From contig JABHKC010000149.1 in NCBI GenBank assembly GCA_018692315.1, positions 1 through 64,000 on the forward strand: a stretch of DNA of 64,000 nt. The letters are read 5' to 3'. Shown piece after piece: positions 1 to 64,000 of this stretch. Origin of the DNA: Bacteroidota bacterium. Its GTDB lineage: Bacteria > Bacteroidota > Bacteroidia > Bacteroidales > JABHKC01. The position numbers and the translations under genes were made by a program. Under the pieces are notes generated by a model. The model did no database searches. It had not been told where the DNA came from and saw only the letters and a program-made list of their open reading frames with translations. The stretch's first letter is position 1, and each line of letters starts with the position of its first letter.

Positions 1-216
1 AAAACTAAAAATAAAACCCTCCAAAATATCAGCAAGTTCCTGATAGTAGCTTACCTATGCCCATACAATTATAGGTAATTGAATGAAAATAGTACTAAAA
101 CTAAATATGGATGATGAAAATGTTTCATGCGTTTGCCCTAATTTTGAAGGTAATAAGTTTTTAAAGTTCATTATTCAGATTAATTTGCTCACTTATTACC
201 TTCATGGTTTTATAAT

Positions 217-2502
217 CTATATTTTTATTTTTTTCAAAGTATGATTTTGCCCATCAATAATTAATCTGCAAATCCAAATACCAGATGCGAGGTCTTTGGT
301 TTCTATTTGTAATTCATTATTTCCGCTTAGCAAATTTTTGGACGTAATCTCTTTGATAGTCTGTCCATAAATATTGCAAACTTCCAACTGAACCATTGCT
401 TGTCTCTCAAGATTGAAAGAAATATAAAATTTATCGGAGAACGGATTTGGATAAGATTTAAGTGAAGAAATATTCTCCAACATATTTTCTTCAACTAAAG
501 CTATTCCAGCATTGTTTTCCATTCCGAAAGTAGGATTCATTAAAATAAAATCGCCGGTACCATTGGGAAACCTGCCAAAGGAGGTATCTACATATTGCTG
601 TCCGAAATTTATTTCATCCAAAATATTAAGTCCTGCATCAGATAATACTATCATCTCACCTGAGCTTGAAAGTTTAAAATTTGCATGTAATCCAACTTGC
701 TCTTCATCATTATCTGCCCAAACTATCAAATATGATCCTGGTGCAATAGTAGTATCAGGAAAAGTCCATTGAGTTGGATCGCCAGCATCATCAGATAAGT
801 AATACCCCGATAGCGAGATTACCTCACTGCCATTATTGTAAAACTCTATCCAGTCGTCATATTCTCCATCCTGATCACTAACTGCACTTTCATTATTAGC
901 CATAAACTCATTTATTACCAAGTTGCTGTTTACTGCAACTGAATAGAATTCATATTCGGCTCGTACTGGCGAAAAAGAAGATGCACTTCCATTATCGGCA
1001 TAAATATAATATTGTAAATTGCTATAGCCCACCAAAATTGAAACACCATAAACCCCGTCTCCTGCTGAACCATCATTGTGAGATCCGTCATCGAACATCT
1101 GTGTTTTTACAAATTGTTCTGTTAGGCTATTGCGATACCCAAGATAAACTTCAGTTGCAGAATTCACTTCGGCATTAAACCATAGTTGAACATTTGGTGT
1201 AACTTCCAACGGATTGTAGTTGATATTTGAGATTTGTGGTGCTGTAGCCTGAAAATCAGTTAGACCTGTTAAATAGTTAATTCGGGCACTCATAAGCTCT
1301 GAAATACCAATTATTCCGGGTGAAGGAGGCCAACCTCCACCACCAGTACTATTACTAATATTATTTGTAAAATCCGAATAGGTGTAGAATTTATTGCCGT
1401 CAGCCTGTACATCCGAATCAATAATATTCTGTATTTCTAAAGCCCTAGTTAAATATAAGCTGTTGGAAAAATTTTCTTCTATAATGGTTTTCATATGTGC
1501 CACATACATTCTTTTGTAGCTTGTATTAGATAAAATCTTACTGATTATTGGATGATCTGAGCTTGTAAGATTTAAATACGGATTGAGTTGCTGGAGTTGC
1601 GTTGTGCCCAGATTTCCTCCACCCTCAAGTGAAGTAAATACACCAAAGCTTTCATTCAAGTCCCAAGGTATGGGATTCATTCTTCCATTATCATCTTTAT
1701 AAATATAATGGTTTTGAGGATTGTTGATAGGTCCGTCAAGGTTGACAAATAAGTTTGAAAAAGCCAAAAACCACAAATGTCTATCAATATTAAGTACCTG
1801 ATCGACACTGGTATTATAATTATTAAGAGTGTCAAGAAAATCAATTAATTCATCCCAACCATAGTCTGATTCGATGGCATATTTGCTGTAATAGCTACTT
1901 GAATCTGTTCCAAAATATTCCCAAACACCACCCATTGATCCTGGCATACCTCCACTGCTTATCTCACCTTTAAACCTTACATTTTCGTCACTGTAAAAAT
2001 GAGTACGCATAAAATTCTTGTCCACATCCTGATTGCTGGTGTATAGCCCTAAGTGAGTACCATTGATATAAACATTTGCATAGTTGGATAAACTTGCCGG
2101 CATATATTTCCTCGCAATTTCATAACTCATGGTTTCTCTAATTAAACTTGGGTCTTTGAAACCATTAGATAGTTTTAATGTGCCATATCCTTCAATCTCT
2201 TGATCATTGATTATATAATCGAGTTTAATGTTTAATGGATTTTTAACCTGATTGGCAGTATATGAACTGTTTCCTTTATATCTTACCCCTACGCTGTCGA
2301 AAGCTACTCCATTTATTGAAACAGAACCCATAAGTCTTCCTTCCTGTCCGGCAGAAACAAGCTGATCGAGCAAGTTGTCCCAGTTCGTTTCCACGAAGGT
2401 AATTTCTATGGTATTGACTGTATTCATATCATAAAATCCTTGGCTTTGAATGGTGCTAATCATTCCAAAAAATGCAAATAAAATAAAATGTAATTTTTTC
2501 AT
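217..2502 (-). CDS. secreted CotH-family protein with lamin-tail and T9SS sorting domains
   Basis: Seen: signal peptide (about 1-20), a CotH region (about 30-400) with the motif PWDLNESFG near residue 280, a beta-rich linker, a lamin-tail domain (about 530-650, LVINEFMANNE) and a C-terminal type A sorting domain (about 680-761, SYPNPFSDKF). CotH proteins are atypical protein kinases in spore coats and in some secreted bacterial proteins; the DLNESFG stretch matches the family's metal-binding acidic site (family knowledge). Export through the T9SS with surface attachment is inferred. It lies 118 bp downstream of the sulfotransferase-like gene on the same strand, so a shared transcript is possible. 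The substrate is unknown. Confidence 0.88.
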   Translation of the reverse strand: MKKLHFILFAFFGMISTIQSQGFYDMNTVNTIEITFVETNWDNLLDQLVSAGQEGRLMGSVSINGVAFDSVGVRYKGNSSYTANQVKNPLNIKLDYIINDQEIEGYGTLKLSNGFKDPSLIRETMSYEIARKYMPASLSNYANVYINGTHLGLYTSNQDVDKNFMRTHFYSDENVRFKGEISSGGMPGSMGGVWEYFGTDSSSYYSKYAIESDYGWDELIDFLDTLNNYNTSVDQVLNIDRHLWFLAFSNLFVNLDGPINNPQNHYIYKDDNGRMNPIPWDLNESFGVFTSLEGGGNLGTTQLQQLNPYLNLTSSDHPIISKILSNTSYKRMYVAHMKTIIEENFSNSLYLTRALEIQNIIDSDVQADGNKFYTYSDFTNNISNSTGGGGWPPSPGIIGISELMSARINYLTGLTDFQATAPQISNINYNPLEVTPNVQLWFNAEVNSATEVYLGYRNSLTEQFVKTQMFDDGSHNDGSAGDGVYGVSILVGYSNLQYYIYADNGSASSFSPVRAEYEFYSVAVNSNLVINEFMANNESAVSDQDGEYDDWIEFYNNGSEVISLSGYYLSDDAGDPTQWTFPDTTIAPGSYLIVWADNDEEQVGLHANFKLSSSGEMIVLSDAGLNILDEINFGQQYVDTSFGRFPNGTGDFILMNPTFGMENNAGIALVEENMLENISSLKSYPNPFSDKFYISFNLERQAMVQLEVCNIYGQTIKEITSKNLLSGNNELQIETKDLASGIWICRLIIDGQNHTLKKIKI

Positions 2503-2620
2503 GTTTTATATTTTATAAAAATTTATCTAAACAAAATACAAAAAAAAGCATAAATTAATTATTAAAAACTAAAATTGATACATATGAGGATTTTATCTAC
2601 GAAACTCCTGTTTTTAAATA

Positions 2621-4306
2621 CTAATTTTTAATAAATTTATTTGAATAATAAACAATATCGTTTTCAATAGTCAGAAAGTAGATTCCCGATTCCAAATTGC
2701 TGACATTTATTGAAAAGTTTTTTGACAAATATAAACCCTCAGTATAAACAAGTTCGCCAAGCACATTAAAAATTTGTAATGTAGATTTACCAGAACAGAT
2801 TTTATTAATGCTAAATGAAATATTTGTGGTAGCTGGATTTGGATAACTGACTATATTCTCAGAAAAAATATTCTCTATTTGTAAACTGTAAGTTTCGCAG
2901 TCATAATTTGAGGGATTGAGTTCGATTGGGATGTCTGGATTTAGGTCAAAATTTTGAAGTCCTATGTAATCAGAAGCATAACGTTTTATTCTGAAAACGG
3001 AATTCGAGTTCCCATTGGGAGGTGCTCCACCTGGTTCCACTCCCTGTTCTAAAGGTCCATTATTACTCACTGGATTAATATACTGCCATAACAAATTCCC
3101 ATCTAAATCTACTTCAAAAAAGTTCCCGCTTGCACCCTCACATACCAGTAGATTCCCATTGGGCATTTGTTCAACTCCAGAAATATTCTGAGAATAAAAG
3201 GAAGTTGGATTATCTGCTTTGTATTGCCACGAAAGGCTTTCGGGCAAAAAGATTCCTTGACTGGTTTTAGTGTAATGTCCATCATTATCTATAACAGCTT
3301 CAATTGCATCTACAGTCGAGTAATTTCCATCGGGACGGCCCTGACCGTTATTAAATACAGTAATTTTTCCTTCATCAGGATAACCGCTTTCTACCCATCT
3401 TGCATCGTGCTGGCCAAAAAATATTTTATCATTTGCTGTACCTTTTTGGTATGCCTGCGGATTTCCCCACCTGAAAAGTAAATCTCCTCCCATTCCCGAA
3501 TTGCCACCAGAACTTCCAGCAGCATCTTCAGTAGTTGTACTGTGGTCGATAATCCACACCTCATGAACGTTGTGAATACTTAATATTATTTGATTCAGAA
3601 CAGGATTAAAATCGATTGAATTGATGTGTAGCCAATCTTCATTTTGAGGTCCTGAGAAGTTCAGGTCAATTAATTCGGGATGATCTGGAACAACACCATA
3701 ATTATTTTGCGTTTGATTAAAATCCTGAATGAGATGATCCCAAACATACCATTCCCACACAATATTTGCTTCATTTGTACCAACAGGTTCAATTTCGATG
3801 ATCTTTTCAGACCATAAACTTGCGCCAAGTGTAGCTGGGTTTCTGCCGGCAGAAATAGCTTCGGCAGTAGTTTTCATATCCCAGACAATAACCAGGATAT
3901 TTCCATTCGGAAGTGGTTCAATATCATGATGTTGGCATTGCCAGGAGTCGCTGATCATGTATGACCATGTAACTTCATTATTCTGATTGATTCTCTCAAT
4001 AATACCTCCGGAACCTCCTGCATCGAATGTTTGATTATTTACATTCCCTGTGCGAACTAAAGTACCATCTTCAAGCAAATAAGCTGAATGCCCTGGTTGG
4101 TAGTCGCTACTCCAGCTATGGATTAATTTACCACAATTATCTATCAAATAAGTTTCTGTATATGGTATTGGTGCAAATAATGTAAATCCATCGTAAGAAT
4201 TCTGACTATTCAGAAACCAGCCGATGGTTTGCTCCTGAGCAATTATTCCAGTAGATGAGAATATGCAATACAAGGCAAGTACAACCAAAGATTTTAATCT
4301 GGTCAT
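2621..4306 (-). CDS. secreted arylsulfotransferase (ASST)-like protein with T9SS sorting domain
   Basis: Signal peptide (about 1-23), then a beta-propeller-like body with the ASST-type motif WQCQHHDIEPLPNGN (about 122-136) and repeated PNGN turns (near 391), and a type A sorting domain (about 485-561, SYPNPATTNISF). Family members of this type move sulfuryl groups between phenolic compounds or are uncharacterised surface propellers, so enzymatic activity here is not certain. Its ATG overlaps the TGA of the upstream DUF1566 gene by four bases (ATGA at 4303-4306), which points to translational coupling. All three neighbours carry the same sorting domain. Confidence 0.85.
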   Translation of the reverse strand: MTRLKSLVVLALYCIFSSTGIIAQEQTIGWFLNSQNSYDGFTLFAPIPYTETYLIDNCGKLIHSWSSDYQPGHSAYLLEDGTLVRTGNVNNQTFDAGGSGGIIERINQNNEVTWSYMISDSWQCQHHDIEPLPNGNILVIVWDMKTTAEAISAGRNPATLGASLWSEKIIEIEPVGTNEANIVWEWYVWDHLIQDFNQTQNNYGVVPDHPELIDLNFSGPQNEDWLHINSIDFNPVLNQIILSIHNVHEVWIIDHSTTTEDAAGSSGGNSGMGGDLLFRWGNPQAYQKGTANDKIFFGQHDARWVESGYPDEGKITVFNNGQGRPDGNYSTVDAIEAVIDNDGHYTKTSQGIFLPESLSWQYKADNPTSFYSQNISGVEQMPNGNLLVCEGASGNFFEVDLDGNLLWQYINPVSNNGPLEQGVEPGGAPPNGNSNSVFRIKRYASDYIGLQNFDLNPDIPIELNPSNYDCETYSLQIENIFSENIVSYPNPATTNISFSINKICSGKSTLQIFNVLGELVYTEGLYLSKNFSINVSNLESGIYFLTIENDIVYYSNKFIKN

Positions 4307-5844
4307 AGTACAATTAATTTTCTTGAATAAGCTTCTTTACCTTCAATTTGGAGTAACACGAAATATATCCCTGATTCTAAATTGCTGATGTCTATAGTTG
4401 TATTTTGTGAAAATTCTCTGTTCTCGGAATACTTTAGTTCACCCGACAAATTGATAATCTTAATTGTTGAAATTTCTGAATAGTTATCTGAAATACTTAT
4501 GGTAATATGATCAATTGCAGGGCTAGGATAAATATTCAGCTTGCTGTCATTTAAATTCAATTCATTATATACCGTAGTACTAGTATCCACATCTCTAACC
4601 AAGCGTACATAATTGAAAATCCTGACTACATCGCCCTGTGGACCATTGCCATAGGGATAATCATTTGGATCACCAACTTTAGGATCGCTACGTTGTGCCC
4701 CTGCACCATGAACATCCATTAAAGTAAAATTACCTGAATTTGGTGGTTGCTCCATAAAACCTAAAGCCTCTCCAAAGCAAACATAAGCAGCCCATGCGCC
4801 CGAATTAGTGGTCGAAATATTTGCATGTGTGGTTCCTGACCAATAGAATGGATAATTTGTACTTCCACCTTCATCAATTATCTGAGAACAACTGAAAAGT
4901 GAATCAATAGCTGCTGAATTACTGGTTGCCGGTGAACGTGTGTAATCAACAATGCTCTGTAATTCCTTAACATTTGGCAATCTCCAATCGCTGTAGCCAG
5001 CAATAGTTGCAGCTTCTGCGTACGATAAAGCATCTTCCCAGTTCATTCCTGATCCATCGTCGTATTTGGTCCACATTAAACTACTTGAGTTATCAGTAAT
5101 TGTGCTATCATTATTGTCCTGAAGATTATTTTCACCATAAGCATTCCCACGAACATACATAACATAAAACTGCTTATCAACAGTTTGTCCCGGCTGTGGA
5201 CCTGTTGGATAACCTTTAATTCGTCCATCTGCATAATTTACTCCAAACATGGTTTCGTTACCTCCCATGGTAGTGCTAACATACAGATTTGATGAGGCCA
5301 ATTGCGAATCTATGATTCGTTCACCTGCACTTTGATCACCATATCCAAAATCAAAAGAATTAGTGTCGATAAATGGTACGAGTCCTGCGGTTGAAGTCCC
5401 AGTGTATCCACTTGGGTCAACACCAAAGAACATTTTTAATGAATACATTTCTTTAATCGTCGGAAGTCTCCAATCAGTATAACCCGCCAGATTAAAAGTT
5501 GTGGCACCTGCCATAGCTTCAGCATACGATAATTTATCATTGTAATCAATATCACCGTCATTATCCAGGTCGCTTGTTTTAGACCACATCAAACCAGTTA
5601 CCAAATCGCTTACAGTTCCATCAGCATTGTCCTGATAATTGGGAACATTTCCCGTATAATGTGCATCCTGTCCATAATAGGCAGAACCTATAATAGGTTC
5701 TAAGATTTCATTTGTGGTATCATAAAATATTTCCTGGCCAGTATCAACAATCGGATAGTTCAGATTAGTTTGAGAAAAACCACTGGTGATTTGCAATACA
5801 ATAAAGAATGAAATCATGTAAAAAATAGTCTGTTTTGCTTTCAT
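4303..5844 (-). CDS. secreted DUF1566 (Lcl C-terminal-like) protein, two repeats, T9SS sorting domain
   Basis: Signal peptide (1-24). Two copies of the DUF1566/Lcl_C fold, at about residues 75-235 and 245-430, each with the hallmark GLMWSK or SLMWTK start and the WRLPT/NxKE motif (TDWRLPTIKEM, SDWRLPNVKEL). A type A sorting domain follows at about 440-513. DUF1566 resembles C-type-lectin-like surface modules, so ligand or adhesin function is an inference. It is the first gene of a three-gene minus-strand set and overlaps the next gene by ATGA. An acidic DxDxD loop (DLDNDGDIDYND) in repeat one looks like a calcium site. Confidence 0.87.
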   Translation of the reverse strand: MKAKQTIFYMISFFIVLQITSGFSQTNLNYPIVDTGQEIFYDTTNEILEPIIGSAYYGQDAHYTGNVPNYQDNADGTVSDLVTGLMWSKTSDLDNDGDIDYNDKLSYAEAMAGATTFNLAGYTDWRLPTIKEMYSLKMFFGVDPSGYTGTSTAGLVPFIDTNSFDFGYGDQSAGERIIDSQLASSNLYVSTTMGGNETMFGVNYADGRIKGYPTGPQPGQTVDKQFYVMYVRGNAYGENNLQDNNDSTITDNSSSLMWTKYDDGSGMNWEDALSYAEAATIAGYSDWRLPNVKELQSIVDYTRSPATSNSAAIDSLFSCSQIIDEGGSTNYPFYWSGTTHANISTTNSGAWAAYVCFGEALGFMEQPPNSGNFTLMDVHGAGAQRSDPKVGDPNDYPYGNGPQGDVVRIFNYVRLVRDVDTSTTVYNELNLNDSKLNIYPSPAIDHITISISDNYSEISTIKIINLSGELKYSENREFSQNTTIDISNLESGIYFVLLQIEGKEAYSRKLIVL

Positions 5845-6460
5845 TTTTCTTTTTTTAAGTTTAAATATAAGTGTATGATTTTTTGTCTATGAATATGAAA
5901 TCAATATAATTGATAATATAAATTGCATTTTTGTTCTTCTGGATAATCATTGAGGTAAATCTTATCCATTGAAGTTTTATGAGCTAATTTATACTTCATT
6001 TGTTTAAGACAGATATTTTTAGGCATAAAGAACGAAGGCTCGACATATTTGCTCATAATTTCACTTAATTTAAATTATCAAATTATATTTTCAGACAAAT
6101 AAAGGCATATAAGGTTTAAAGAAAAAAAGAAATCTACGAATTGTGGAATTTTATCTACAAATAAAAATATTTTAAAGGCAAACTTACAAGTTCATCTTGC
6201 TTAAACTACACTTTTTCTCTACTAAAAACATTTGCACTATTAAACGGCTGTAATTTATTGCTAAGAAGTACTGTTTGAGTAATAAATCAAATTACCAAAA
6301 CCGGTTTACTTAGAACCACTATTTAGAATTCCTGACCTTATCTGAATAGTCACTTCAAAAAAATTAGTTTCATAGAAACACTAATAAACAAAGTTTCAAC
6401 GAAAAATCAATAATTCGCTAAAAGTTGCTATTTTTGGCAATTATTTAATATATTAATAAT
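5845..6460. other. 616-bp intergenic region between diverging genes
   Basis: AT-rich spacer between the DUF1566 gene (minus) and the lipoprotein gene (plus). Apart from the 51-codon frame described separately, I see a TATTTTTG box at 6430-6437 that could be the -7 element of the lipoprotein gene, with no good upstream TTTG partner, and a weak GGATAA/TTATCC inverted pair at 5941-5967. No RNA gene was recognised. Confidence 0.5.
5901..6056 (-). CDS. possible small protein (51 aa), unrecognised
   Basis: An open frame of 51 codons from ATG (complement of 6054-6056) to TGA, beginning MSKYVEPSFFMPKN and ending YYQLY. It lies 56 bp upstream of the DUF1566 gene on the same strand and is the only sizeable frame I found in the 616-bp gap. 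Its composition is mixed and non-repetitive, with several Lys, Tyr and Cys. I recognise no family. It could be a real leader gene or chance. Confidence 0.3.
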   Translation of the reverse strand: MSKYVEPSFFMPKNICLKQMKYKLAHKTSMDKIYLNDYPEEQKCNLYYQLY

Positions 6461-6922
6461 TTGTTGATGAAAGCTTTAAAAATAATTGGTATATTGTTGA
6501 TTACCAGTATAATGTTTAGTGGTTGTTTTAAAGAAAACCAACTTACAAGACGATTAGACGGCTCTTGGAATATCTATATTTTGAAAAAAACTGTTTATGC
6601 CGACGACGATTTGTTCTTAGAATTATGTACCTCTGCAAACAATGTTGGAAATATATCTTTCGACAAAGATGGTACTGGCGATTACCATATTGCAATTAAT
6701 TTAGGTGAGGATCTTTTTGAGGGTTCTAACACATTTCAATGGGAAAACACTGCTTCTACCGTAACAATCTACGATCAGGGAATAAGAAAAGAATACGAAG
6801 TAGATGAAAATTCACAAGAAAGACAAGTATGGATTCGTACTTTAGATCCATACACTTTCATTGGAATGGATAGTGAGGTTGAATATAGATTTGTTGAGAG
6901 AATTACTTTAATAAAAATTTAG
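6461..6922 (+). CDS. small lipoprotein, lipocalin-like size, unrecognised
   Basis: About 150 residues. The N-terminus (MKALKIIGILL...) is a lipoprotein signal ending in the lipobox MFSGC, so the mature protein starts at Cys and should be membrane anchored. The rest (LDGSWNIYILKKTVYAD, then alternating beta-type segments) looks like the small beta-barrel or lipocalin-like lipoproteins common in Bacteroidota. Two TTG codons precede the ATG at 6467; the ATG is the more likely start. It is monocistronic in appearance, ahead of pepA by 114 bp. No function can be assigned. Confidence 0.7.
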   Translation: MLMKALKIIGILLITSIMFSGCFKENQLTRRLDGSWNIYILKKTVYADDDLFLELCTSANNVGNISFDKDGTGDYHIAINLGEDLFEGSNTFQWENTASTVTIYDQGIRKEYEVDENSQERQVWIRTLDPYTFIGMDSEVEYRFVERITLIKI

Positions 6923-7036
6923 CTTTTCTCCTTAACAGAATTAACCAAAAATCCCCTTTCAATTCTTTTATTCAGATTTCGAAAGTGATTTATTTTATCA
7001 TTACCAAAATCCTTCAACAGATAGAAAAACTTTATT

Positions 7037-8479
7037 ATGAATTTAGAAATTTCTAAAGGCACAAAAAATATTAGTTCAAACAACTTAATTGTTCTAACAA
7101 AAAAAGACTCAGATTTTAAACAATTTTGTTTTTCGGATAAGGAAATTATTTTTGCAAATAAGAATATAGAAAAAGACATTACGCAAATAACAATTACTCA
7201 GGATGATAGATATATTTTCCTTGTCCTAATTGATGAAGATACTTTTACGTTTCAAAACAAAGAAAAAGTCCGAAAAGCTGCGTATAAGTTGCACAAAGAA
7301 ATAATAGGATTAAAAATTAATGATGTTTGTATTCAGACCAATTTAGATAATTCGGAAATAATTCTGTTGCTTGCAGAAGGTTTAGCTTTGAGCAACTATC
7401 AGTTTCTGAAATATTTTACGGACGAATTAGACAAAAAGAAAAATTCTCTTGAAAAAATTAAAATAGTTGATTCAAAAATTACAGATATGCAGATATCTGA
7501 AATGAATTCAATTATTAAAGCCGTATTCAAAACAAAAGATTTGATTAACGAACCAGTATCATACTTAAATTCAGTTCAGTTAGCAAATGAGTTCGAAAAA
7601 ATGAGCAATGAGGCAGGTTTTAGTATAGATATTTTTGATGAGAAAAAAATCAAGCAGCTTAAAATGGGAGGCTTATTGGCTGTCAATCAGGGTAGTATAG
7701 ATCCTCCAAGATTCTCCATTATGGAATGGAAACCGGAAAATGCCAAAAACAAAAAACCAGTCATAATTGTCGGGAAAGGTCTTGTTTACGATACCGGAGG
7801 ATTAAGCCTGAAACCTACGAAAGGCATGGATTCCATGAAATCTGACATGAGTGGAGGAGCGGCTGTTGCCGGACTTTTTTACGCAGTAGCAAAACAAAAA
7901 TTACCGGTTCACATAATTGGCTTAGTTCCTTCAACAGACAACAGACCTGATGGAAATGCTTATGCACCGGGCGATGTCGTGAAAATGCACAATGGTTTGA
8001 ATGTAGAAGTTCTTAATACAGATGCAGAAGGACGAATGATTCTTGCAGATGCACTCAGTTTTTCGGAAAAATATGAGCCTGAATTAGTAATTGATATTGC
8101 AACACTTACCGGTTCGGCAGCAATAGCAACAGGGAAAGAAGCAACTGTAGTGATGGGAAACGCAGACGATAAAACCTTCGATATTTTAGAAAAAAGTGGA
8201 AATGAAGTTTTCGAGCGAGTTAGCCGATTTCCATTTTGGGACGAATATAACGAAATGTTAAAATCAGATATTGCCGATTTGCAAAATATTGGTGGAAGAG
8301 AAGCTGGAGCAATAACTGCCGGGAAATTTCTTGAGCATTTTACCAAAAGCCCTTTTATTCATATTGATATTGCCGGCACAGCTTTCCTTTCAGGAACCGA
8401 CAGTTACAAAGGAAAAGGAGCCACAGGAGTCGGTGTACGATTGTTATATGAATTTTTGAAGCAATCAATTGTCAAATAA
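7037..8479 (+). CDS. pepA: leucyl aminopeptidase, M17 family
   Basis: Cytosolic di-zinc aminopeptidase that removes N-terminal residues from peptides. The M17 signature NTDAEGR is at about 327-333, preceded by the other metal-site segments KGLVYDTGG (247-255) and MKSDMSGGAA (267-276). The N-terminal third is the variable hexamer-forming domain, and 480 aa is normal for the family. It is followed by pdxA with only about 30 bp between stop and the likely pdxA ATG, so the two are probably cotranscribed. Confidence 0.95.
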   Translation: MNLEISKGTKNISSNNLIVLTKKDSDFKQFCFSDKEIIFANKNIEKDITQITITQDDRYIFLVLIDEDTFTFQNKEKVRKAAYKLHKEIIGLKINDVCIQTNLDNSEIILLLAEGLALSNYQFLKYFTDELDKKKNSLEKIKIVDSKITDMQISEMNSIIKAVFKTKDLINEPVSYLNSVQLANEFEKMSNEAGFSIDIFDEKKIKQLKMGGLLAVNQGSIDPPRFSIMEWKPENAKNKKPVIIVGKGLVYDTGGLSLKPTKGMDSMKSDMSGGAAVAGLFYAVAKQKLPVHIIGLVPSTDNRPDGNAYAPGDVVKMHNGLNVEVLNTDAEGRMILADALSFSEKYEPELVIDIATLTGSAAIATGKEATVVMGNADDKTFDILEKSGNEVFERVSRFPFWDEYNEMLKSDIADLQNIGGREAGAITAGKFLEHFTKSPFIHIDIAGTAFLSGTDSYKGKGATGVGVRLLYEFLKQSIVK

Positions 8480-8510
8480 TGAACTGAATAAAGAAAATTT
8501 AACTATAGAT

Positions 8511-9569
8511 ATGATGGAAAAAATTAAAGTAGGAATAACTCACGGTGATATTAATGGTATAAGTTACGAAATAATTATCAAAACATTGAGAGACAACAGA
8601 ATAAATGAATTATGTACTCCAATAGTTTATGGTTCGCCAAAAATAGCAGCCTACCACCGCAAAGCACTAAATATTTCAAATTTCAGTTTTAACAATATAA
8701 AATCTCCCTCCGAAGCAAATACCAAACGAGCAAATATTATAAATTGCACAGAGGACAATACCAGAGTAGAGCTTGGCAAATCGACTACTATGGCAGGGAA
8801 TTCGTCATACCGAGCCTTAGAACTTGCCATAGCCGATTTGAAAGAAAACCAAATTGACGTACTCTTAACTGCACCTATCAATAAGCAAAATATTCAATCG
8901 AAAAAATTTAATTTTCCGGGACATACCGAATTTCTCGAAAATATGTTCGATGTAAAAAACGTACTTATGTTAATGGTTTCGGACACATTAAGGGTAGGAG
9001 TAGTTGCCGGACATGTTCCAATTTCGAGGGTGCTCACCTATATTACCACCGAAGGAATTTTGAAAAAACTCAGATTGTTGAACAAAACATTAATTGAAGA
9101 TTTTGCTATTAGAAAACCACGAATTGCAGTTTTCGGGCTTAATCCGCACGCCAGCGACAACGGAATAATTGGGAATGAAGAGAAAAACATAATTATTCCT
9201 GCCATCACAAAAGCAAAAGAAGAAAATATTTTAGCAATAGGACCTTATCCTGCCGATGGTTTTTTTGGTTCGCAAAGTTGTTCTCAATTCGATGCCATTC
9301 TTGCAATGTATCACGATCAGGGATTAGCTCCATTCAAAGCTCTTTCTTTTGATGATGGTGTGAATTACACTGCCGGATTGCCCATTATCAGAACTTCCCC
9401 GGGTCATGGAACAGCTTACGAAATAGCCGGTAAAAATATGGCATCAGAAAATTCATTCAGAAATGCTCTGTATCTTGCCTTAGACACTTTTAAGAATAGA
9501 CAAAATTATTACGAACTTCAGAAAAATGCAATGAAAACTGTTGTTGAAGAAAATATTGAAAGAAGTTAG
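8511..9569 (+). CDS. pdxA: 4-hydroxythreonine-4-phosphate dehydrogenase
   Basis: Catalyses NAD-dependent oxidation of 4-phosphohydroxy-L-threonine in the DXP-dependent pyridoxal-phosphate pathway. Seen: KVGITHGDINGISYE at the N-terminus, LLTAPINKQNIQ, the GHTEFLE motif, GLNPHASDNG, and the C-terminal metal-site segments YHDQGLAPFK and RTSPGHGTAYEIAG with its histidines. I start at the MM pair (8511 or 8514) because conserved sequence begins there. An upstream TTG at 8469 would overlap pepA and add 14 unconserved residues. The length is then 352 aa, usual for PdxA. Confidence 0.94.
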   Translation: MMEKIKVGITHGDINGISYEIIIKTLRDNRINELCTPIVYGSPKIAAYHRKALNISNFSFNNIKSPSEANTKRANIINCTEDNTRVELGKSTTMAGNSSYRALELAIADLKENQIDVLLTAPINKQNIQSKKFNFPGHTEFLENMFDVKNVLMLMVSDTLRVGVVAGHVPISRVLTYITTEGILKKLRLLNKTLIEDFAIRKPRIAVFGLNPHASDNGIIGNEEKNIIIPAITKAKEENILAIGPYPADGFFGSQSCSQFDAILAMYHDQGLAPFKALSFDDGVNYTAGLPIIRTSPGHGTAYEIAGKNMASENSFRNALYLALDTFKNRQNYYELQKNAMKTVVEENIERS

Positions 9570-9650
9570 AGCATAGCTGGAATGAGCCTTCTGTAAAACT
9601 AAATTTGAAATAGAAATTGATTTTTAAACTGTATCACTAAAAATTAAACA

Positions 9651-11180
9651 ATAGGCTCTTTAAAAAAAATAATAAAACCCTTCATATTAATTGGAACACC
9701 AATTATATGTTTACTTATTATTATTTTTGCAGATTTAGATCCGGGCAAACCTGAAATTACATACACTTTTGCGATAGCCATTCTTATGGCAGTCTGGTGG
9801 GTTTCCGAAATTATACCAATAGCCGTAACAGCCTTATTGCCAATTGTTTTATTCCCTATTTTTGGAGTTGTTGATGGAAAAACCATTTCAGCAATGTATT
9901 TCAATCATCTTATATTTTTATTCATAGGTGGTTTTATAATGGCATTGGCAATGGAAAAATGGAATTTGCACAAACGAATTGCGACTAAAATCCTGATTTT
10001 CTTTGGAATAAGCCCTGCCAGAATTTTGCTTGGTTTTATGTTAGCCACAGCTTTTCTTTCCATGTGGATGTCGAACACAGCCACAACCATGATGATGGTT
10101 CCTATTGCAATTTCAATAATTTTAAAATTGGAAGAAAGTGTAGGAAAAATAAACCTTCGGAAATATTCAATTGGCTTGCTTCTCGGGATAGCCTATTCGG
10201 CTTCCATTGGAGGAATAGCCACATTAGTAGGGACACCACCAAATTTGTCGTTTGCACGAATTTTCAATATTTTATTTCCGAATGCCCCCGAAATTTCATT
10301 TGCCGACTGGATGATTTTTGCTTTGCCAATAACTATAATTTTGTTTTTTACAGCTTGGTTATTTCTGTATTTAATGCACAAACCAAAAACCAATTGGCAG
10401 GGAATTGATAAAAATTCGTTTCAGGAAGAAAACAAAAAACTTGGAAAGGCAAGCTACGAAGAAAAAATAGTATTTGTTCTTTTTATACTTTTGGCTTTGT
10501 TGTGGATTTTCCGTGCCGATATTAAAATTGGTGATTTTATTTTACAAGGTTGGTCGTCTATTTTTCCGTATCCGAAATATTTGAACGATGGAACCGTAGC
10601 AATTTTCATTTCAATAATTCTTTTTGCAATTCCATCGAAAAATAAAAAAGGAACAAGAATAATGGATTGGGACACTACAAAAAGAATCCCTTGGAATATT
10701 GTACTCTTGTTTGGGGGAGGCTTTGCTTTGGCTAAAGGATTTGTAGAATCAGGCCTTTCGCTTTGGTTTGGCGACCAGCTTTCCGGACTGTCCGATTTTC
10801 ACCCAATGACAATTATTTTTGGAATAGTTTCGATGATGTCCATACTCACCGAATTGACTTCGAACACAGCAACTACCGAAATGTTACTACCTGTAATTGC
10901 CGGGCTTTCAATTTCTACAGAGATAAATCCATTACTTTATATGTTGCCGGTTACTTTGGCTGCATCATTAGCATTTATGCTTCCGGTGGCAACTCCGCCA
11001 AATGCAATAGTTTTCAGTACCGGCCATGTTAAAATAATTGATATGGTAAGAGTAGGAATATTTTTGAATATTCTTGGAATTCTTGTTGCTTCAATTATAA
11101 CTTTTTTCTGGGGAACTTATATTTTTGATATTGATATAAATGTGTTTCCTGAGTGGGCAAAAGTTACTGCATCTCATTGA
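9651..11180 (+). CDS. DASS/SLC13-type sodium:dicarboxylate (anion) symporter
   Basis: Polytopic inner-membrane carrier importing di- or tricarboxylates with sodium. The two SNTxT-type signatures are present (SMWMSNTATTMMMVP and ELTSNTATTEMLLP), as is the family N-terminal segment PIAVTALLPIVLFP. The first ATG in frame (9786) would drop the first membrane helix: in-frame codons from 9651 encode a family-like start (LKKIIKPF ... ADLDPGKPE). Between the in-frame TAA at 9645 and 9786 there is no ATG, GTG or TTG, so translation may start at ATA/ATT or a small error or mutation hides the start. The conservative CDS is 9786-11180 (464 aa). Confidence 0.88.
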   Translation: MGSLKKIIKPFILIGTPIICLLIIIFADLDPGKPEITYTFAIAILMAVWWVSEIIPIAVTALLPIVLFPIFGVVDGKTISAMYFNHLIFLFIGGFIMALAMEKWNLHKRIATKILIFFGISPARILLGFMLATAFLSMWMSNTATTMMMVPIAISIILKLEESVGKINLRKYSIGLLLGIAYSASIGGIATLVGTPPNLSFARIFNILFPNAPEISFADWMIFALPITIILFFTAWLFLYLMHKPKTNWQGIDKNSFQEENKKLGKASYEEKIVFVLFILLALLWIFRADIKIGDFILQGWSSIFPYPKYLNDGTVAIFISIILFAIPSKNKKGTRIMDWDTTKRIPWNIVLLFGGGFALAKGFVESGLSLWFGDQLSGLSDFHPMTIIFGIVSMMSILTELTSNTATTEMLLPVIAGLSISTEINPLLYMLPVTLAASLAFMLPVATPPNAIVFSTGHVKIIDMVRVGIFLNILGILVASIITFFWGTYIFDIDINVFPEWAKVTASH

Positions 11181-11261
11181 TTTGAATTTTACATATATAT
11201 TCTGTTTGGAATTGAAAATGTATTTCTTTATGAAGGATAAAAATTATATTTTTGATAAAAA

Positions 11262-11486
11262 ATGATTGAAATGGAAACAGTTAGAATTGAAATACTAAAC
11301 CCAAAAGCTAAATCCTTTCTAAAAGAAATGGCAGATTTAGATTTAATAAGGATTAAAAAAGAAAAAGAAAAATCAGAACTTAAGGATTTATTAGAGAAAT
11401 TTCGGATAAATTCTGCTGAAGCACCTTCTCTTGATGAAATTTCAACTGAAGTTGAGATTGTAATAAAAGCCCGTTATGAGAAATAA
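11262..11486 (+). CDS. antitoxin-like small protein, partner of a PIN-domain toxin
   Basis: 74 residues, highly charged and helical (ILNPKAKSFLKEMADLDLIRIKK ... APSLDEISTEVE). This is the form of small Bacteroidota antitoxins found directly in front of PIN-family toxins of type II systems. The initial MIE may be leader sequence, with METVRIE the likely start (11271). It overlaps the ATG of the downstream PIN gene by 11 bp, the usual antitoxin-toxin coupling. The reading frame is intact while the toxin is broken. Confidence 0.7.
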   Translation: MIEMETVRIEILNPKAKSFLKEMADLDLIRIKKEKEKSELKDLLEKFRINSAEAPSLDEISTEVEIVIKARYEK

Positions 11487-11884
11487 GAAAGTCATTTTAG
11501 ATACTAATCTTTAGATAAGTTTTCTAATATCAAAACGACTTGACACTATTGATGACTTACTACTTATGGGTGAGATTAAGTTAATTTTCTCAATTGAATT
11601 AATCAAAGAATTTTTAACTGTTGCACAAAGACCCAAATTTGAAAAATATTTCTCTAATGATAATATAGACAGCCTTTTGCAATTGTTTAACAAATATGGT
11701 GAACTAATTGAGCTAACATCAAATATTGACATTTGCAGAGAAAAAAGATAATTTTTTACTAAACCTTGCAGTGGATAGTAAAGCAAATTATTTGATCACA
11801 GGGGATGATGACCTGCTGGTAATTAAGGAAATAAAAAAAATAAAAATTCTGAAATGGGCAGAATTATTTGAAGAATTATCATAA
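11476..11884 (+). pseudogene. PIN-domain ribonuclease toxin, inactivated twice
   Basis: Starting at ATG 11476 the frame reads MRNKKVILDTNL, then TAG (11512-11514) where the family has Trp (DTNLWISFL), then continues ISFLISKRLDTIDDLLLMGE ... TSNIDICRE to a run of six A near 11740. There the frame must shift by one base to read KDNFLLNLAVDSKANYLITGDDDLL ... ELFEELS and the final TAA at 11884. The DTN start motif and the TGDDDLL acidic motif identify a PIN nuclease. One nonsense change plus one homopolymer insertion explain both breaks. Confidence 0.8.
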
Positions 11885-12022
11885 TCAAGTTTCACAGTTA
11901 TTATTTTTTATATTCATTAAATATTAAGAGAACTTCTAAAATAGTAAAGTTCAAGGCGTAAGAAATTTATATTTTTAGAAGCTTCCTTAAATAACTATGT
12001 GCCAATACAAAGCATGATAAAA

Positions 12023-14845
12023 TTATTTCAAACGGACTATTTTTCCCGTTTTCACAAAATTATCTGATTCAATTTCATAAAAATATAATCCGGTTTTTGT
12101 CTCGTTTCCAAAATTGTCGTTTCCGTCCCATTCAATAATTTGGCTCGCTGTATTCAAATTTTCTGCATGGATAATTCTAATTTGCTGACCTAAATTATTA
12201 TAAATGGTAAGTTTTACTTTATTCGATTTAATATTATTAAACTGGAAATACACTTCATCTGAGGAAGGATTTGGGAAAACTTCAATTTCATTCGCTTCAA
12301 AATTTTCATCATCGGGTTCAACAATTTCAGTTTGAAGCGATGGTTCATCAAATCGTTTTGTAGTATACAATTTATACTCGCCGGCATCTAATGAAAGAGT
12401 AGCATTTACATCGCTAACATTGATTGAATCGCCTGCAAAAAAATCGTACCACCAACCTGTATGCTGAAAGTTTGGATCGATAGTTCCCGCCGCTACATCA
12501 AAATTTCCGATTACGGTTACATTCATATCTGCATGATTGATGTTGATTCTTTTCATAGCCCAATTTCCTGCAGACATTGAAAAATCTGTGCTTTTGAATG
12601 CTGGTTCGTTTTTCTTCAAATCTATCAAAGCTTTATAAACACTAAAAAGTTTGTTTCTTTTTTCATTATAAAAATAGCCCCACTCAACAGGTTTTTCGTG
12701 AGTTCTGTATTCGTTGCCACCAATTGTTCCCGGATAATTTATATGATAGTCGTAGCCCAGTTCGCCAAATTGCCATATCATTTTAGGTCCCGGAATTGTG
12801 AAAAAGAAAGTTGCTACCAATTCCATTCTCGCCAGAGCAGTGTTAAGTGTCTGAATATCGTACCCACCGGCAGAATTTCCATATTCCAGATTTTTTGCCA
12901 TAATTCTTTCTTCATCGTGGCTTTCCATATAAGAAATCAGATTTGGCTGACTCCATCCTCTTGATTGGTAGGAAGCCCAATTAATATCTGATGTACTGTT
13001 CCAACCCATTGCGGCTTCTGCATAATTGTAATTCACGTTTCCCCAAAGAAGCATACCGTATTCTGCAAGCTCCTGTTCTTCACTATTGTCTGCGAAATGC
13101 TCAAGAATTACATAAGAATTTGGATTTTCTGCCCACATAGCATCAGCGATATTTTTCCACAAACTTACTCGTGAAGCATCATATTGACCCCAGGCAGCAG
13201 TATTTCCAAGAGTATTATTTTGTGTAAATCCTTTCGAGAGGTCGAATCTGTAACCATCAATTTTATAATCGTTCATCCAATATTTTATGACTCTATCAAC
13301 AAATTGTTTTGTGGCTTCACTTTCGTGATTGAAATCGTAACCTACATTGAAATCGTGCATTGCAGTCTGGTTATACCAGGGATTGTTGGCAGCAGGCTGA
13401 TTATTCACAGCATCCCAGTACATTCTAACCAAAGGTGATTGACCGAAAGAGTGATTCAGAGCTATGTCCATAATCACAGCAATACCGTTTTCGTGAGCTA
13501 TGTCAATAAACTCTTTGAATTTGTTTTTTGTTCCGTAATATTTGTCGAAAGCGAAATAATAGCAAGGATTGTATCCCCAACTATTGTTGCCCTCAAATTC
13601 GTTTACCGGCATAAGTTCAATTGCATTTACTCCAAGGGTTTTTAAGTATCCTAAAGTGTCAATCACGGCTTGCATGTTTCTGTCTTCAACAAAATCGCGT
13701 ACCAAAAGTTCGTAAATTACCAAATCAGTATTTGCAGGTCCTTGAAAATTTGCAATGTTCCACTGATACTCGTCTTGTGCAGTTTGGAAAATAGTTGCAA
13801 TTCCGCTTACATTTTCTTCGGGATATTCAATCAGGTTGGGGTATGTCGAACTTTCAATATAATGATCGTTCCATGGATCAGAAATTTTATCGGCATAAGT
13901 GTCGCCAACTGTCAAATCGCCATCGATAAAATATTGATAAATATATTCCTTGCCGGCAATAAGGTTGTTTAATTGCACCCAATACCTATTATTATCTGTA
14001 GTTTTTTTCATATAGTTTTCGTCTCCAACTTCCCAATTACTGAAATCGCCAATTGCAAAAACATAATCTTTTTCGGGTGCATAAAGGCATAAAATTACCG
14101 TATTATCATCAATGTAATTTATTCCGTCTTCAATTCCTACCGGAAGATTTTCAACAACCACAGCAGGCCTTACGAAATAATAAAACGAATCTACAACAGA
14201 ATTTCCGCCGGCATAAGCAAAAATCTTAGCTCTGAATTTGCCATAGTCGTTTGCATTTATTGTATATAATAATTCGTCTCCGATAGCACTTGTTGTCCAA
14301 ATATTGTTTAAAAATAAAGCAAGAGAATCAGAACCCAAACCGGCGGCATTAACTTCTAAAATATCGTTAAGCTCTAAAATTATACCTGGTAACGAAGGTT
14401 CAACAATATTAACATTCAGGCCTATCGCATAAACCTCAATAAAAATATCGGGACTGGTTTGTTGAGAACCATCTTCACTTCTGAAAACAAAACTCATCTC
14501 AGTAATGTCGGCTGATGCAGAGACACCATAAAAATCGCGTATGCTTGGTGTAATTTCAAGTTCGTATAAATCTGTTCCAACATTGGTTAGCATTGGTTGG
14601 TTTGTATTATTTCCCCAAGAACCAATTACGTTTTGCCACTGATTTCCATCTACGGTAACACCGGAATGTGTATAAACATCGCCAGTGTAACCTTCGAGAC
14701 CTGTACCTGTTGCATCTAAATAAATTGTTACCGGATCGTCGGCTGCCGGAAATACAGGATCGGTAGTTACTTGCGAAAAAAGTGAGCTAAGGCTAAAAAC
14801 TAAACTAATAATTAATGTAAGTTTTTTCATTCTAATATTCTCCAT
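12023..14845 (-). CDS. secreted GH13 alpha-amylase-family enzyme with T9SS sorting domain
   Basis: Signal peptide after a probable start at the second Met (14830, MKKLTLIISLVFSL). N-terminal beta-sandwich modules (about 30-230), a CBM48/E-set-like module (about 235-340, FAIGDFSNWEVGD), then a GH13 barrel (about 370-790). The catalytic nucleophile lies in DGYRFDLSKGF (D535), the acid/base in YVILEHFAD (E582), the third acid in MESHDEERIM, and region I is DIALNHSFG. A type A sorting domain closes the protein (about 860-940, VFPNPSSDEVYF). Likely an extracellular glucan hydrolase or branching-type enzyme; exact specificity cannot be read. Monocistronic. Confidence 0.92.
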   Translation of the reverse strand: MENIRMKKLTLIISLVFSLSSLFSQVTTDPVFPAADDPVTIYLDATGTGLEGYTGDVYTHSGVTVDGNQWQNVIGSWGNNTNQPMLTNVGTDLYELEITPSIRDFYGVSASADITEMSFVFRSEDGSQQTSPDIFIEVYAIGLNVNIVEPSLPGIILELNDILEVNAAGLGSDSLALFLNNIWTTSAIGDELLYTINANDYGKFRAKIFAYAGGNSVVDSFYYFVRPAVVVENLPVGIEDGINYIDDNTVILCLYAPEKDYVFAIGDFSNWEVGDENYMKKTTDNNRYWVQLNNLIAGKEYIYQYFIDGDLTVGDTYADKISDPWNDHYIESSTYPNLIEYPEENVSGIATIFQTAQDEYQWNIANFQGPANTDLVIYELLVRDFVEDRNMQAVIDTLGYLKTLGVNAIELMPVNEFEGNNSWGYNPCYYFAFDKYYGTKNKFKEFIDIAHENGIAVIMDIALNHSFGQSPLVRMYWDAVNNQPAANNPWYNQTAMHDFNVGYDFNHESEATKQFVDRVIKYWMNDYKIDGYRFDLSKGFTQNNTLGNTAAWGQYDASRVSLWKNIADAMWAENPNSYVILEHFADNSEEQELAEYGMLLWGNVNYNYAEAAMGWNSTSDINWASYQSRGWSQPNLISYMESHDEERIMAKNLEYGNSAGGYDIQTLNTALARMELVATFFFTIPGPKMIWQFGELGYDYHINYPGTIGGNEYRTHEKPVEWGYFYNEKRNKLFSVYKALIDLKKNEPAFKSTDFSMSAGNWAMKRININHADMNVTVIGNFDVAAGTIDPNFQHTGWWYDFFAGDSINVSDVNATLSLDAGEYKLYTTKRFDEPSLQTEIVEPDDENFEANEIEVFPNPSSDEVYFQFNNIKSNKVKLTIYNNLGQQIRIIHAENLNTASQIIEWDGNDNFGNETKTGLYFYEIESDNFVKTGKIVRLK

Positions 14846-15200
14846 AATTTATATTCGACAAAAATTTCTGTGTAAAAGTATATAATTTATTTGTATGGTT
14901 GATTGCCTTTATTTTTTTGAAATAAATTTGTATCCATTATTTTTTCACAGTCTATTCAGTTGTTTTTCTCTCTGCGTAAATCTGCGAAATCTGCGGGGAA
15001 AAATAATATGCCTCAAATAAAGTTGCAATTTTTCAATTCCCCCTGAATACGCTAATTGTCACTGACTTTTCTATCTGCATTCAACTATGTCATCTGTGGA
15101 AAATATTTTATTTCTCACTACAAACAGTAAATTTCTTTTTCAATTATTAGCTAATTATTAGTTTTGCATATTTAAAATTTTGATTATTAGAAATATAAGT
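14846..15200. other. intergenic region with short degenerate repeat words
   Basis: 355 bp between the diverging GH13 and rimM genes. It holds a tandem run of CTGCG words (about 14969-14999) and a second, decayed run near 15072-15100 (ATCTGCATTCA, GTCATCTGTGG). A TAGTTTTG box at 15159-15166 fits a -7 element for rimM, without a clear -33 partner. No gene was seen. Confidence 0.5.
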
Positions 15201-15719
15201 ATGGATATAAAAGAATATTTTTCTTTTGGTGAAATTACCAAAATTTATGAAAAAGATAATAAAATAATTTTCAGGATATTAGAAGAAGATTTTCATTATA
15301 ATGAGGAAATTGTATTTGTTTTTGTAGAAATTGATGGTGGTTTAGTTCCTTTCGAATTTTTAAATTTTGACATTAGAAACAACAAATCCGGTACTGCAAA
15401 TCTGTACGATATTGATTCAATTGTGCTTTTAAAAAAACTATTAAACTGCAAATTATTTCTGCCAAAGACTAACAAAATTCAGCAAAAAAAAACGGAATTG
15501 ACATCTCATGAAATAATCGGATTCACAGTTATTGATAAAACGGAGGGTATAATTGGGCCAATTGATGACATAATAAAATATCCAAATAATCCGCTTTACA
15601 AGATAATTTATAATGAAAAAGAAATTCTTGTTCCTGCTAACGAAAACATTATTTGTACGATAGATTTCGACAAGAAAGAAGTTGTAGTAAACATTCCAAC
15701 AGGATTGCTTGAATTATAA
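15201..15719 (+). CDS. rimM: ribosome maturation factor RimM
   Basis: Binds free 30S subunits through S19 and helps 16S rRNA 3-prime-domain maturation. Seen: an N-terminal RimM barrel (EYFSFGEITKIYEKDN) and a C-terminal PRC-barrel (EIIGFTVIDKTEGIIGPI ... EILVPANENIICTIDFDKK) ending VNIPTGLLEL, close to the family ending. I use ATG 15201; an earlier TTG at 15180 adds seven unconserved residues. At 172 aa it is of normal size. It is not beside rpsP, trmD or rplS, the usual partners in other phyla. Confidence 0.88.
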   Translation: MDIKEYFSFGEITKIYEKDNKIIFRILEEDFHYNEEIVFVFVEIDGGLVPFEFLNFDIRNNKSGTANLYDIDSIVLLKKLLNCKLFLPKTNKIQQKKTELTSHEIIGFTVIDKTEGIIGPIDDIIKYPNNPLYKIIYNEKEILVPANENIICTIDFDKKEVVVNIPTGLLEL

Positions 15720-15919
15720 ATTTATCGAAAATATAAATTCCTGATTTAAAACCAATAAGTATAATTTGAAACACTGATTAAAGTCATATTTGCCTGTAGT
15801 ATTCTCATATACAGACTTTCATGAGCTATAAAATCTATCAATAGAAAATAAGACAGTTTATTTATAAAAATTATTTATAATTTTGAAAGCTAAAATTTGA
15901 AAAATATAATTAAAATAAT

Positions 15920-17533
15920 ATGCAAAAATTATTAGTATTAGGAGCAGAAGCTATTGCACAAGGAGCAATAGACGGTGGAATGTCCGGAATATATGCTTAT
16001 CCCGGAACTCCATCAACTGAAATTACTGAATATGTTCAAAATAATAAAGAAGCGAAAACAAAAAACATTCGTAGCAAATGGTCGTCAAACGAAAAAACGG
16101 CTATGGAATCAGCCTTAGGAATGTCCTATGCCGGAAAAAGAGCAATGGTTTGCATGAAACACGTTGGACTAAACGTTGCTGCCGATGCTTTCATTAATTC
16201 GGCAATTACAGGTTCTAATGGCGGATTGATAGTTACCGTTGCAGACGATCCTTCAATGCACTCTTCTCAAAATGAGCAAGATTCAAGATTTTATGGAAAG
16301 TTTGCAATGATTCCAATTTTCGAACCATCGAGCCAGCAAGAAGCCTACGATATGGCTTACGAAGGTTTTCAATTTTCTGAAAAACATGGAGTTCCAGTTA
16401 TGATTCGTTTAACAACAAGACTTTCTCATTCGAGAGCCGGAGTTTCCAGAAAAGAGATGTTGAGCGAAAACAACATGAAATTGCCAGAAAATAAAACACA
16501 ATTTGTTCTATTGCCATCCATTGCAAAAAAGAATTATAGAAAATTACTTGGCGATCAGGTTAATTTAGAGAACGATTCTGAAAATTCAATCTATAATAAA
16601 TATTTTGACGGCAAAGACAAAAGTCTCGGAATAATTGCCTGCGGTTTAGCCTTCAATTATTTGATTGAAAATTTTCCGGATGAGCCATGCAATCATCCAA
16701 TATTGAAAATATCTCAATATCCAATACCTCGTAATTTCGTGAATAAAATTTGCGAAGAATGTGACGAAGTTTTGGTACTTGAAGACGGTTATCCTCTTGT
16801 TGAAGAGCTACTTAAAGGATTTCTCGAAAAAGAAAAAATCAAAGGACGACTTGACGGAAGTATTCCTCGCGACGGAGAATTAAATCCGAATATTGTTGCA
16901 AAATCCATTGGGATTTTTGAATCTTATGACGATAAAGTTCCTGAACTTATAGAAAACAGACCACCGGCAATGTGTCAGGGTTGTGGGCATATTGATGCCT
17001 ACAATGCTTTGAATGAGGCTTTAAGTGTTTATGAAACAGGTAGAGTATTCTCCGACATTGGTTGCTATACTCTTGGAGCACTTCCGCCATACAATGCAAT
17101 CAATTCATGTGTTGATATGGGAGCTTCAATAACAATGGCTGTAGGTGCATCCGATGCTGGACTTATTCCTTCTGTATCTGTTATTGGTGACTCTACTTTT
17201 ACACATTCCGGAATAACTGGTCTTTTAGATGCAGTAAACAATAATTCGCCAATAACTGTTTTAATTTCAGATAACTTTACTACTGGAATGACTGGTGGTC
17301 AAGATTCTTCAGCACTCGGGAAAATTGAAGATATTTGCCTCGGCGTTGGTGTTGACCCTAAGCATATTAGAGTTTTTACACCTATAAAAAGGAATCACGA
17401 CGAAATGGTTAGCATCATGAAAGAAGAGCTTGAATATAATGGAGTTTCTGTTATAGTTCCTCGTCGTCAGTGTATTCAAACAATGAGAAATAAAGATCTC
17501 GCTGAACAATTAAAGGAACTAAAATTAAAATAG
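15920..17533 (+). CDS. iorA: indolepyruvate:ferredoxin oxidoreductase, alpha subunit (short form)
   Basis: TPP-dependent oxidative decarboxylation of aryl-2-oxoacids (from Trp, Phe, Tyr) to aryl-acetyl-CoA with reduction of ferredoxin. Seen: the pyrimidine-binding N-terminal domain (AYPGTPSTEITEY, ADDPSMHSSQNEQDSR), the CQGCGHIDA motif (about 353) and the TPP/Mg motif GDSTFTHSG followed by DNFTTGMTGGQ. At 537 aa it stops after the TPP domain and lacks the C-terminal two-cluster ferredoxin domain of classical archaeal IorA. It is followed after 34 bp by iorB. A TAATTTTG box lies at 15878-15885. Confidence 0.92.
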   Translation: MQKLLVLGAEAIAQGAIDGGMSGIYAYPGTPSTEITEYVQNNKEAKTKNIRSKWSSNEKTAMESALGMSYAGKRAMVCMKHVGLNVAADAFINSAITGSNGGLIVTVADDPSMHSSQNEQDSRFYGKFAMIPIFEPSSQQEAYDMAYEGFQFSEKHGVPVMIRLTTRLSHSRAGVSRKEMLSENNMKLPENKTQFVLLPSIAKKNYRKLLGDQVNLENDSENSIYNKYFDGKDKSLGIIACGLAFNYLIENFPDEPCNHPILKISQYPIPRNFVNKICEECDEVLVLEDGYPLVEELLKGFLEKEKIKGRLDGSIPRDGELNPNIVAKSIGIFESYDDKVPELIENRPPAMCQGCGHIDAYNALNEALSVYETGRVFSDIGCYTLGALPPYNAINSCVDMGASITMAVGASDAGLIPSVSVIGDSTFTHSGITGLLDAVNNNSPITVLISDNFTTGMTGGQDSSALGKIEDICLGVGVDPKHIRVFTPIKRNHDEMVSIMKEELEYNGVSVIVPRRQCIQTMRNKDLAEQLKELKLK

Positions 17534-17567
17534 TTTAATTCATTTTATAACAAAAATCAAACAAAAT

Positions 17568-18149
17568 ATGAAAACCGATTTAGTTTTAGCAGGTGTAGGC
17601 GGACAAGGAATTTTATCAATTGCAGCCACAATAGGAATGGCAGCATTAAAAAATGATTTGTATATAAAACAATCAGAAGTACACGGAATGGCACAAAGAG
17701 GCGGAGATGTACAATCACATATGAGAATTTCCAGCAAACCAATTGCTTCAGATTTAATTCCAAAAGGAAAAGCCGATTTGATTCTTTCGGTCGAACCCAT
17801 GGAATCACTTAGATATTTACCGTTTTTAAAACCAGATGGTTGGTTAGTAACAAACACTTGTCCATATGTTAACATTCCCAACTATCCCGAATTGGATGAA
17901 GTTTTAAAGCAAGTCAAAAAAAGAGGAAACTTTATTACAATAGATGCAGACGATATTGCTCTAAAAGCTGGTTCAAAACGTGCTACAAATATTGCAATGC
18001 TTGGGGCAGCTTCTCCTTTTATAGACATGCCTTTCGAAAGTTTAGAGGAAGGTATTCGTCAGATTTTTGCAAAAAAAGGCGATAAAATTATTGATTTGAA
18101 TATTAGCGCTTTACGTGCCGGAAGAGAATTTTCTTTGGAGAATAAATAG
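17568..18149 (+). CDS. iorB: indolepyruvate:ferredoxin oxidoreductase, beta subunit
   Basis: Gamma-domain-type partner of IorA that contributes to CoA and TPP binding. The N-terminus LVLAGVGGQGILSIA is the family hallmark, followed by EVHGMAQRGGDVQSH, and the 193-residue length is normal. It sits 34 bp behind iorA and is clearly the second gene of that operon. The enzyme should work in the cytoplasm during anaerobic amino-acid degradation (family knowledge). Confidence 0.93.
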   Translation: MKTDLVLAGVGGQGILSIAATIGMAALKNDLYIKQSEVHGMAQRGGDVQSHMRISSKPIASDLIPKGKADLILSVEPMESLRYLPFLKPDGWLVTNTCPYVNIPNYPELDEVLKQVKKRGNFITIDADDIALKAGSKRATNIAMLGAASPFIDMPFESLEEGIRQIFAKKGDKIIDLNISALRAGREFSLENK

Positions 18150-18194
18150 AACAAGATTTAGTTTTAGTGCTACATAAAATATTCTTATTTGTAG

Positions 18195-18306
18195 TAGCTT
18201 TTTTGAAAACGTCAATAACAGGACTTTATTTGTTTGAATCTACGAATTCCAATTTATCTGGATTACTGATTTTAAACAAAAAAGGACAAAGTTATTGACG
18301 TTTTTT
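18195..18306. repeat. 14-bp perfect inverted repeat with T-run, terminator or MITE-like
   Basis: AAAACGTCAATAAC at 18206-18219 is exactly complementary to GTTATTGACGTTTT at 18291-18304, which ends in six T. The inner flanks (GGACTTTATTTGTTT and AAACAAAAAAGGAC) are also partly complementary, so a long imperfect hairpin forms. It follows iorB and may terminate it. The rest of the 18150-18532 gap holds the marR promoter. Confidence 0.55.
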
Positions 18307-18453
18307 ATTAGAGATATTTTAATTTTGGTACTGTAAAAGTGCAAGAGAAGAAATTTGTTAAAAAACTAAAATCCTTAAAATCAATTATATTACAGGAAGT
18401 TAATATAATACTAATCAACTTTTTTATTTAAATCATAAAAAAATCAAAAAATA

Positions 18454-18484
18454 TTTGTCATTCAAATTTATTCATTTATCTTTG
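18454..18484 (+). promoter_or_regulatory. promoter of the marR gene
   Basis: TTTG at 18454-18457, a 19-bp spacer, and TATCTTTG at 18477-18484 match the Bacteroidota housekeeping promoter (TTTG - 19 to 21 bp - TAnnTTTG) exactly. The predicted transcription start falls on or next to the palindrome at 18491-18507, about 40 bp ahead of the marR ATG. Confidence 0.75.
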
Positions 18485-18490
18485 TCGTTG

Positions 18491-18507
18491 TAAACAACTA
18501 TTGTTTA
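18491..18507. promoter_or_regulatory. perfect palindromic operator at the marR start site
   Basis: TAAACAA-CTA-TTGTTTA, a 7-3-7 perfect palindrome placed immediately after the -7 box. MarR-family dimers bind palindromes of about this size and usually repress their own gene. A related sequence, GTTGCAAACATATATTGTAT, occurs at 18985-19004 ahead of the next gene. Confidence 0.65.
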
Positions 18508-18532
18508 TGCCAACTTTAGTAAAATTTGGAGA

Positions 18533-18964
18533 ATGGATGATTTTAAGTCGATACATGCAAAAGCATATTTTAATTTATTGAAAACTGGAAGCTGGATAGA
18601 AGATAGAATTAAGAAATCGTTAAAACCTTTTAATCTAACACATGCGCAGCTTAATGCACTTTATATTTTAATGGAAAATTATCCTAAACCAGTATCTGCA
18701 AATGAACTTAAAAAAAGAATTTTAGTTCATAATCCTGATGTTACAAGACTTTTAGATAGGCTTGTAAAAAAAGGTTTTGTTACAAGAGAAACTTGTCTTG
18801 AGAATCGCAGGAAAATTGATATAACTTTAACCGACAGTGGAAGTAAACTATTTATTATGGCAAATCATTCGGCGAAAGAAACTTTAGGAAATTTCTTTGA
18901 AAAAAAAATTACAAAAGACGAAGCTATAGAACTAAGACGAATTTTACACAAATTGAGAGAATAA
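18533..18964 (+). CDS. MarR-family transcriptional regulator
   Basis: 143-residue winged-helix protein: the helix-turn-helix and wing lie at about 38-110 (AQLNALYILMENYPKPVSANELKKR, VTRLLDRLVKKGFVTRE, RRKIDITLTDSG), with flanking helices for dimerisation. Members sense phenolics, oxidants or metabolites. It has its own strong promoter with a palindrome at the start site and is followed 91 bp later by a YceI / CDGSH / methyltransferase operon bearing a similar palindrome-like site. Autoregulation and control of that operon are inferred. Confidence 0.9.
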   Translation: MDDFKSIHAKAYFNLLKTGSWIEDRIKKSLKPFNLTHAQLNALYILMENYPKPVSANELKKRILVHNPDVTRLLDRLVKKGFVTRETCLENRRKIDITLTDSGSKLFIMANHSAKETLGNFFEKKITKDEAIELRRILHKLRE

Positions 18965-18984
18965 AAAATTTTAACTACACTATT

Positions 18985-19006
18985 GTTGCAAACATATATT
19001 GTATAA
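18985..19006. promoter_or_regulatory. second copy of the MarR operator-like sequence
   Basis: The sequence GTTGCAAACATATATTGTAT matches GTTGTAAACAACTATTGTTT of the marR site in 16 of 20 positions. It is less symmetric than the first copy. It lies about 50 bp in front of the yceI-like gene, where an operator would act. Confidence 0.5.
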
Positions 19007-19055
19007 AACAACTAAAAAATAAAAATAAAGAATATTAACAAATAAATTTTGAAAA

Positions 19056-19625
19056 ATGAAAACAATGAATTTTATATTAGTATCAATTATCTTTCTATAT
19101 GGCAGCGAAATGTTTGCCCAGAAAGCAGAAGTAAACACAAAAAAATCGAGTATAGAATGGCTTGGCAAAAAAATTGTTGGCGAGCATTCAGGTACTATTC
19201 AGATAAAAAGTGGATATTTTGAATTTATTAATGACAAGATTGCGGCTGGTAAAATAGTGATAGATATGACAACAATTACGAATAGCGACCTTGATGATGA
19301 AGATTATAAGCAGAAATTAGTTGGGCATTTAAAATCTGACGACTTTTTTGCTGTTGAGAAATATCCTACAGCAGATTTTGTGTTTACAAAAAGTACAAAA
19401 TTCAGCAATGGGAAAGCCACAATTACAGGAGATATTACAATAAAAGGGAAAACGGAAAAAATATCTTTCGAAGCAATAAAAAGAGGAAAAGAATATACTG
19501 CCATTATCGATATAGATAGATCAAAATTTGATATTAGGTACGGTTCTAATTCATTTTTTGATAATTTAGGAGATAAGGCAATTGATGATATTTTCACTCT
19601 TGAAATCAAAATTACAATCAATTAG
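19056..19625 (+). CDS. YceI-family periplasmic lipid-binding protein
   Basis: Signal peptide (about 1-22, ending MFAQ) and a YceI lipocalin-like barrel: SSIEWLGKKIVGEHSGTI, KIVIDMTTITNSDL, SDDFFAVEKYPTADFVF, GDITIKGKTEKISF and the C-terminal DIRYGSNSFFDNLGDKAI. YceI proteins bind isoprenoid-type lipids such as ubiquinone or polyprenyl phosphates in the periplasm. First gene of an operon with the CDGSH and methyltransferase genes (gaps 33 and 16 bp). MarR-yceI neighbourhoods are common in Bacteroidota and usually linked to stress. Confidence 0.9.
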   Translation: MKTMNFILVSIIFLYGSEMFAQKAEVNTKKSSIEWLGKKIVGEHSGTIQIKSGYFEFINDKIAAGKIVIDMTTITNSDLDDEDYKQKLVGHLKSDDFFAVEKYPTADFVFTKSTKFSNGKATITGDITIKGKTEKISFEAIKRGKEYTAIIDIDRSKFDIRYGSNSFFDNLGDKAIDDIFTLEIKITIN

Positions 19626-19658
19626 TTCAAGATTTAATAAATAATAAACAGAAAAATT

Positions 19659-19898
19659 ATGGAAAAAACAAATATGTCTGGGAATTTACCCCAAATGGAA
19701 AATTTAGAAGCAGGAAAAACATACGCTTGGTGTCCTTGCGGTAAAACTGAAAAAAAAGTATGGTGCGATGGTTCACATCGTGGAAGTAATTTCACTCCAA
19801 AAGCATTTAAGGTAGATGAGCCAAAAAAAGCAGCAATATGTGGGTGCACAAAAACAAAAAACGCACCCTACTGCGACGGTTCTCACTTGAGTTTGTAA
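19659..19898 (+). CDS. double CDGSH iron-sulfur protein
   Basis: 79 residues with two CDGSH-type cluster motifs: CPCGKTEKKVWCDGSH and CGCTKTKNAPYCDGSH. Each binds a [2Fe-2S] cluster by three Cys and one His. Two-motif mitoNEET-like proteins of this size act as small redox or cluster-transfer proteins; the target is unknown. It lies 33 bp after the YceI gene and 16 bp before the methyltransferase, in the same operon. Confidence 0.9.
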   Translation: MEKTNMSGNLPQMENLEAGKTYAWCPCGKTEKKVWCDGSHRGSNFTPKAFKVDEPKKAAICGCTKTKNAPYCDGSHLSL

Positions 19899-19914
19899 GA
19901 ATAAAAAGAAGAAA

Positions 19915-20502
19915 ATGAAATTAATGTGGAATGAAAGATATTCAGGAGATGAATATGTTTATGGTATTCAGCCAAATATATTTTTTAGGAAAACCATAGA
20001 AGATGCCAAACCGGGAAAAATTCTTCTTCCGGCAGAAGGAGAAGGAAGGAATGCTGTGTTTGCGGCAAATTTAGGCTGGGATGTGCAGGCTTTCGATTAT
20101 AGTTCACAAGCACATGAGAAAGCTATGGATTTATGCAAATCGAAAAATGTTAGCATTAAATATTTAGTCCATAGCATAGACGAAGCAAATTACAAAAAAG
20201 AATCATTTGATATGCTGGCATTTATTTTTGCCCACAACCCGAATAGGCAAAACCAGCACAGGCAGCTTTTAAATTTTTTGAAGCCTGGAGGAACAGTAAT
20301 CATTGAGGCTTTTTCAAAAAAGCAGATAAATAATAATACAGGGGGTCCAAAAAATATTGATATGCTTTTTTCTATTGATGAATTAAAAGAAGATTTCTCT
20401 CAATTGAGTGAATTGAAAGTTTGGGAAGAAGAGATTGTTCTTGATGAAGGGAAATTCCATAGTGGAAATGCTGCTGTCGTTAGATTGATTGGAAAGAAGT
20501 AA
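19915..20502 (+). CDS. class I SAM-dependent methyltransferase (TehB-like)
   Basis: 195 residues with a Rossmann methyltransferase core: motif I is LLPAEGEGRNAVFAANLG (about 38-55), followed by VQAFDYSSQAHEKA (acidic loop), SFDMLAFIFAH, and LKPGGTVIIEAFSK (post-motif). The AEGEGRNA form is typical of small TehB/thiol-methyltransferase-like proteins used against toxic small molecules. Third gene of the MarR-linked operon, which suggests a detoxification or redox-stress role (inference). Confidence 0.85.
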   Translation: MKLMWNERYSGDEYVYGIQPNIFFRKTIEDAKPGKILLPAEGEGRNAVFAANLGWDVQAFDYSSQAHEKAMDLCKSKNVSIKYLVHSIDEANYKKESFDMLAFIFAHNPNRQNQHRQLLNFLKPGGTVIIEAFSKKQINNNTGGPKNIDMLFSIDELKEDFSQLSELKVWEEEIVLDEGKFHSGNAAVVRLIGKK

Positions 20503-20839
20503 ATTTAGGTCTCAATTTATACACATTGAATAATCTATGTAAATTAGTCCCTTACAAAAATTGCTATAATCCTTTCAGGATAAGAAATTTTGTAACTGTT
20601 CTTACAAACATAGCGTTTTCATAAAGATTGAATAAAAGCAAAAGGAAATCTTTTTTCCAGCACTTCAAAATATGATTTAGCCTTTTGCAAAAAAAAGTTA
20701 GCACTCTAAACCTATTATAGTCTCATTTGACTACAAAACTTCAAATAAGAAATTTATCTTTTTTATAAAAATCAATAAAATTAATTATTAATTTTGGCGC
20801 TTGTTAAAACTAATTTTTGTGCAATTTAAATAAAAAGAA
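20503..20839. other. 337-bp intergenic region before trxA
   Basis: No open frame or RNA recognised. A TAATTTTG box at 20789-20796 is a fair -7 candidate for trxA, with no good TTTG upstream. The rest is AT-rich and featureless. Confidence 0.45.
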
Positions 20840-21157
20840 ATGACAGTTGAAGTTAATGACACTAATTTTGAGGAAAAAGTAATCAATTCAAATGTTCCAG
20901 TTTTAGTAGATTTTTGGGCAGAGTGGTGTGGACCTTGCCGAATGATTGCTCCGATTATTAATGAACTTTCAGAACAATATGAAAATGAAGCTTTAATGAC
21001 AAAGCTTGATGTGGATACAAGCCCCGAAACAGCAGCAAAATATGGAATAAGAAATATTCCAACAATTTTGCTTTTTAAAGACGGAAAAGTTGTTGACAAA
21101 CAAGTCGGTGCTGTACCTAAATCAATTTTAATCAAAAAAATTGACAATCTTTTGTAA
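20840..21157 (+). CDS. trxA: thioredoxin
   Basis: 105-residue classical thioredoxin with the active site WAEWCGPCRM (Cys about 31 and 34), the cis-proline segment RNIPTILLF, and KDGKVVDKQVGAVPK. It reduces cytosolic disulfides using thioredoxin reductase. It stands alone and is convergent with the pyrophosphatase gene, with a strong bidirectional hairpin between them. Confidence 0.95.
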   Translation: MTVEVNDTNFEEKVINSNVPVLVDFWAEWCGPCRMIAPIINELSEQYENEALMTKLDVDTSPETAAKYGIRNIPTILLFKDGKVVDKQVGAVPKSILIKKIDNLL

Positions 21158-21173
21158 ACCCCTGATCATTAAT

Positions 21174-21213
21174 TACTATTTCCCAATTTGTAATTGCAAA
21201 TTGGGAATTAGTA
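21174..21213. terminator. bidirectional hairpin between trxA and ppa
   Basis: TTCCCAATTTG (21180-21190) pairs with CAAATTGGGAA (21197-21207); beyond a T-T mismatch TACTA (21174-21178) pairs with TAGTA (21209-21213). The stem is about 16 bp with a 6-nt loop. It lies between two convergent genes, where a shared terminator is expected. Confidence 0.8.
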
Positions 21214-21219
21214 TTAACT

Positions 21220-21888
21220 CTATCCAAACATAGTTTCCAGATTACTAAATTTCTTCTTGTAATCTAACATTCCATTTTTAATTATAGTGTGAGCTTCCTT
21301 TGTTCCGTAAACATGGGTAATCTCAGAATTTCTTTTGCCGGTACTTGGCATATCTTTATATGTTAAAAAATAATGTTTTAGCCTTTCTATTACAATATCG
21401 GGACAATCTGAAATATCTTCATAAGACCCATAAAAAGCATCATTATTTAGCACAGCTATTATTTTATCATCAGCTTCGTTATCATCTATCATTCTAAAAC
21501 CACCTATTGGACGAGCCATAACAATTATATTCCCGTGAGTTATTTGTTTTTCTGTAAGTATGCAAATATCAATTGGGTCTTTGTCGCCAACAATCTCAGG
21601 ACGGTTCAATGCTTTACGACTAAGTTCTGCAACACTGTTAGAACTATAGGTTTGAGGAATAAAACCGTAAAGTGCAGGAACAACATTCGAATATTTCTGT
21701 GGACGATCTAATCTTAAATAGCCGCTATCTTTGTCAATTTCATATTTAACCGTATCGGTAGGTACCATTTCAATGAAACTTGTAATAACATTCGGGGCAT
21801 CTTTGCCCAAATCTATTCCATGCCACGGGTGAGATTTATAACGAAGCCCCATCAATTTACCAATTTGTTCCATTATATTATTTCTCAT
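21220..21888 (-). CDS. ppa: inorganic pyrophosphatase
   Basis: Soluble family I enzyme hydrolysing pyrophosphate to pull biosynthetic reactions. Seen: SHPWHGIDLG, EIDKDSGYLRLDRPQKYSN (substrate lysine/arginine region), YGFIPQTY and the metal-binding GDKDPIDICILTE, followed by DDNEADDKIIAVL. 222 residues, somewhat longer than the E. coli enzyme. The first Met could also be MEQIGKLMG, five codons on. Convergent with trxA. Confidence 0.9.
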   Translation of the reverse strand: MRNNIMEQIGKLMGLRYKSHPWHGIDLGKDAPNVITSFIEMVPTDTVKYEIDKDSGYLRLDRPQKYSNVVPALYGFIPQTYSSNSVAELSRKALNRPEIVGDKDPIDICILTEKQITHGNIIVMARPIGGFRMIDDNEADDKIIAVLNNDAFYGSYEDISDCPDIVIERLKHYFLTYKDMPSTGKRNSEITHVYGTKEAHTIIKNGMLDYKKKFSNLETMFG

Positions 21889-21986
21889 AATTTTTCTTTT
21901 AACTTTATTTTCTAAAACATGTGCAAAATAACAGCTTTTTCGTTGTTATTCCAATATAAAAACAATATTATTTGCCGAAAAGCAAT

Positions 21987-23051
21987 TTAAATGATTTGAT
22001 GAACAATTCCACCACAATTGTCGGATTTTGCCCCAGTTACAGATGACAAACAATTTGTCTCATTTCTGACTCTTAACAATCCGAGAAAAGCGAAAATTAA
22101 AGCTTCTTTGTAATCAATAATATCTTTCTCAGGGACAACAATTTCTTTTTCAGTTTTTTGTTGAAGCAAGTCAATCAAAAAATTATTGTGTGCACCGCCA
22201 CCGCTAATCAGAATTTTTTCACCAAATTTGTCATTAAAGGTTTTTACTATCTGAATGACAATATGCTCATAAACAGTTCGTAGCCTATTTTCAATTGAAA
22301 TTGATGATGTGTCTATTATCGGTAGAAATTCGCTTTCGAACCATTCCCTGCCCAGCGATTTTGGAGGCTTTTGAGAATAATAGGCTAGAAAATTCAGCTT
22401 TTTTAGCATATCAAAATTAATTTCTCCGGATTTTGCTATTCTCCCATCTTCATCGAAAGGTAAATTTATTTGAGATGCCAGAAAGTTTATTGCAATATTT
22501 GCCGGACAAATATCAAAAGCAATCCTCTGATTATTATATCTATAGGAAATATTTGCAAATCCCCCAAGATTTATACAGAAATCGTACTCCGCGAAAAGCA
22601 ATTCATCGCCAATAGGCACAAGTGGAGCTCCTTGTCCACCGTGCGAAACATCTAAAGTACGAAAATCGGAAATTGTAGAAATTCCGGTTTTAGCAGCAAT
22701 CACTGAACCATCGCCAATTTGAAATGTTATATTTTTTTCCGGTTGGTGAAAAATTGTATGTCCATGAGAAGCAATAAATTTTGCATTTTCTCCATTCTTT
22801 TCTATAAACTGTTTTACAAGTTTAGCCAGAAATTCGCCATATTCTTTATGAAGAAGAATAAAATTGAAACCGGATAAATTATGTGCGTTCTTGAGTCTAT
22901 TTTTCCAAATTTCAGAATATGGTATTGTTTCAGCTTTAATAATTTCAAAATCGTATAAATCTTTCGTTTTTCTGAAATTACATAAAGCAATATCAACACC
23001 ATCAAGCGATGTACCTGACATCAGACCGACTATTTTCAAACTTTCTTCCAT
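21987..23051 (-). CDS. anmK: anhydro-N-acetylmuramic acid kinase
   Basis: Recycles cell-wall 1,6-anhydro-MurNAc by ring opening and phosphorylation to MurNAc-6-P. Seen: VGLMSGTSLDGVDIALC at the start, FIASHGHTIFHQP, TFQIGDGSVIAAKTGI, INLGGFANIS, FDICPANIAIN and the ATP-site ILISGGGAHNNFL. 354 aa is typical. Divergent from ruvA; the spacer has an 8-bp hairpin (TTTACTGT 23117-23124 with ACAGTAAA 23131-23138) that could be an operator. Confidence 0.94.
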   Translation of the reverse strand: MEESLKIVGLMSGTSLDGVDIALCNFRKTKDLYDFEIIKAETIPYSEIWKNRLKNAHNLSGFNFILLHKEYGEFLAKLVKQFIEKNGENAKFIASHGHTIFHQPEKNITFQIGDGSVIAAKTGISTISDFRTLDVSHGGQGAPLVPIGDELLFAEYDFCINLGGFANISYRYNNQRIAFDICPANIAINFLASQINLPFDEDGRIAKSGEINFDMLKKLNFLAYYSQKPPKSLGREWFESEFLPIIDTSSISIENRLRTVYEHIVIQIVKTFNDKFGEKILISGGGAHNNFLIDLLQQKTEKEIVVPEKDIIDYKEALIFAFLGLLRVRNETNCLSSVTGAKSDNCGGIVHQII

Positions 23052-23254
23052 AAAATTGTTTCTATTCTCACAAAAACATCAAAAAATTCAGATGCTAAAA
23101 TTATAATAAAAATAAATTTACTGTTCATCGACAGTAAAAAATATAATGGAATTGCTCAACTACAATTAGAAAATTCGAAAAATATTATTAACTTAAATTT
23201 CAATTTGAGTTGAAAATAATTTACATTTGCATTTTTTTTGAAAATCCTATATTT

Positions 23255-23836
23255 ATGTATGAATACATTGAAGGGCAATTAGTTGAGCTTACTCCTACAT
23301 ATGCAATTTTAGATTGCAATGGAATTGGCTATTTTGTAAATATTTCGCTAAATACCTATTCAGAAATCTCTTTAAATTCAAAAATAAAATTGTTTCTACA
23401 TCAGGCTATCAGAGAAGATGCTCATACTTTATATGGTTTTAAAGAAAAATCGGAACGCGAAGTTTTTCGGCATTTGATTTCTGTTTCGGGAGTTGGTGCA
23501 AACACAGCCAGAATGATGCTTTCGTCAATGAATTCAAACGAAATTCAGCAGGCAATATTGAGTAATGATGTAACTCAACTAAAAAGCATTAAAGGAATTG
23601 GAGCCAAAACAGCTCAACGAATAATTCTTGATTTGAAAGATAAAATTTCAAAGACTTCTGCTAATGATGAAATTTTTGTTGTACAAAACAATACAGTTAA
23701 AGAAGAATCGTTTTCTGCATTAATTATGTTGGGGTTTTCGAAAAATTCGGTTGAAAAAGTTGTAAATAAAATATTTTTAAAAGATAAAAACATTAGTGTG
23801 GAAGACTTGATAAAGAAAGCATTAAAGCAGTTATAG
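23255..23836 (+). CDS. ruvA: Holliday junction branch migration protein RuvA
   Basis: Tetrameric Holliday-junction-binding subunit that loads RuvB. Seen: the OB domain MYEYIEGQLVELTPTYAILDCNGIGYFV, two helix-hairpin-helix segments (FRHLISVSGVGANTARMM and LKSIKGIGAKTAQRIILDLKDK) and a C-terminal RuvB-binding domain (ALIMLGFSKNSVEK). I start at ATG 23255, where the family begins; an earlier TTG at 23210 adds 15 hydrophobic residues. A TACATTTG box is at 23222-23229. sprA follows, the usual Bacteroidota arrangement. Confidence 0.95.
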   Translation: MYEYIEGQLVELTPTYAILDCNGIGYFVNISLNTYSEISLNSKIKLFLHQAIREDAHTLYGFKEKSEREVFRHLISVSGVGANTARMMLSSMNSNEIQQAILSNDVTQLKSIKGIGAKTAQRIILDLKDKISKTSANDEIFVVQNNTVKEESFSALIMLGFSKNSVEKVVNKIFLKDKNISVEDLIKKALKQL

Positions 23837-24004
23837 ATATAAACAAAGCTGTTGAAGTTGATATTTTAGCGACTTCTGTAAAATGCTTCTTACTCAAGAT
23901 TCCTTACATGCTGAAACGGACTATTTTGAAATAGAGGGAGAGAATGGAAAGGATTTATGGATTAATAATTCATAATAATTTAGTAAACAAAAAAGCATAT
24001 ACTT

Positions 24005-27000
24005 TTGAATAGGATATTAAAATATAGTTTAGCAAGTGTAATTATAGTTGGTTTTTGGACCATATTGCTTGCTGGCAAATCTAGCGCAATCAATTTTTCT
24101 GAAATTTCTTTATATATTCCAGAAGATACAACAGCAACCGGCGATTCGCTTTCGACTGACACGCTCGGACCACTCCCTTTTCCTTTTGAAGACGAATCTA
24201 CATATCCGGTTGATAATGCTGAACAAAACCCAGCATTGTTTTTGAACCGTCCTTCCAATATAATTTCTACAGTAGAATATGATGATGAAGCAAATGAATA
24301 TGTTTTTTCACAAAAGATAGGAACACTAAATTATCGATACCCTTCGAGCATGACTATGGAGGAATATCAAGAATATGAACAAAGAATTGCAATTAACGAA
24401 TATTTCAGAGAAAGAGCTAAATCAGAAAGTCTGGGGCATCAATCAGGACTTTTGCCAAAACTACACATCGGAGGCGATGTTTTCGATAAAATTTTTGGTA
24501 GCAATACAATAAATATCCAGCCACAAGGATCGGCCGAATTGATTTTTGGAATAAATATCAATAAAAACGACAATCCGATGCTTCCCGAAAGGCAAAGACG
24601 AACAACCACTTTCGATTTTGATGAGAAAATACAAATGAATGTTACTGGTCAGATTGGGGACAAAATGAATATTCAAACCAATTATAATACAGAATCGACA
24701 TTCGATTTCGAAAATAAAATGAACTTAGCCTACGAAGGTAAAGAGGATGAGATAATTCAGAAAATTGAAGCAGGTGATGTAACTTTACCATTATCAGGCT
24801 CATTAATTACAGGTAGTCAAAGTTTATTTGGTTTGAAAACCGAACTTCAGTTTGGGAAACTCCGAGTAACAACAGTTTTTTCGCAGCAAAAAGGCGAAGC
24901 ATCGGTTATCGAAGTTGAAGGAGGAGCACAACTTAGCGATTTTGAAGTTTATGCCGACGAATACGAAGCAAACAAACACTTTTTCTTATCGCAATATTTT
25001 AAGGACAGGTACGATATTGCACTTTCTATACTGCCAATAATTCAATCTGCCGTAAATATCAATAAAATTGAAATTTGGGTAACAAACAAATCCGGGAACT
25101 TTCAAGAATCAAGAAATATTGTAGGTTTCCTCGATCTGGGAGAGGCAAATAGTTCCGGTGAAGGAATAAATGAAGACGGAACAAATGTTTTCAACAATAG
25201 TTTTATTTCATTAAATTCATATCAAGACTATTTTCCTGACAATGAAGTAAATGACTTGTATGAAAAAATGACAACTGACTTTTCTGATGTTAGAGATATA
25301 AACAATGTATCCACACTATTAGGCCCATTGGCTTATCAATATGATTTTACGGGTGGTCAAGACTACGAAAAAATTGAAAATGCAAGAAAATTATCTACTT
25401 CAGAATATACATTCCACCCTCAATTGGGTTATATTTCTTTAAATTCTGCACTAAATGCCGATGAAGTTTTGGCTGTTGCTTACGAATATACTGCAAGCGG
25501 ACAAATTTTTCAAGTAGGAGAATTTTCCAGCGAAGTATCGCTCGATAGTTCAAGCTCTACTCCAGCCCTATTTCTTAAACTGCTAAAAGGAACATATTTA
25601 TCTCCAACAATTTTGGTTGCTAATAAAAGGAAAATTAATCCTACTTGGGAACTTGTTATGAAAAACATTTATGCAATTGGTGCATATCAAGTAAACCAAC
25701 AAGATTTTCAACTTCATGTAATGTATCAGGATGATAAAACCGGTACAGCAGTAAATTATCTTTCCGAAGGGCAACAACCACCGAGTGGAATAAACGGAGA
25801 AATTCTACTAAACGTTCTGAATTTAGATAATCTGAACTCTAACAACGATCCTCAACCAGATGGAGTTTTCGATTTTGTAAACGGAATAACAATCAATACG
25901 TCAAATGGCAGAATAATTTTTCCGGTTAGGGAACCATTCGGGTCGCATTTGCGGAAACAAATTAATGATGATGCCATTGCAGACAAATATGTTTTTGAAG
26001 AATTATACGATTCAACACAAAGTGTAGCGCGACAAATTGCCGAAAAAAACAAATTCTATCTCGAAGGAACTTATCAGTCGGCTTCGAGCTCCGAAATTAC
26101 ACTAAATGCCTTAAATGTTCCGCAAGGTTCGGTAAAAGTAACTTCCGGAGGAATGCAACTAACAGAAGGACAGGACTATACTGTCGATTATACTATGGGT
26201 CGTGTAAAAATTATTAATGAGGGTTTGCTTCAGTCGGGAACCCCAATTAAAATTTCTCTCGAAAGCAATTCATTATTTAATATTCAGAGTAAAACATTAG
26301 TTGGGACTCATTTAGATTATAGAGTTTCAAACGATTTCAATCTCGGTGCAACAATGTTGAACTTGACTGAACGTCCACTCACATCGAAAGTAAACATTGG
26401 CGACGAACCAATCTCAAACACAATATGGGGTGTTGATGGCACATACAGAACCGATGTTCCTTTCATTACAAAAGCAATAGATTTTTTACCACTTCTCGAA
26501 ACCAAGGAAAAATCAACTGTTTCTGTAACCGGAGAATTTGCTCATCTGATTCCTGGACATTCAAAAGCACTTAGCAAAAGCGGGGTTTCATACATCGACG
26601 ATTTTGAAGGCAGCCAAACTGCAATTGACATTAGAACGTGGGCTGCATGGGGTTTAGCTAGCACTCCACAATTGCAAGACGACATGTTTCCTGAAGCAAG
26701 TCTTACCGACAATCTTGCCTATGGTTATAATCGAGCAAAATTAGGCTGGTATAATATCGATCCTTTATTTCTGCGAGACGAAGGTGTTACGCCAAATCAT
26801 ATATCAAACGACGACCGGTCAAGCCATTATGTTAGAGAAATATACGAAGAAGAGATTTTTCCGAATAAAGAAAACGCCAATGGAATTCCTACAAGTATAG
26901 CAATTTTAAACTTGGCTTATTATCCCGAAGAAAGAGGCCCATATAATTATGATGTAGAACCTAACGAATATTCTCATGGAGTTTCTGCCGATGGTAAACT

Positions 27001-30000
27001 TAATGAACCAGATACCCGCTGGGCTGGAATAATGCGAAAAATTACTACCAACGATTTTGAATCGGCAAATGTAGAATTCATCGAATTTTGGATGATGGAC
27101 CCTTTTGTTGAAAAAGCAGATTCAAATTTTGTTGGAGGAGACCTATACTTCAATCTTGGAAATGTTTCCGAAGATGTTTTAAAAGATTCGAGAAAATCAT
27201 TCGAAAACGGATTACCAACTTTCGATATTCAAACAGCCGAAGATGCAGAATTAGCCTATGTTGACACAACTAATTGGGGTAGAGTGCCATTAGTGCAATC
27301 TTTAGTGAATGCTTTCGACAACGATTTGCAAGCACGCCAGTTTCAAGATGTTGGACTCGATGGTTTAAGAGATGAGGATGAAACAGATTTTTTTGCAGAC
27401 TATATACAATCTTTGGCACAGGTAGTTGACTCAAACCAAAATTATTCGTTTTTTGAAGATCCATCGAGCGACAATTATCACTATTTCAGAGGAACCGACT
27501 ATGATAACCAAGAGGTTGGAATTCTTGATAGGTATAAAAAGTACAACGGACTGGACGGTAATTCTCCAACCGATGACCAATCTCCTGAGGATTATTTCAC
27601 TTCCGGAACTATTACTCCAGATGTAGAAGACATAAATGGCGACAATACACTTAGCGAAGCCGAAAGCTACTATCAGTATCGTATTCCAATCACACGACAA
27701 AATTTGCAATACGACAAAAAATATATTACTGATGAAATTGAACATACGGAAACTTTAAAAAACGGTCAAAAATCGAAAGTAACATGGTATCAATTCAAAA
27801 TACCAATTTACGAACCCGAGCAAGTGATAGGTTCAATTTCTGATTTTAAATCAATTCGATTTATAAGAATGTTTTTGAAAAACTTCGATCAAGATATTAT
27901 ACTACGTTTTGCAACCCTCGATTTAGTTAGAGGAGAATGGAGGAAATATAATTTATCGCTCAAAGAAGGTGGCGAAAACCTAATGCACCCTCAACCAACA
28001 GATGCAAGTTTCGACGTTTCTGCAATAAATATTGAAGAGAATGGTAGCAAAACTCCGGTAAACTATATTTTACCTCCCGGAATTGACAGAGTAATTGATC
28101 CAACAAATCCGCAATTGCGTCAATTGAATGAGCAATCAATTGTATTGAAAGTTTTAGACCTTGCCGATGGCGATGCAAGAGCAGCCTATAAAAATGTTAC
28201 AATGGATGTTCGTCAGTATAAACGCCTACAACTTGAAGTACATGCCGAAGAAATTAATAATTATCCATTGAATGATAAGGAATTATATGTTTTTATTCGT
28301 TTAGGGTCTGACTACAAACAAAATTATTACGAATACGAAGTTCCTTTAGTTCTGACACCTCCAGGAAATTACGATAATGATGAATACGAAGACAGGCTTA
28401 TAGTTTGGCCTGACGAAAACAGAATAGATTTGCGTTTTTCACTTTTTCAGGATGTAAAACAAGAACGGAACGATAAAATGCGAGAATCGAATTCAACGGT
28501 TCAACTCACAACTCCTTATTACATTATGGATGGCGAAAATAAGGTAACTGTAACAGGAAATCCTAATTTAAGCAATGTAAGAACAATTATGCTCGGTATT
28601 CGAAATCCGAACGATGCTGACAACGACGATCCACATTCCGGAGAAATTTGGCTTAATGAACTTCGCCTATCAGAATTCGACGAAACAGGTGGCTGGGCAG
28701 CAAATGCAAGAGTTATGACTAAACTTGCCGATCTTGGTACAGTTACAGTAGCTGGTAGCACAAGTAAACCCGGCTTCGGAAGTATTGAAAAGAAAGTAAG
28801 CGAACGCCAAAAAGAAGAGATGCTTCAATATGATATTTCTTCAAATTTAGAACTTGGGAAATTTTTCCCTCAAAAAGCAGGAATACGAATTCCGGTATAT
28901 CTTGGATTATCAGAAAGTGTAACAAATCCTCAATATAATCCATTAGACCCGGATATTCCACTTTCAGCTGCAATAAATAATGCAAAAACACAAGAGGAAA
29001 GGGACTCAATAAAACATTATTCTCAAGACTATACTAAAAGAAAAAGTGTAAACTTTACAAATGTGAAGGTTACTAAAGGAGGACAATCAAAACCAAAAGT
29101 CTATGATTTATCCAATTGGTCGTTAACCTATTCCTACAACGAACTTTTCTCAAGAAATGTAAATACAGAATTTAGCTTAAGAAAAGATTATCATGGTGCA
29201 ATTTCATATAATTACAATACGCGACCGAAAAATATTCAACCATTTAAAAAGTCAAAATCAAAATTCCTGAAGTCCTCTGCAATGAGGTTAATCAAAGATT
29301 TCAATTTCTATTATTTACCTCAACAAATGTCGTTCAGAACAAATTTGGACAGAATGTATCAGGAAACAAAACTTCGAAACATCAATAGCCCAAATATCAT
29401 AATTCCTACAACATTTCAAAAAGATTTTTCATGGAACAGAATGTACGACCTAAAATATGACCTTTCAAGAACTTTCAAACTCGATTTTTCAGCAACAAAT
29501 ATTGCAAGGATAGACGAACCGGAAGGAAAGATTGACAAAGATGATGATGATTATGAATGGAAAAGAGACTCAATTGTTCAGAATTTATACGATTTTGGAC
29601 GAACAACAAATTACCGACATTCGATAAATGCAAACTGGAATGTTCCAATCAATAAAATACCAATTTTAAATTTTATGTCGGCAAATGCACGCTACAATGC
29701 TACCTACGATTGGACAACCGGCCCAATTATGCCAGACTCATTGAATATCGATTTAGGGAATACTATAAAGAATTCGAATACTTTGCAAGTTACACCACAA
29801 ATAAATTTTCAGAATTTATATAATAAGGTTAAGTATTTGAAAGAGATAAATAAAAAATATAGAAAAGGTAAAAGTAGGAATAACAAAACCACAAAACAAA
29901 AAGAAAAGGAAACAGAATTAGTAGTTTATGAAAAGAAAAACGTAACATTCAAATCTAATGTTGCAAAGTCTTTCACTCACAATCTTCAAACAGAAGATGT

Positions 30001-31564
30001 AGAAGTTCGAGCCTACGATGCAAAAGGCATCAACATTGCCGGACAGCAAAAAGTTGTTAGCGAAAATCGTGTAACTTTTAAGGTAATGAAAGATTACGAA
30101 AATGCACGTGTCGAAATAAAAGGGAGAAAAGAAGTAAAACCAAATATTTTGAAGTTGATTGTAGAAAACACCGTAAATGTAATGATGGGTGTAAGAAATG
30201 TTTCAGTATCATATTCACAAAATAGCGGAACAATTCTTCCGGGCTATAACCCAAAAACCAAATTTTTTGGCAACGAATCTTTCAATGGAAAATTAGCTCC
30301 AGGAGTTGGTTTTATTTTAGGACAACAAGATAAAGATTTGGCATTTACAGCACAAGACAATGGCTGGATTACTGCTGATTCTACGCTAAATGCTACTTTT
30401 GCAATGACAAATTCGCAAACCATCACCCTAAGAAGCTCAGTAGAGCCGGTTGCTAATATGAGAATCGATATCACTGCAAACCGCACTTTTTCCGAAAATG
30501 TTAACTATTTATTCAATCCTACCATTGGGAAATATGCATACGAAAACCAGATGGTTAATGGAAATTTCACTATGTCGGTAAACACTTGGGGAACTGCATT
30601 TCAAAACTCAGGCGATGATTATTCAACATCGGCAGCATTCGACGATTTCAAAAATTACCGTATAACAATAGCCAAACGTTTGGCTTACGACAGAGCAGAC
30701 GTTGACGATTCGTACGATCCAAGCCTTACCGAAAATGGTTTCCCAGACGGATATGGTCCAACTTCCCAGCAAGTTATGATTCCTGCATTTTTGGCTGCAT
30801 ATACCGGACAAAGCCCTGAAAGAATATCTTTGGATCCGTTTCCTTCGGTATTATCATTACGCCCAAATTGGCGAATTAACTACGATGGGTTATCAAGAAT
30901 TGAATTTCTGAAAAAATATTTTAACACCATTACTGTTGGTCACACCTACCGTTCTTCATACAATATTGGTTCATATTCCAGAAATATTGATTATGTTGCC
31001 GAAGCCGGTATAGATGGTTTGAGCTTTGTACGAGACCAACTTCAAAATAACTTCATTGCCGAAAACGAAATCAACTCAGTTTCTATCAATGAGCAATTTT
31101 CTCCTCTCATCAATTTCGACATGACATGGATAAATAGTTTAACTTCAAAAGTTGAAATTAAAAAAACTCGAAATCTGACCATGAGTTTTTCAAACAATCA
31201 ACTTACTGAGGTGAAAAACAATGAAATAATTATTGGTGGTGGATATAGAATAAAGGATTTAACATTCAGAATGGGAACATTAGGTGGTCCTAAGAAAGAG
31301 TATAAAAGCGACCTAACTCTTCGAGCCGACTTATCAATTAGAACAGCCAGAACTGTTTTGCGTAAACTTGTAGAAGATGTAGATCAACTCACTTCAGGAC
31401 AACGAGTAATTTCTATAGAAACGACCGCCGATTATGTTTTAAGCGACAGATTTAATGTTCGATTTTTTATAAATTATTCGAATACAAAACCTTTCGTTTC
31501 ACTTACGTACCCCCAAACAAATACCAAAGTTGGTTTCAGTGTTAGGTTTACTTTGGCAGGATAA
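24005..31564 (+). CDS. sprA: SprA, outer-membrane translocon of the type IX secretion system
   Basis: 2519 residues, right for SprA/Sov, which forms the very large single-chain beta-barrel through which T9SS cargo passes (family knowledge). Seen: a hydrophobic signal (about 5-29) directly after a TTG start with no upstream ATG, then SprA repeat-type sequence: TTTFDFDEKIQMNVTGQIG, the conserved YIDDFEGSQTAIDIRTWAAW, SGEIWLNELRLSEFDE and barrel strands to a C-terminal SVRFTLAG. The ruvA - sprA - gcvH order supports it. All seven sorting-domain proteins in this window would need this channel. Confidence 0.97.
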   Translation: MNRILKYSLASVIIVGFWTILLAGKSSAINFSEISLYIPEDTTATGDSLSTDTLGPLPFPFEDESTYPVDNAEQNPALFLNRPSNIISTVEYDDEANEYVFSQKIGTLNYRYPSSMTMEEYQEYEQRIAINEYFRERAKSESLGHQSGLLPKLHIGGDVFDKIFGSNTINIQPQGSAELIFGININKNDNPMLPERQRRTTTFDFDEKIQMNVTGQIGDKMNIQTNYNTESTFDFENKMNLAYEGKEDEIIQKIEAGDVTLPLSGSLITGSQSLFGLKTELQFGKLRVTTVFSQQKGEASVIEVEGGAQLSDFEVYADEYEANKHFFLSQYFKDRYDIALSILPIIQSAVNINKIEIWVTNKSGNFQESRNIVGFLDLGEANSSGEGINEDGTNVFNNSFISLNSYQDYFPDNEVNDLYEKMTTDFSDVRDINNVSTLLGPLAYQYDFTGGQDYEKIENARKLSTSEYTFHPQLGYISLNSALNADEVLAVAYEYTASGQIFQVGEFSSEVSLDSSSSTPALFLKLLKGTYLSPTILVANKRKINPTWELVMKNIYAIGAYQVNQQDFQLHVMYQDDKTGTAVNYLSEGQQPPSGINGEILLNVLNLDNLNSNNDPQPDGVFDFVNGITINTSNGRIIFPVREPFGSHLRKQINDDAIADKYVFEELYDSTQSVARQIAEKNKFYLEGTYQSASSSEITLNALNVPQGSVKVTSGGMQLTEGQDYTVDYTMGRVKIINEGLLQSGTPIKISLESNSLFNIQSKTLVGTHLDYRVSNDFNLGATMLNLTERPLTSKVNIGDEPISNTIWGVDGTYRTDVPFITKAIDFLPLLETKEKSTVSVTGEFAHLIPGHSKALSKSGVSYIDDFEGSQTAIDIRTWAAWGLASTPQLQDDMFPEASLTDNLAYGYNRAKLGWYNIDPLFLRDEGVTPNHISNDDRSSHYVREIYEEEIFPNKENANGIPTSIAILNLAYYPEERGPYNYDVEPNEYSHGVSADGKLNEPDTRWAGIMRKITTNDFESANVEFIEFWMMDPFVEKADSNFVGGDLYFNLGNVSEDVLKDSRKSFENGLPTFDIQTAEDAELAYVDTTNWGRVPLVQSLVNAFDNDLQARQFQDVGLDGLRDEDETDFFADYIQSLAQVVDSNQNYSFFEDPSSDNYHYFRGTDYDNQEVGILDRYKKYNGLDGNSPTDDQSPEDYFTSGTITPDVEDINGDNTLSEAESYYQYRIPITRQNLQYDKKYITDEIEHTETLKNGQKSKVTWYQFKIPIYEPEQVIGSISDFKSIRFIRMFLKNFDQDIILRFATLDLVRGEWRKYNLSLKEGGENLMHPQPTDASFDVSAINIEENGSKTPVNYILPPGIDRVIDPTNPQLRQLNEQSIVLKVLDLADGDARAAYKNVTMDVRQYKRLQLEVHAEEINNYPLNDKELYVFIRLGSDYKQNYYEYEVPLVLTPPGNYDNDEYEDRLIVWPDENRIDLRFSLFQDVKQERNDKMRESNSTVQLTTPYYIMDGENKVTVTGNPNLSNVRTIMLGIRNPNDADNDDPHSGEIWLNELRLSEFDETGGWAANARVMTKLADLGTVTVAGSTSKPGFGSIEKKVSERQKEEMLQYDISSNLELGKFFPQKAGIRIPVYLGLSESVTNPQYNPLDPDIPLSAAINNAKTQEERDSIKHYSQDYTKRKSVNFTNVKVTKGGQSKPKVYDLSNWSLTYSYNELFSRNVNTEFSLRKDYHGAISYNYNTRPKNIQPFKKSKSKFLKSSAMRLIKDFNFYYLPQQMSFRTNLDRMYQETKLRNINSPNIIIPTTFQKDFSWNRMYDLKYDLSRTFKLDFSATNIARIDEPEGKIDKDDDDYEWKRDSIVQNLYDFGRTTNYRHSINANWNVPINKIPILNFMSANARYNATYDWTTGPIMPDSLNIDLGNTIKNSNTLQVTPQINFQNLYNKVKYLKEINKKYRKGKSRNNKTTKQKEKETELVVYEKKNVTFKSNVAKSFTHNLQTEDVEVRAYDAKGINIAGQQKVVSENRVTFKVMKDYENARVEIKGRKEVKPNILKLIVENTVNVMMGVRNVSVSYSQNSGTILPGYNPKTKFFGNESFNGKLAPGVGFILGQQDKDLAFTAQDNGWITADSTLNATFAMTNSQTITLRSSVEPVANMRIDITANRTFSENVNYLFNPTIGKYAYENQMVNGNFTMSVNTWGTAFQNSGDDYSTSAAFDDFKNYRITIAKRLAYDRADVDDSYDPSLTENGFPDGYGPTSQQVMIPAFLAAYTGQSPERISLDPFPSVLSLRPNWRINYDGLSRIEFLKKYFNTITVGHTYRSSYNIGSYSRNIDYVAEAGIDGLSFVRDQLQNNFIAENEINSVSINEQFSPLINFDMTWINSLTSKVEIKKTRNLTMSFSNNQLTEVKNNEIIIGGGYRIKDLTFRMGTLGGPKKEYKSDLTLRADLSIRTARTVLRKLVEDVDQLTSGQRVISIETTADYVLSDRFNVRFFINYSNTKPFVSLTYPQTNTKVGFSVRFTLAG

Positions 31565-31739
31565 ATTCTTCTGCATTACGTAGTTTTCTGATTTGTAAAA
31601 AAGTTCTCTTCGAAAATTAAGAACTGTAATATCTTAAGTCAAAGCCTAAAAACTGAAAAACATCATTTTATTTTCGTTATAATTATTTTATTTTTGCTCA
31701 CTAAAAATTTATTAATAGTATTTATTAAAATATAAAAAA

Positions 31740-32117
31740 ATGAATGTTCCAGAAAATTTAAAATTTACAAAAGATCACGAGTGGCTGCGAGTTGAGGGCG
31801 AAAATGTATATATTGGAATTACCGAATTTGCTCAGGGAGAGCTTGGCGATATTGTATTTATCGAAATCGAAACCGAAGGCGAAACGCTCGAACAAGGCGA
31901 AACTTTCGGAACAATCGAAGCCGTAAAAACTGTTTCTGACATGTTTATGCCCATTTCAGGTGAAGTTCTTGAAGTAAATGAATCACTTGAAGACGAGCCT
32001 GAAAGTGTAAATAAAGATCCTTATGGAGAAGGCTGGATGATTAAAATTTCTTTGAACGATGCTTCAGAATTAGATTCTCTTCTTTCTGCCGAGCAATACA
32101 AAGAACTTATTTCATAA
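31740..32117 (+). CDS. gcvH: glycine cleavage system H protein
   Basis: 125-residue lipoyl carrier shuttling the aminomethyl group between P, T and L proteins. Seen: FTKDHEWLRVEG, the lipoyl-lysine loop GTIEAVKTVSDMFMPISGEV (Lys about 63) and NKDPYGEGWMIKI. It follows sprA by 175 bp, with a TATTTTTG box at 31689-31696. It ends at a large hairpin. Confidence 0.96.
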   Translation: MNVPENLKFTKDHEWLRVEGENVYIGITEFAQGELGDIVFIEIETEGETLEQGETFGTIEAVKTVSDMFMPISGEVLEVNESLEDEPESVNKDPYGEGWMIKISLNDASELDSLLSAEQYKELIS

Positions 32118-32142
32118 AAACGATAGTAGATATCTTACTTTC

Positions 32143-32223
32143 AAAAAGCCTGCTTTAAATACATTTTTGTAAAAAATTGATTGCAAAATTAAGTTTTTAC
32201 AAAAATGGCTAAGCAGGTTTTTC
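32143..32223 (+). terminator. hairpin terminator after gcvH
   Basis: AAAAAGCCTGCTT (32143-32155) pairs with AAGCAGG-TTTTT (32211-32222), with one unpaired base, and inside it TTTTTGTAAAAA (32164-32175) pairs perfectly with TTTTTACAAAAA (32194-32205). The structure ends in a T-rich stretch, as expected of a factor-independent terminator. Confidence 0.7.
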
Positions 32224-32271
32224 TATTTTATTTTTTTAACTTTATGAATTTCAAACCTTAATTTTTATAAA

Positions 32272-32676
32272 ATGCAGGAAGTAATAAAAATTAGTACAGA
32301 CAAACATAATGGATTGTACGATATTACTGAAGAAACAAAGTTGATTGTAAAAAAAAGTAAAATTAGAAATGGAATTGTAAATATTTATGTTCAAGGAGCT
32401 ACAGCAGCCATAATGATTCAGGAAAACTGGGATTATTCGGTTCAGAATGATGTAATTAGCCTTTTAAGAAATCTTATTCCGTCAGGAGTTTGGGAACACG
32501 ATGCCCAAGACGGAAATGGCGACTCTCACCTTAAAGCCGGAATCATCGGGCCTAGCGAGACAATTCCAATCATCAACGGAAATCTAGGATTATCGACATG
32601 GCAAAATATTTTTGTTTGCGAATTCGATGGCCCAAGAGATAGTAGAAATATTGTTGTAACAATTTTAGCAAGCTGA
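32272..32676 (+). CDS. UPF0047 / YjbQ-family protein
   Basis: 134 residues. Family signature: VQGATAAIMIQENWD, EHDAQDGNGDSHLKAGIIGPSE and LGLSTWQNIFVCEFDGPR, with the conserved metal-type His residues. YjbQ shows weak thiamine-phosphate synthase activity in E. coli, but its real role is unsettled, so I give no gene symbol. It stands alone between the gcvH terminator and the acyl-CoA synthetase gene. Confidence 0.9.
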   Translation: MQEVIKISTDKHNGLYDITEETKLIVKKSKIRNGIVNIYVQGATAAIMIQENWDYSVQNDVISLLRNLIPSGVWEHDAQDGNGDSHLKAGIIGPSETIPIINGNLGLSTWQNIFVCEFDGPRDSRNIVVTILAS

Positions 32677-32869
32677 AAATCATGAAATTGTAGATTAAAT
32701 ATTTTGTCGATAGTAATATTACATTCAATTTTTAATCACTCAAGAATCTTTCTGTTTTTGTAAATTTAAAGACAAATAAAGTGAAGCATTATATTCGAAT
32801 TTGTCATTTCTAATTTCTAATTTTTTTAAATACATTTGTCCATAAAATTTGTTAATAAAATATAAAAAA

Positions 32870-34927
32870 ATGGTAAACAAACAATTATTATTTCCTGATA
32901 GTATTGTAGTAATTGGAGGCTCAAACGATATAAAAAAGCCCGGCGGAAAAGTCCTGAAAAATCTTATTGAAGGAAAGTTTAAAGGTGATTTGTATGTTAC
33001 AAATCCAAAAGAAACCTTAGTCCAAGGGATTGTAAGTTATACTGATCCATTCGAGTTACCATTTGTCGATTTAGCTATAATTGCAATTGCTGCAAAATAT
33101 ATTTTAAAAACAATTACTCTACTCGCAAAACAGAAAAATACCAAAGCATTTATTATTTTATCAGCAGGATTTAGCGAAGAAGGAGAGGAAGGAAAAATTC
33201 TTGAGCAAAAAATTGTTGACATAATTGACAGTGTTGGCGGTTCATTAATTGGACCTAATTGCATTGGTGCTCTGTCGCCTGAATATCATGGAGTTTTCAC
33301 AAGTCCTATTCCAAAATTGGATTTGAATGGTTGCGATTTTATCTCCGGTTCAGGAGCTACAGCTTGTTTCATTATGGAAACAGGAATTCCAAAAGGATTA
33401 CCTTTTGCACGAGTTTTTTCGGTAGGAAATTCAGCCCAGATGGGTGTTGAAGAAATATTGGAATATATGGATCATACTTTTGATCCTCACAAAAGCCCGC
33501 GAGTAAAACTGTTATATCTGGAAACTATTACGAAACCTAAATTACTCTTAAAGCATGCTAGCTCGCTTATTGCAAAAGGTTGCAAAATTGCAGCTATCAA
33601 GGCTGGAAGTTCCGAGGCTGGAAGTCGTGCAGCTTCCTCCCATACCGGAGCATTGGCAAGCTCTGATGAAGCAGTAAATGCTCTTTTCCGAAAAGCAGGA
33701 ATTGTGAGATGCGAAGGTCGGGACGAATTAGCAACAGTTGCTTCAGTATTTTTACATAAAAAGTTTGTTGGGAAAAATATTGCTATAATTAGCCATGCTG
33801 GTGGACCTGCAGTTATGCTAACTGATGTTTTATCAAATGGTGGCTTGTCAATTCCTCATATTGAAAATCCTGCCAGCCAAGAGTTATTAGAACATCTTTA
33901 CCCTGGTTCGTCGGTCGCCAATCCTATCGATTTCCTTGCAACAGGAAATGCAGAACAGTTAGGAATAATTATTGATTACGTTGATAACAAATTCGACGAA
34001 ATTGATGCAATGATAGTGATTTTCGGCACTGCCGGACTTACAAAAGTTTTTGATGTCTATAATGTTTTGAATGAAAAAATGAAAACTTCAAAAAAACCTA
34101 TTTATCCTGTTCTACCTTCGGTTCATACCGCAAAAGAAGAGATAGAAGAATTTCTCGAATATGGTAGAATGTTTTTTGCTGATGAAGCATTACTGGGAAA
34201 AGCAATTGTTAATATTGCAAATACTCTGCCACCACAACCTTCAAATATTGATATTCCAAAAATTAATAAACTTTCAATTCGAAAAATAATTGATGAGTCA
34301 GACGAAGGATATCTCTCACCTGAAAATGTCCAGAAATTAATAGATGCCTGCGGAATTGACAGAGCAGAAGAAGTAGTAACTTCAACAAAAAAAGAAGCTG
34401 TTGAGTTTTTTGAAAAACAAAACACTCCTATTGTAATGAAAGTTGTGGGACCAGTACATAAATCAGATGTTGGAGGAGTTATTCTAAATGTTAATTCTAA
34501 AAAACAAGTTGAAAATGAATTCGACAGAATGATAAAAATTGAAGATACAACAGCAATTTTACTTCAACCAATGCTAAGCGGTACAGAACTTTTCGTTGGA
34601 GCCAAATTTGAAGAGAATTTTGGACATCAAATACTCTGCGGACTTGGAGGTGTTTTTATTGAGGTGTTAAAAGATGTATCTTTTGGCTTGAGCCCAATTT
34701 CTAAAGATGAAGCAAATTATATGATAAAAAGCCTGAAAAGCTATAAAATAATACAAGGAGTGCGAGGGCAAGAACCTATTAATGAAGAGAAATTTATTGA
34801 TGTAATTACTCGCATTTCTGCATTAGTGGAAATCGCACCTGAGATTGCTGAAATGGATATTAATCCTCTACTTGGAAAATTAGATAAAATTGTGGCTGTT
34901 GATGCTCGAATTAGAATTGAGAAATGA
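32870..34927 (+). CDS. ADP-forming acetate/acyl-CoA synthetase, fused alpha-beta
   Basis: Makes ATP from ADP, phosphate and an acyl-CoA (or the reverse) through a phosphohistidine. Order seen: CoA-binding domain (SIVVIGGSNDIKKPGGKV), CoA-ligase domains (SAGFSEEGEEG, LIGPNCIG, AGSSEAGSRAASSHTGALA with the family His) and a C-terminal ATP-grasp beta domain (TPIVMKVVGPVHKSDVGGVIL, LCGLGGVFIEVLKDVSFGLSP, EMDINPLL). Start at ATG 32870; an upstream TTG at 32849 is less likely. Together with IorAB in this window it could turn aryl-acetyl-CoA into ATP (inference). Confidence 0.93.
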   Translation: MVNKQLLFPDSIVVIGGSNDIKKPGGKVLKNLIEGKFKGDLYVTNPKETLVQGIVSYTDPFELPFVDLAIIAIAAKYILKTITLLAKQKNTKAFIILSAGFSEEGEEGKILEQKIVDIIDSVGGSLIGPNCIGALSPEYHGVFTSPIPKLDLNGCDFISGSGATACFIMETGIPKGLPFARVFSVGNSAQMGVEEILEYMDHTFDPHKSPRVKLLYLETITKPKLLLKHASSLIAKGCKIAAIKAGSSEAGSRAASSHTGALASSDEAVNALFRKAGIVRCEGRDELATVASVFLHKKFVGKNIAIISHAGGPAVMLTDVLSNGGLSIPHIENPASQELLEHLYPGSSVANPIDFLATGNAEQLGIIIDYVDNKFDEIDAMIVIFGTAGLTKVFDVYNVLNEKMKTSKKPIYPVLPSVHTAKEEIEEFLEYGRMFFADEALLGKAIVNIANTLPPQPSNIDIPKINKLSIRKIIDESDEGYLSPENVQKLIDACGIDRAEEVVTSTKKEAVEFFEKQNTPIVMKVVGPVHKSDVGGVILNVNSKKQVENEFDRMIKIEDTTAILLQPMLSGTELFVGAKFEENFGHQILCGLGGVFIEVLKDVSFGLSPISKDEANYMIKSLKSYKIIQGVRGQEPINEEKFIDVITRISALVEIAPEIAEMDINPLLGKLDKIVAVDARIRIEK

Positions 34928-34990
34928 TGAGTCAATATTTTATATTCCACTATATTAGATATTTAAACCATATTTCAATATATAATAAAT

Positions 34991-36382
34991 ATGAATAAAT
35001 TATTCATCTTATTTTTTTCTGTTTCTACAATATTTCTACAAGCTCAAGAAGTAATTTTATTTGAAGATTTTGAAAATGCCAATATACCAAAAAATTGGAA
35101 AACCACGCAAGCTGCCGGTTCAATTGGTTGGAATTTTGGAGAAGATCTCGGTTGGCCTATTCCATGGCACTCAAACTATGCTGCCTCATTAGAATCTGAA
35201 AATGTTGATGCAGATTTAAGCATGGACTATTTGTACCTACCAATTCTTGATTTATCAAAATTTGTAAATATTAATTTAGAATTAGAGGCATTTAATCCCG
35301 GAGTAAAAGGCTCGAGCGGACATATTTTAATAAGTTTTGGCACAAACAAAGAATTGATAAATTTTCGGACTCTAAATTTTGATGAACATAATTGGAATAA
35401 AGTTTCGCTAAGTCTTGACGAATTTAAGATGATGAAAAATGTTCAAATAGTATTTCATCATAACGATAACGGAACTTGGGCAACTTGTTTCGCAATCGAC
35501 AATGTAAAAATTACGGGCACTCGTTTATTAGAAAATAACCTTGCGATTGTTGAATTAATTCATCCTCAGTCGAATTGCGATATAACAGACAATGAAAATG
35601 TTGTTATTGAAGTTCAAAATCTTAGTTTAAAATCAATATCAGAATTTTCAGTTTCATACTCGCTCGATTTCGGTAAAAATTTTGTAAACGAACAATTTAA
35701 TAAAACTATCGAAGCCGGGCAAAAAAAAGAAATAACTTTCAAGAAACAAGAATCCTTCCTTTCAGGGAAATACGATTTTTTGATAGTTGGAAATTTGCAA
35801 AACGATATGAAAACTGCTGATGATACCATACTGCGAAAAATTACAAATCCAACAATAGCAGAATTCCCATTTGAAGAAACATTTGAAAATGGACTTTCGG
35901 AATATTTCGAAAGCAATTACGGAATAGATTCTTACGCTCAGATAAAAGAACAAAACGGAAACTACATTTTCCAAATGCAAGGCGGTACACATAATAATTG
36001 GCAAGGAACACCAGACAATATCGACTCTGATTATGCCTGGAATATAAACACCGAACATCATACAACATTAAGCACAGTCTGCGAAATAGATGCAACAAAC
36101 ATCAAAAAGCTTTATTTAAAATTCGAATTAAAACAAACCTCAAGCAATTCCTTAAAATACAGTTGGTTTAGAGTTATGATAAACAATGAGGCAATTTCAA
36201 GTACTGAAGAAACCGAAAATTTTCACCCCAAAACTCAAATTGATGACAATTTTGAAACCGTAATTTTTGACCTTTCGAAATTTGCCGGCAAGAAGTTTTC
36301 CATAAGTTTTCAATCTTCTTGCAAATTCGATAAGTTTGATACTATTGAAATTGATAATATTTGGATTTGGGAAGAGAATTGA
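34991..36382 (+). CDS. secreted protein with two jelly-roll (choice-of-anchor J / MAM-like) domains
   Basis: Signal peptide (about 1-18), then a jelly-roll domain (about 20-178: LFEDFENANIPKNWKT ... CFAIDNVKITG), a beta-sandwich linker of the CARDB type (about 185-285, NLAIVELIHPQSNCDITDNENV), and a second jelly-roll domain (about 290-463, EETFENGLSEYFES ... IEIDNIWIWEEN). Such domains bind carbohydrate or surfaces in secreted Bacteroidota proteins. There is no C-terminal sorting domain, unlike its relatives, so it is either periplasmic or truncated relative to them. Confidence 0.75.
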   Translation: MNKLFILFFSVSTIFLQAQEVILFEDFENANIPKNWKTTQAAGSIGWNFGEDLGWPIPWHSNYAASLESENVDADLSMDYLYLPILDLSKFVNINLELEAFNPGVKGSSGHILISFGTNKELINFRTLNFDEHNWNKVSLSLDEFKMMKNVQIVFHHNDNGTWATCFAIDNVKITGTRLLENNLAIVELIHPQSNCDITDNENVVIEVQNLSLKSISEFSVSYSLDFGKNFVNEQFNKTIEAGQKKEITFKKQESFLSGKYDFLIVGNLQNDMKTADDTILRKITNPTIAEFPFEETFENGLSEYFESNYGIDSYAQIKEQNGNYIFQMQGGTHNNWQGTPDNIDSDYAWNINTEHHTTLSTVCEIDATNIKKLYLKFELKQTSSNSLKYSWFRVMINNEAISSTEETENFHPKTQIDDNFETVIFDLSKFAGKKFSISFQSSCKFDKFDTIEIDNIWIWEEN

Positions 36383-36480
36383 ACTAAATATTTCCCCGCT
36401 AAGCGAAGTATGGAAAAATTGCTTAGAGGGAGAGCCTGTAAAGTTAAAGCAGCATTTACTGCATTGATAATAAAGGAAAT

Positions 36481-36637
36481 AAAAAAATTAGAAATTATAT
36501 TTTAGTGTTCTTATTATTTTTATTTGTTTCTTGTGGAGGGAGTCTCCTGTAACTATAGACATTGTTAATAAAAATGCAAAGAAGAACACAGGAGGAAAAG
36601 TTAAACCTATTGAGCTTAGGTTTAATTCCAAGGAATG
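36481..36637 (+). pseudogene. possible frameshifted small lipoprotein remnant
   Basis: One frame reads RNYILVFLLFLFVSCGG, a clear lipoprotein signal with lipobox, then stops. Shifting by one base in the GGAGGGAG stretch (about 36535) continues ESPVTIDIVNKNAKKNTGG ... ELRFNSKE to a TGA at 36637. No ordinary start codon precedes the signal. It looks like a decayed lipoprotein gene just ahead of the next orphan gene. Confidence 0.35.
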
Positions 36638-37177
36638 ATAAGATTAAAAAAAATGAAATTGTATCAGGAAGAATTACAAAATGAAATAGTTTCAGAACTA
36701 AACTCACTTATTGGGAAGAAGTTTGGGACTATTTATTCCAGTTATATTGCAATTGAAAATCATATATTTCTTTCAAGAGAATATAGCATTTATTATAAAA
36801 ATACTTGCTTCAATATTAGTCAAGTACAAAAAAGGACAAAGGAGGATTGTGATTACTATAAATTAGAAATAGTAAAAAGTGATCGTCCTTCAATGTCAAT
36901 ATCCTATGACAAAGAGAGAAGAACTTTTACTGGATATGTAAGTTCAATAAGAGATTTTTACAGTGAAATTCTGCTTGATATTAAGTATTATAGAAAAGAA
37001 GAAACATGGGGTAGTGAAAAGCTGAGATATGTTAGTGCTTTAGTCTTTGTTTTTAAGAAAGGAAAGTTTATACTAAATATTGAAGAATCTGTGATTGAGA
37101 ATATTGAATATTCCAAAGATAAGAATTATATTAAAGATATCTTGACTGATTGCAGTGAGATAAATTTTCTTCGTTAG
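36635..37177 (+). CDS. orphan protein of about 180 aa, unrecognised
   Basis: 180 residues, soluble, charged and rich in Lys/Glu/Tyr (MKLYQEELQNEIVSELNSLIGKKFGTIYSS), with mixed alpha/beta character and no signal peptide. The likely start is the second or third Met (36653). I recognise no family. It resembles in size and composition the lone immunity-type or effector genes found in accessory islands, and it is directly followed by a coding remnant that also follows the gene at 39076. Confidence 0.6.
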   Translation: MIRLKKMKLYQEELQNEIVSELNSLIGKKFGTIYSSYIAIENHIFLSREYSIYYKNTCFNISQVQKRTKEDCDYYKLEIVKSDRPSMSISYDKERRTFTGYVSSIRDFYSEILLDIKYYRKEETWGSEKLRYVSALVFVFKKGKFILNIEESVIENIEYSKDKNYIKDILTDCSEINFLR

Positions 37178-37178
37178 C

Positions 37179-37274
37179 ACCCACGTTGGCCTACACATTC
37201 TTAAACAATTCTATAATAACTATTTCGAAACCCAGTATTATATACGATACTGGAGTTCGGTGTTCAGCAAATGA
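37179..37274 (+). pseudogene. C-terminal coding remnant, copy 1
   Basis: An open stretch reads LHILKQFYNNYFETQ and ends at TGA (37272-37274). It has no start codon. The peptide LHxLxQFYNNxFE recurs after the gene at 39076, with about 23 of 26 nucleotides identical in the core, so both are probably tails of the same lost gene. Confidence 0.45.
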
Positions 37275-37424
37275 TAAAAGTTAAGTATGGAAAGTTTGTT
37301 TTTTGTACATCCAAGATTCTTCGGGAATTATATAGATAGATGAAACCGCTTCTTTGTCCATTAATTTTTTGCCTCGGTCCTGAAGGAAGAAAATGTTGGA
37401 CAAAAAAGCTAGATTGCAAGAAAT

Positions 37425-37802
37425 ATGGTTAAAATCGACAATATGTATTACGATAGTATTTCCTTCACTTTTCAAAAAGCGGAGGAATTACGAAAACATA
37501 TGACCAAAGCTGAGATTATTTTATGGGAAGAACTCCGAAATAAAAAGTTATTGGACTTGAAATTTCGAAGACAACATCCAATTAGCCGCTTTATTGCTGA
37601 TTTTTACTGTCATAAATATAAGCTGGTTATAGAACTTGATGGAGAAATTCATCTCAAAAAGGATGTTGCCATAAATGACAAAAATCGAGAAGAAGAAATT
37701 AAAAATCTGGGAATTAATATTTTACGTTTCAAAAACAATGAGGTGATAAACAATCTTGAAAGTGTTTTGCAACAAATATCTAATTTCTGTATTGCACAGT
37801 AG
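37425..37802 (+). CDS. DUF559 endonuclease-like protein
   Basis: 125 residues with the DUF559 pattern: EELRKHMTKAEIILWEELRNKKL, LKFRRQHPISRFIADFYC, and the PD-(D/E)XK-like core KLVIELDGEIHLKK, ending INILRFKNNEV. The fold is related to Vsr and restriction nucleases, so a DNA-cleaving or repair role is plausible but unproven. It is isolated in the accessory stretch and its stop codon touches a 17-bp inverted repeat. Confidence 0.82.
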   Translation: MVKIDNMYYDSISFTFQKAEELRKHMTKAEIILWEELRNKKLLDLKFRRQHPISRFIADFYCHKYKLVIELDGEIHLKKDVAINDKNREEEIKNLGINILRFKNNEVINNLESVLQQISNFCIAQ

Positions 37803-37867
37803 CAAACCGATTTGTCGGGAAATCATCCTTTAGGACAGAGGTAAAATTTGCCGACAAATCGGTTTGC
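37802..37867. repeat. 17-bp perfect inverted repeat after the DUF559 gene
   Basis: GCAAACCGATTTGTCGG (37802-37818) is exactly complementary to CCGACAAATCGGTTTGC (37851-37867), with a 32-nt loop that holds a small TCCT/AGGA stem. The left arm starts on the last base of the DUF559 stop codon. There is no T-run. It may be a terminator, a palindromic repeat unit or a non-autonomous element. The rest of the gap to 38132 holds one REP-like sequence (38053-38096). Confidence 0.7.
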
Positions 37868-38132
37868 GGTCAAAAACAATATGGATTTCTGAGAAGAGAA
37901 CTTTCTATACATCGGCTAAGCAAAGTTTTCAAACTTCGCTTTCTAATCACTCCCATTTCATTTTTTCAAACAAAACCAAAAAAACTATTCCTACATTTGT
38001 TTTGTGAATACTTAAATTGGAACATACAAATGTGAGCTGGGAAATAAATATTTAGGACATGTGGATTGCAAATTCGCACGAGCTGGGAGATAGCTAATGA
38101 TCGGTTGAAAAGCAAGAAAAACCTTTAATAAA

Positions 38133-38639
38133 ATGATGAAGTCTAAATTAATAATTATAGCATTGTATTGTATTATCATTAATTCAAACTCTCAAAAAAC
38201 AGGCAGAAAATACTTTTCCTATCCTGACAGAATATTAGAAATACAAATAAACGACACCTACATATTATGGAGAAATACAATAGTAGTAAATGATATGGTT
38301 GAAAAATCAGATACTTTATATTATACAAAAAAGGGTGATACATTATTTATTAAAGAAAAAACTATTTATGGCAATCAAAATCAAATTATCATAAAAAAAA
38401 GGAAATACCTTGACTACATCCGCTATAATGAAAAAGAATATATAGATAATAATTGTTGTGGCATTTTATTTAAGAAAAATAATCTTTTTTTTAAGAACAA
38501 AAGAAAACAAATAATTAGTACAACTAACCGAGAAACCTACAATAGAATATTAGAGTTGCATTGCCGTTTAAAAAGGTTAGAAATATTTGGTAAAGCTTGT
38601 AAAAATTCCTTACCACCATTGTTATATGAACATTTTTAA
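38133..38639 (+). CDS. orphan exported protein of 168 aa, unrecognised
   Basis: An N-terminal hydrophobic stretch (KLIIIALYCIIINSNSQ) looks like a signal peptide cut near Ser/Gln. The mature part is Lys/Tyr/Asn-rich with beta character (TLYYTKKGDTLFIKEKTIYG), resembling small exported proteins that monitor or modify surface components, but no family is recognised. AT-richness is higher than in core genes. It lies between REP-like sequences. Confidence 0.55.
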   Translation: MMKSKLIIIALYCIIINSNSQKTGRKYFSYPDRILEIQINDTYILWRNTIVVNDMVEKSDTLYYTKKGDTLFIKEKTIYGNQNQIIIKKRKYLDYIRYNEKEYIDNNCCGILFKKNNLFFKNKRKQIISTTNRETYNRILELHCRLKRLEIFGKACKNSLPPLLYEHF

Positions 38640-38654
38640 TTTGCAAAACAAAAA

Positions 38655-38762
38655 AGTCCTGCTAGCTCGGATTTGTATTCCGTATGGATATTTCGGTGAT
38701 ATTGATATTCTAAAAATAAACTTTATCAATCCCAGCTAGCGAGGATTTGCAATCCGTGCGTC
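38655..38762 (+). repeat. two REP-like palindromic units before the RAYT stub
   Basis: Unit one (38659-38687) is GCTAGCTCGGATTTG followed by TATTCCGTATG. Unit two (38731-38761) is CCCAGCTAGCGAGGATTTG with CAATCCGTGCG. The shared words are GCTAGC, GGATTTG and ATCCGTG. Unit two begins a 100-bp stretch that is repeated at 39707-39805. Confidence 0.65.
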
Positions 38763-38830
38763 TATCAATACCAAATTAACATTAATTCTAATGAATAATT
38801 TTTATTTTTGCTAAATGTCTGACAAATATA
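38731..38830 (+). repeat. 100-bp direct repeat, copy A
   Basis: Runs from the REP-like unit through TATCAATACCAAATTAACAT to the first codons of the RAYT stub. Copy B (39707-39805) matches at roughly nine positions in ten. A TATTTTTG box at 38803-38810 lies four bases before the stub ATG. Confidence 0.75.
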
Positions 38831-38922
38831 AAATATATGAACCTGATAGAGCATATTATATCACCATGACAACAGTTGGTTGGGTAGATATTTTTACTCA
38901 TAAAAACCATAAAATTTATTAG
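38815..38922 (+). pseudogene. truncated REP-associated tyrosine transposase (RAYT, IS200-like) start
   Basis: 35 codons from ATG: MSDKYKIYEPDRAYYITM then TTVGWVDIFTHKNHK, then TAG. This is the first beta-strand of a Y1 transposase of the RAYT type. The catalytic HUH motif and Tyr are absent, so it is a dead stub. The next 70 bp give only broken frames, followed by a perfect REP-like hairpin. Confidence 0.65.
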
Positions 38923-38989
38923 AAAACATTTTAGAAATGCCTCAATTGAAGACTTATGCGTAAATCTTTGTATTCTGTCTTTTATGGAT

Positions 38990-39019
38990 GCACGGATTGC
39001 AAATCCGTGCTAGCAGGGG
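38990..39019. repeat. REP-like hairpin
   Basis: GCACGGATT (38990-38998), loop GCA, AATCCGTGC (39002-39010), followed by TAGCAGG. It is the complement of the units at 38731 and 39707 and closes the RAYT stub on the other side, as REP units do. The rest of the 38640-39075 gap is covered by the neighbouring entries. Confidence 0.7.
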
Positions 39020-39075
39020 GGGAAATCAGTTCGTTCATACGAACAAATTATTGATAAACATAAAAAAGGAAATTA

Positions 39076-39501
39076 ATGATGAAGAAGAAAGTTATTTATT
39101 TTGCGCTATTCACTATTTTTGGCTCATTAACATATTGTCAAGATATTAATCAAAAAATAGATACAAGTTTTTACGGAATATACTCAGAGTTTCCTCATTC
39201 TTGTAATAGATATTTTATTAATAGTCGAAAACTGATTATAAACTCTGGCAATTTTTGGCAGCATTGTGTATATAACAGGAATCTTGACACTCTACTCCTT
39301 TCTATTGATACTAGTTATCATTCTTTTGATGATTGGATTTTAAACTATAAATTTTGTATATTAAGAGAGAGAAATATCATAGTTCATTGGTATGACTGCA
39401 ATGAATCAGAGGTTATAGATAAATTGTATAGATTAAATTTTTGGTTAAAACTTAGAACTAGAATTTATAATATTTTTCATAGAAAAAGATACTATTTGTG
39501 A
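39076..39501 (+). CDS. orphan exported protein of 141 aa, unrecognised
   Basis: Signal peptide (about 2-21, VIYFALFTIFGSLTYCQ), then a Tyr/Asn/Ser-rich mature part with several Cys and Trp (FPHSCNRYFIN, NFWQHCVYNRN, VHWYDCNES). No family recognised. The last codons are immediately followed, in another frame, by the remnant described at 39506, so the original gene may have been longer or the two were joined by recombination. Confidence 0.5.
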   Translation: MMKKKVIYFALFTIFGSLTYCQDINQKIDTSFYGIYSEFPHSCNRYFINSRKLIINSGNFWQHCVYNRNLDTLLLSIDTSYHSFDDWILNYKFCILRERNIIVHWYDCNESEVIDKLYRLNFWLKLRTRIYNIFHRKRYYL

Positions 39502-39505
39502 TAAT

Positions 39506-39586
39506 CCATCAAGTCGTGAAAGAGTTTTCTCTCCACTGCACGTTCTAAGACAATTCTATAACAACCATTTCGAAAATCCGAAATAA
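39506..39586 (+). pseudogene. C-terminal coding remnant, copy 2
   Basis: Open frame reading SRERVFSPLHVLRQFYNNHF and ENPK, then TAA at 39584-39586, without a start codon. LHVLRQFYNNHFE matches LHILKQFYNNYFE of copy 1 at 37179-37274. Codon by codon similarity suggests true former coding sequence. The rest of 39587-39706 has nothing I recognise. Confidence 0.45.
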
Positions 39587-39706
39587 GCTGAATGTTAGCA
39601 AGTTGTCAATAAATAGTTATATTGTAAATCTACAGTTCTAAATCAGGGCAAATTTTGATATACTGTTTAATCTTTGGATAATGTTTTTGAGATTTTGTTT
39701 TTTTAT

Positions 39707-39805
39707 CCCAGCTAGCGAGGATTTGCAATCCGTGCATCTATCAATACTAAATTAACATTAATTCTAATGAATAATTTCTATCTATGCTAAAGTCTGGCAA
39801 ATATA
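39707..39805 (+). repeat. 100-bp direct repeat, copy B, with REP-like unit
   Basis: Begins CCCAGCTAGCGAGG and follows copy A (38731-38830) to the first few codons of the RAYT start, here with the ATG lost. Directly after it, CCCCACGAGCTAGGATTT (39808-39825) is a further REP-like half that overlaps the end of the next gene. This copy is a solo element without transposase. Confidence 0.7.
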
Positions 39806-39824
39806 AATCCCCACGAGCTAGGAT

Positions 39825-41180
39825 TTAAAAGCTTAAGATTGCACTGAAAACAGGCATTGGCATTTTATTAATATTGTACTTATTGCCTTTTGCAAGTCCC
39901 AATAAACCGTGAGGATTGATGTTAAAATTTAAGGCGAAATCTTTAGTTTCGACATGGGCTTTTTTCGAATAGTAATTTGTCATCAAAGCAAAGCCTCCCA
40001 CTGCCCCCAAAGCACTTGTTGTAATAAACAATTTGTACGAATCATCTGAATCTGAGGAAATAAGGTAACCTGTACCTAAACCTATCAATCCGCCAGCTAA
40101 TTCACTCAAACTTATAAGTACACCTTGTCCGGTAGTAAAATCATGTCCTTTTGTTAGTGCATGTCCAATTGCTATTCCTCCAATTGAGCCGAAGGTAAGC
40201 GCTGCTGTATATGATTTTTCATTATTCGGCTCTGCAATTATAGCTGCTGTTAATGAAACATAGGCTCCCAGTGTACCAGCACTCCTAAGTACATAGGCAT
40301 CTCCCTTAGTGTAAGATTGATTTCCGGCCAGTAAAACACCTGAGGTGATTCCTGCTGCCGAACCCAGCAGAATGCTAGCGGACAATTTACTGACATTAAA
40401 ATCATCAAAAAAACCGGTAATATGTGCTGTTCCTAATCCAATTACAATTCCGAAATCTCCCATTACACCTATTGCTGAAGCCGATCCAGCAGTCATTTTA
40501 GTTCGATCGGCCCAGACATACCCACCTATTCCTTCTGCAAGGCTGGCAAGCATTCCCATCGCAAGTACAGCCTGTTCGCTGGCATTTTCATCAAATAATA
40601 ATGTCAGAAATACTCCATGCCCTATACCTCTTGACTGGCCATATATGCTCAAGCTTGCATCTGCATCTGTTACTCTAATTTTCTTTGTCAAAGCAAAGGG
40701 TATGTAAAATCCTGCTCCACTGGTCAACATATATAATCCTACAAAGGCTTTGTTGTTTTCTATTTGTAATACATTTGGAACGGTCCAACCATAATATCCA
40801 AGGCTATGGATACTTGTGCTTATGAGCAATTTGGTCCGTCCTTCTTGGTTAATTGCTATTTCTGGTGCCTGTTGCTGTATGCTGGCAGTTACCATTTTTC
40901 TGAAATCCTGAACTTGTTCTTGTAAAAGAGGTTTTCTGATTTTTAACAGTTTATCGGCAGGCTGATATAATATTTCCAACACATAAGTAGTATCAGAACT
41001 TTGAAACAGTCTTGCTTCTATCATCCCTTTGTATTCTGAAAAAAGTCTAATCTTCTTCTCAAGTTTCGAGTCAATTAATTCCACTTTTCCTTCTTCATCC
41101 ATAGAAACCTGAATTTCCTGCGCTTTTATTGTAAAAGCTGCCAGAAAAACGATTGCAAACAATAATATTTTCATATCCAT
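39825..41180 (-). CDS. exported protein with Gly/Ala-rich hydrophobic core, unrecognised
   Basis: 451 residues. Signal peptide (about 3-20, FAAFTIKAQ). Residues 20-130 are soluble and charged. Residues 135-420 are rich in Gly, Ala, Ile and Leu with short polar turns (GHGVFLTLLFDENASEQAVLAMGML), which would suit either a set of amphipathic membrane segments or an outer-membrane barrel. The end (ALNFNINPHGLLGLAKG) is barrel-like. I recognise no family. It is single and marks the right edge of the REP region. Confidence 0.6.
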   Translation of the reverse strand: MDMKILLFAIVFLAAFTIKAQEIQVSMDEEGKVELIDSKLEKKIRLFSEYKGMIEARLFQSSDTTYVLEILYQPADKLLKIRKPLLQEQVQDFRKMVTASIQQQAPEIAINQEGRTKLLISTSIHSLGYYGWTVPNVLQIENNKAFVGLYMLTSGAGFYIPFALTKKIRVTDADASLSIYGQSRGIGHGVFLTLLFDENASEQAVLAMGMLASLAEGIGGYVWADRTKMTAGSASAIGVMGDFGIVIGLGTAHITGFFDDFNVSKLSASILLGSAAGITSGVLLAGNQSYTKGDAYVLRSAGTLGAYVSLTAAIIAEPNNEKSYTAALTFGSIGGIAIGHALTKGHDFTTGQGVLISLSELAGGLIGLGTGYLISSDSDDSYKLFITTSALGAVGGFALMTNYYSKKAHVETKDFALNFNINPHGLLGLAKGNKYNINKMPMPVFSAILSF

Positions 41181-41277
41181 AGCTTTATTTATTATTTAAA
41201 AAAAAATTAAGACAAATTTATAAAAAAATTAACAAGGAGTAATCTTACGAATCATTTCGGCAAGTAGTTCAAATTAA

Positions 41278-41511
41278 TATGTTGCACCGGTTTTTCTTAC
41301 CTTTGTACAAGATATAAAAACTGAAAGGCATACCTTCATGAATAGCATTTTTATGACAGTAACATTTGTGATAGGAACAATTTTGGTGATGCTTGTTAGG
41401 TTTTTAAGCGATAAGTTTGGATTGATTTTTACATTTAAAATGTCAGCTATTGCTGCGATTTTATCTATATTTTTTGTTTTTAAGCTTCCGAAAGGATTGT
41501 ATCCCCGCTAA
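41278..41511 (+). pseudogene. C-terminal fragment of an MFS transporter
   Basis: From an in-frame stop near 41275 the sequence reads APVFLTFVQDIKTERHTFMN then SIFMTVTFVIGTILVMLVRF and continues LSDKFGLIFTFK ... FKLPKGLYPR to TAA at 41509-41511. This matches the last two or three helices and the R-x-L-S-D-K-F-G-L loop of major facilitator exporters (FSR-like). The only ATG is at 41338 (57 codons). The N-terminal nine or ten helices are missing. Confidence 0.6.
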
Positions 41512-41875
41512 ACGAAAATTGCATCTTCGCTTTCAATCCTTTGTAGAACAACATTTACAATGAAATAAAACAATATAATATCCGCTTCACACCAACGGAA
41601 TTGATGGTAAATATAATAAACCATTAATAGTTAGAAATATTTCAAGAATAAATTATTGAATAATTATTATCGTATAAAAGCCGAATGCTTTCAAAAAGAA
41701 CCTAAAATCCGCCAGGATTTAATTTAGTGTAAATAAATCAGAAAATTAGACATTTTATCACAACACTGTAAAGTGATTAAAAAATTAGTGAAATTCGCGT
41801 AATTCGTGGATAAGGAGAATCCGTTTGCGGATTTAAGGAAGAAATACTTATTTTGCCAAGTGAAAAATATAATAT
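41512..41875. other. 364-bp spacer before asd
   Basis: No gene seen. It contains AAATTCGCGTAATTCGTGGA (41791-41810), one of the short degenerate words also found at 14969 and 46807. No clear promoter for asd. Confidence 0.45.
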
Positions 41876-42859
41876 ATGAAAATAGCAATTATTGGAGTAA
41901 CAGGACTTGTTGGGAGTGTAATGTTAAAAGTTCTTGAGCAGAGAAACTTTCCAGTAGGTAAATTAATTTTAGCAGCTTCGGAAAAATCTATCGGCAGGGA
42001 AATGGTTTTTAAGAATGAAAAAATTAGAGTTTGCTCAATTGATGAAGCAATTTTGCAGAAACCCAAGATTGCTTTATTTTCGGCAGGAGCCAAAGTTTCG
42101 CGACATTATGCTCCGAAATTTGCTGCCAGCGAAACCGTAGTTATCGACAATTCCTCGGCTTGGCGAATGGACCCCAAAATAAAACTTATTGTTCCTGAAA
42201 TAAATGCTCATCTGTTAGCAAAATCAGACAAAATAATTGCAAACCCAAATTGCTCAACAATTCAATTGCTTGTCCCACTTTTAGCTTTGCACAAGCAATA
42301 TTCGATTCGGCGAATTGTAGTTTCCACCTATCAATCGGTGAGCGGAACCGGTGCCTCGGCTCTCAAACAATTAGAAAGTGAAAGGAAGAATATTGATGTA
42401 GAAAAGACTTACCCTCATCAAATTTATAAAAATTGCCTTCCTCACTGCGATGATTTTACCGAAAACTTTTATACGAAAGAGGAAAATAAATTGGTGAACG
42501 AAACCCAAAAAATACTTGATCCAAATATAAGGATTACTGCAACAGCGGTGCGAGTACCAGTAGTTGGCGGGCATTCCGAATCTGTGAACGTAGAGTTTGA
42601 AAACGATTTTGAAATTTTAGAACTAAAACAAATTTTGCAAAATACGCCAGGTGTAAGTGTGATGGATGAGCCAGAAAAAAATATTTATCCAATGCCAATT
42701 TTAGCAGAAGGTAAAGACGAGATTTTTGTGGGAAGAATAAGGCGGGATTTTTCGCAGGATAATTCATTGAATTTGTGGATAGTAGCTGACAATTTAAGAA
42801 AAGGTGCTGCAACAAACGCCATACAAATTGCCGAACATTTGATTGAAAATGTGCTGTGA
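41876..42859 (+). CDS. asd: aspartate-semialdehyde dehydrogenase
   Basis: Reduces aspartyl phosphate to aspartate semialdehyde, the branch point to lysine, threonine and methionine. Seen: the NADP fold IAIIGVTGLVGSVMLKVLE, the catalytic cysteine in ANPNCSTIQ, SVSGTGASALKQLESER, and the active-site His region RVPVVGGHSESVNVEFE. 327 aa. It is followed after 31 bp by the aspartate kinase gene, forming a two-gene operon for the first two steps. Confidence 0.95.
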   Translation: MKIAIIGVTGLVGSVMLKVLEQRNFPVGKLILAASEKSIGREMVFKNEKIRVCSIDEAILQKPKIALFSAGAKVSRHYAPKFAASETVVIDNSSAWRMDPKIKLIVPEINAHLLAKSDKIIANPNCSTIQLLVPLLALHKQYSIRRIVVSTYQSVSGTGASALKQLESERKNIDVEKTYPHQIYKNCLPHCDDFTENFYTKEENKLVNETQKILDPNIRITATAVRVPVVGGHSESVNVEFENDFEILELKQILQNTPGVSVMDEPEKNIYPMPILAEGKDEIFVGRIRRDFSQDNSLNLWIVADNLRKGAATNAIQIAEHLIENVL

Positions 42860-42890
42860 AAGTTTAGGATTTCGATAAAAAAGAGAAAAA

Positions 42891-44150
42891 ATGATTGTTT
42901 ATAAGTTTGGAGGGGCTTCTGTAAAAAATGTAGAATCTGTAGTAGGTTTGAAAAATATTGTAGAAGCCTGCAATGAAGATTTGGTAGTTGTGATTTCAGC
43001 AATGAACAAAACGACCAATGCCCTTGAAGAATTGGTTGAAAAGTATTTGAAGAATGATGCAAATTTCAATGAAAAATTTGATGATATTATAGATTATCAC
43101 ATGAAAATTGTAGATGGCTTATTTCCTGAAAATCACCCAATAAAAGATGAAATATTAGAAATTTCGGAAAAGCTATTAAATTTAATTTCCAAACCTACAC
43201 CTACCGATTATAATTTTGCATATGATCAAATAGTATCTTTTGGCGAAATATTTTCAACGAAAATTGTTAGCGAATATTTGAAGATATTTTTCCCATGCGA
43301 ATATGTCGATATCAAAACATGTTTAAGGACAGATAATTGCTATGGCGAAGCCAATGTTTTGTGGGAAAAATCGGAAAATCCTATCAAAGATAAATTCAAT
43401 TTTTCCAATTCAAAAGTTTGTGTAACACAGGGATTTATTGCCTCCGATGGCGAAAATTCCACCACACTTGGTAGAGAAGGCTCAGATTATACTGCCTCAA
43501 TTTTGGCAAACATTCTTGATGCAGAAAAAATGGTGGTCTGGAAAGATGTTCCAGGAATTTTAAATGCTGATCCAAAATGGTTTGATACTACCGAAAAACT
43601 AAGTCATATTTCCTATAAAGAAGCCATTGAGCTTGCATATTACGGGGCAACCATAATTCACCCAAAAACAATAAAACCTCTGCAAAACAAGAATATTCCA
43701 CTTTTTGTAAATTCATTTTTATCACCACAAGAAACCGGAACAATTATAGATAATCGCTCAGAAGAAGATTCCTTGATTCCATCATTTATTTTTAGAATAG
43801 ACCAGGTTCTGATTTCAATTTCGTCGCGAGATTTTTCTTTTGTTGTTGAAGAAAACCTGAGCGAAATTTTCAGAACTTTTGCTGATGCTAATATCAAAAT
43901 CAATTTGATGGAAAATTCTGCAATTAGTTTTTCTGTTTGCATTGACAATGATTTAACTAAAGTTGAAAAATTAATAAATATCTTAAAAGAAGAATACAAA
44001 GTTTTGTACAACGAAAATGTCGAATTAATAACTATTCGATATTACAATCAAGACACAATAAACAGAGTTCTTCATGAAAAAACTATCTTAATTGAACAAA
44101 GAAGCCGATTTTCTGCCCGTTTTGTTGTGAAACCGGCAGATTTGAATTAG
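42891..44150 (+). CDS. lysC: aspartate kinase
   Basis: Phosphorylates aspartate at the start of the aspartate family. Seen: YKFGGASVKN (ATP/substrate loop), SFGEIFSTKIV, TLGREGSDYTASILA, WKDVPGILNADPKW, then C-terminal ACT-type regulatory domains (about 305-400) such as SRDFSFVVEENLSEIFRTF. The length, 419 aa, is that of the monofunctional enzyme without fused homoserine dehydrogenase. Feedback control through ACT domains is likely by family. Confidence 0.93.
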   Translation: MIVYKFGGASVKNVESVVGLKNIVEACNEDLVVVISAMNKTTNALEELVEKYLKNDANFNEKFDDIIDYHMKIVDGLFPENHPIKDEILEISEKLLNLISKPTPTDYNFAYDQIVSFGEIFSTKIVSEYLKIFFPCEYVDIKTCLRTDNCYGEANVLWEKSENPIKDKFNFSNSKVCVTQGFIASDGENSTTLGREGSDYTASILANILDAEKMVVWKDVPGILNADPKWFDTTEKLSHISYKEAIELAYYGATIIHPKTIKPLQNKNIPLFVNSFLSPQETGTIIDNRSEEDSLIPSFIFRIDQVLISISSRDFSFVVEENLSEIFRTFADANIKINLMENSAISFSVCIDNDLTKVEKLINILKEEYKVLYNENVELITIRYYNQDTINRVLHEKTILIEQRSRFSARFVVKPADLN

Positions 44151-44267
44151 AAAGTTCTCATCTAAAGTTTTAACTTTGTTATGAATTAATTTGGGAATTA
44201 TTAAAACAAAATTGATTTTTTTCTTGAAGGAGTATGTATTAATGTTATGAAAACTCAATAAAACAAT

Positions 44268-45440
44268 ATGAAAATAAATAAAACAATACGATTATTAGTT
44301 TTAGTAACATTCAGTTTCAATTTGTCGGCTCAAACAATTGATGACTTAAATTTTGGAACAGATTCTACTTTGGAAATCGTTTCATGGAATATCGAATGGT
44401 TTCCAAAAAACGGTCAGACAACAATCGATTATGTCAGGCATATAATTGAAGCTCTTGATGTGGATATTTTGGCATTGCAGGAAATTAATGAAGAAACCGA
44501 ATTCAATCAATTAGTTGATAATCTTACAGGATATGACGGACATTTTGAAAATAGCGAATACTCGGGGCTGGCATATATTTACAAACCCGACAAAATTGAG
44601 GTTTTAAGCATTCACGAAATATTGTTTACATCGGAATATTGGCGGCCATTTCCGAGACCTCCTCTAATTATGGAAATAAATTATTCAGGTGAGAATTTTA
44701 TTTTAATAAACAATCACCTGAAATGTTGCGGCGACGAAATTCTTGACCTTACAGATCCTTGGGACGAGGAAACTCGCCGCTTCGATGCTTGCAATTTGTT
44801 GAAGCAATACATCGATTATTATTTTGAGCATGACAATGTTATTTTGCTGGGCGATTTGAACGACGAAATTGCAGAAAGTCAGGAAAATAATGTGTTTCAA
44901 GCATTGATTGACGATACAACAAACTATTTTTTTGCTGATATGGAAATTGCTCAGGGGAACATTTCTGAATGGTCTTATCCTTCATGGCCTTCACATATCG
45001 ACCATATTTTGATTTCCAATGAACTTTTTGATGAATTCAATAATGAGTATTCTGATATTCAAACAATTAAAGTTGATGATTTTCTGGCAGGCGGTTTTTC
45101 CGAATATGATAGTTATATTTCCGATCATCGCCCAGTAGGACTAAAATTGAAAACAAATTCGAATGTTGGATTCAACAATTTGGTTTCTCACGAAGAGAAA
45201 TTCATAAATTATCCTAATCCATTTAAAACCAGCACAAAAATCCTTTTTAGTCCCGCTATCGAAAATGCAGAAATTGAAATATATAATTTTGCCAATCAGA
45301 AAATTGCTGATTTCGAAATTGCTAAAAATCAATCTTCAGTAGTTTGGAATGCAAAGAATTTCCAAAATGGAATATATTTTGCAAAACTAATTGTAAATGA
45401 GGAAGCTACCCAAGTCAGAAAAATGATTTTACTTAAATAA
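44268..45440 (+). CDS. secreted endonuclease/exonuclease/phosphatase-family protein, T9SS sorting domain
   Basis: Signal peptide (about 1-22). EEP fold: VSWNIEWFPKNG (about 39-50), ALQEINEET with the metal Glu, LINNHLKCCGDE, LLGDLNDEI and the terminal SDHRPVGLKL (about 288-297) supply the metal and catalytic residues. The sorting domain is at about 315-390 (NYPNPFKTSTKI). Likely an extracellular nuclease or phosphodiesterase. Followed after 11 bp by the GH18 gene; the two are probably cotranscribed. Confidence 0.9.
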   Translation: MKINKTIRLLVLVTFSFNLSAQTIDDLNFGTDSTLEIVSWNIEWFPKNGQTTIDYVRHIIEALDVDILALQEINEETEFNQLVDNLTGYDGHFENSEYSGLAYIYKPDKIEVLSIHEILFTSEYWRPFPRPPLIMEINYSGENFILINNHLKCCGDEILDLTDPWDEETRRFDACNLLKQYIDYYFEHDNVILLGDLNDEIAESQENNVFQALIDDTTNYFFADMEIAQGNISEWSYPSWPSHIDHILISNELFDEFNNEYSDIQTIKVDDFLAGGFSEYDSYISDHRPVGLKLKTNSNVGFNNLVSHEEKFINYPNPFKTSTKILFSPAIENAEIEIYNFANQKIADFEIAKNQSSVVWNAKNFQNGIYFAKLIVNEEATQVRKMILLK

Positions 45441-45451
45441 AACTAATAGCC

Positions 45452-46786
45452 ATGAAAACAAAACTTAAACTTTTAAGCTTGCCAACTCTGATTTTTATAA
45501 TAGTAATTTGTTCATTTTCAGGGCAAGCACAAATTCCCAATCCCGCCCTTGTTGGTTATTTCCATAATTGGAACATTTCCGGTGCTCCTTATATTGATTT
45601 AGACCAGATTGACAGCAGATATAATATTATTGAAGTGGCATTTGCAACGCCTCAAGTCGGAACTTATTACGACATGGAATTTGCACCCAGTCAGGTTTCG
45701 CAATCGCAATTTATTTCACAAATTCAGACAATTCAAAATCAGGGGAAGAAAGTTCTGATAAGCATTGGCGGAGCAACAGCTTACGTAAAATTGAACAATC
45801 TGACTGAGCGCGATACATTCATTAGCACAATGAACAACATAATAAATACCTACGGATTCGATGGAATTGATATTGATTTGGAAGGAAGTTCAATTTATGT
45901 TACAGGAGGTACTATTAACTCTCCAATAGACGCACACTTGATAAATCTAATAGATGCAATTAAGCAAATAATGCTTGACTACCATATTTTAAATGGCAAA
46001 AAACTATTGCTAACAATGGCTCCGGAGACAGCCTATGTACAGGGCGGGCAGTCTGCTTTCGGAAGTATTTGGGGTGCTTATCTTCCAGTTATTCATGCCC
46101 TAAGAGATTCTATTGATATTCTTCAGGTGCAGTTGTACAATACAGGTTCAATGTTGGGAATCGATGGAAATCTGTATGGCCAAAGTACTGGAGATTTTAT
46201 TGTGGCTATGACGGAAGCAGTAATTCAGGGATTTAACACTCAAGGTGGACAATTTACTGGGCTTCCAGCAAGCAAAGTAGCCGTTGCACTACCGGCTTGT
46301 CCATCAGCGGCGGGCGGTGGTTATACAAACTCAAATGTTGTGGAAAATGCAATAAATTATTTGATGGGAAATGGAACGCAAGTAGGGGCATATTCTCTGC
46401 AAAACTCTGCAGGTTATCCCGATCTTGCAGGAATGATGACTTGGTCGGTAAATTGGGATGCGGCAAGTAATTGTGGCGGTTCGTATCAATATGCCCAGAT
46501 TTTTGATAACATTTTTGGAGGAACGGTTGGCTCAAATGAAATGGGAATTGATAATATCAAAATTTATCCAAATCCGGCTGAAGATATTGTCAATGTTTTG
46601 ACTAACAATACTTGTGAAAAAACATATGTTGAAATAATTAATCTTGATGGAAAAATATTATTTATGCAGGCTTATAATTTTCAATCTGAAATTGCTTTGG
46701 ATATTTCATCCTTGCAAAAAGGAGTGTTTTGTTTAAGAATATCTACAGATTATGAAATTAATCAATTTAAGCTGATTAAATATTAG
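45452..46786 (+). CDS. secreted GH18 chitinase-like glycosidase, T9SS sorting domain
   Basis: Signal peptide (about 1-26). GH18 barrel (about 30-345): VGYFHNWN at strand one, GKKVLISIGGA at strand three, and the catalytic DGIDIDLEG motif (about 144-152), with an intact terminal Glu. The sorting domain is at about 368-444 (IYPNPAEDIVNV). Endo-acting chitin or GlcNAc-polymer hydrolysis outside the cell is expected. It forms a pair with the EEP gene, 11 bp apart. Confidence 0.93.
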   Translation: MKTKLKLLSLPTLIFIIVICSFSGQAQIPNPALVGYFHNWNISGAPYIDLDQIDSRYNIIEVAFATPQVGTYYDMEFAPSQVSQSQFISQIQTIQNQGKKVLISIGGATAYVKLNNLTERDTFISTMNNIINTYGFDGIDIDLEGSSIYVTGGTINSPIDAHLINLIDAIKQIMLDYHILNGKKLLLTMAPETAYVQGGQSAFGSIWGAYLPVIHALRDSIDILQVQLYNTGSMLGIDGNLYGQSTGDFIVAMTEAVIQGFNTQGGQFTGLPASKVAVALPACPSAAGGGYTNSNVVENAINYLMGNGTQVGAYSLQNSAGYPDLAGMMTWSVNWDAASNCGGSYQYAQIFDNIFGGTVGSNEMGIDNIKIYPNPAEDIVNVLTNNTCEKTYVEIINLDGKILFMQAYNFQSEIALDISSLQKGVFCLRISTDYEINQFKLIKY

Positions 46787-46876
46787 AATTGATACTTAAT
46801 TTATTTTCCCGCAGAAAAAAATCAACAAAAATCTGTGTAATTTATGGGAGAAAAAAAGTGAAGCCTCCTTCCAAAA

Positions 46877-47221
46877 TCAATACATAAAATTCATTTTGGA
46901 TTTTTTTCGCCAGCCAGCCTGATTTTCATATTTTACGAAAAATATCTTTATGTCAGCTTGATTAGCATAATCTACAAAATAGATTTTTTTTTCAGCCTGA
47001 TTTGCGTATTTTGTAAAAAACCATTTACCGTTGTTTTTTCCTGCTTGATTTTGGTATTTTACTTTGTAAACTTTCAGGTCGGCTTGGTTTTCATATTCCA
47101 CCACATAAACTTTTACATCTGCTTGATTTGCATAGTCAACTGAAAATACTTTTTGAGATTTAGCAACACTTATTATTGCTAATATTCCTAAAATCAGAAA
47201 TGTTATTTTTTTTATTTTCAT
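46877..47221 (-). CDS. DUF6150-type exported repeat protein
   Basis: 114 residues: signal peptide (about 1-22), then six degenerate copies of a 13-14-residue unit of the form V-x-Y-x-N-Q-A-x-x-K-(I/V)-Y-(V), for example VEYENQADLKVY and VDYANQADIKIF. These repeats would make a small beta-solenoid or stacked hairpins. Known only as a domain of unknown function in Bacteroidota. It sits 17 bp behind the polyferredoxin gene. Confidence 0.75.
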   Translation of the reverse strand: MKIKKITFLILGILAIISVAKSQKVFSVDYANQADVKVYVVEYENQADLKVYKVKYQNQAGKNNGKWFFTKYANQAEKKIYFVDYANQADIKIFFVKYENQAGWRKKSKMNFMY

Positions 47222-47238
47222 AGTTTAATAATTAATAC

Positions 47239-48636
47239 TCATAAGAACTTCCTTGCAGTCAACGAAATTAAAAATATTCCTGCATAAATCAAAATCCCAA
47301 TAATTGAAATTATCCGAGAATAATTATTGTTGAATTTTTGTTTTCGAACAATCAACAATGATAAAATAATACCTCCAGCAGAAAGTAAGATTGCAATTGT
47401 TCCAATATATGGAGAAAGTATTGATAAAAATCCATCATTTAGCAAATCTGGGTTTTGCTTTATTTGCTGTGCCGAATCTACGCCAATTGGGTCTGATATT
47501 GCAAATTTCCAGTAAGGGATTCGTGATGTGGTTTTAAAAATTGTCTTCAGTAAGTGCATGCTTGCTGTTATTGGCAAAATTGCAATTACAAGTTGTGTGA
47601 GCGAATTTTTGAAAGTTTCTTTTGCAAAAACTTTTTTTAATAGCACCAGAATTGTGTAGAAAAAAGTTGGAAAAACGAAAAACAATACAAAGGCTTTTAC
47701 TGTTCCTTTATAATTTCCTTCGACACCTGAAAATTGGTTAATCCAGTCTGGAAAAGCCATTAAGAAACTTTTTGTAACTTTCCATTCCGATAGAATCTCA
47801 TATACAACAAAACCACTTAAAATAATAAAAAACGAAATTTCTGCCCAGGAAAGTTTTATTTCTGTAAATAAATCGGCTGCAAATTTTCGTTTTTGAATGG
47901 CAATATTATTTCTCGTGCAAGATTTATGGCATTGACCACATAAAATACAATCCCTATTATCAGAAATATTTGCTGGATAAAGCTCAGAAGTGCACGACCG
48001 GCCAACAAACTTGTAATGATTGTTTTTGCTGATGCAATCTTTGCTACTACAATTCTTGCAAATTTTTACCTCTTTAACCCTTAGTTTCTTGAATGAAAGC
48101 AGTGAATATAATCCCAGCAAATGTCCAATCGGGCAAACATATGTACAAAATGTTCTTTTTTCCCAAATATATCCAATCGCTATTGCAGCAAAAAATAGAA
48201 TAAGCAGATAGATTGCCATAACATGCGGAATGCGATGAATTGCTAAGGTGTGAATCCCAACTATTAAAATTAGTATATAAAACAGAGTAATTATCCAACC
48301 CGATTTTAAAAGATTGTTTGGTTTTTTTCTTAATCCAATTTTTCCGAAAAAAGAAGTAATCAATTCCATTGGGCAAATGGAGCACCAAAACCTACCGAAA
48401 AGTATAGCTGAGACAATAATTAATGGCCACCAATAAGACCAAACTATAAGAGTAGAAATATTCGTGTTTCGTAGGATTTTTACAAAATTTTTATCATCGT
48501 TTGTAATCCCGAATGCCCCTAAAATTAAGAGTGCAAAAACTAACAATGTTAGGATTTGCAATGCAACTAAAAAGAAGCTTTTTTTGAATAATTTGTTTAT
48601 CATGTTTTCAAAAATACTTACGAATATTTTATCCAA
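47239..48636 (-). CDS. membrane 4Fe-4S polyferredoxin (NapH/RdxA-like)
   Basis: 465 residues. Several membrane helices (for example FFLVALQILTLLVFALLIL, ILILIVGIHTLAI, and three near the C-terminus), interleaved with cysteine motifs FWCSICPMEL, FCTYVCPIGH, CKNCSSKDC, and the ferredoxin motif CILCGQCHKSC. This is the pattern of NapH/CcoG-like electron-transfer proteins. The start at 48636 overlaps the upstream gene by 19 bp; an ATG at 48603 (MINKLFKKSF) is equally likely. Its electron donor and acceptor are unknown. Confidence 0.82.
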   Translation of the reverse strand: MDKIFVSIFENMINKLFKKSFFLVALQILTLLVFALLILGAFGITNDDKNFVKILRNTNISTLIVWSYWWPLIIVSAILFGRFWCSICPMELITSFFGKIGLRKKPNNLLKSGWIITLFYILILIVGIHTLAIHRIPHVMAIYLLILFFAAIAIGYIWEKRTFCTYVCPIGHLLGLYSLLSFKKLRVKEVKICKNCSSKDCISKNNHYKFVGRSCTSELYPANISDNRDCILCGQCHKSCTRNNIAIQKRKFAADLFTEIKLSWAEISFFIILSGFVVYEILSEWKVTKSFLMAFPDWINQFSGVEGNYKGTVKAFVLFFVFPTFFYTILVLLKKVFAKETFKNSLTQLVIAILPITASMHLLKTIFKTTSRIPYWKFAISDPIGVDSAQQIKQNPDLLNDGFLSILSPYIGTIAILLSAGGIILSLLIVRKQKFNNNYSRIISIIGILIYAGIFLISLTARKFL

Positions 48637-49187
48637 TTCTCTAAAATCTCTTTTCCATATTCTGTCATAATTGATTCCGGATGAAATTGTAAACCTTTTA
48701 TATTTAATGTTTTATGACTAATCCCCATTATTCTATTGTCTTCATCTATAGCTGTGATTTTTAGTTCGTCAGGAAAATTTCGATCATTAGCAGCCCAGGA
48801 ATGATATCTGCCCGACAAAAATTTCTCAGGAATTTCTCTAAACAAAATTTCCTTTTTGTCTATTACAATTGTATTTTTTTGAATTCCATGATCAGGTTCT
48901 TTAAGATTTTTAAGTTTTGCACCAAAATATTCGGCAATTGCCTGATGTCCAAGGCATATACCAAGAATTGGTTTTAATGACGAATACATTTCTATAATTT
49001 GGTTTAACTTTTCTAAGTCTGAAGGCAATCCGGGTCCCGGAGATAAAATTATTCTATCATATTGTTCGAGACTATCTATCTGAACAAGATTATATCGCAC
49101 AACTTGAATTTCATCAGCAAATTGCTCCAGAATATGAACCAAATTGTATGTGAATGAATCGAAATTGTCAATTAGAGCTATGTTCAT
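48618..49187 (-). CDS. glutamine amidotransferase, TrpG/PabA class
   Basis: Hydrolyses glutamine to feed ammonia to chorismate-using synthases. Seen: NIALIDNFDSFTYNLVHILE, LSPGPGLPSD, the nucleophile GICLGHQAIAEYFG and QFHPESIMTEYGKEIL with His/Glu of the triad. The start is at ATG 49187, where the family begins; an earlier ATG at 49244 adds 19 unconserved residues. No trpE/pabB lies in the window, and it overlaps a polyferredoxin gene instead, so whether it serves tryptophan, folate or something else is open. Confidence 0.9.
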   Translation of the reverse strand: MNIALIDNFDSFTYNLVHILEQFADEIQVVRYNLVQIDSLEQYDRIILSPGPGLPSDLEKLNQIIEMYSSLKPILGICLGHQAIAEYFGAKLKNLKEPDHGIQKNTIVIDKKEILFREIPEKFLSGRYHSWAANDRNFPDELKITAIDEDNRIMGISHKTLNIKGLQFHPESIMTEYGKEILENWIKYS

Positions 49188-49439
49188 GTGATGTGCTACA
49201 ACAGTTTTGCTTAAACTGAAATTATTATTTAAAACTGAAAGCAATTAATTCGAAATTGATTATTACAGTGTATATTAACTGGCATTTTTCAATATATTCA
49301 AGAATGACACCAGCATAAATTATATATTCAAGTCTATAATTTCAATTTCAGAAATATTTTAAAATCGTCAAAGTTGATGGTTGCAATCTTCTTGATATTA
49401 TTATGAAAGAAAATTGAAACAATCTCAATATCGTACACT

Positions 49440-50219
49440 TTATTCCCTTTTGGTTGATCGCTTTTTAATTCTTTCCTTAAATGGCATATTTGTAGTATAT
49501 ACAAAACTTATTGTCCCCCAAGTTGTTTCATAGTTTTCATATGGCTTATTACCATTCTCATCAACATAATTTGTATTAAAAAGATTATATAACTTATGTC
49601 TGTAAACTATTGAAAATGAGTTAAGGTAACCGTCTTTTTTTCGATCAATTCCTATGCCTATACGCATATCAAGACCTTTACTATTTAGATTATTAATATC
49701 CTCATTTACAGTTTTTGGATATTTCCATATTTGTTTGAAGATGTCAAATGTTCCAACTTTTTGCCTATATCTTATACCAATGTCATATGAGCAGCCTATC
49801 AATACAGTTGGTCTAATTTGTTTCTTATTATATTTGCCAAGTTTTATTTTTAAATCAAGTGTTGGACTTATTCCTGTAATTGTATGTAAAGTGGCACTAC
49901 TACTATTCAAATTATGAACTAAAAAGGCATTATTTCTAATAGGAATTTGAAATCTAAAATCAATAGGGAAATTTTCGTTCGTCATTACTAAAGTAGGACC
50001 GAATGCAAAATTTCGAGGTTGGAATCTTAAAAGTGGAAAAAAAGGAAAAGTAAGATCTATTTCGTCATCCCCATCAAATAATTTTGTATTAACGCCAAAA
50101 GCAGCATCGTCATTATCAATTAACTTGAAATCAAAATTCGTTTTCTTCTGAGCAAATAGGCTTGTTCCTATTATAAAAAAAACAATAATTGTGATTAATT
50201 CTTTTTTCATTTGATTCAT
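49440..50219 (-). CDS. outer-membrane beta-barrel-like protein, unrecognised
   Basis: 259 residues. Signal peptide (about 4-23, ITIIVFFIIGTSLFAQ), then alternating hydrophobic strands and turns (FAFGPTLVMTNENFPIDFRFQIPI, DMRIGIGIDRKKDGYLNSFSIVYRHKLYN) typical of small barrels. The end (NMPFKERIKKRSTKRE) is very basic and unlike a barrel-closing strand, so it probably hangs into the periplasm. No family is recognised. Confidence 0.6.
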   Translation of the reverse strand: MNQMKKELITIIVFFIIGTSLFAQKKTNFDFKLIDNDDAAFGVNTKLFDGDDEIDLTFPFFPLLRFQPRNFAFGPTLVMTNENFPIDFRFQIPIRNNAFLVHNLNSSSATLHTITGISPTLDLKIKLGKYNKKQIRPTVLIGCSYDIGIRYRQKVGTFDIFKQIWKYPKTVNEDINNLNSKGLDMRIGIGIDRKKDGYLNSFSIVYRHKLYNLFNTNYVDENGNKPYENYETTWGTISFVYTTNMPFKERIKKRSTKRE

Positions 50220-50324
50220 ACACTTTGTTTTTATTGCTTACAATTCCAGATAAGCTGTTTCAAATAATTTGAAATAAAAAAAGCGTGGAACTGCAACATA
50301 TGGCTTAGAGTTTCTGGGAAACCT

Positions 50325-50391
50325 GTGAATGCAAATAAGTTGAGTCCAAACCTTTTGGTGCGAACATCATTACTTACTCTCTTGCATTCAC
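50325..50391. repeat. 10-bp inverted repeat in a gene-free stretch
   Basis: GTGAATGCAA (50325-50334) pairs perfectly with TTGCATTCAC (50382-50391), with a 47-nt loop, and is followed by TAAAAAAAA. It could be a structured RNA or a palindromic element. Nothing else is recognised between 50220 and 50464. Confidence 0.4.
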
Positions 50392-50464
50392 TAAAAAAAA
50401 TATAGATTTCTAAGACAAGTAAAAAGTTGACGCTGTTTTTAATATTTTATGTTAATAATTCACA

Positions 50465-50733
50465 TTAATCATATGCAAAATCTCTTAAATTTATATTATC
50501 TATTTGCAAGTTGATATCAACACTTCCTGAATAATTCCAAGTTCGAGCTTCTTCTTTTGTATTTTTTGTTGATTGAGATTTTACGATCATGTCATTAAAT
50601 TCATCTGTTTTATGCCTTAAACTATGTAACCAATTTAGTAAATCTAATATGTAGTCGGAGTTTAATTGTTTTTTATCAATCGTAATTACAAACTGTTTTT
50701 TTTTTCTTTTATATCTAATGGATTATTTTTCAT
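50465..50733 (-). pseudogene. small gene interrupted by a run of ten A (89 codons if the frame is restored)
   Basis: From ATG (50731-50733) the frame reads MKNNPLDIKE, meets A10 and stops after KKNSL. With one more A it would continue KKKQFVITIDKKQLNSDYIL then DLLNWLHSLRHKTDEFNDMI ... NINLRDFAYD to the TAA at 50465-50467. The downstream part is clearly coding-like. Its start overlaps the previous small frame by ATGA. The frameshift may be a mutation or a slippage site that yields both products. Confidence 0.55.
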
Positions 50734-50819
50734 AATACTTTTATTCTTGCTTTTTGAATTTCTCCTAATACTTGTTCTAAAAATTCATGATAATCAATAT
50801 TTCTAACAATATTGCTCAT
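50730..50819 (-). pseudogene. short frame resembling the start of a DUF1016 (YhcG-type) protein
   Basis: 29 residues: MSNIVRNIDYHEFLEQVLGE and IQKARIKVL, then TGA. The pattern DYHxFLxxVLxxIxxAR is like the N-terminal helix of DUF1016/YhcG nuclease proteins, whose body is missing. Alternatively it is a genuine short leader peptide coupled to the next gene by ATGA. Two palindromes lie upstream. Confidence 0.4.
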
Positions 50820-50838
50820 TTACTGCATTTTATAATTA

Positions 50839-50899
50839 TGAAACAGTAGTTTCAGTTTTACTGCGTTCAGTATTTTTGAATTGTGAAACAATTGTTTCA
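50839..50899. promoter_or_regulatory. two TGAAAC-N4-GTTTCA palindromic operators
   Basis: TGAAACAGTAGTTTCA (50839-50854) and TGAAACAATTGTTTCA (50884-50899) share perfect 6-bp arms with a 4-bp centre and are 45 bp apart, that is about four helical turns. They lie directly upstream of the small minus-strand unit and downstream of the acyl-CoA dehydrogenase stop. They fit binding sites of a dimeric HTH regulator. Confidence 0.6.
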
Positions 50900-50981
50900 G
50901 TTTCTTCTTTAATCTGCTCAAATTTAACAAAATAATAAAGCTTATTAATGCACTAAATTGAAGTTGCAATAACAAAATCAA

Positions 50982-52127
50982 TTAACAACCAATATGTCGA
51001 GAAATCACCAATCTTTGAATTTCTGATGTTCCTTCACCAATTTGTAGAAGTCGTTGGTCGCGATACAATCTTTCTATGTCGTAATCTTTCATCAAGCCAT
51101 AGCCACCGTGAATTTGAACTGCTTCGTCGGCTACTTGTTTGGCAATTTCGGAGCAATAAAGTTTGCACATTGCACCTTCTTTTGCAAACGCTAAATTATT
51201 GTCTTTCAGCCAACATGCTTTATAGAGAAGTGTTCTGGCAAGTTCAATTTTTGTTGCCATATCTGCCAATTTGAAAGCATTTATTTGAAATTTTGAAATA
51301 GCTTTCCCGAATTGTTTTCTTTCCTTGGAATACTGCAATGCCAATTCGAAGGCTCCTTGAGCCAGGCCAAGGCCAATTGCTGCAATCGACAATCTGCCAT
51401 TGTCTAAGGTGCTGAGCATAATTTTTGAGCCTTCTCCAATTTTTCCAAGCAAATTTTCTTTTGGAACTTTGCAATCGTCGAAATACAATTCGGCGGTATC
51501 GGAGGCTCGCCACATCATTTTTCCGTGCATTTGCGCTGTGGTGAAACCTTCAGTCCCTATATCGACAAGAATTGTTGAAAATATTTTTTTGCCATCAACT
51601 ATATCGGTAACAGCCTGAACTGATGAGCCAAGCGACAATTCCGATGAGCCATTTGTAATGAATATTTTACTTCCATTAATTGTCCATTCACCGTTTTCGA
51701 GTTTGGCCTTGGTTTTTGTTCCTCGAGAATCTGAGCCGGCATCGGGTTCGGTCAGCCCAAAACCCCACAAATGATTGCCTGTACAAAGTTTTGGCAAATA
51801 TTTCATTTTTTGCTCTTCACTGCCAAAATAATATATTGGTCCTATTCCGAGAGAATTGTGGGCTGCAAGTGTTGCTGCTTGCGAACTGTCAATACGTGCC
51901 ATTTCTTCAACAGCAATTATGTATGATAAGGTATCCATACCTCCGCCGTCATACTTTTCTGGTAAATACATTCCGAATAAACCCAATTCACCAATTTTTT
52001 TGGTAAGCTCAATAGAAAATTCTCCTTTCTCGTCCAAATCTTTGGCAAGTGGTTTTACTTCTCGTTCAGCAAAATCTCTAACTGTCTCTCTAATAAGCTT
52101 ATGCTCTTCACTTAAATTAAAATCCAT
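50982..52127 (-). CDS. acyl-CoA dehydrogenase
   Basis: FAD enzyme making trans-2-enoyl-CoA. Seen: the N-terminal helical domain (DFNLSEEHKLIRETVRDFAE), the FAD/substrate loop WGFGLTEPDAGSDSRGTKTKA, KIFITNGS, and the C-terminal QIHGGYGLMKDYDIERLYRD with the EGTSEIQRLVISR ending; the Glu of EGTSEIQ fits the usual catalytic base. 381 aa is exact for short-chain/butyryl-type enzymes. Likely in fatty- or amino-acid breakdown. It lies 92 bp downstream of the dehydrogenase gene on the same strand. Confidence 0.94.
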   Translation of the reverse strand: MDFNLSEEHKLIRETVRDFAEREVKPLAKDLDEKGEFSIELTKKIGELGLFGMYLPEKYDGGGMDTLSYIIAVEEMARIDSSQAATLAAHNSLGIGPIYYFGSEEQKMKYLPKLCTGNHLWGFGLTEPDAGSDSRGTKTKAKLENGEWTINGSKIFITNGSSELSLGSSVQAVTDIVDGKKIFSTILVDIGTEGFTTAQMHGKMMWRASDTAELYFDDCKVPKENLLGKIGEGSKIMLSTLDNGRLSIAAIGLGLAQGAFELALQYSKERKQFGKAISKFQINAFKLADMATKIELARTLLYKACWLKDNNLAFAKEGAMCKLYCSEIAKQVADEAVQIHGGYGLMKDYDIERLYRDQRLLQIGEGTSEIQRLVISRHIGC

Positions 52128-52219
52128 TTTGTTGTTTTTGTTTTTTGTTTCAAAATTTTGAGGGTAATAATAGCTAAAAATTCTAAATTAGTAAAGGATA
52201 AAAATCAAAGTTTGAAAAA

Positions 52220-53176
52220 TTAAACGCAAAATTTATCCTTTTTACAATACTCAATTATTTTGTCTGCCAGAATTTCTGACAGCTTATAGTTCGATTCGTG
52301 GGTCAGTCCGGCAATATGTGGGCTTAATATTACATTTTCAACGGAAGTTAAATATTTCAATTCTTCCTGATTTTCAGAATTGTACAATTCCTCGAAAGTG
52401 ATTTTTTCATATTCAAGAACATCAAGACATGCTCCGGAAACTTTCCCTGTCTTAAGATTTCCTACTAAATCGGAAGTTTTTACAATTTTCCCTCGAGAAG
52501 TGTTTATCAAAAAGATTTTTTTCTTAAATTTTTTCAAAAAATCATCATTAATCAGGTATTCGGTTTCCTGAGTTAGTGGAATATGCAAACTTAAAATATC
52601 GGCATATCTGAAAATTTCGTCTATAGATTTTTCTTTTGCAAAATCATCTGAAAAGCCAAATTTATATTTATCGTATGCAAAAACCTGCACTCCAAAACTG
52701 CTCAATCGTTTTGCTAAAGCCGAGCCTACATTTCCGTAGCCAATAATTCCAATTGTTTTGCCCATCAACTCGATTCCACGGTTGGCTTCTCTTTGCCAAA
52801 TTCCATTTTTTATTTGATGAAATGCAGGAACAATATTATTCAAAACAGACAAAAGCATTCCGATTGCCTGCTCTGCCACCGAATTGCAATTGCCTTCAGG
52901 CGAATTAAAGCATTTTATATTTAGTCCTTCTGCAAATTTTACATCAATATTTTCTAAACCAGAACCTACTCTGCCAATGAATTTTAGCTTTTTCGCTTCG
53001 TGCAAAATTTGCTTGTCTATTTTTGTTTTGCTCCTAACTATCAGTCCGTCAAAATCCCGTATAGTTTTTAGAATTTCTTCTCTTTTAATTTTGGGATTAT
53101 ATTCACAGGAGTAGCCAAAGTTTGTGAATTTTTCTATTAAAATATTGTGAATTTCGTCTATTATTATGATTCTCAT
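52220..53176 (-). CDS. D-isomer-specific 2-hydroxyacid dehydrogenase (phosphoglycerate-dehydrogenase-like)
   Basis: 318 residues. Seen: FIGRVGSGLENIDV, the NAD fold MGKTIGIIGYGNVGSALAKR, SLHIPLTQETEYLI, LINTSRGKIV with the substrate Arg, DVLEYEK with the Glu, and SPHIAGLTHES with the catalytic His. It lacks the C-terminal ACT domain of long SerA proteins. Serine synthesis is the likeliest role but other hydroxyacids are possible. Follows the histidine kinase gene by 21 bp and is probably cotranscribed. Confidence 0.88.
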   Translation of the reverse strand: MRIIIIDEIHNILIEKFTNFGYSCEYNPKIKREEILKTIRDFDGLIVRSKTKIDKQILHEAKKLKFIGRVGSGLENIDVKFAEGLNIKCFNSPEGNCNSVAEQAIGMLLSVLNNIVPAFHQIKNGIWQREANRGIELMGKTIGIIGYGNVGSALAKRLSSFGVQVFAYDKYKFGFSDDFAKEKSIDEIFRYADILSLHIPLTQETEYLINDDFLKKFKKKIFLINTSRGKIVKTSDLVGNLKTGKVSGACLDVLEYEKITFEELYNSENQEELKYLTSVENVILSPHIAGLTHESNYKLSEILADKIIEYCKKDKFCV

Positions 53177-53197
53177 AAATTAATTTTTCAACTCTAT

Positions 53198-55216
53198 TTA
53201 AGATTTTCTGGACTTTGGGATAGAAACAGTAAACTTGCTGCCCACATTCGGCTGACTTTCTACCTGTATTTTCCCATTATTTTTTGTAATAAATTCTTTG
53301 CATAAAATTAAACCCAAGCCTGTACCTTTTTCTTTCGATTTGCCGATGGAAGAATTTTTAACCTCAATTTTAAACAGTTTTTGAAGGTCTTGCTGGCTCA
53401 TCCCAATACCCGTATCTTCAATCGAAATCAGGTTAAATTCGTTATTTTCTTTAATAAAAATTGAAATATTTCCGTTATCAGGAGTAAATTTTATCGCATT
53501 CGACAAAATATTTCTGAAAACCGTAGCAATCATATTTCTATCGGCAAAACTAATATGAGTTTTGGTTAAATGTTTACTCAAAGTAAGGTTTTTCTTTTCT
53601 AAGTTAAGTTGTAATAGAGAACAAGTGTCTGAAATAACTTCATTAATGCTTATTTCAGACGGATTGAAAGGCATGGTTCCTCTTTGAGAAATTGACCAAT
53701 GCAGCAAATTTTCGAGAAGATTGTGAGTTAGGTTCGCCGAATTGTTAATCGTATTAATAATTTTGATTTTATGTTCGTCGGATAGTTCAGAATAATTGTT
53801 TGCAAGAAGTTCAGAGACCGACAATAGTGTCCCGAACGGGTTTTTCAAATCGTGGGCAATTATCGAAAAAAACTTGTCTTTTGTTGCAATCAGAATTTCG
53901 AGTTCTTGCTTTTTTTCCGACAAAAGTTTGTTAGTTCGCTTTTTAAGTAAATATCTGTTGAATGTAATAATCGCAATTATTAGAATTAATAAAGTGCTCA
54001 AAATCAGGAAATTTCGATAGTGTTTCTGAATTTGGCTTTCCTTCCGGAGAAGCTCATTTTCTTTTTCTTTTTTCTGAGTATCGTACTTTACCTGCATATC
54101 GGCAATTTTTTTCGAGCTTTCAATTGTAAATAAACTGTCCTTTTTTGCAGTGAAAAGTTTGTGATATTTCAGAGCTAATTCAAATTCTTTGGCATCATTA
54201 TACAGCACAGAAAAATAATAATATATTTTGTAAATATTTTCGGGAGAATTGGTTTCTTTTGCGTAGAGTAAGGCAGTGTCAAGATACTGCACAGATTTCT
54301 CAAATTCATTTTTCATGTAGTACAACTGGGCAATATTGCATATCAGTTTTGAAATTCCTCTTGTAAATCCAAGGTTTTTTTTAATTTCATACGATTTTGA
54401 AAAGTACTTCAGAGCATTTTCTTCATCGTTCATTGCCGAATAGATAACCGCAATATTTCCGTACGAACCTGAGGTATAAAACGGATCGTTCATTAGTATG
54501 AAATAATCGTTTGCTTTGAGGTAATATTTCAATGCCTCAGGATTGTTTCCAATGTTTTTATATACATTTCCAATATTGTTGTAACAAGCTGCAATTCCGA
54601 TAGTATCGCCATTTTGGATAGAGAATTCTAACGAAAGTTGGAAATTCTCAATTGCGAGTTCGTTTTTATACAACTGGCAATAATAATTACCCAAATTGTT
54701 GTATGCAACCTGAATTTGTCCATTGTCTGAAACCGATTTTGCAATTGTTAAGGATTTTTTTAAATATTCTTCGGCAAGCTCAAAATTTTTCAAAAACTTA
54801 TAAACTTCGCTTAAATTATTGTAAGAATTTGTAACTCCGGCTTTATCGTCTATTTCTTCATTAATTTCCAGTGCTTTCAGATAGAATTTTATCGCATCTT
54901 CGTATTCATTCAAATTATAATATCCATCGCCAATATTATTGTATGCAATAATTTCGCCCTTTTTGTTTTCTAATTTTTGCGATATCTTCAAGGCTTCTTT
55001 TGCATATTCTATCATTTGTGTAGGCTTCATCAAAGAAAATCTTTGAGAAAAACTATTCAAAAGTTCTAACTTTTCCTTATCGGACAATTCATCAGATTTT
55101 GTTTCCAAAATATTGGAATTTATGCTGTCGGTATTAGCAGTTTTTTGAGCTATAGAGAATTGACAAAAAAATATGAAAAATGCTATAACTAAATATTTTA
55201 GAAAATTATTTATCAT
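53198..55216 (-). CDS. TPR-containing sensor histidine kinase
   Basis: 672 residues. Signal peptide or anchor (about 5-23), about seven TPR units (about 70-370; for example AYNNIGDGYYNLNEYEDAIKF), a coiled linker, one membrane helix (about 398-418), then HisKA with the phospho-His in FFSIIAHDLKNPFGTL and HATPase_c with FRNILSNAIKFTP (N box), DTGIGMS (G1) and GTGLGLILCKEF (G2). It lacks receiver and HTH output domains, and no response regulator lies beside it, so the partner is elsewhere. Confidence 0.93.
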   Translation of the reverse strand: MINNFLKYLVIAFFIFFCQFSIAQKTANTDSINSNILETKSDELSDKEKLELLNSFSQRFSLMKPTQMIEYAKEALKISQKLENKKGEIIAYNNIGDGYYNLNEYEDAIKFYLKALEINEEIDDKAGVTNSYNNLSEVYKFLKNFELAEEYLKKSLTIAKSVSDNGQIQVAYNNLGNYYCQLYKNELAIENFQLSLEFSIQNGDTIGIAACYNNIGNVYKNIGNNPEALKYYLKANDYFILMNDPFYTSGSYGNIAVIYSAMNDEENALKYFSKSYEIKKNLGFTRGISKLICNIAQLYYMKNEFEKSVQYLDTALLYAKETNSPENIYKIYYYFSVLYNDAKEFELALKYHKLFTAKKDSLFTIESSKKIADMQVKYDTQKKEKENELLRKESQIQKHYRNFLILSTLLILIIAIITFNRYLLKKRTNKLLSEKKQELEILIATKDKFFSIIAHDLKNPFGTLLSVSELLANNYSELSDEHKIKIINTINNSANLTHNLLENLLHWSISQRGTMPFNPSEISINEVISDTCSLLQLNLEKKNLTLSKHLTKTHISFADRNMIATVFRNILSNAIKFTPDNGNISIFIKENNEFNLISIEDTGIGMSQQDLQKLFKIEVKNSSIGKSKEKGTGLGLILCKEFITKNNGKIQVESQPNVGSKFTVSIPKSRKS

Positions 55217-55352
55217 TTATTTCATTTTTTTTAGCTACGAAATTAAACAATTAGCACCAAAAACAGAACTTTATTTCTACATTTACATTTTGGAAGTATG
55301 AAATAGAATAAAAATAGTTTAACAGTTTTGTAATATTTTGAAAATTAAAACT

Positions 55353-56117
55353 ATGAAACAATGGTATGAAGAGCTTTTTGAGAATTACGGAAAGAAATAC
55401 GATAAAGAAAGTTTCACTCAGGGAACGATTGGCGAATGCGATTTTATTGAGAAGGAAATTGGAAATAAATCGGCAAATATTTTGGACATAGGCTGCGGTA
55501 CAGGGCGGCATTCCATAGAATTATCGAAACGTGGATTTCGCATGACGGGGATAGATTTGTCGGAATCGCAACTCAGGCGCGCAAAATTCAAGGCTGGGGA
55601 ACAAAATCAGAGTATCGATTTTCAAAAACATGATGCCAGAAATCTTCCTTTCGAGAGCGAATTTGATGCAGCAATTATGATTTGCGAGGGAGGATTTCCA
55701 TTGATGGAAACTGACGAGATGAATTTTCAAATTCTAAGCAATGCAGCTAAAGCCTTGAAACAAAATGGGAAATTGATTTTTACAACTTTAAATGGTTTAT
55801 TTCCGCTTTTCCATTCTGTGAAAGATTTTCTGGCTTCCGAATCTGAGGAAGGAAATGCTACCTACAATAAAAACTCTTTCGATTTGATGACTTTTCGCGA
55901 CCATAATCTTACCAAATTTTCTGACGACGATGGCCTGGAAAAAGAATTGAAATGCAATGAAAGATTCTATGTACCACCCGAAATAACCTGGCTACTGAAA
56001 TCTGTCGGTTTTAAAACAATTGGTATTTTCGGTGCACGACTTGGAGCGTTTTCGAGAAAGCATAAACTTACTACCAACGATTTTGAAATGTTAGTTGTAG
56101 CCGAAAAAGGACACTGA
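55353..56117 (+). CDS. class I SAM-dependent methyltransferase
   Basis: 254 residues from ATG 55353 (an upstream TTG at 55338 adds five). Motif I is ILDIGCGTGRHSIELSKRG (about 44-62), the acidic loop MTGIDLSESQLRRA, post-I FQKHDARNLPFESEFDAAIM, and post-III LKQNGKLIFTTLNG. The C-terminal end is a typical substrate cover. The substrate is not visible. Single gene, divergent from the kinase set. Confidence 0.9.
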   Translation: MKQWYEELFENYGKKYDKESFTQGTIGECDFIEKEIGNKSANILDIGCGTGRHSIELSKRGFRMTGIDLSESQLRRAKFKAGEQNQSIDFQKHDARNLPFESEFDAAIMICEGGFPLMETDEMNFQILSNAAKALKQNGKLIFTTLNGLFPLFHSVKDFLASESEEGNATYNKNSFDLMTFRDHNLTKFSDDDGLEKELKCNERFYVPPEITWLLKSVGFKTIGIFGARLGAFSRKHKLTTNDFEMLVVAEKGH

Positions 56118-56217
56118 CGCACCATTTGTTTGCGAATTTGAATCATGCCAAAACTGTTAAACATAATTTTATATTAATAGTCGTATTTAATCAAAGTAAT
56201 CATTATTAAGAATAAAT

Positions 56218-56394
56218 TCGTAGTACAATTTGTGTATAGTACAGATTATGTACTATATATTTATAATAGATAAATAATATATATACGTAGTACGCAACAA
56301 GTACTATACAGTTATAGTACTATTGTAAAAAGCAGTAATACAGCTTTATATGAAACCTAAAAAAACTATATATAAATATAATTATATATGTACT
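56218..56394. promoter_or_regulatory. cluster of seven GTAC-centred sites upstream of the ATPase gene
   Basis: GTAC occurs at 56223, 56239, 56250, 56290, 56301, 56317 and 56390 within about 170 bp of very AT-rich sequence, nearly always as TAGTAC, GTACTA or TAGTACTA. Each is a small palindrome. The last one ends a few bases before the -33 element. No open frame is present in 56118-56449. Confidence 0.6.
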
Positions 56395-56398
56395 ATAC

Positions 56399-56430
56399 TT
56401 GTAATGTATTAAATGAATATGTTATATTTG
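56399..56430 (+). promoter_or_regulatory. promoter of the AAA ATPase gene
   Basis: TTG at 56399-56401, 21-bp spacer, TATATTTG at 56423-56430: a good Bacteroidota promoter. The start of transcription would be about 56437, leaving a leader of only about 13 nt before the ATG at 56450. Confidence 0.6.
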
Positions 56431-56449
56431 TAAAAATATAAATGAGCAT

Positions 56450-57562
56450 ATGACAAAAATAAAAGTTGGAATACCTGTCAGTGGCAACGAATTTATTGGT
56501 CGTGAAGACGACATTAATAAAGTTGTAGAATTGATTTTAATGGGGCAAAGCATAGTTCTTATTGCTCCGCGAAGGTTTGGGAAAACATCTTTAGTGCTGG
56601 AAATTTTGTCCCAACTAAAAAAGAAAAAATATTATGCCGGTTTTATTGATGTTTTTTCATCGCCTACAATACCTTCACTTTCAGAACAAATTACTGCCCA
56701 AGTTCTCAAAAACAATAAACTCGACAATATCTTTAAAAAATCGGCACGCTCGGCTCTTCAGTTATTTAAAAATGCAAACCTAAAAGCAGTAATAGAAGAT
56801 TTTGAGTTCATTTTGAGCTTTGCCGACAGCAATCAGAACGAATGGAAATTGCTCGAAAATAGCATCGACTTTATTGACGAATATTCTATAAAGCACAACA
56901 GTCAAATGATATTTGCTTTTGACGAATTTGGCGACATTTCTAAACTTGATGGAAATCAGATAGTTAAACTTTTTCGTTCGAAAATACAGAAGCATAAAAA
57001 CACAAGTTATATTTTTTCCGGCAGTTACGAATCCGTCATGAACTCAATGTTTGTAACAAAAAAATCGCCTTTCTATCGTTTTGCTCGTGTTATAAATTTA
57101 GGATTTATTGAACCTCAAAAATTTGCCATATATTTTAAAAAGAAATTCAAAGCGTTTGGAATTGAGAAATACGAAAAAATATCCGAACAAATTTTGCAGT
57201 TTTCTCAGGGTCATCCATACTATTCGCAACTGGCTTTGCAAGAAACAATTATATTTTTTAAATTGTACGAAAAAATACCGACATACAATCAGCTTATTGA
57301 ATCTATGCTACAATCGGAGCGAAACTATCTTGAAAAAAGCTGGGAAGAAATATCTTCGAGCAAAGCAAGTGTGAAAGTAATTATAGCCATAGTCGATTCA
57401 AAAAATGGAGTATATGCATCTCTGAAAAATAGCGGCATCAACGTTTTCCGAACTTTAAACCAATTGAAAAACAAGGGTGTACTTATTAAAAATGAAAAAA
57501 ACAATTATCAACTTAGCGATCCTTTGTTTAAAGAATGGATTAAAAAAAATGTATTGTCGTGA
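56450..57562 (+). CDS. AAA-type ATPase (archaeal-ATPase-like)
   Basis: 370 residues. Walker A is APRRFGKTSLVLEIL (about 43-57), Walker B is MIFAFDEFGDIS (about 157-168), and the sensor-like segment SYIFSGSYESVM follows. A C-terminal winged-helix region (about 300-370, NVFRTLNQLKNKGVLIKNEKNNYQLSDPLFKEW) resembles that of the archaeal ATPase/MNS class of STAND-like NTPases. These are of uncertain role and often act in stress or mobile-element defence. The upstream GTAC cluster suggests its own control. Confidence 0.85.
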   Translation: MTKIKVGIPVSGNEFIGREDDINKVVELILMGQSIVLIAPRRFGKTSLVLEILSQLKKKKYYAGFIDVFSSPTIPSLSEQITAQVLKNNKLDNIFKKSARSALQLFKNANLKAVIEDFEFILSFADSNQNEWKLLENSIDFIDEYSIKHNSQMIFAFDEFGDISKLDGNQIVKLFRSKIQKHKNTSYIFSGSYESVMNSMFVTKKSPFYRFARVINLGFIEPQKFAIYFKKKFKAFGIEKYEKISEQILQFSQGHPYYSQLALQETIIFFKLYEKIPTYNQLIESMLQSERNYLEKSWEEISSSKASVKVIIAIVDSKNGVYASLKNSGINVFRTLNQLKNKGVLIKNEKNNYQLSDPLFKEWIKKNVLS

Positions 57563-57621
57563 GTTAGTAGCTAAAAAACAATAGTTTTACAATTATTTTG
57601 AAATGAAATGAAATTGAACAA

Positions 57622-60063
57622 ATGGCATATAATTCAAAAACATATATTTTCATAATCATTATTCTTTTACTCAAGCTAAAAGTTGCTTATTCTCAAATTT
57701 CTGAAACAAACTGGTATAAAGTTGAAGAAACGGGATATTTTACAAATTTGAACTACAGCCCTTTCGGTATAATCGCCAGTGATAATTATGCTTCAAATAT
57801 TTATTTGATAAAAAACAATAAATATGAAATTCTTCATAGCTCGCCGAGTTGTGGTAGGTATTACAATTTGTCGCCTGATGGTAGCAAAATTGCTTTCAAA
57901 ATGATTGACCAAAACCGAATGCAGGCTCCTGCAGTTATAGATATTACTTCTAAAAAAGTAAGAATTTTTAGCAATTTTACTCAGCTTTGTGGGCAGCCCA
58001 ATTTTACAAATAAAGGGAAGGTTTTTTATACGATTGCAGACACTTTATTTTTTGAGCAGAAAAACAAATTTGCAAAATTTTGCCTTTACGAATATTCAAA
58101 TATAACAGATATTTCGCCAGATGAGCAAAAGCTTGTTTTTAGCCACAATGGGCAACTTTTTCTTTTCAGTTTTGAATCGAAAAAGATCATTCAAATTACT
58201 GATAATAAAGGTGCTTATCTTTATCCGAAATGGTCGCCGGATGGTAAAAAGTTACTGTTTAGTTCTGTTACAGGGAAAAATTATGTGTGGGAAAAAGCTA
58301 AAAGTAAAATCTATGAAATAGGCGATGGAAATTTAGCAGTTTGGACTTTAAACTCTGAGTTTTTGATTTTTATTAAGAGCAGGGTCATGAATTTCAGGTT
58401 TTTGGGTTCCGACATTTTTATCTCGAAATTTGATGGTAGCCTAACGAAAAATCTCTCGAATACAAAGGACGTAAACGAAGCCGGAGTTCAAATTTTTGGT
58501 GATAATAAACTAATATTTCATACTTTAGAAAACAGAGAAATATATGAAGCAATTTTCGACATAGATAATTTCATGCTGAAAGATATATATCTGATTTTAA
58601 AATCTAAAGGAAAATTGCCGATAGAGCATTTCCATTTTAATAAGTTAACAAATTCCGGGATTTTTATTGACACTTCAAAAGTTCCATACGTTCATCAAGT
58701 TTACGATACGCCCGATTGGCACGATGGCAGCGGCTCATGTGCTCCTGCAACCGCTGTCATGGCAATTGCTTTTTACAATCGACTTCCAAAATGGGAAACT
58801 CAAATAAGTTATCCATCACCGCATATTAGCCACTATGGTTCCTATGTTTCTGAACTTTATCGTTTCAACGAAATTTATTACGAAGTTTATGCAAATGCCT
58901 ACGGAACAGATGCTTATGGCGGATATGGTTATATGTGGAACGGTTCATCTTCGCCAAGCTCAAAAATGAAACAGTATTATGAAAATCATGGAATTAATTC
59001 AGATCAATTATGGTTGAGTTCCTGCACTTTTCAAAATACTGCAAATGAAATAGACAACGGATATCCTCACACAATTTGCAGTTGGCTAACTCAAAGTGGT
59101 CATTTGACTTTGGCTGTTGGCTATATCCCTGTTCAGCAAACTTTAATATTTCGCGATCCTTTTGGAAATAAAAATACCCCCAACTATCCAAGCTACGACG
59201 GACAACTTGCATATTACGACTGGCCCGGATTTAACAATGGTTTTCAAAATCTGGATGCTGATGGGACGCATGGTGGTGTTGCATGGACATTAAAAAGCAG
59301 AAGTGAATTTTCTTTATATAATGATACAATTATCGACGATATTTTTTATGACAATGGATTTTATATTTTCAATCAGCCACCTTCTCATCAGAAATATTTC
59401 AGGGACAATTTTTCGGGATACAATGATCATTCCTGGTTTACTATCACCGTAGATTATCAGGAAGATATTTGCTGGGTGAGCTGGACACCTAATCTGCCGG
59501 ATTCGGGAATTTATGAAGTTTCTGCTTTTATTCCGCCCATAGATGCAAATGCTGAAAACTCACTTTATAAAATTCAATATTCAGGAGGAGACACTACAAT
59601 TTCTATCAATCAGGGAAATTATTCCGATGAATGGGTATCGCTCGGATTTTTCCCATTTGCTCCAGGCGATTCAAATTATGTTTATCTTGGCGATAATACC
59701 GGAATACAAGGGCAGTCAGTTGCTTTTGATGCAATAAAATGGAGCAGAACTTTTACATCATTTTCAGAAAATATTTATCAAGAAAAAAATACAGTCAGTA
59801 TTTTTCCAAATCCCTGCAACGATATTTTAAATATTTCATATTCAATAAATAATGCTCAAAAAGTAGAATTGAATATTTATTCAATTCTCGGAATAAATAA
59901 GTTTTCATCAATTTTTACTCCTCAAAATTCTGATATAAATCAAATAGAATTAAATATCAAAGAAATTGGTTTGTCTGACGGAAATTATATTCTTGAATTA
60001 AAAAATGAAGAGTTTTCAATTCGGGAAAAGGTTTTGGTTTTGCATATTTTATCAGAGTTTTGA
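57622..60063 (+). CDS. secreted C39-like peptidase with beta-propeller and golvesin-type domain, T9SS sorting domain
   Basis: 813 residues. Signal peptide (about 1-24), TolB/WD40-like propeller (about 40-330; YPKWSPDGKKLLFSS, NLSPDGSKIAFKM), a C39-like papain-fold domain (about 350-560) with the Cys in HDGSGSCAPATAVMAI and the His in SGHLTLAVGYIPVQQ followed by FRDPFG, a golvesin-C-like sandwich (about 590-710, PDSGIYEVSAFIPP) and a type A sorting domain (about 725-813, IFPNPCNDILNI). Probably a surface or extracellular protease or bacteriocin-type processing domain. Single gene, 59 bp after the ATPase. Confidence 0.85.
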   Translation: MAYNSKTYIFIIIILLLKLKVAYSQISETNWYKVEETGYFTNLNYSPFGIIASDNYASNIYLIKNNKYEILHSSPSCGRYYNLSPDGSKIAFKMIDQNRMQAPAVIDITSKKVRIFSNFTQLCGQPNFTNKGKVFYTIADTLFFEQKNKFAKFCLYEYSNITDISPDEQKLVFSHNGQLFLFSFESKKIIQITDNKGAYLYPKWSPDGKKLLFSSVTGKNYVWEKAKSKIYEIGDGNLAVWTLNSEFLIFIKSRVMNFRFLGSDIFISKFDGSLTKNLSNTKDVNEAGVQIFGDNKLIFHTLENREIYEAIFDIDNFMLKDIYLILKSKGKLPIEHFHFNKLTNSGIFIDTSKVPYVHQVYDTPDWHDGSGSCAPATAVMAIAFYNRLPKWETQISYPSPHISHYGSYVSELYRFNEIYYEVYANAYGTDAYGGYGYMWNGSSSPSSKMKQYYENHGINSDQLWLSSCTFQNTANEIDNGYPHTICSWLTQSGHLTLAVGYIPVQQTLIFRDPFGNKNTPNYPSYDGQLAYYDWPGFNNGFQNLDADGTHGGVAWTLKSRSEFSLYNDTIIDDIFYDNGFYIFNQPPSHQKYFRDNFSGYNDHSWFTITVDYQEDICWVSWTPNLPDSGIYEVSAFIPPIDANAENSLYKIQYSGGDTTISINQGNYSDEWVSLGFFPFAPGDSNYVYLGDNTGIQGQSVAFDAIKWSRTFTSFSENIYQEKNTVSIFPNPCNDILNISYSINNAQKVELNIYSILGINKFSSIFTPQNSDINQIELNIKEIGLSDGNYILELKNEEFSIREKVLVLHILSEF

Positions 60064-60145
60064 AACTTTTATAAAGTTAACACATTCTATATCTGGGCTA
60101 TTTCTACAGCTCAAAAAAATATTTAATATTTTCATGAAATTTTTC

Positions 60146-60174
60146 TTGTTTAATAAAATATTATAGTATTTTTG
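60146..60174 (+). promoter_or_regulatory. promoter of the tRNA operon
   Basis: TTG at 60146-60148, 18-bp spacer, TATTTTTG at 60167-60174, about 12 bp before the 5-prime end of tRNA-Gly. It fits the Bacteroidota promoter consensus. Confidence 0.7.
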
Positions 60175-60185
60175 TCGCCGAATTT

Positions 60186-60258
<73 letters not shown>

Positions 60259-60283
60259 CTTTTTTTGTTCTTAATTTTGGAAT

Positions 60284-60369
60284 GCCTAGGTGGCGGAATT
60301 GGTAGACGCGCTGGACTTAAAATCCAGTGGCCATTGATGGCCGTGCCGGTTCGATCCCGGCCCCAGGTA
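60284..60369 (+). tRNA. tRNA-Leu (TAA)
   Basis: 86-nt class II tRNA with a long variable arm (TGGCCATTGATGGCCGT). Anticodon arm CTGGACTTAAAATCCAG with anticodon TAA, T-arm GCCGGTTCGATCCCGGC, D-arm GGCGGAATTGGTAGACGCG. The acceptor pairs GCCTAGG with CCCAGGT, leaving one A-C mismatch and one G-T pair. CCA not encoded. Confidence 0.92.
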
Positions 60370-60370
60370 C

Positions 60371-60404
60371 AAAAGCTTCGAGATTCTCGAGGCTTTTGTT
60401 TTTT
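60371..60404 (+). terminator. terminator of the tRNA operon
   Basis: AAAAGCTTCGAG (60371-60382) pairs with CTCGAGGCTTTT (60386-60397), one wobble, with a three-base ATT loop, followed by GTTTTTT. Strong intrinsic terminator directly after tRNA-Leu. Confidence 0.85.
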
Positions 60405-60463
60405 ACAAGTAAGTTTTCTTTTTTGTTGATTTAAACAAATATGTCTTTTATCCTACAGATATT

Positions 60464-61081
60464 ATGATAGTTCAAGTAAAAAATCTTACTATTGGTTTCG
60501 ATGATAAAATAATTATTGAGAACTTAAACTTTGATGTAAATCGTGGCGAAAAAGTTTCTATTGTAGGAAAATCGGGTAGAGGTAAAACCAGCTTATTGAA
60601 TGCTTTGCTTGGTTTCGTAGAAATTCAAAAAGGCGATATTAATATTCTTGGAAAAAATCTGAATATCAAAAATATTAGAGAGATTAGATCCAAAATTTCA
60701 TGGTTGCCTCAAGAAGTTAACCTTCAGCTAAATACTGTCAAAGAACTTTTTTATATTCCCTTTCAATTTACTGTAAACAAAAATAATACGCCTTCAGAGG
60801 ATGAGATAAATTCTGTTTTTAATAAAATTGATTTAGAGATTGATATTTTAACAAAATCTATCAATGAAATATCTGGTGGACAAAAACAACGAATTGCTAT
60901 TGCGTCTTGTTTTCTTTTGAAAAAGCCTATTTTAATCTTAGATGAGCCAAGCTCAGCTTTAGATTCGAAAGTAATAGAACTACTTATTGATTTCTTGTTT
61001 TCGCAGAAAGACCTAACAATTATTTCAAGTTCGCACAATGAACTATGGATCAATAGATCTGATAAAATAATTAATTTGTAG
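60464..61081 (+). CDS. ABC transporter ATP-binding protein
   Basis: 205 residues, a single compact nucleotide-binding domain: Walker A GKSGRGKTSLLNALLG (about 36-51), Q-loop SWLPQEVNLQLN, signature EISGGQKQRIAIASC, Walker B KPILILDEPSSALDS and the switch His in IISSSHNELW. The domain form resembles LolD/SalX/FtsE-type exporter ATPases. No permease lies beside it in the window, so the partner is unknown. Confidence 0.9.
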   Translation: MIVQVKNLTIGFDDKIIIENLNFDVNRGEKVSIVGKSGRGKTSLLNALLGFVEIQKGDINILGKNLNIKNIREIRSKISWLPQEVNLQLNTVKELFYIPFQFTVNKNNTPSEDEINSVFNKIDLEIDILTKSINEISGGQKQRIAIASCFLLKKPILILDEPSSALDSKVIELLIDFLFSQKDLTIISSSHNELWINRSDKIINL

Positions 61082-61369
61082 GATCGGTTTTTAAAATTTG
61101 TAAGCAATTTTTATTGCAAATTTCATCTGAAAAAAGGAAAAATTACAAGCTTATTTGCAAATTTATTATCTTCATTTACTATAGTAGAATAATATACTTT
61201 TATATTTTATAAATTAAAGTTTGCAATTTTAGTAATCTACATCAAATAACAATTTGAAAATTAAATATTTCAATATATATTGCGAAAAAATTTGTAGAAA
61301 AAAATATTTAGTAAGGTATTAGAAATTAGTAATTTAAAATAAATCAAAGTTAAATTTAAAAAGTTTAGT
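61082..61369. other. 288-bp AT-rich spacer before the giant surface protein gene
   Basis: No open frame, hairpin of note or complete TTTG/TAnnTTTG promoter seen. The last 50 bases are A-rich leader sequence as usual in this genome. Confidence 0.4.
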
Positions 61370-64000
61370 ATGAAAAAATTGACGTTAAAAAAACTTTTGT
61401 TGTTGATATTTGTTATATCTTCAACTACTGCGATATTTGCGCAACCAAATTGGAACCTAAGTTTAGTAACCGGAAGCAACCACACAATATTAGTTCAACC
61501 TGGAACAATAACTATAAATGGATCGGCAATTTCAGTTGGAGATTATATTGGAGTCTTTTTCGATAGTACTGCTGGGACTTTAGCATGTGGTGGTTTTCAT
61601 ATTTGGGATGGCAATAGTAATGCAATCACTGCCTGGGGTGCTGATGCAGGTATGGATGGTTTTGCTGCTAATGAAGCTTTTAAGTGGAAAATTTGGCAAG
61701 CCTCGACAGGCGCTACTTTTGATGCAACTGCTACTTACATGACTGTTGGTATGCCAAATCAAGGAAATTTTGTTTCAAACGGAATAAGCGGATTAGCGGA
61801 TTTATCAGCAACCGGTTCAATTCCACTTTCAATTTCACTTTCGGGCACCGATGTTGCATGTTTTGGTGATGCCACCGGAGCAGTAGATCTTACTGTTAGC
61901 GGCGGGGATACTCCATATCTTTACATTTGGTCAAATTCTACTTTTTTAGAAGATTTGACAAACTTAGTAGCTGGAACCTATACTGTAACTGTATTTGACA
62001 ATAGCTCTACTTCAGCTACTGAATCAATAATAATATCTCAACCTACAGCAGCTATCACTATTAGTAATCCAGTAGTTACAGATGTTACATTTTATGGAGG
62101 AAGCGATGGCTCAATATCCCTTTTAGCAATGGGAGGAACAACACCATTCACCTTCTTGTGGTCGAATGGTAGCACTCTTTTAAATCAAACAAATTTAGTT
62201 GCCGGAACTTATGATTTGACTATTACAGATGCTAATGGATGTACCGAGTTTGGGAATTATGTTGTGGACCAACCTGTAGCACCGCCGCAACTTATAGTAA
62301 ATTATTTAAGTAGTGATGTTAGCTGTTTTGGTGGTTCAGACGGAAGTATAGATTTGACTGTCAGTGGAGGAACTACTCCATATTGTTTCGATTGGTCAAA
62401 TGGTTTAGCAATCGAAGATATTACTGGCTTAATTGCAGGTACATATACAGTTACTGTAACTGATAATTGTACTTCACAACCATTTTCTTGGACATACATT
62501 GTAACAAGTGGAAACCATACGATTTTATTGCAACCAGGAACAATAACCATAAACAGTCAAGTTCTGGCAGTAGGAGATTATGTTGGAGTTTTTTATGATC
62601 AAGGCGGAACTTTAGCCTGTGGTGGTTATGCACCTTGGACAGGAAGCAATACAGCAGTTACTGCATGGGGATCCGAAGCTGGTTTAGATAATGGCTTCCA
62701 GGCAAATGAAGCTTTTGTTTGGAAAGTATGGCAGGCTTCATCTGGTCAGGTAGTAGATATGACTCCAACATATCAAACTCTGGGAATGCCAAATCAAGGC
62801 AATTTTGCGACAAATGGTATTAGCGGTATAGCATCACTTTCGGGAACATCAACCGGTGGCGGTACTGGAACTACAGAAATTGTAACAATAACAATTATTG
62901 AACCAGCCGAAATAATACAAACTGATGATGTTTCAATTTGTGATGGAGATTCATATTATGCAGGTGGAGCTCTGCAAACTACAAGTGGAAGCTATACAGA
63001 TGTTTATACAGCTACAAACGGTTGCGATAGTACGGTAAACACAAATTTGACTGTCAACCAAATATATAATGAAACAGTGAATGTTGCAATTTGCGATGGC
63101 GAAAGCTTTTTTGCAGGTGGAGCTAATCAAACTATAGCTGGTACATATACTGATGTTTTAACTTCTATTGAAGGTTGCGACAGTACAATAATTACCAATT
63201 TAACTGTAAATCCAGTCTATACTGAGACAATAAATATGACTATTTGCGATGGTGAAAGCTATTTTGCAGGTGGAGCAAATCAAACTGTTGCAGGCGTTTA
63301 TACAGATGTTTATACTACTATAAATGGTTGCGATAGTACAATTATTACAAATTTGACTGTAAATCCTGTTTATGCAATAATGAAATATATAGAAATTTGT
63401 GACAATGAAACTTATTATGCAGGTGGAGCATTCCAATCTACTACTGGAGTTTATGTTGACAATTATACAACTATTAATGGATGCGACAGTATTGTAACTA
63501 CAAATTTAACAGTCTATCCAACTTACTCATTGTCGATTGATACTACAATTTGTGGAAATGAAACTTATTTTGCCGGCGGTGCAAACCAGAATACAACTGG
63601 TTTTTACATGGATGTTTTAACAAGTATTAATGGTTGTGATAGTATAGTTTCAACAAATTTAACTGTAAATCCTGTTTACTCGCAAACATTTGATATATCA
63701 ATTTGTGATGGAGATTTCTATTTTGCAGGCGGTGCAGAGCAAACTACTAGTGGTACTTATACAGACTATCTATTTACTGGAGATGGTTGCGATAGTACTG
63801 TTATTACAAACTTAACAGTAAATTCGGTATATTCTGTAACATTTGATATTTCTATTTGCGACGGAGAAAGTTATTATGCAGGCGGAGCAAATCAAACTAT
63901 GAGTGGGACATATACTGATAACTTATTGACAGTAAATGGCTGTGATAGTACTGTAATCACAAATCTTACAGTAAATCCGGTTTACACACAAACCTTTGAT
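61370..64000 (+). CDS. giant surface protein with SprB-type repeats, 5-prime part (877 codons, runs off the window)
   Basis: Open from ATG 61370 to the last base with no stop. Signal peptide (about 1-24, ending IFAQP). Then domain A1 (about 28-145), three SprB-like repeats (about 150-372; SCFGGSDGSIDLTVSGGTTP is typical), a second copy A2 (about 374-490) of domain A1, and seven tandem 51-residue repeats from about 523 onward. SprB proteins are T9SS-exported adhesins used for gliding or attachment (family knowledge). Size and C-terminal anchor lie beyond the window. It follows the ABC gene by 288 bp with no visible terminator. Confidence 0.88.
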   Translation, partial: MKKLTLKKLLLLIFVISSTTAIFAQPNWNLSLVTGSNHTILVQPGTITINGSAISVGDYIGVFFDSTAGTLACGGFHIWDGNSNAITAWGADAGMDGFAANEAFKWKIWQASTGATFDATATYMTVGMPNQGNFVSNGISGLADLSATGSIPLSISLSGTDVACFGDATGAVDLTVSGGDTPYLYIWSNSTFLEDLTNLVAGTYTVTVFDNSSTSATESIIISQPTAAITISNPVVTDVTFYGGSDGSISLLAMGGTTPFTFLWSNGSTLLNQTNLVAGTYDLTITDANGCTEFGNYVVDQPVAPPQLIVNYLSSDVSCFGGSDGSIDLTVSGGTTPYCFDWSNGLAIEDITGLIAGTYTVTVTDNCTSQPFSWTYIVTSGNHTILLQPGTITINSQVLAVGDYVGVFYDQGGTLACGGYAPWTGSNTAVTAWGSEAGLDNGFQANEAFVWKVWQASSGQVVDMTPTYQTLGMPNQGNFATNGISGIASLSGTSTGGGTGTTEIVTITIIEPAEIIQTDDVSICDGDSYYAGGALQTTSGSYTDVYTATNGCDSTVNTNLTVNQIYNETVNVAICDGESFFAGGANQTIAGTYTDVLTSIEGCDSTIITNLTVNPVYTETINMTICDGESYFAGGANQTVAGVYTDVYTTINGCDSTIITNLTVNPVYAIMKYIEICDNETYYAGGAFQSTTGVYVDNYTTINGCDSIVTTNLTVYPTYSLSIDTTICGNETYFAGGANQNTTGFYMDVLTSINGCDSIVSTNLTVNPVYSQTFDISICDGDFYFAGGAEQTTSGTYTDYLFTGDGCDSTVITNLTVNSVYSVTFDISICDGESYYAGGANQTMSGTYTDNLLTVNGCDSTVITNLTVNPVYTQTFD
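61451..61800 (+). repeat. domain A1, first copy of a duplicated ~115-aa module
   Basis: Key residues: NHTILVQPGTITING, VGDYIGVFFD, TLACGGF, AITAWGADAG, NEAFKWKIWQAS and GMPNQGNFVSNGISG. The same order recurs in A2 (62489-62845), with a start offset of 1038 bp, an exact multiple of three. Confidence 0.85.
61846..62455 (+). repeat. three SprB-type repeats
   Basis: Units of about 76-79 residues, starting near 61846, 62071 and 62308. Each has a (C/Y)FGGSDG-like start (CFGDATG, FYGGSDG, CFGGSDG), a TPY/TPF-x-x-x-WSN core and an end of the form AGTYxxTxxD. The middle unit lacks the first Cys. Confidence 0.85.
62489..62845 (+). repeat. domain A2, second copy of the duplicated module
   Basis: NHTILLQPGTITINS, VGDYVGVFYD, TLACGGYAPW, AVTAWGSEAG, NEAFVWKVWQAS and GMPNQGNFATNGISG align with A1 without large gaps. 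It is followed by a Gly/Thr linker (STGGGTGTT). Confidence 0.85.
62936..64000 (+). repeat. seven exact-length 153-bp tandem coding repeats
   Basis: The unit start (codon ATT of IC) falls at 62936, 63089, 63242, 63395, 63548, 63701 and 63854, each exactly 153 bp apart. The consensus is ICDGExYxAGGAxQT, then G-x-YTD, then NGCDSTxxTNLTVNPVY. Each unit has two Cys (IC and GC) that could form a disulfide. The last unit is cut by the window end. Confidence 0.95.

Follow-up and report, generated by a model that had tools for sequence, protein, structure and literature searches.

Why does a repeat unit whose copies have clearly diverged keep a period of exactly 51 residues? This question is raised by a gene at the end of the 64,000-base stretch of DNA analysed here (the window), which covers positions 1 to 64,000 of the 84,162-base contig C149 in a draft genome of 4.98 Mb. 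An earlier note, made from the letters of the window, read this period as selection for a fixed stalk length per unit in a giant surface protein and expected one disulfide within each unit.

After the second copy of the GSNHTIL domain (Table 1), the protein consists of 11 units of 51 residues, about 14 Ig-like repeats of 68–82 residues and a Por_Secre_tail (PF18962, residues 2200–2275, E 5e-14 in Pfam). With this tail and a signal peptide recognised by eye, it has the features of a type IX cargo with a type A tail, and the gene of a SprA/Sov translocon is carried by its own contig. SprA/Sov is the export machinery for proteins with type IX tails. The signal peptide, the tail and the presence of SprA in the genome support the view that the array is part of a secreted surface stalk, as had been proposed.

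Table 1. Coordinates, in the window, of the giant protein gene, its domains and the translocon gene.
Feature	Position	Strand	Remarks
SprA/Sov type IX translocon gene region	24260..28972	+	PF14349, E 8.9e-183
Giant secreted protein, residues 1-877 of 2276	61370..64000	+	gene continues beyond the window to contig base 68197
Putative signal peptide, residues 1-24	61370..61441	+	hydrophobic leader ending AIFA/Q; presumed cleavage before Gln25
GSNHTIL domain, copy 1	61442..61810	+	~120 aa; no Pfam family
Three SprB-type repeats	61841..62479	+	approximate bounds; PF13573, E 4.7e-32
GSNHTIL domain, copy 2	62486..62845	+	
51-aa unit 1	62918..63070	+	Cys8 codon 62939, Cys36 codon 63023; +153 for each later unit
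51-aa unit 2	63071..63223	+	
51-aa unit 3	63224..63376	+	modelled (AF2)
51-aa unit 4	63377..63529	+	modelled (AF2)
51-aa unit 5	63530..63682	+	modelled (AF2)
51-aa unit 6	63683..63835	+	modelled (AF2)
51-aa unit 7	63836..63988	+	
51-aa unit 8, first 4 residues	63989..64000	+	units 8-11 at contig 63989-64600, mostly outside the window

The GSNHTIL domain, which flanks the SprB repeats, is a lineage-specific and massively expanded surface domain. It was found at 114 places in its own genome (E<=1e-3), in 7 of 99 genomes of the same order, with three other genomes holding 20 to 45 or more copies, and in 2 of 198 genomes sampled from the class, counting the one analysed here. Its AF2 model, built from two sequences only, has a pLDDT of 43.

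The seven complete units of the window follow one another at exactly 153 bp without any indel, as the earlier note had stated; its phase was right, although 62936, the start that it gave, falls on the conserved Ile-Cys of unit 1, which itself begins at 62918. Units 8–11 keep this phase beyond the window, so that the array totals 11 units and ends at residue 1077, and no stop occurs at the edge of the window, the protein running on to residue 2276. Each of the seven units scores 88–101 bits against the unit profile, far above chance. Both cysteines and the AGGA, GCDS and TNLTV motifs are found in all seven, but the NPVY that had been added to the kept positions is not, since NQIY, YPTY and NSVY also occur; beyond the window, AGGA is itself altered to VAGA in unit 9 and AAGA in unit 10. 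Adjacent units of the window are 64–79% identical in DNA and 57–80% in protein, and the DNA identity among all units ranges from 58 to 82% (mean 69%). Between units, pS is 0.58 and pN 0.23 (pN/pS 0.40, dN/dS roughly 0.25). These values point to units old enough to have diverged and subject to purifying selection, and favour the claim that the duplications are not very recent.

The unit is a genuine, widespread and uncharacterised repeat of Bacteroidota. Searches of Pfam and NCBIfam revealed no model for it: the units of the window have no Pfam family, and the hits among 90 relatives were scattered ones due to chance (NuoB, TACI). A scan of 84,980 species genomes revealed 393 places encoding a relative, 80 of which were kept, nearly all of them recorded under names of Bacteroidota. 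Furthermore, a four-unit profile matches 270 of the 395 sampled genomes of the class, a figure whose weak matches may include longer Ig-like repeats. One relative, BFVD A0A8D9FS04 (34% identity to the array model, E 7e-18), is labelled as coming from an uncultured marine phage, which may reflect either carriage by a phage or a mislabelled contig. The genome analysed here encodes the unit in five other genes (contigs C157, C211, C133, C125 and C48), most of which are broken by contig ends. The first four of these contigs end inside or near the arrays, so that the repeats probably break the assembly and more arrays than those counted may exist.

Is the phase then the footprint of a fairly recent tandem duplication, without any constraint on length? 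Some arrays are clearly young (the units of C157 are 85% identical in DNA), and the exactness of the spacing rises with the identity of the neighbours. However, the divergence of the window units given above runs against this explanation, as does the spacing in relatives. Indeed, of 1467 distances measured from one Cys36 to the next, 1097 are of 51 residues; out of 170 arrays, 139 have 51 as their modal spacing and 75 have no other; and this spacing is retained in 70% of neighbours sharing less than 40% identity. The phase is therefore a trait of the family rather than a mere mark of duplication, and a duplication footprint is a very unlikely explanation. By the same token, the length constraint put forward in the earlier note stands, and it is not confined to this gene, the spacing being common among relatives. 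The constraint is not evenly distributed along the repeat. From Cys36 of one unit to Cys8 of the next, linker included, 23 residues are found in 91.5% of cases, and the 28 residues that separate Cys8 from Cys36 within a unit are the mode, with 77%. It is the junction segment whose length varies least.

Other features of spacing were also noted. An apparent preference for odd values (47, 49, 51, 53) disappeared once each array was counted once, a spacing of 52 being found in 56 arrays. In three arrays from Saprospiraceae (L078, L016 and L018), spacing blocks of 51,51,51,51,49,49,49 recur, and the seven-unit super-units look duplicated. Two other arrays (L084 and L024) harbour a 41-residue variant ('TSCDPAAVGVFT...GCDS') with a cysteine at a different place; this variant was excluded from the cysteine tests described below.

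The AF2 model of four units of the window, obtained from an alignment of 90 sequences, has a pLDDT of 92.6 and displays five β-strands in every unit (residues 2–8, 13–15, 18–20, 24–31 and 37–47); its pTM is only 0.59, so that the geometry between units is uncertain in it. A PDB sequence search with single units or a four-unit profile gave nothing credible. Among solved folds, the array is best matched by a grappling-hook protein from Aureispira sp. CCB-QB1, GhpA (PDB 9FLP and related entries), in its neck, with an E value of 1.2e-9 and a TM score of 0.49, four units covering about four domains. Parallel first and last strands and termini at opposite ends, which characterise the Ig-like superfamily, were found in the unit from residue couplings, AF2 strands and matches to Ig folds. 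The unit also aligns with the Ig-like repeats that follow it in the same protein (hhalign probability 94.5, E 7.5e-8, 46 columns), with both cysteine columns in register and a stretch including 'YLWSNG' absent from the unit. On this one profile comparison, it is probably a shortened relative of these repeats. The Ig-like repeats are in turn related to SprB repeats (hhalign probability 98.5). The direct profile comparison of the unit with SprB repeats was not significant, and SprB (PF13573) has no Pfam match in the array, its matches lying N-terminal to it only. The earlier statement that the unit is not the SprB repeat is thus right by Pfam, but needs qualification, as the unit is probably kin of Ig-like repeats that are themselves related to SprB.

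The position of the two cysteines in this fold comes from direct-coupling analysis of 867 two-unit stretches (effective number 633). A series of couplings that share an offset of 39 (2-41, 3-42, 4-43 and 7-46) indicates that the first and last strands are parallel. In this arrangement Cys8 lies where the chain leaves the unit and Cys36 where it enters, with about 11 residues between them along the strands, which makes a bond joining the two implausible. Of 4800 ranked pairs, Cys8 with Cys36 of the following unit (8-36') is 59th whereas 8-36 within the unit is 4072nd. The strongest coupling between units, 50-32', sets the linker against the loop preceding Cys36 of the next unit. Couplings between equal motifs of adjacent units (36-37' and the like) were set aside as an artefact of the similarity of neighbours.

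Cysteine losses lead to the same partner. A cysteine-masked profile was used to collect about 1,770 units, in which Cys8 and Cys36 were called; they form about 1,480 neighbouring pairs. Where a unit has lost Cys8, the next one tends to have lost Cys36 (table [[1476,2],[2,5]], p=7e-12), and this association persists after redundancy filtering at 90% (p=1.9e-7) or 60% (p=7.4e-5), the five double losses representing about three independent lineages (L030=L023=L063, L074 and L206). No association was found in the opposite direction, between Cys36 of a unit and Cys8 of the next (p=1), and in a scan of lags only +1 is significant (p=2e-11), -2, -1, 0 and +2 being not. Three of the four mismatched junctions have a stand-in cysteine in the linker at that junction, compared with 14 of 1176 matched junctions (p=1e-5). 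In some of these 14 junctions the linker cysteine counted is in fact the Cys8 of a length variant, and some hold two linker cysteines, by which the cysteine count stays even. One mismatch (L063) remains without explanation by a rule of bonding between neighbours. Besides, some units of two arrays (L043 and L069) have a third cysteine at position 15 ('CGGA'), and one unit from the genome analysed here (L013 unit 3) has Cys15 and lacks Cys8.

These data bear directly on the idea of self-contained units, each a small beta-sandwich with a Cys8-Cys36 disulfide of its own to close it, the phase being simply an ordinary domain length. Disulfides within Ig domains are common, and 740 of 769 full units do contain two cysteines. 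However, losses within the same unit are not associated (27 units lack Cys8 only, 13 lack Cys36 only and 1 lacks both; p=0.20), they depend on where the unit stands in the array and on its neighbour, and the couplings set the two positions far apart, one at either end of the parallel strands. Covariation strongly disfavours a bond inside the unit, which we regard as highly improbable; the single disulfide per unit expected initially has to give way to bonds between units, to which covariation, position effects and couplings all point.

The position effects follow from a simple expectation: if neighbours are stapled, the last unit of an array needs no Cys8 and the first no Cys36. In the arrays of 51-residue units, Cys8 is absent from 14 of 220 last units and from 4 of 1256 internal ones, and Cys36 from none of the last units. 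The difference between last and internal units for Cys8 has a p value of 6e-6, and that between first and internal units for Cys36 one of 0.006. The longer Ig-like repeats display the same pattern, with Cys8 absent from 13 of 84 last versus 6 of 202 internal repeats (p=3e-4) and Cys36 absent from 11 of 78 first versus 0 of 202 internal repeats (p=5e-7). In the protein encoded in the window, Cys8 is missing from the first Ig-like repeat, Cys36 from the second and Cys8 from the last; with these gaps, the cysteines between unit 1 and the final Ig-like repeat can be joined by 23 staples without any misfit. The chains of the paralogues on C157, C211 and C125 begin or end in the same cysteine pattern. 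Six cysteines on the N-terminal side of the window protein (73, 319, 339, 367, 417 and 552) are outside this scheme.

Covariation tests contact and not chemistry, and would look no different if the junction were a metal site. Cys8 of one unit and Cys36 of the next might thus meet in space as metal ligands or as reduced thiols. Asp37 and Ser38, which adjoin Cys36, are nearly invariant, and no match to the DsbA, DsbB and VKOR families was found in the genome analysed here. However, no further conserved Cys or His is available to complete a metal site, and a single stand-in cysteine replaces one partner. The absence of VKOR says little, since this family occurs in just 28 of 395 Bacteroidia genomes. 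DSBA matches elsewhere in Bacteroidia were judged uninformative as evidence of an oxidase, many of them having the size of what we take to be cytosolic FrnE-like members. For envelope proteins of Bacteroidota, disulfides have been described in the gliding and type IX components of Flavobacterium, in a paper where no oxidase term was found (PMC12635249). A metal or thiol junction is therefore considered unlikely, and the cysteine pairs would be oxidised to disulfides.

It is thus probable that the array is a type IX-secreted stalk of mini Ig-like units in which disulfides joining Cys8 of each unit to Cys36 of the next keep the 51-residue period. Each unit would be a five-stranded mini Ig-like domain with strands 2–8 and 37–47 side by side and in the same direction, the chain entering at one end and leaving at the other, and each disulfide would act as a staple over the junction, a rule that would extend into the longer Ig-like repeats after the array. 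As such a staple requires a fixed register across the junction, the period would be kept. Taken together, covariation, position effects and couplings indicate that the length constraint proposed in the earlier note is better read as one on junction geometry than on stalk length. In this arrangement, a covalent path would run from strand 1 of a unit through the disulfide to the last strand of the next unit and then to the unit after it, two such rails interlacing along the array. Topology computation on the stapled graph gives a maximum contour of 4.4 nm per unit, versus 18.4 nm unstapled, and two edge-disjoint covalent paths, none of 380 single backbone cuts severing the array. As the folded rise would be near 4 nm, judging from strand length, this topology suggests that the stalk is close to inextensible; it would be a stiff structure displaying the N-terminal domains.

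Stalks of Ig-like repeats are a known kind of structure, to which junction disulfides and their mechanical consequence are an unusual addition. GhpA is also a Bacteroidota surface protein with long strings of Ig-like domains. Its sequence is matched by the Ig-like repeats of the window protein (E 5e-57) but not detectably by the 51-residue unit; GhpA has domains of about 83 aa in a chain of 5898 aa and forms a heptamer (PMC13319060). The SprB repeats that precede the array likewise have one cysteine near their start and one before the last strand, but are longer (about 75 aa). The CHU-type Ig-like repeats (near PF19081, Ig_7), which align with the unit as described above, differ from it by about 18 extra residues, including 'YLWSNG'. 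Other adhesin stalks are stiffened by the Ca2+ linkers of RTX adhesins (PMC7493085) or by intramolecular isopeptide bonds (PMC12617251). The proposed purpose is the same, i.e. a long stalk kept stiff and resistant to force, but these systems use calcium linkers or bonds within domains, whereas here a disulfide would link each domain to the next. The open-licence literature searched yielded no mention of interdomain disulfides for these repeats.

The usual picture of a repeat stalk is that of beads on a string, each independent of the others. It is conceivable, though we rate it at somewhat under even chances, that many Bacteroidota stalks (those of 51-residue units, SprB repeats, CHU-type Ig repeats and possibly the grappling hook) are disulfide ladders, inextensible and proof against any single cut. 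The staple rule predicts the pairing of cysteines in many unannotated proteins from sequence alone. If it is true, the stiffness of the stalk, its reach, its resistance to proteases and its fixed repeat length would share one cause, and the question would become how these bacteria, few of which have a recognised disulfide oxidase, form such a number of bonds before their proteins leave, or while they are leaving, by the type IX route.
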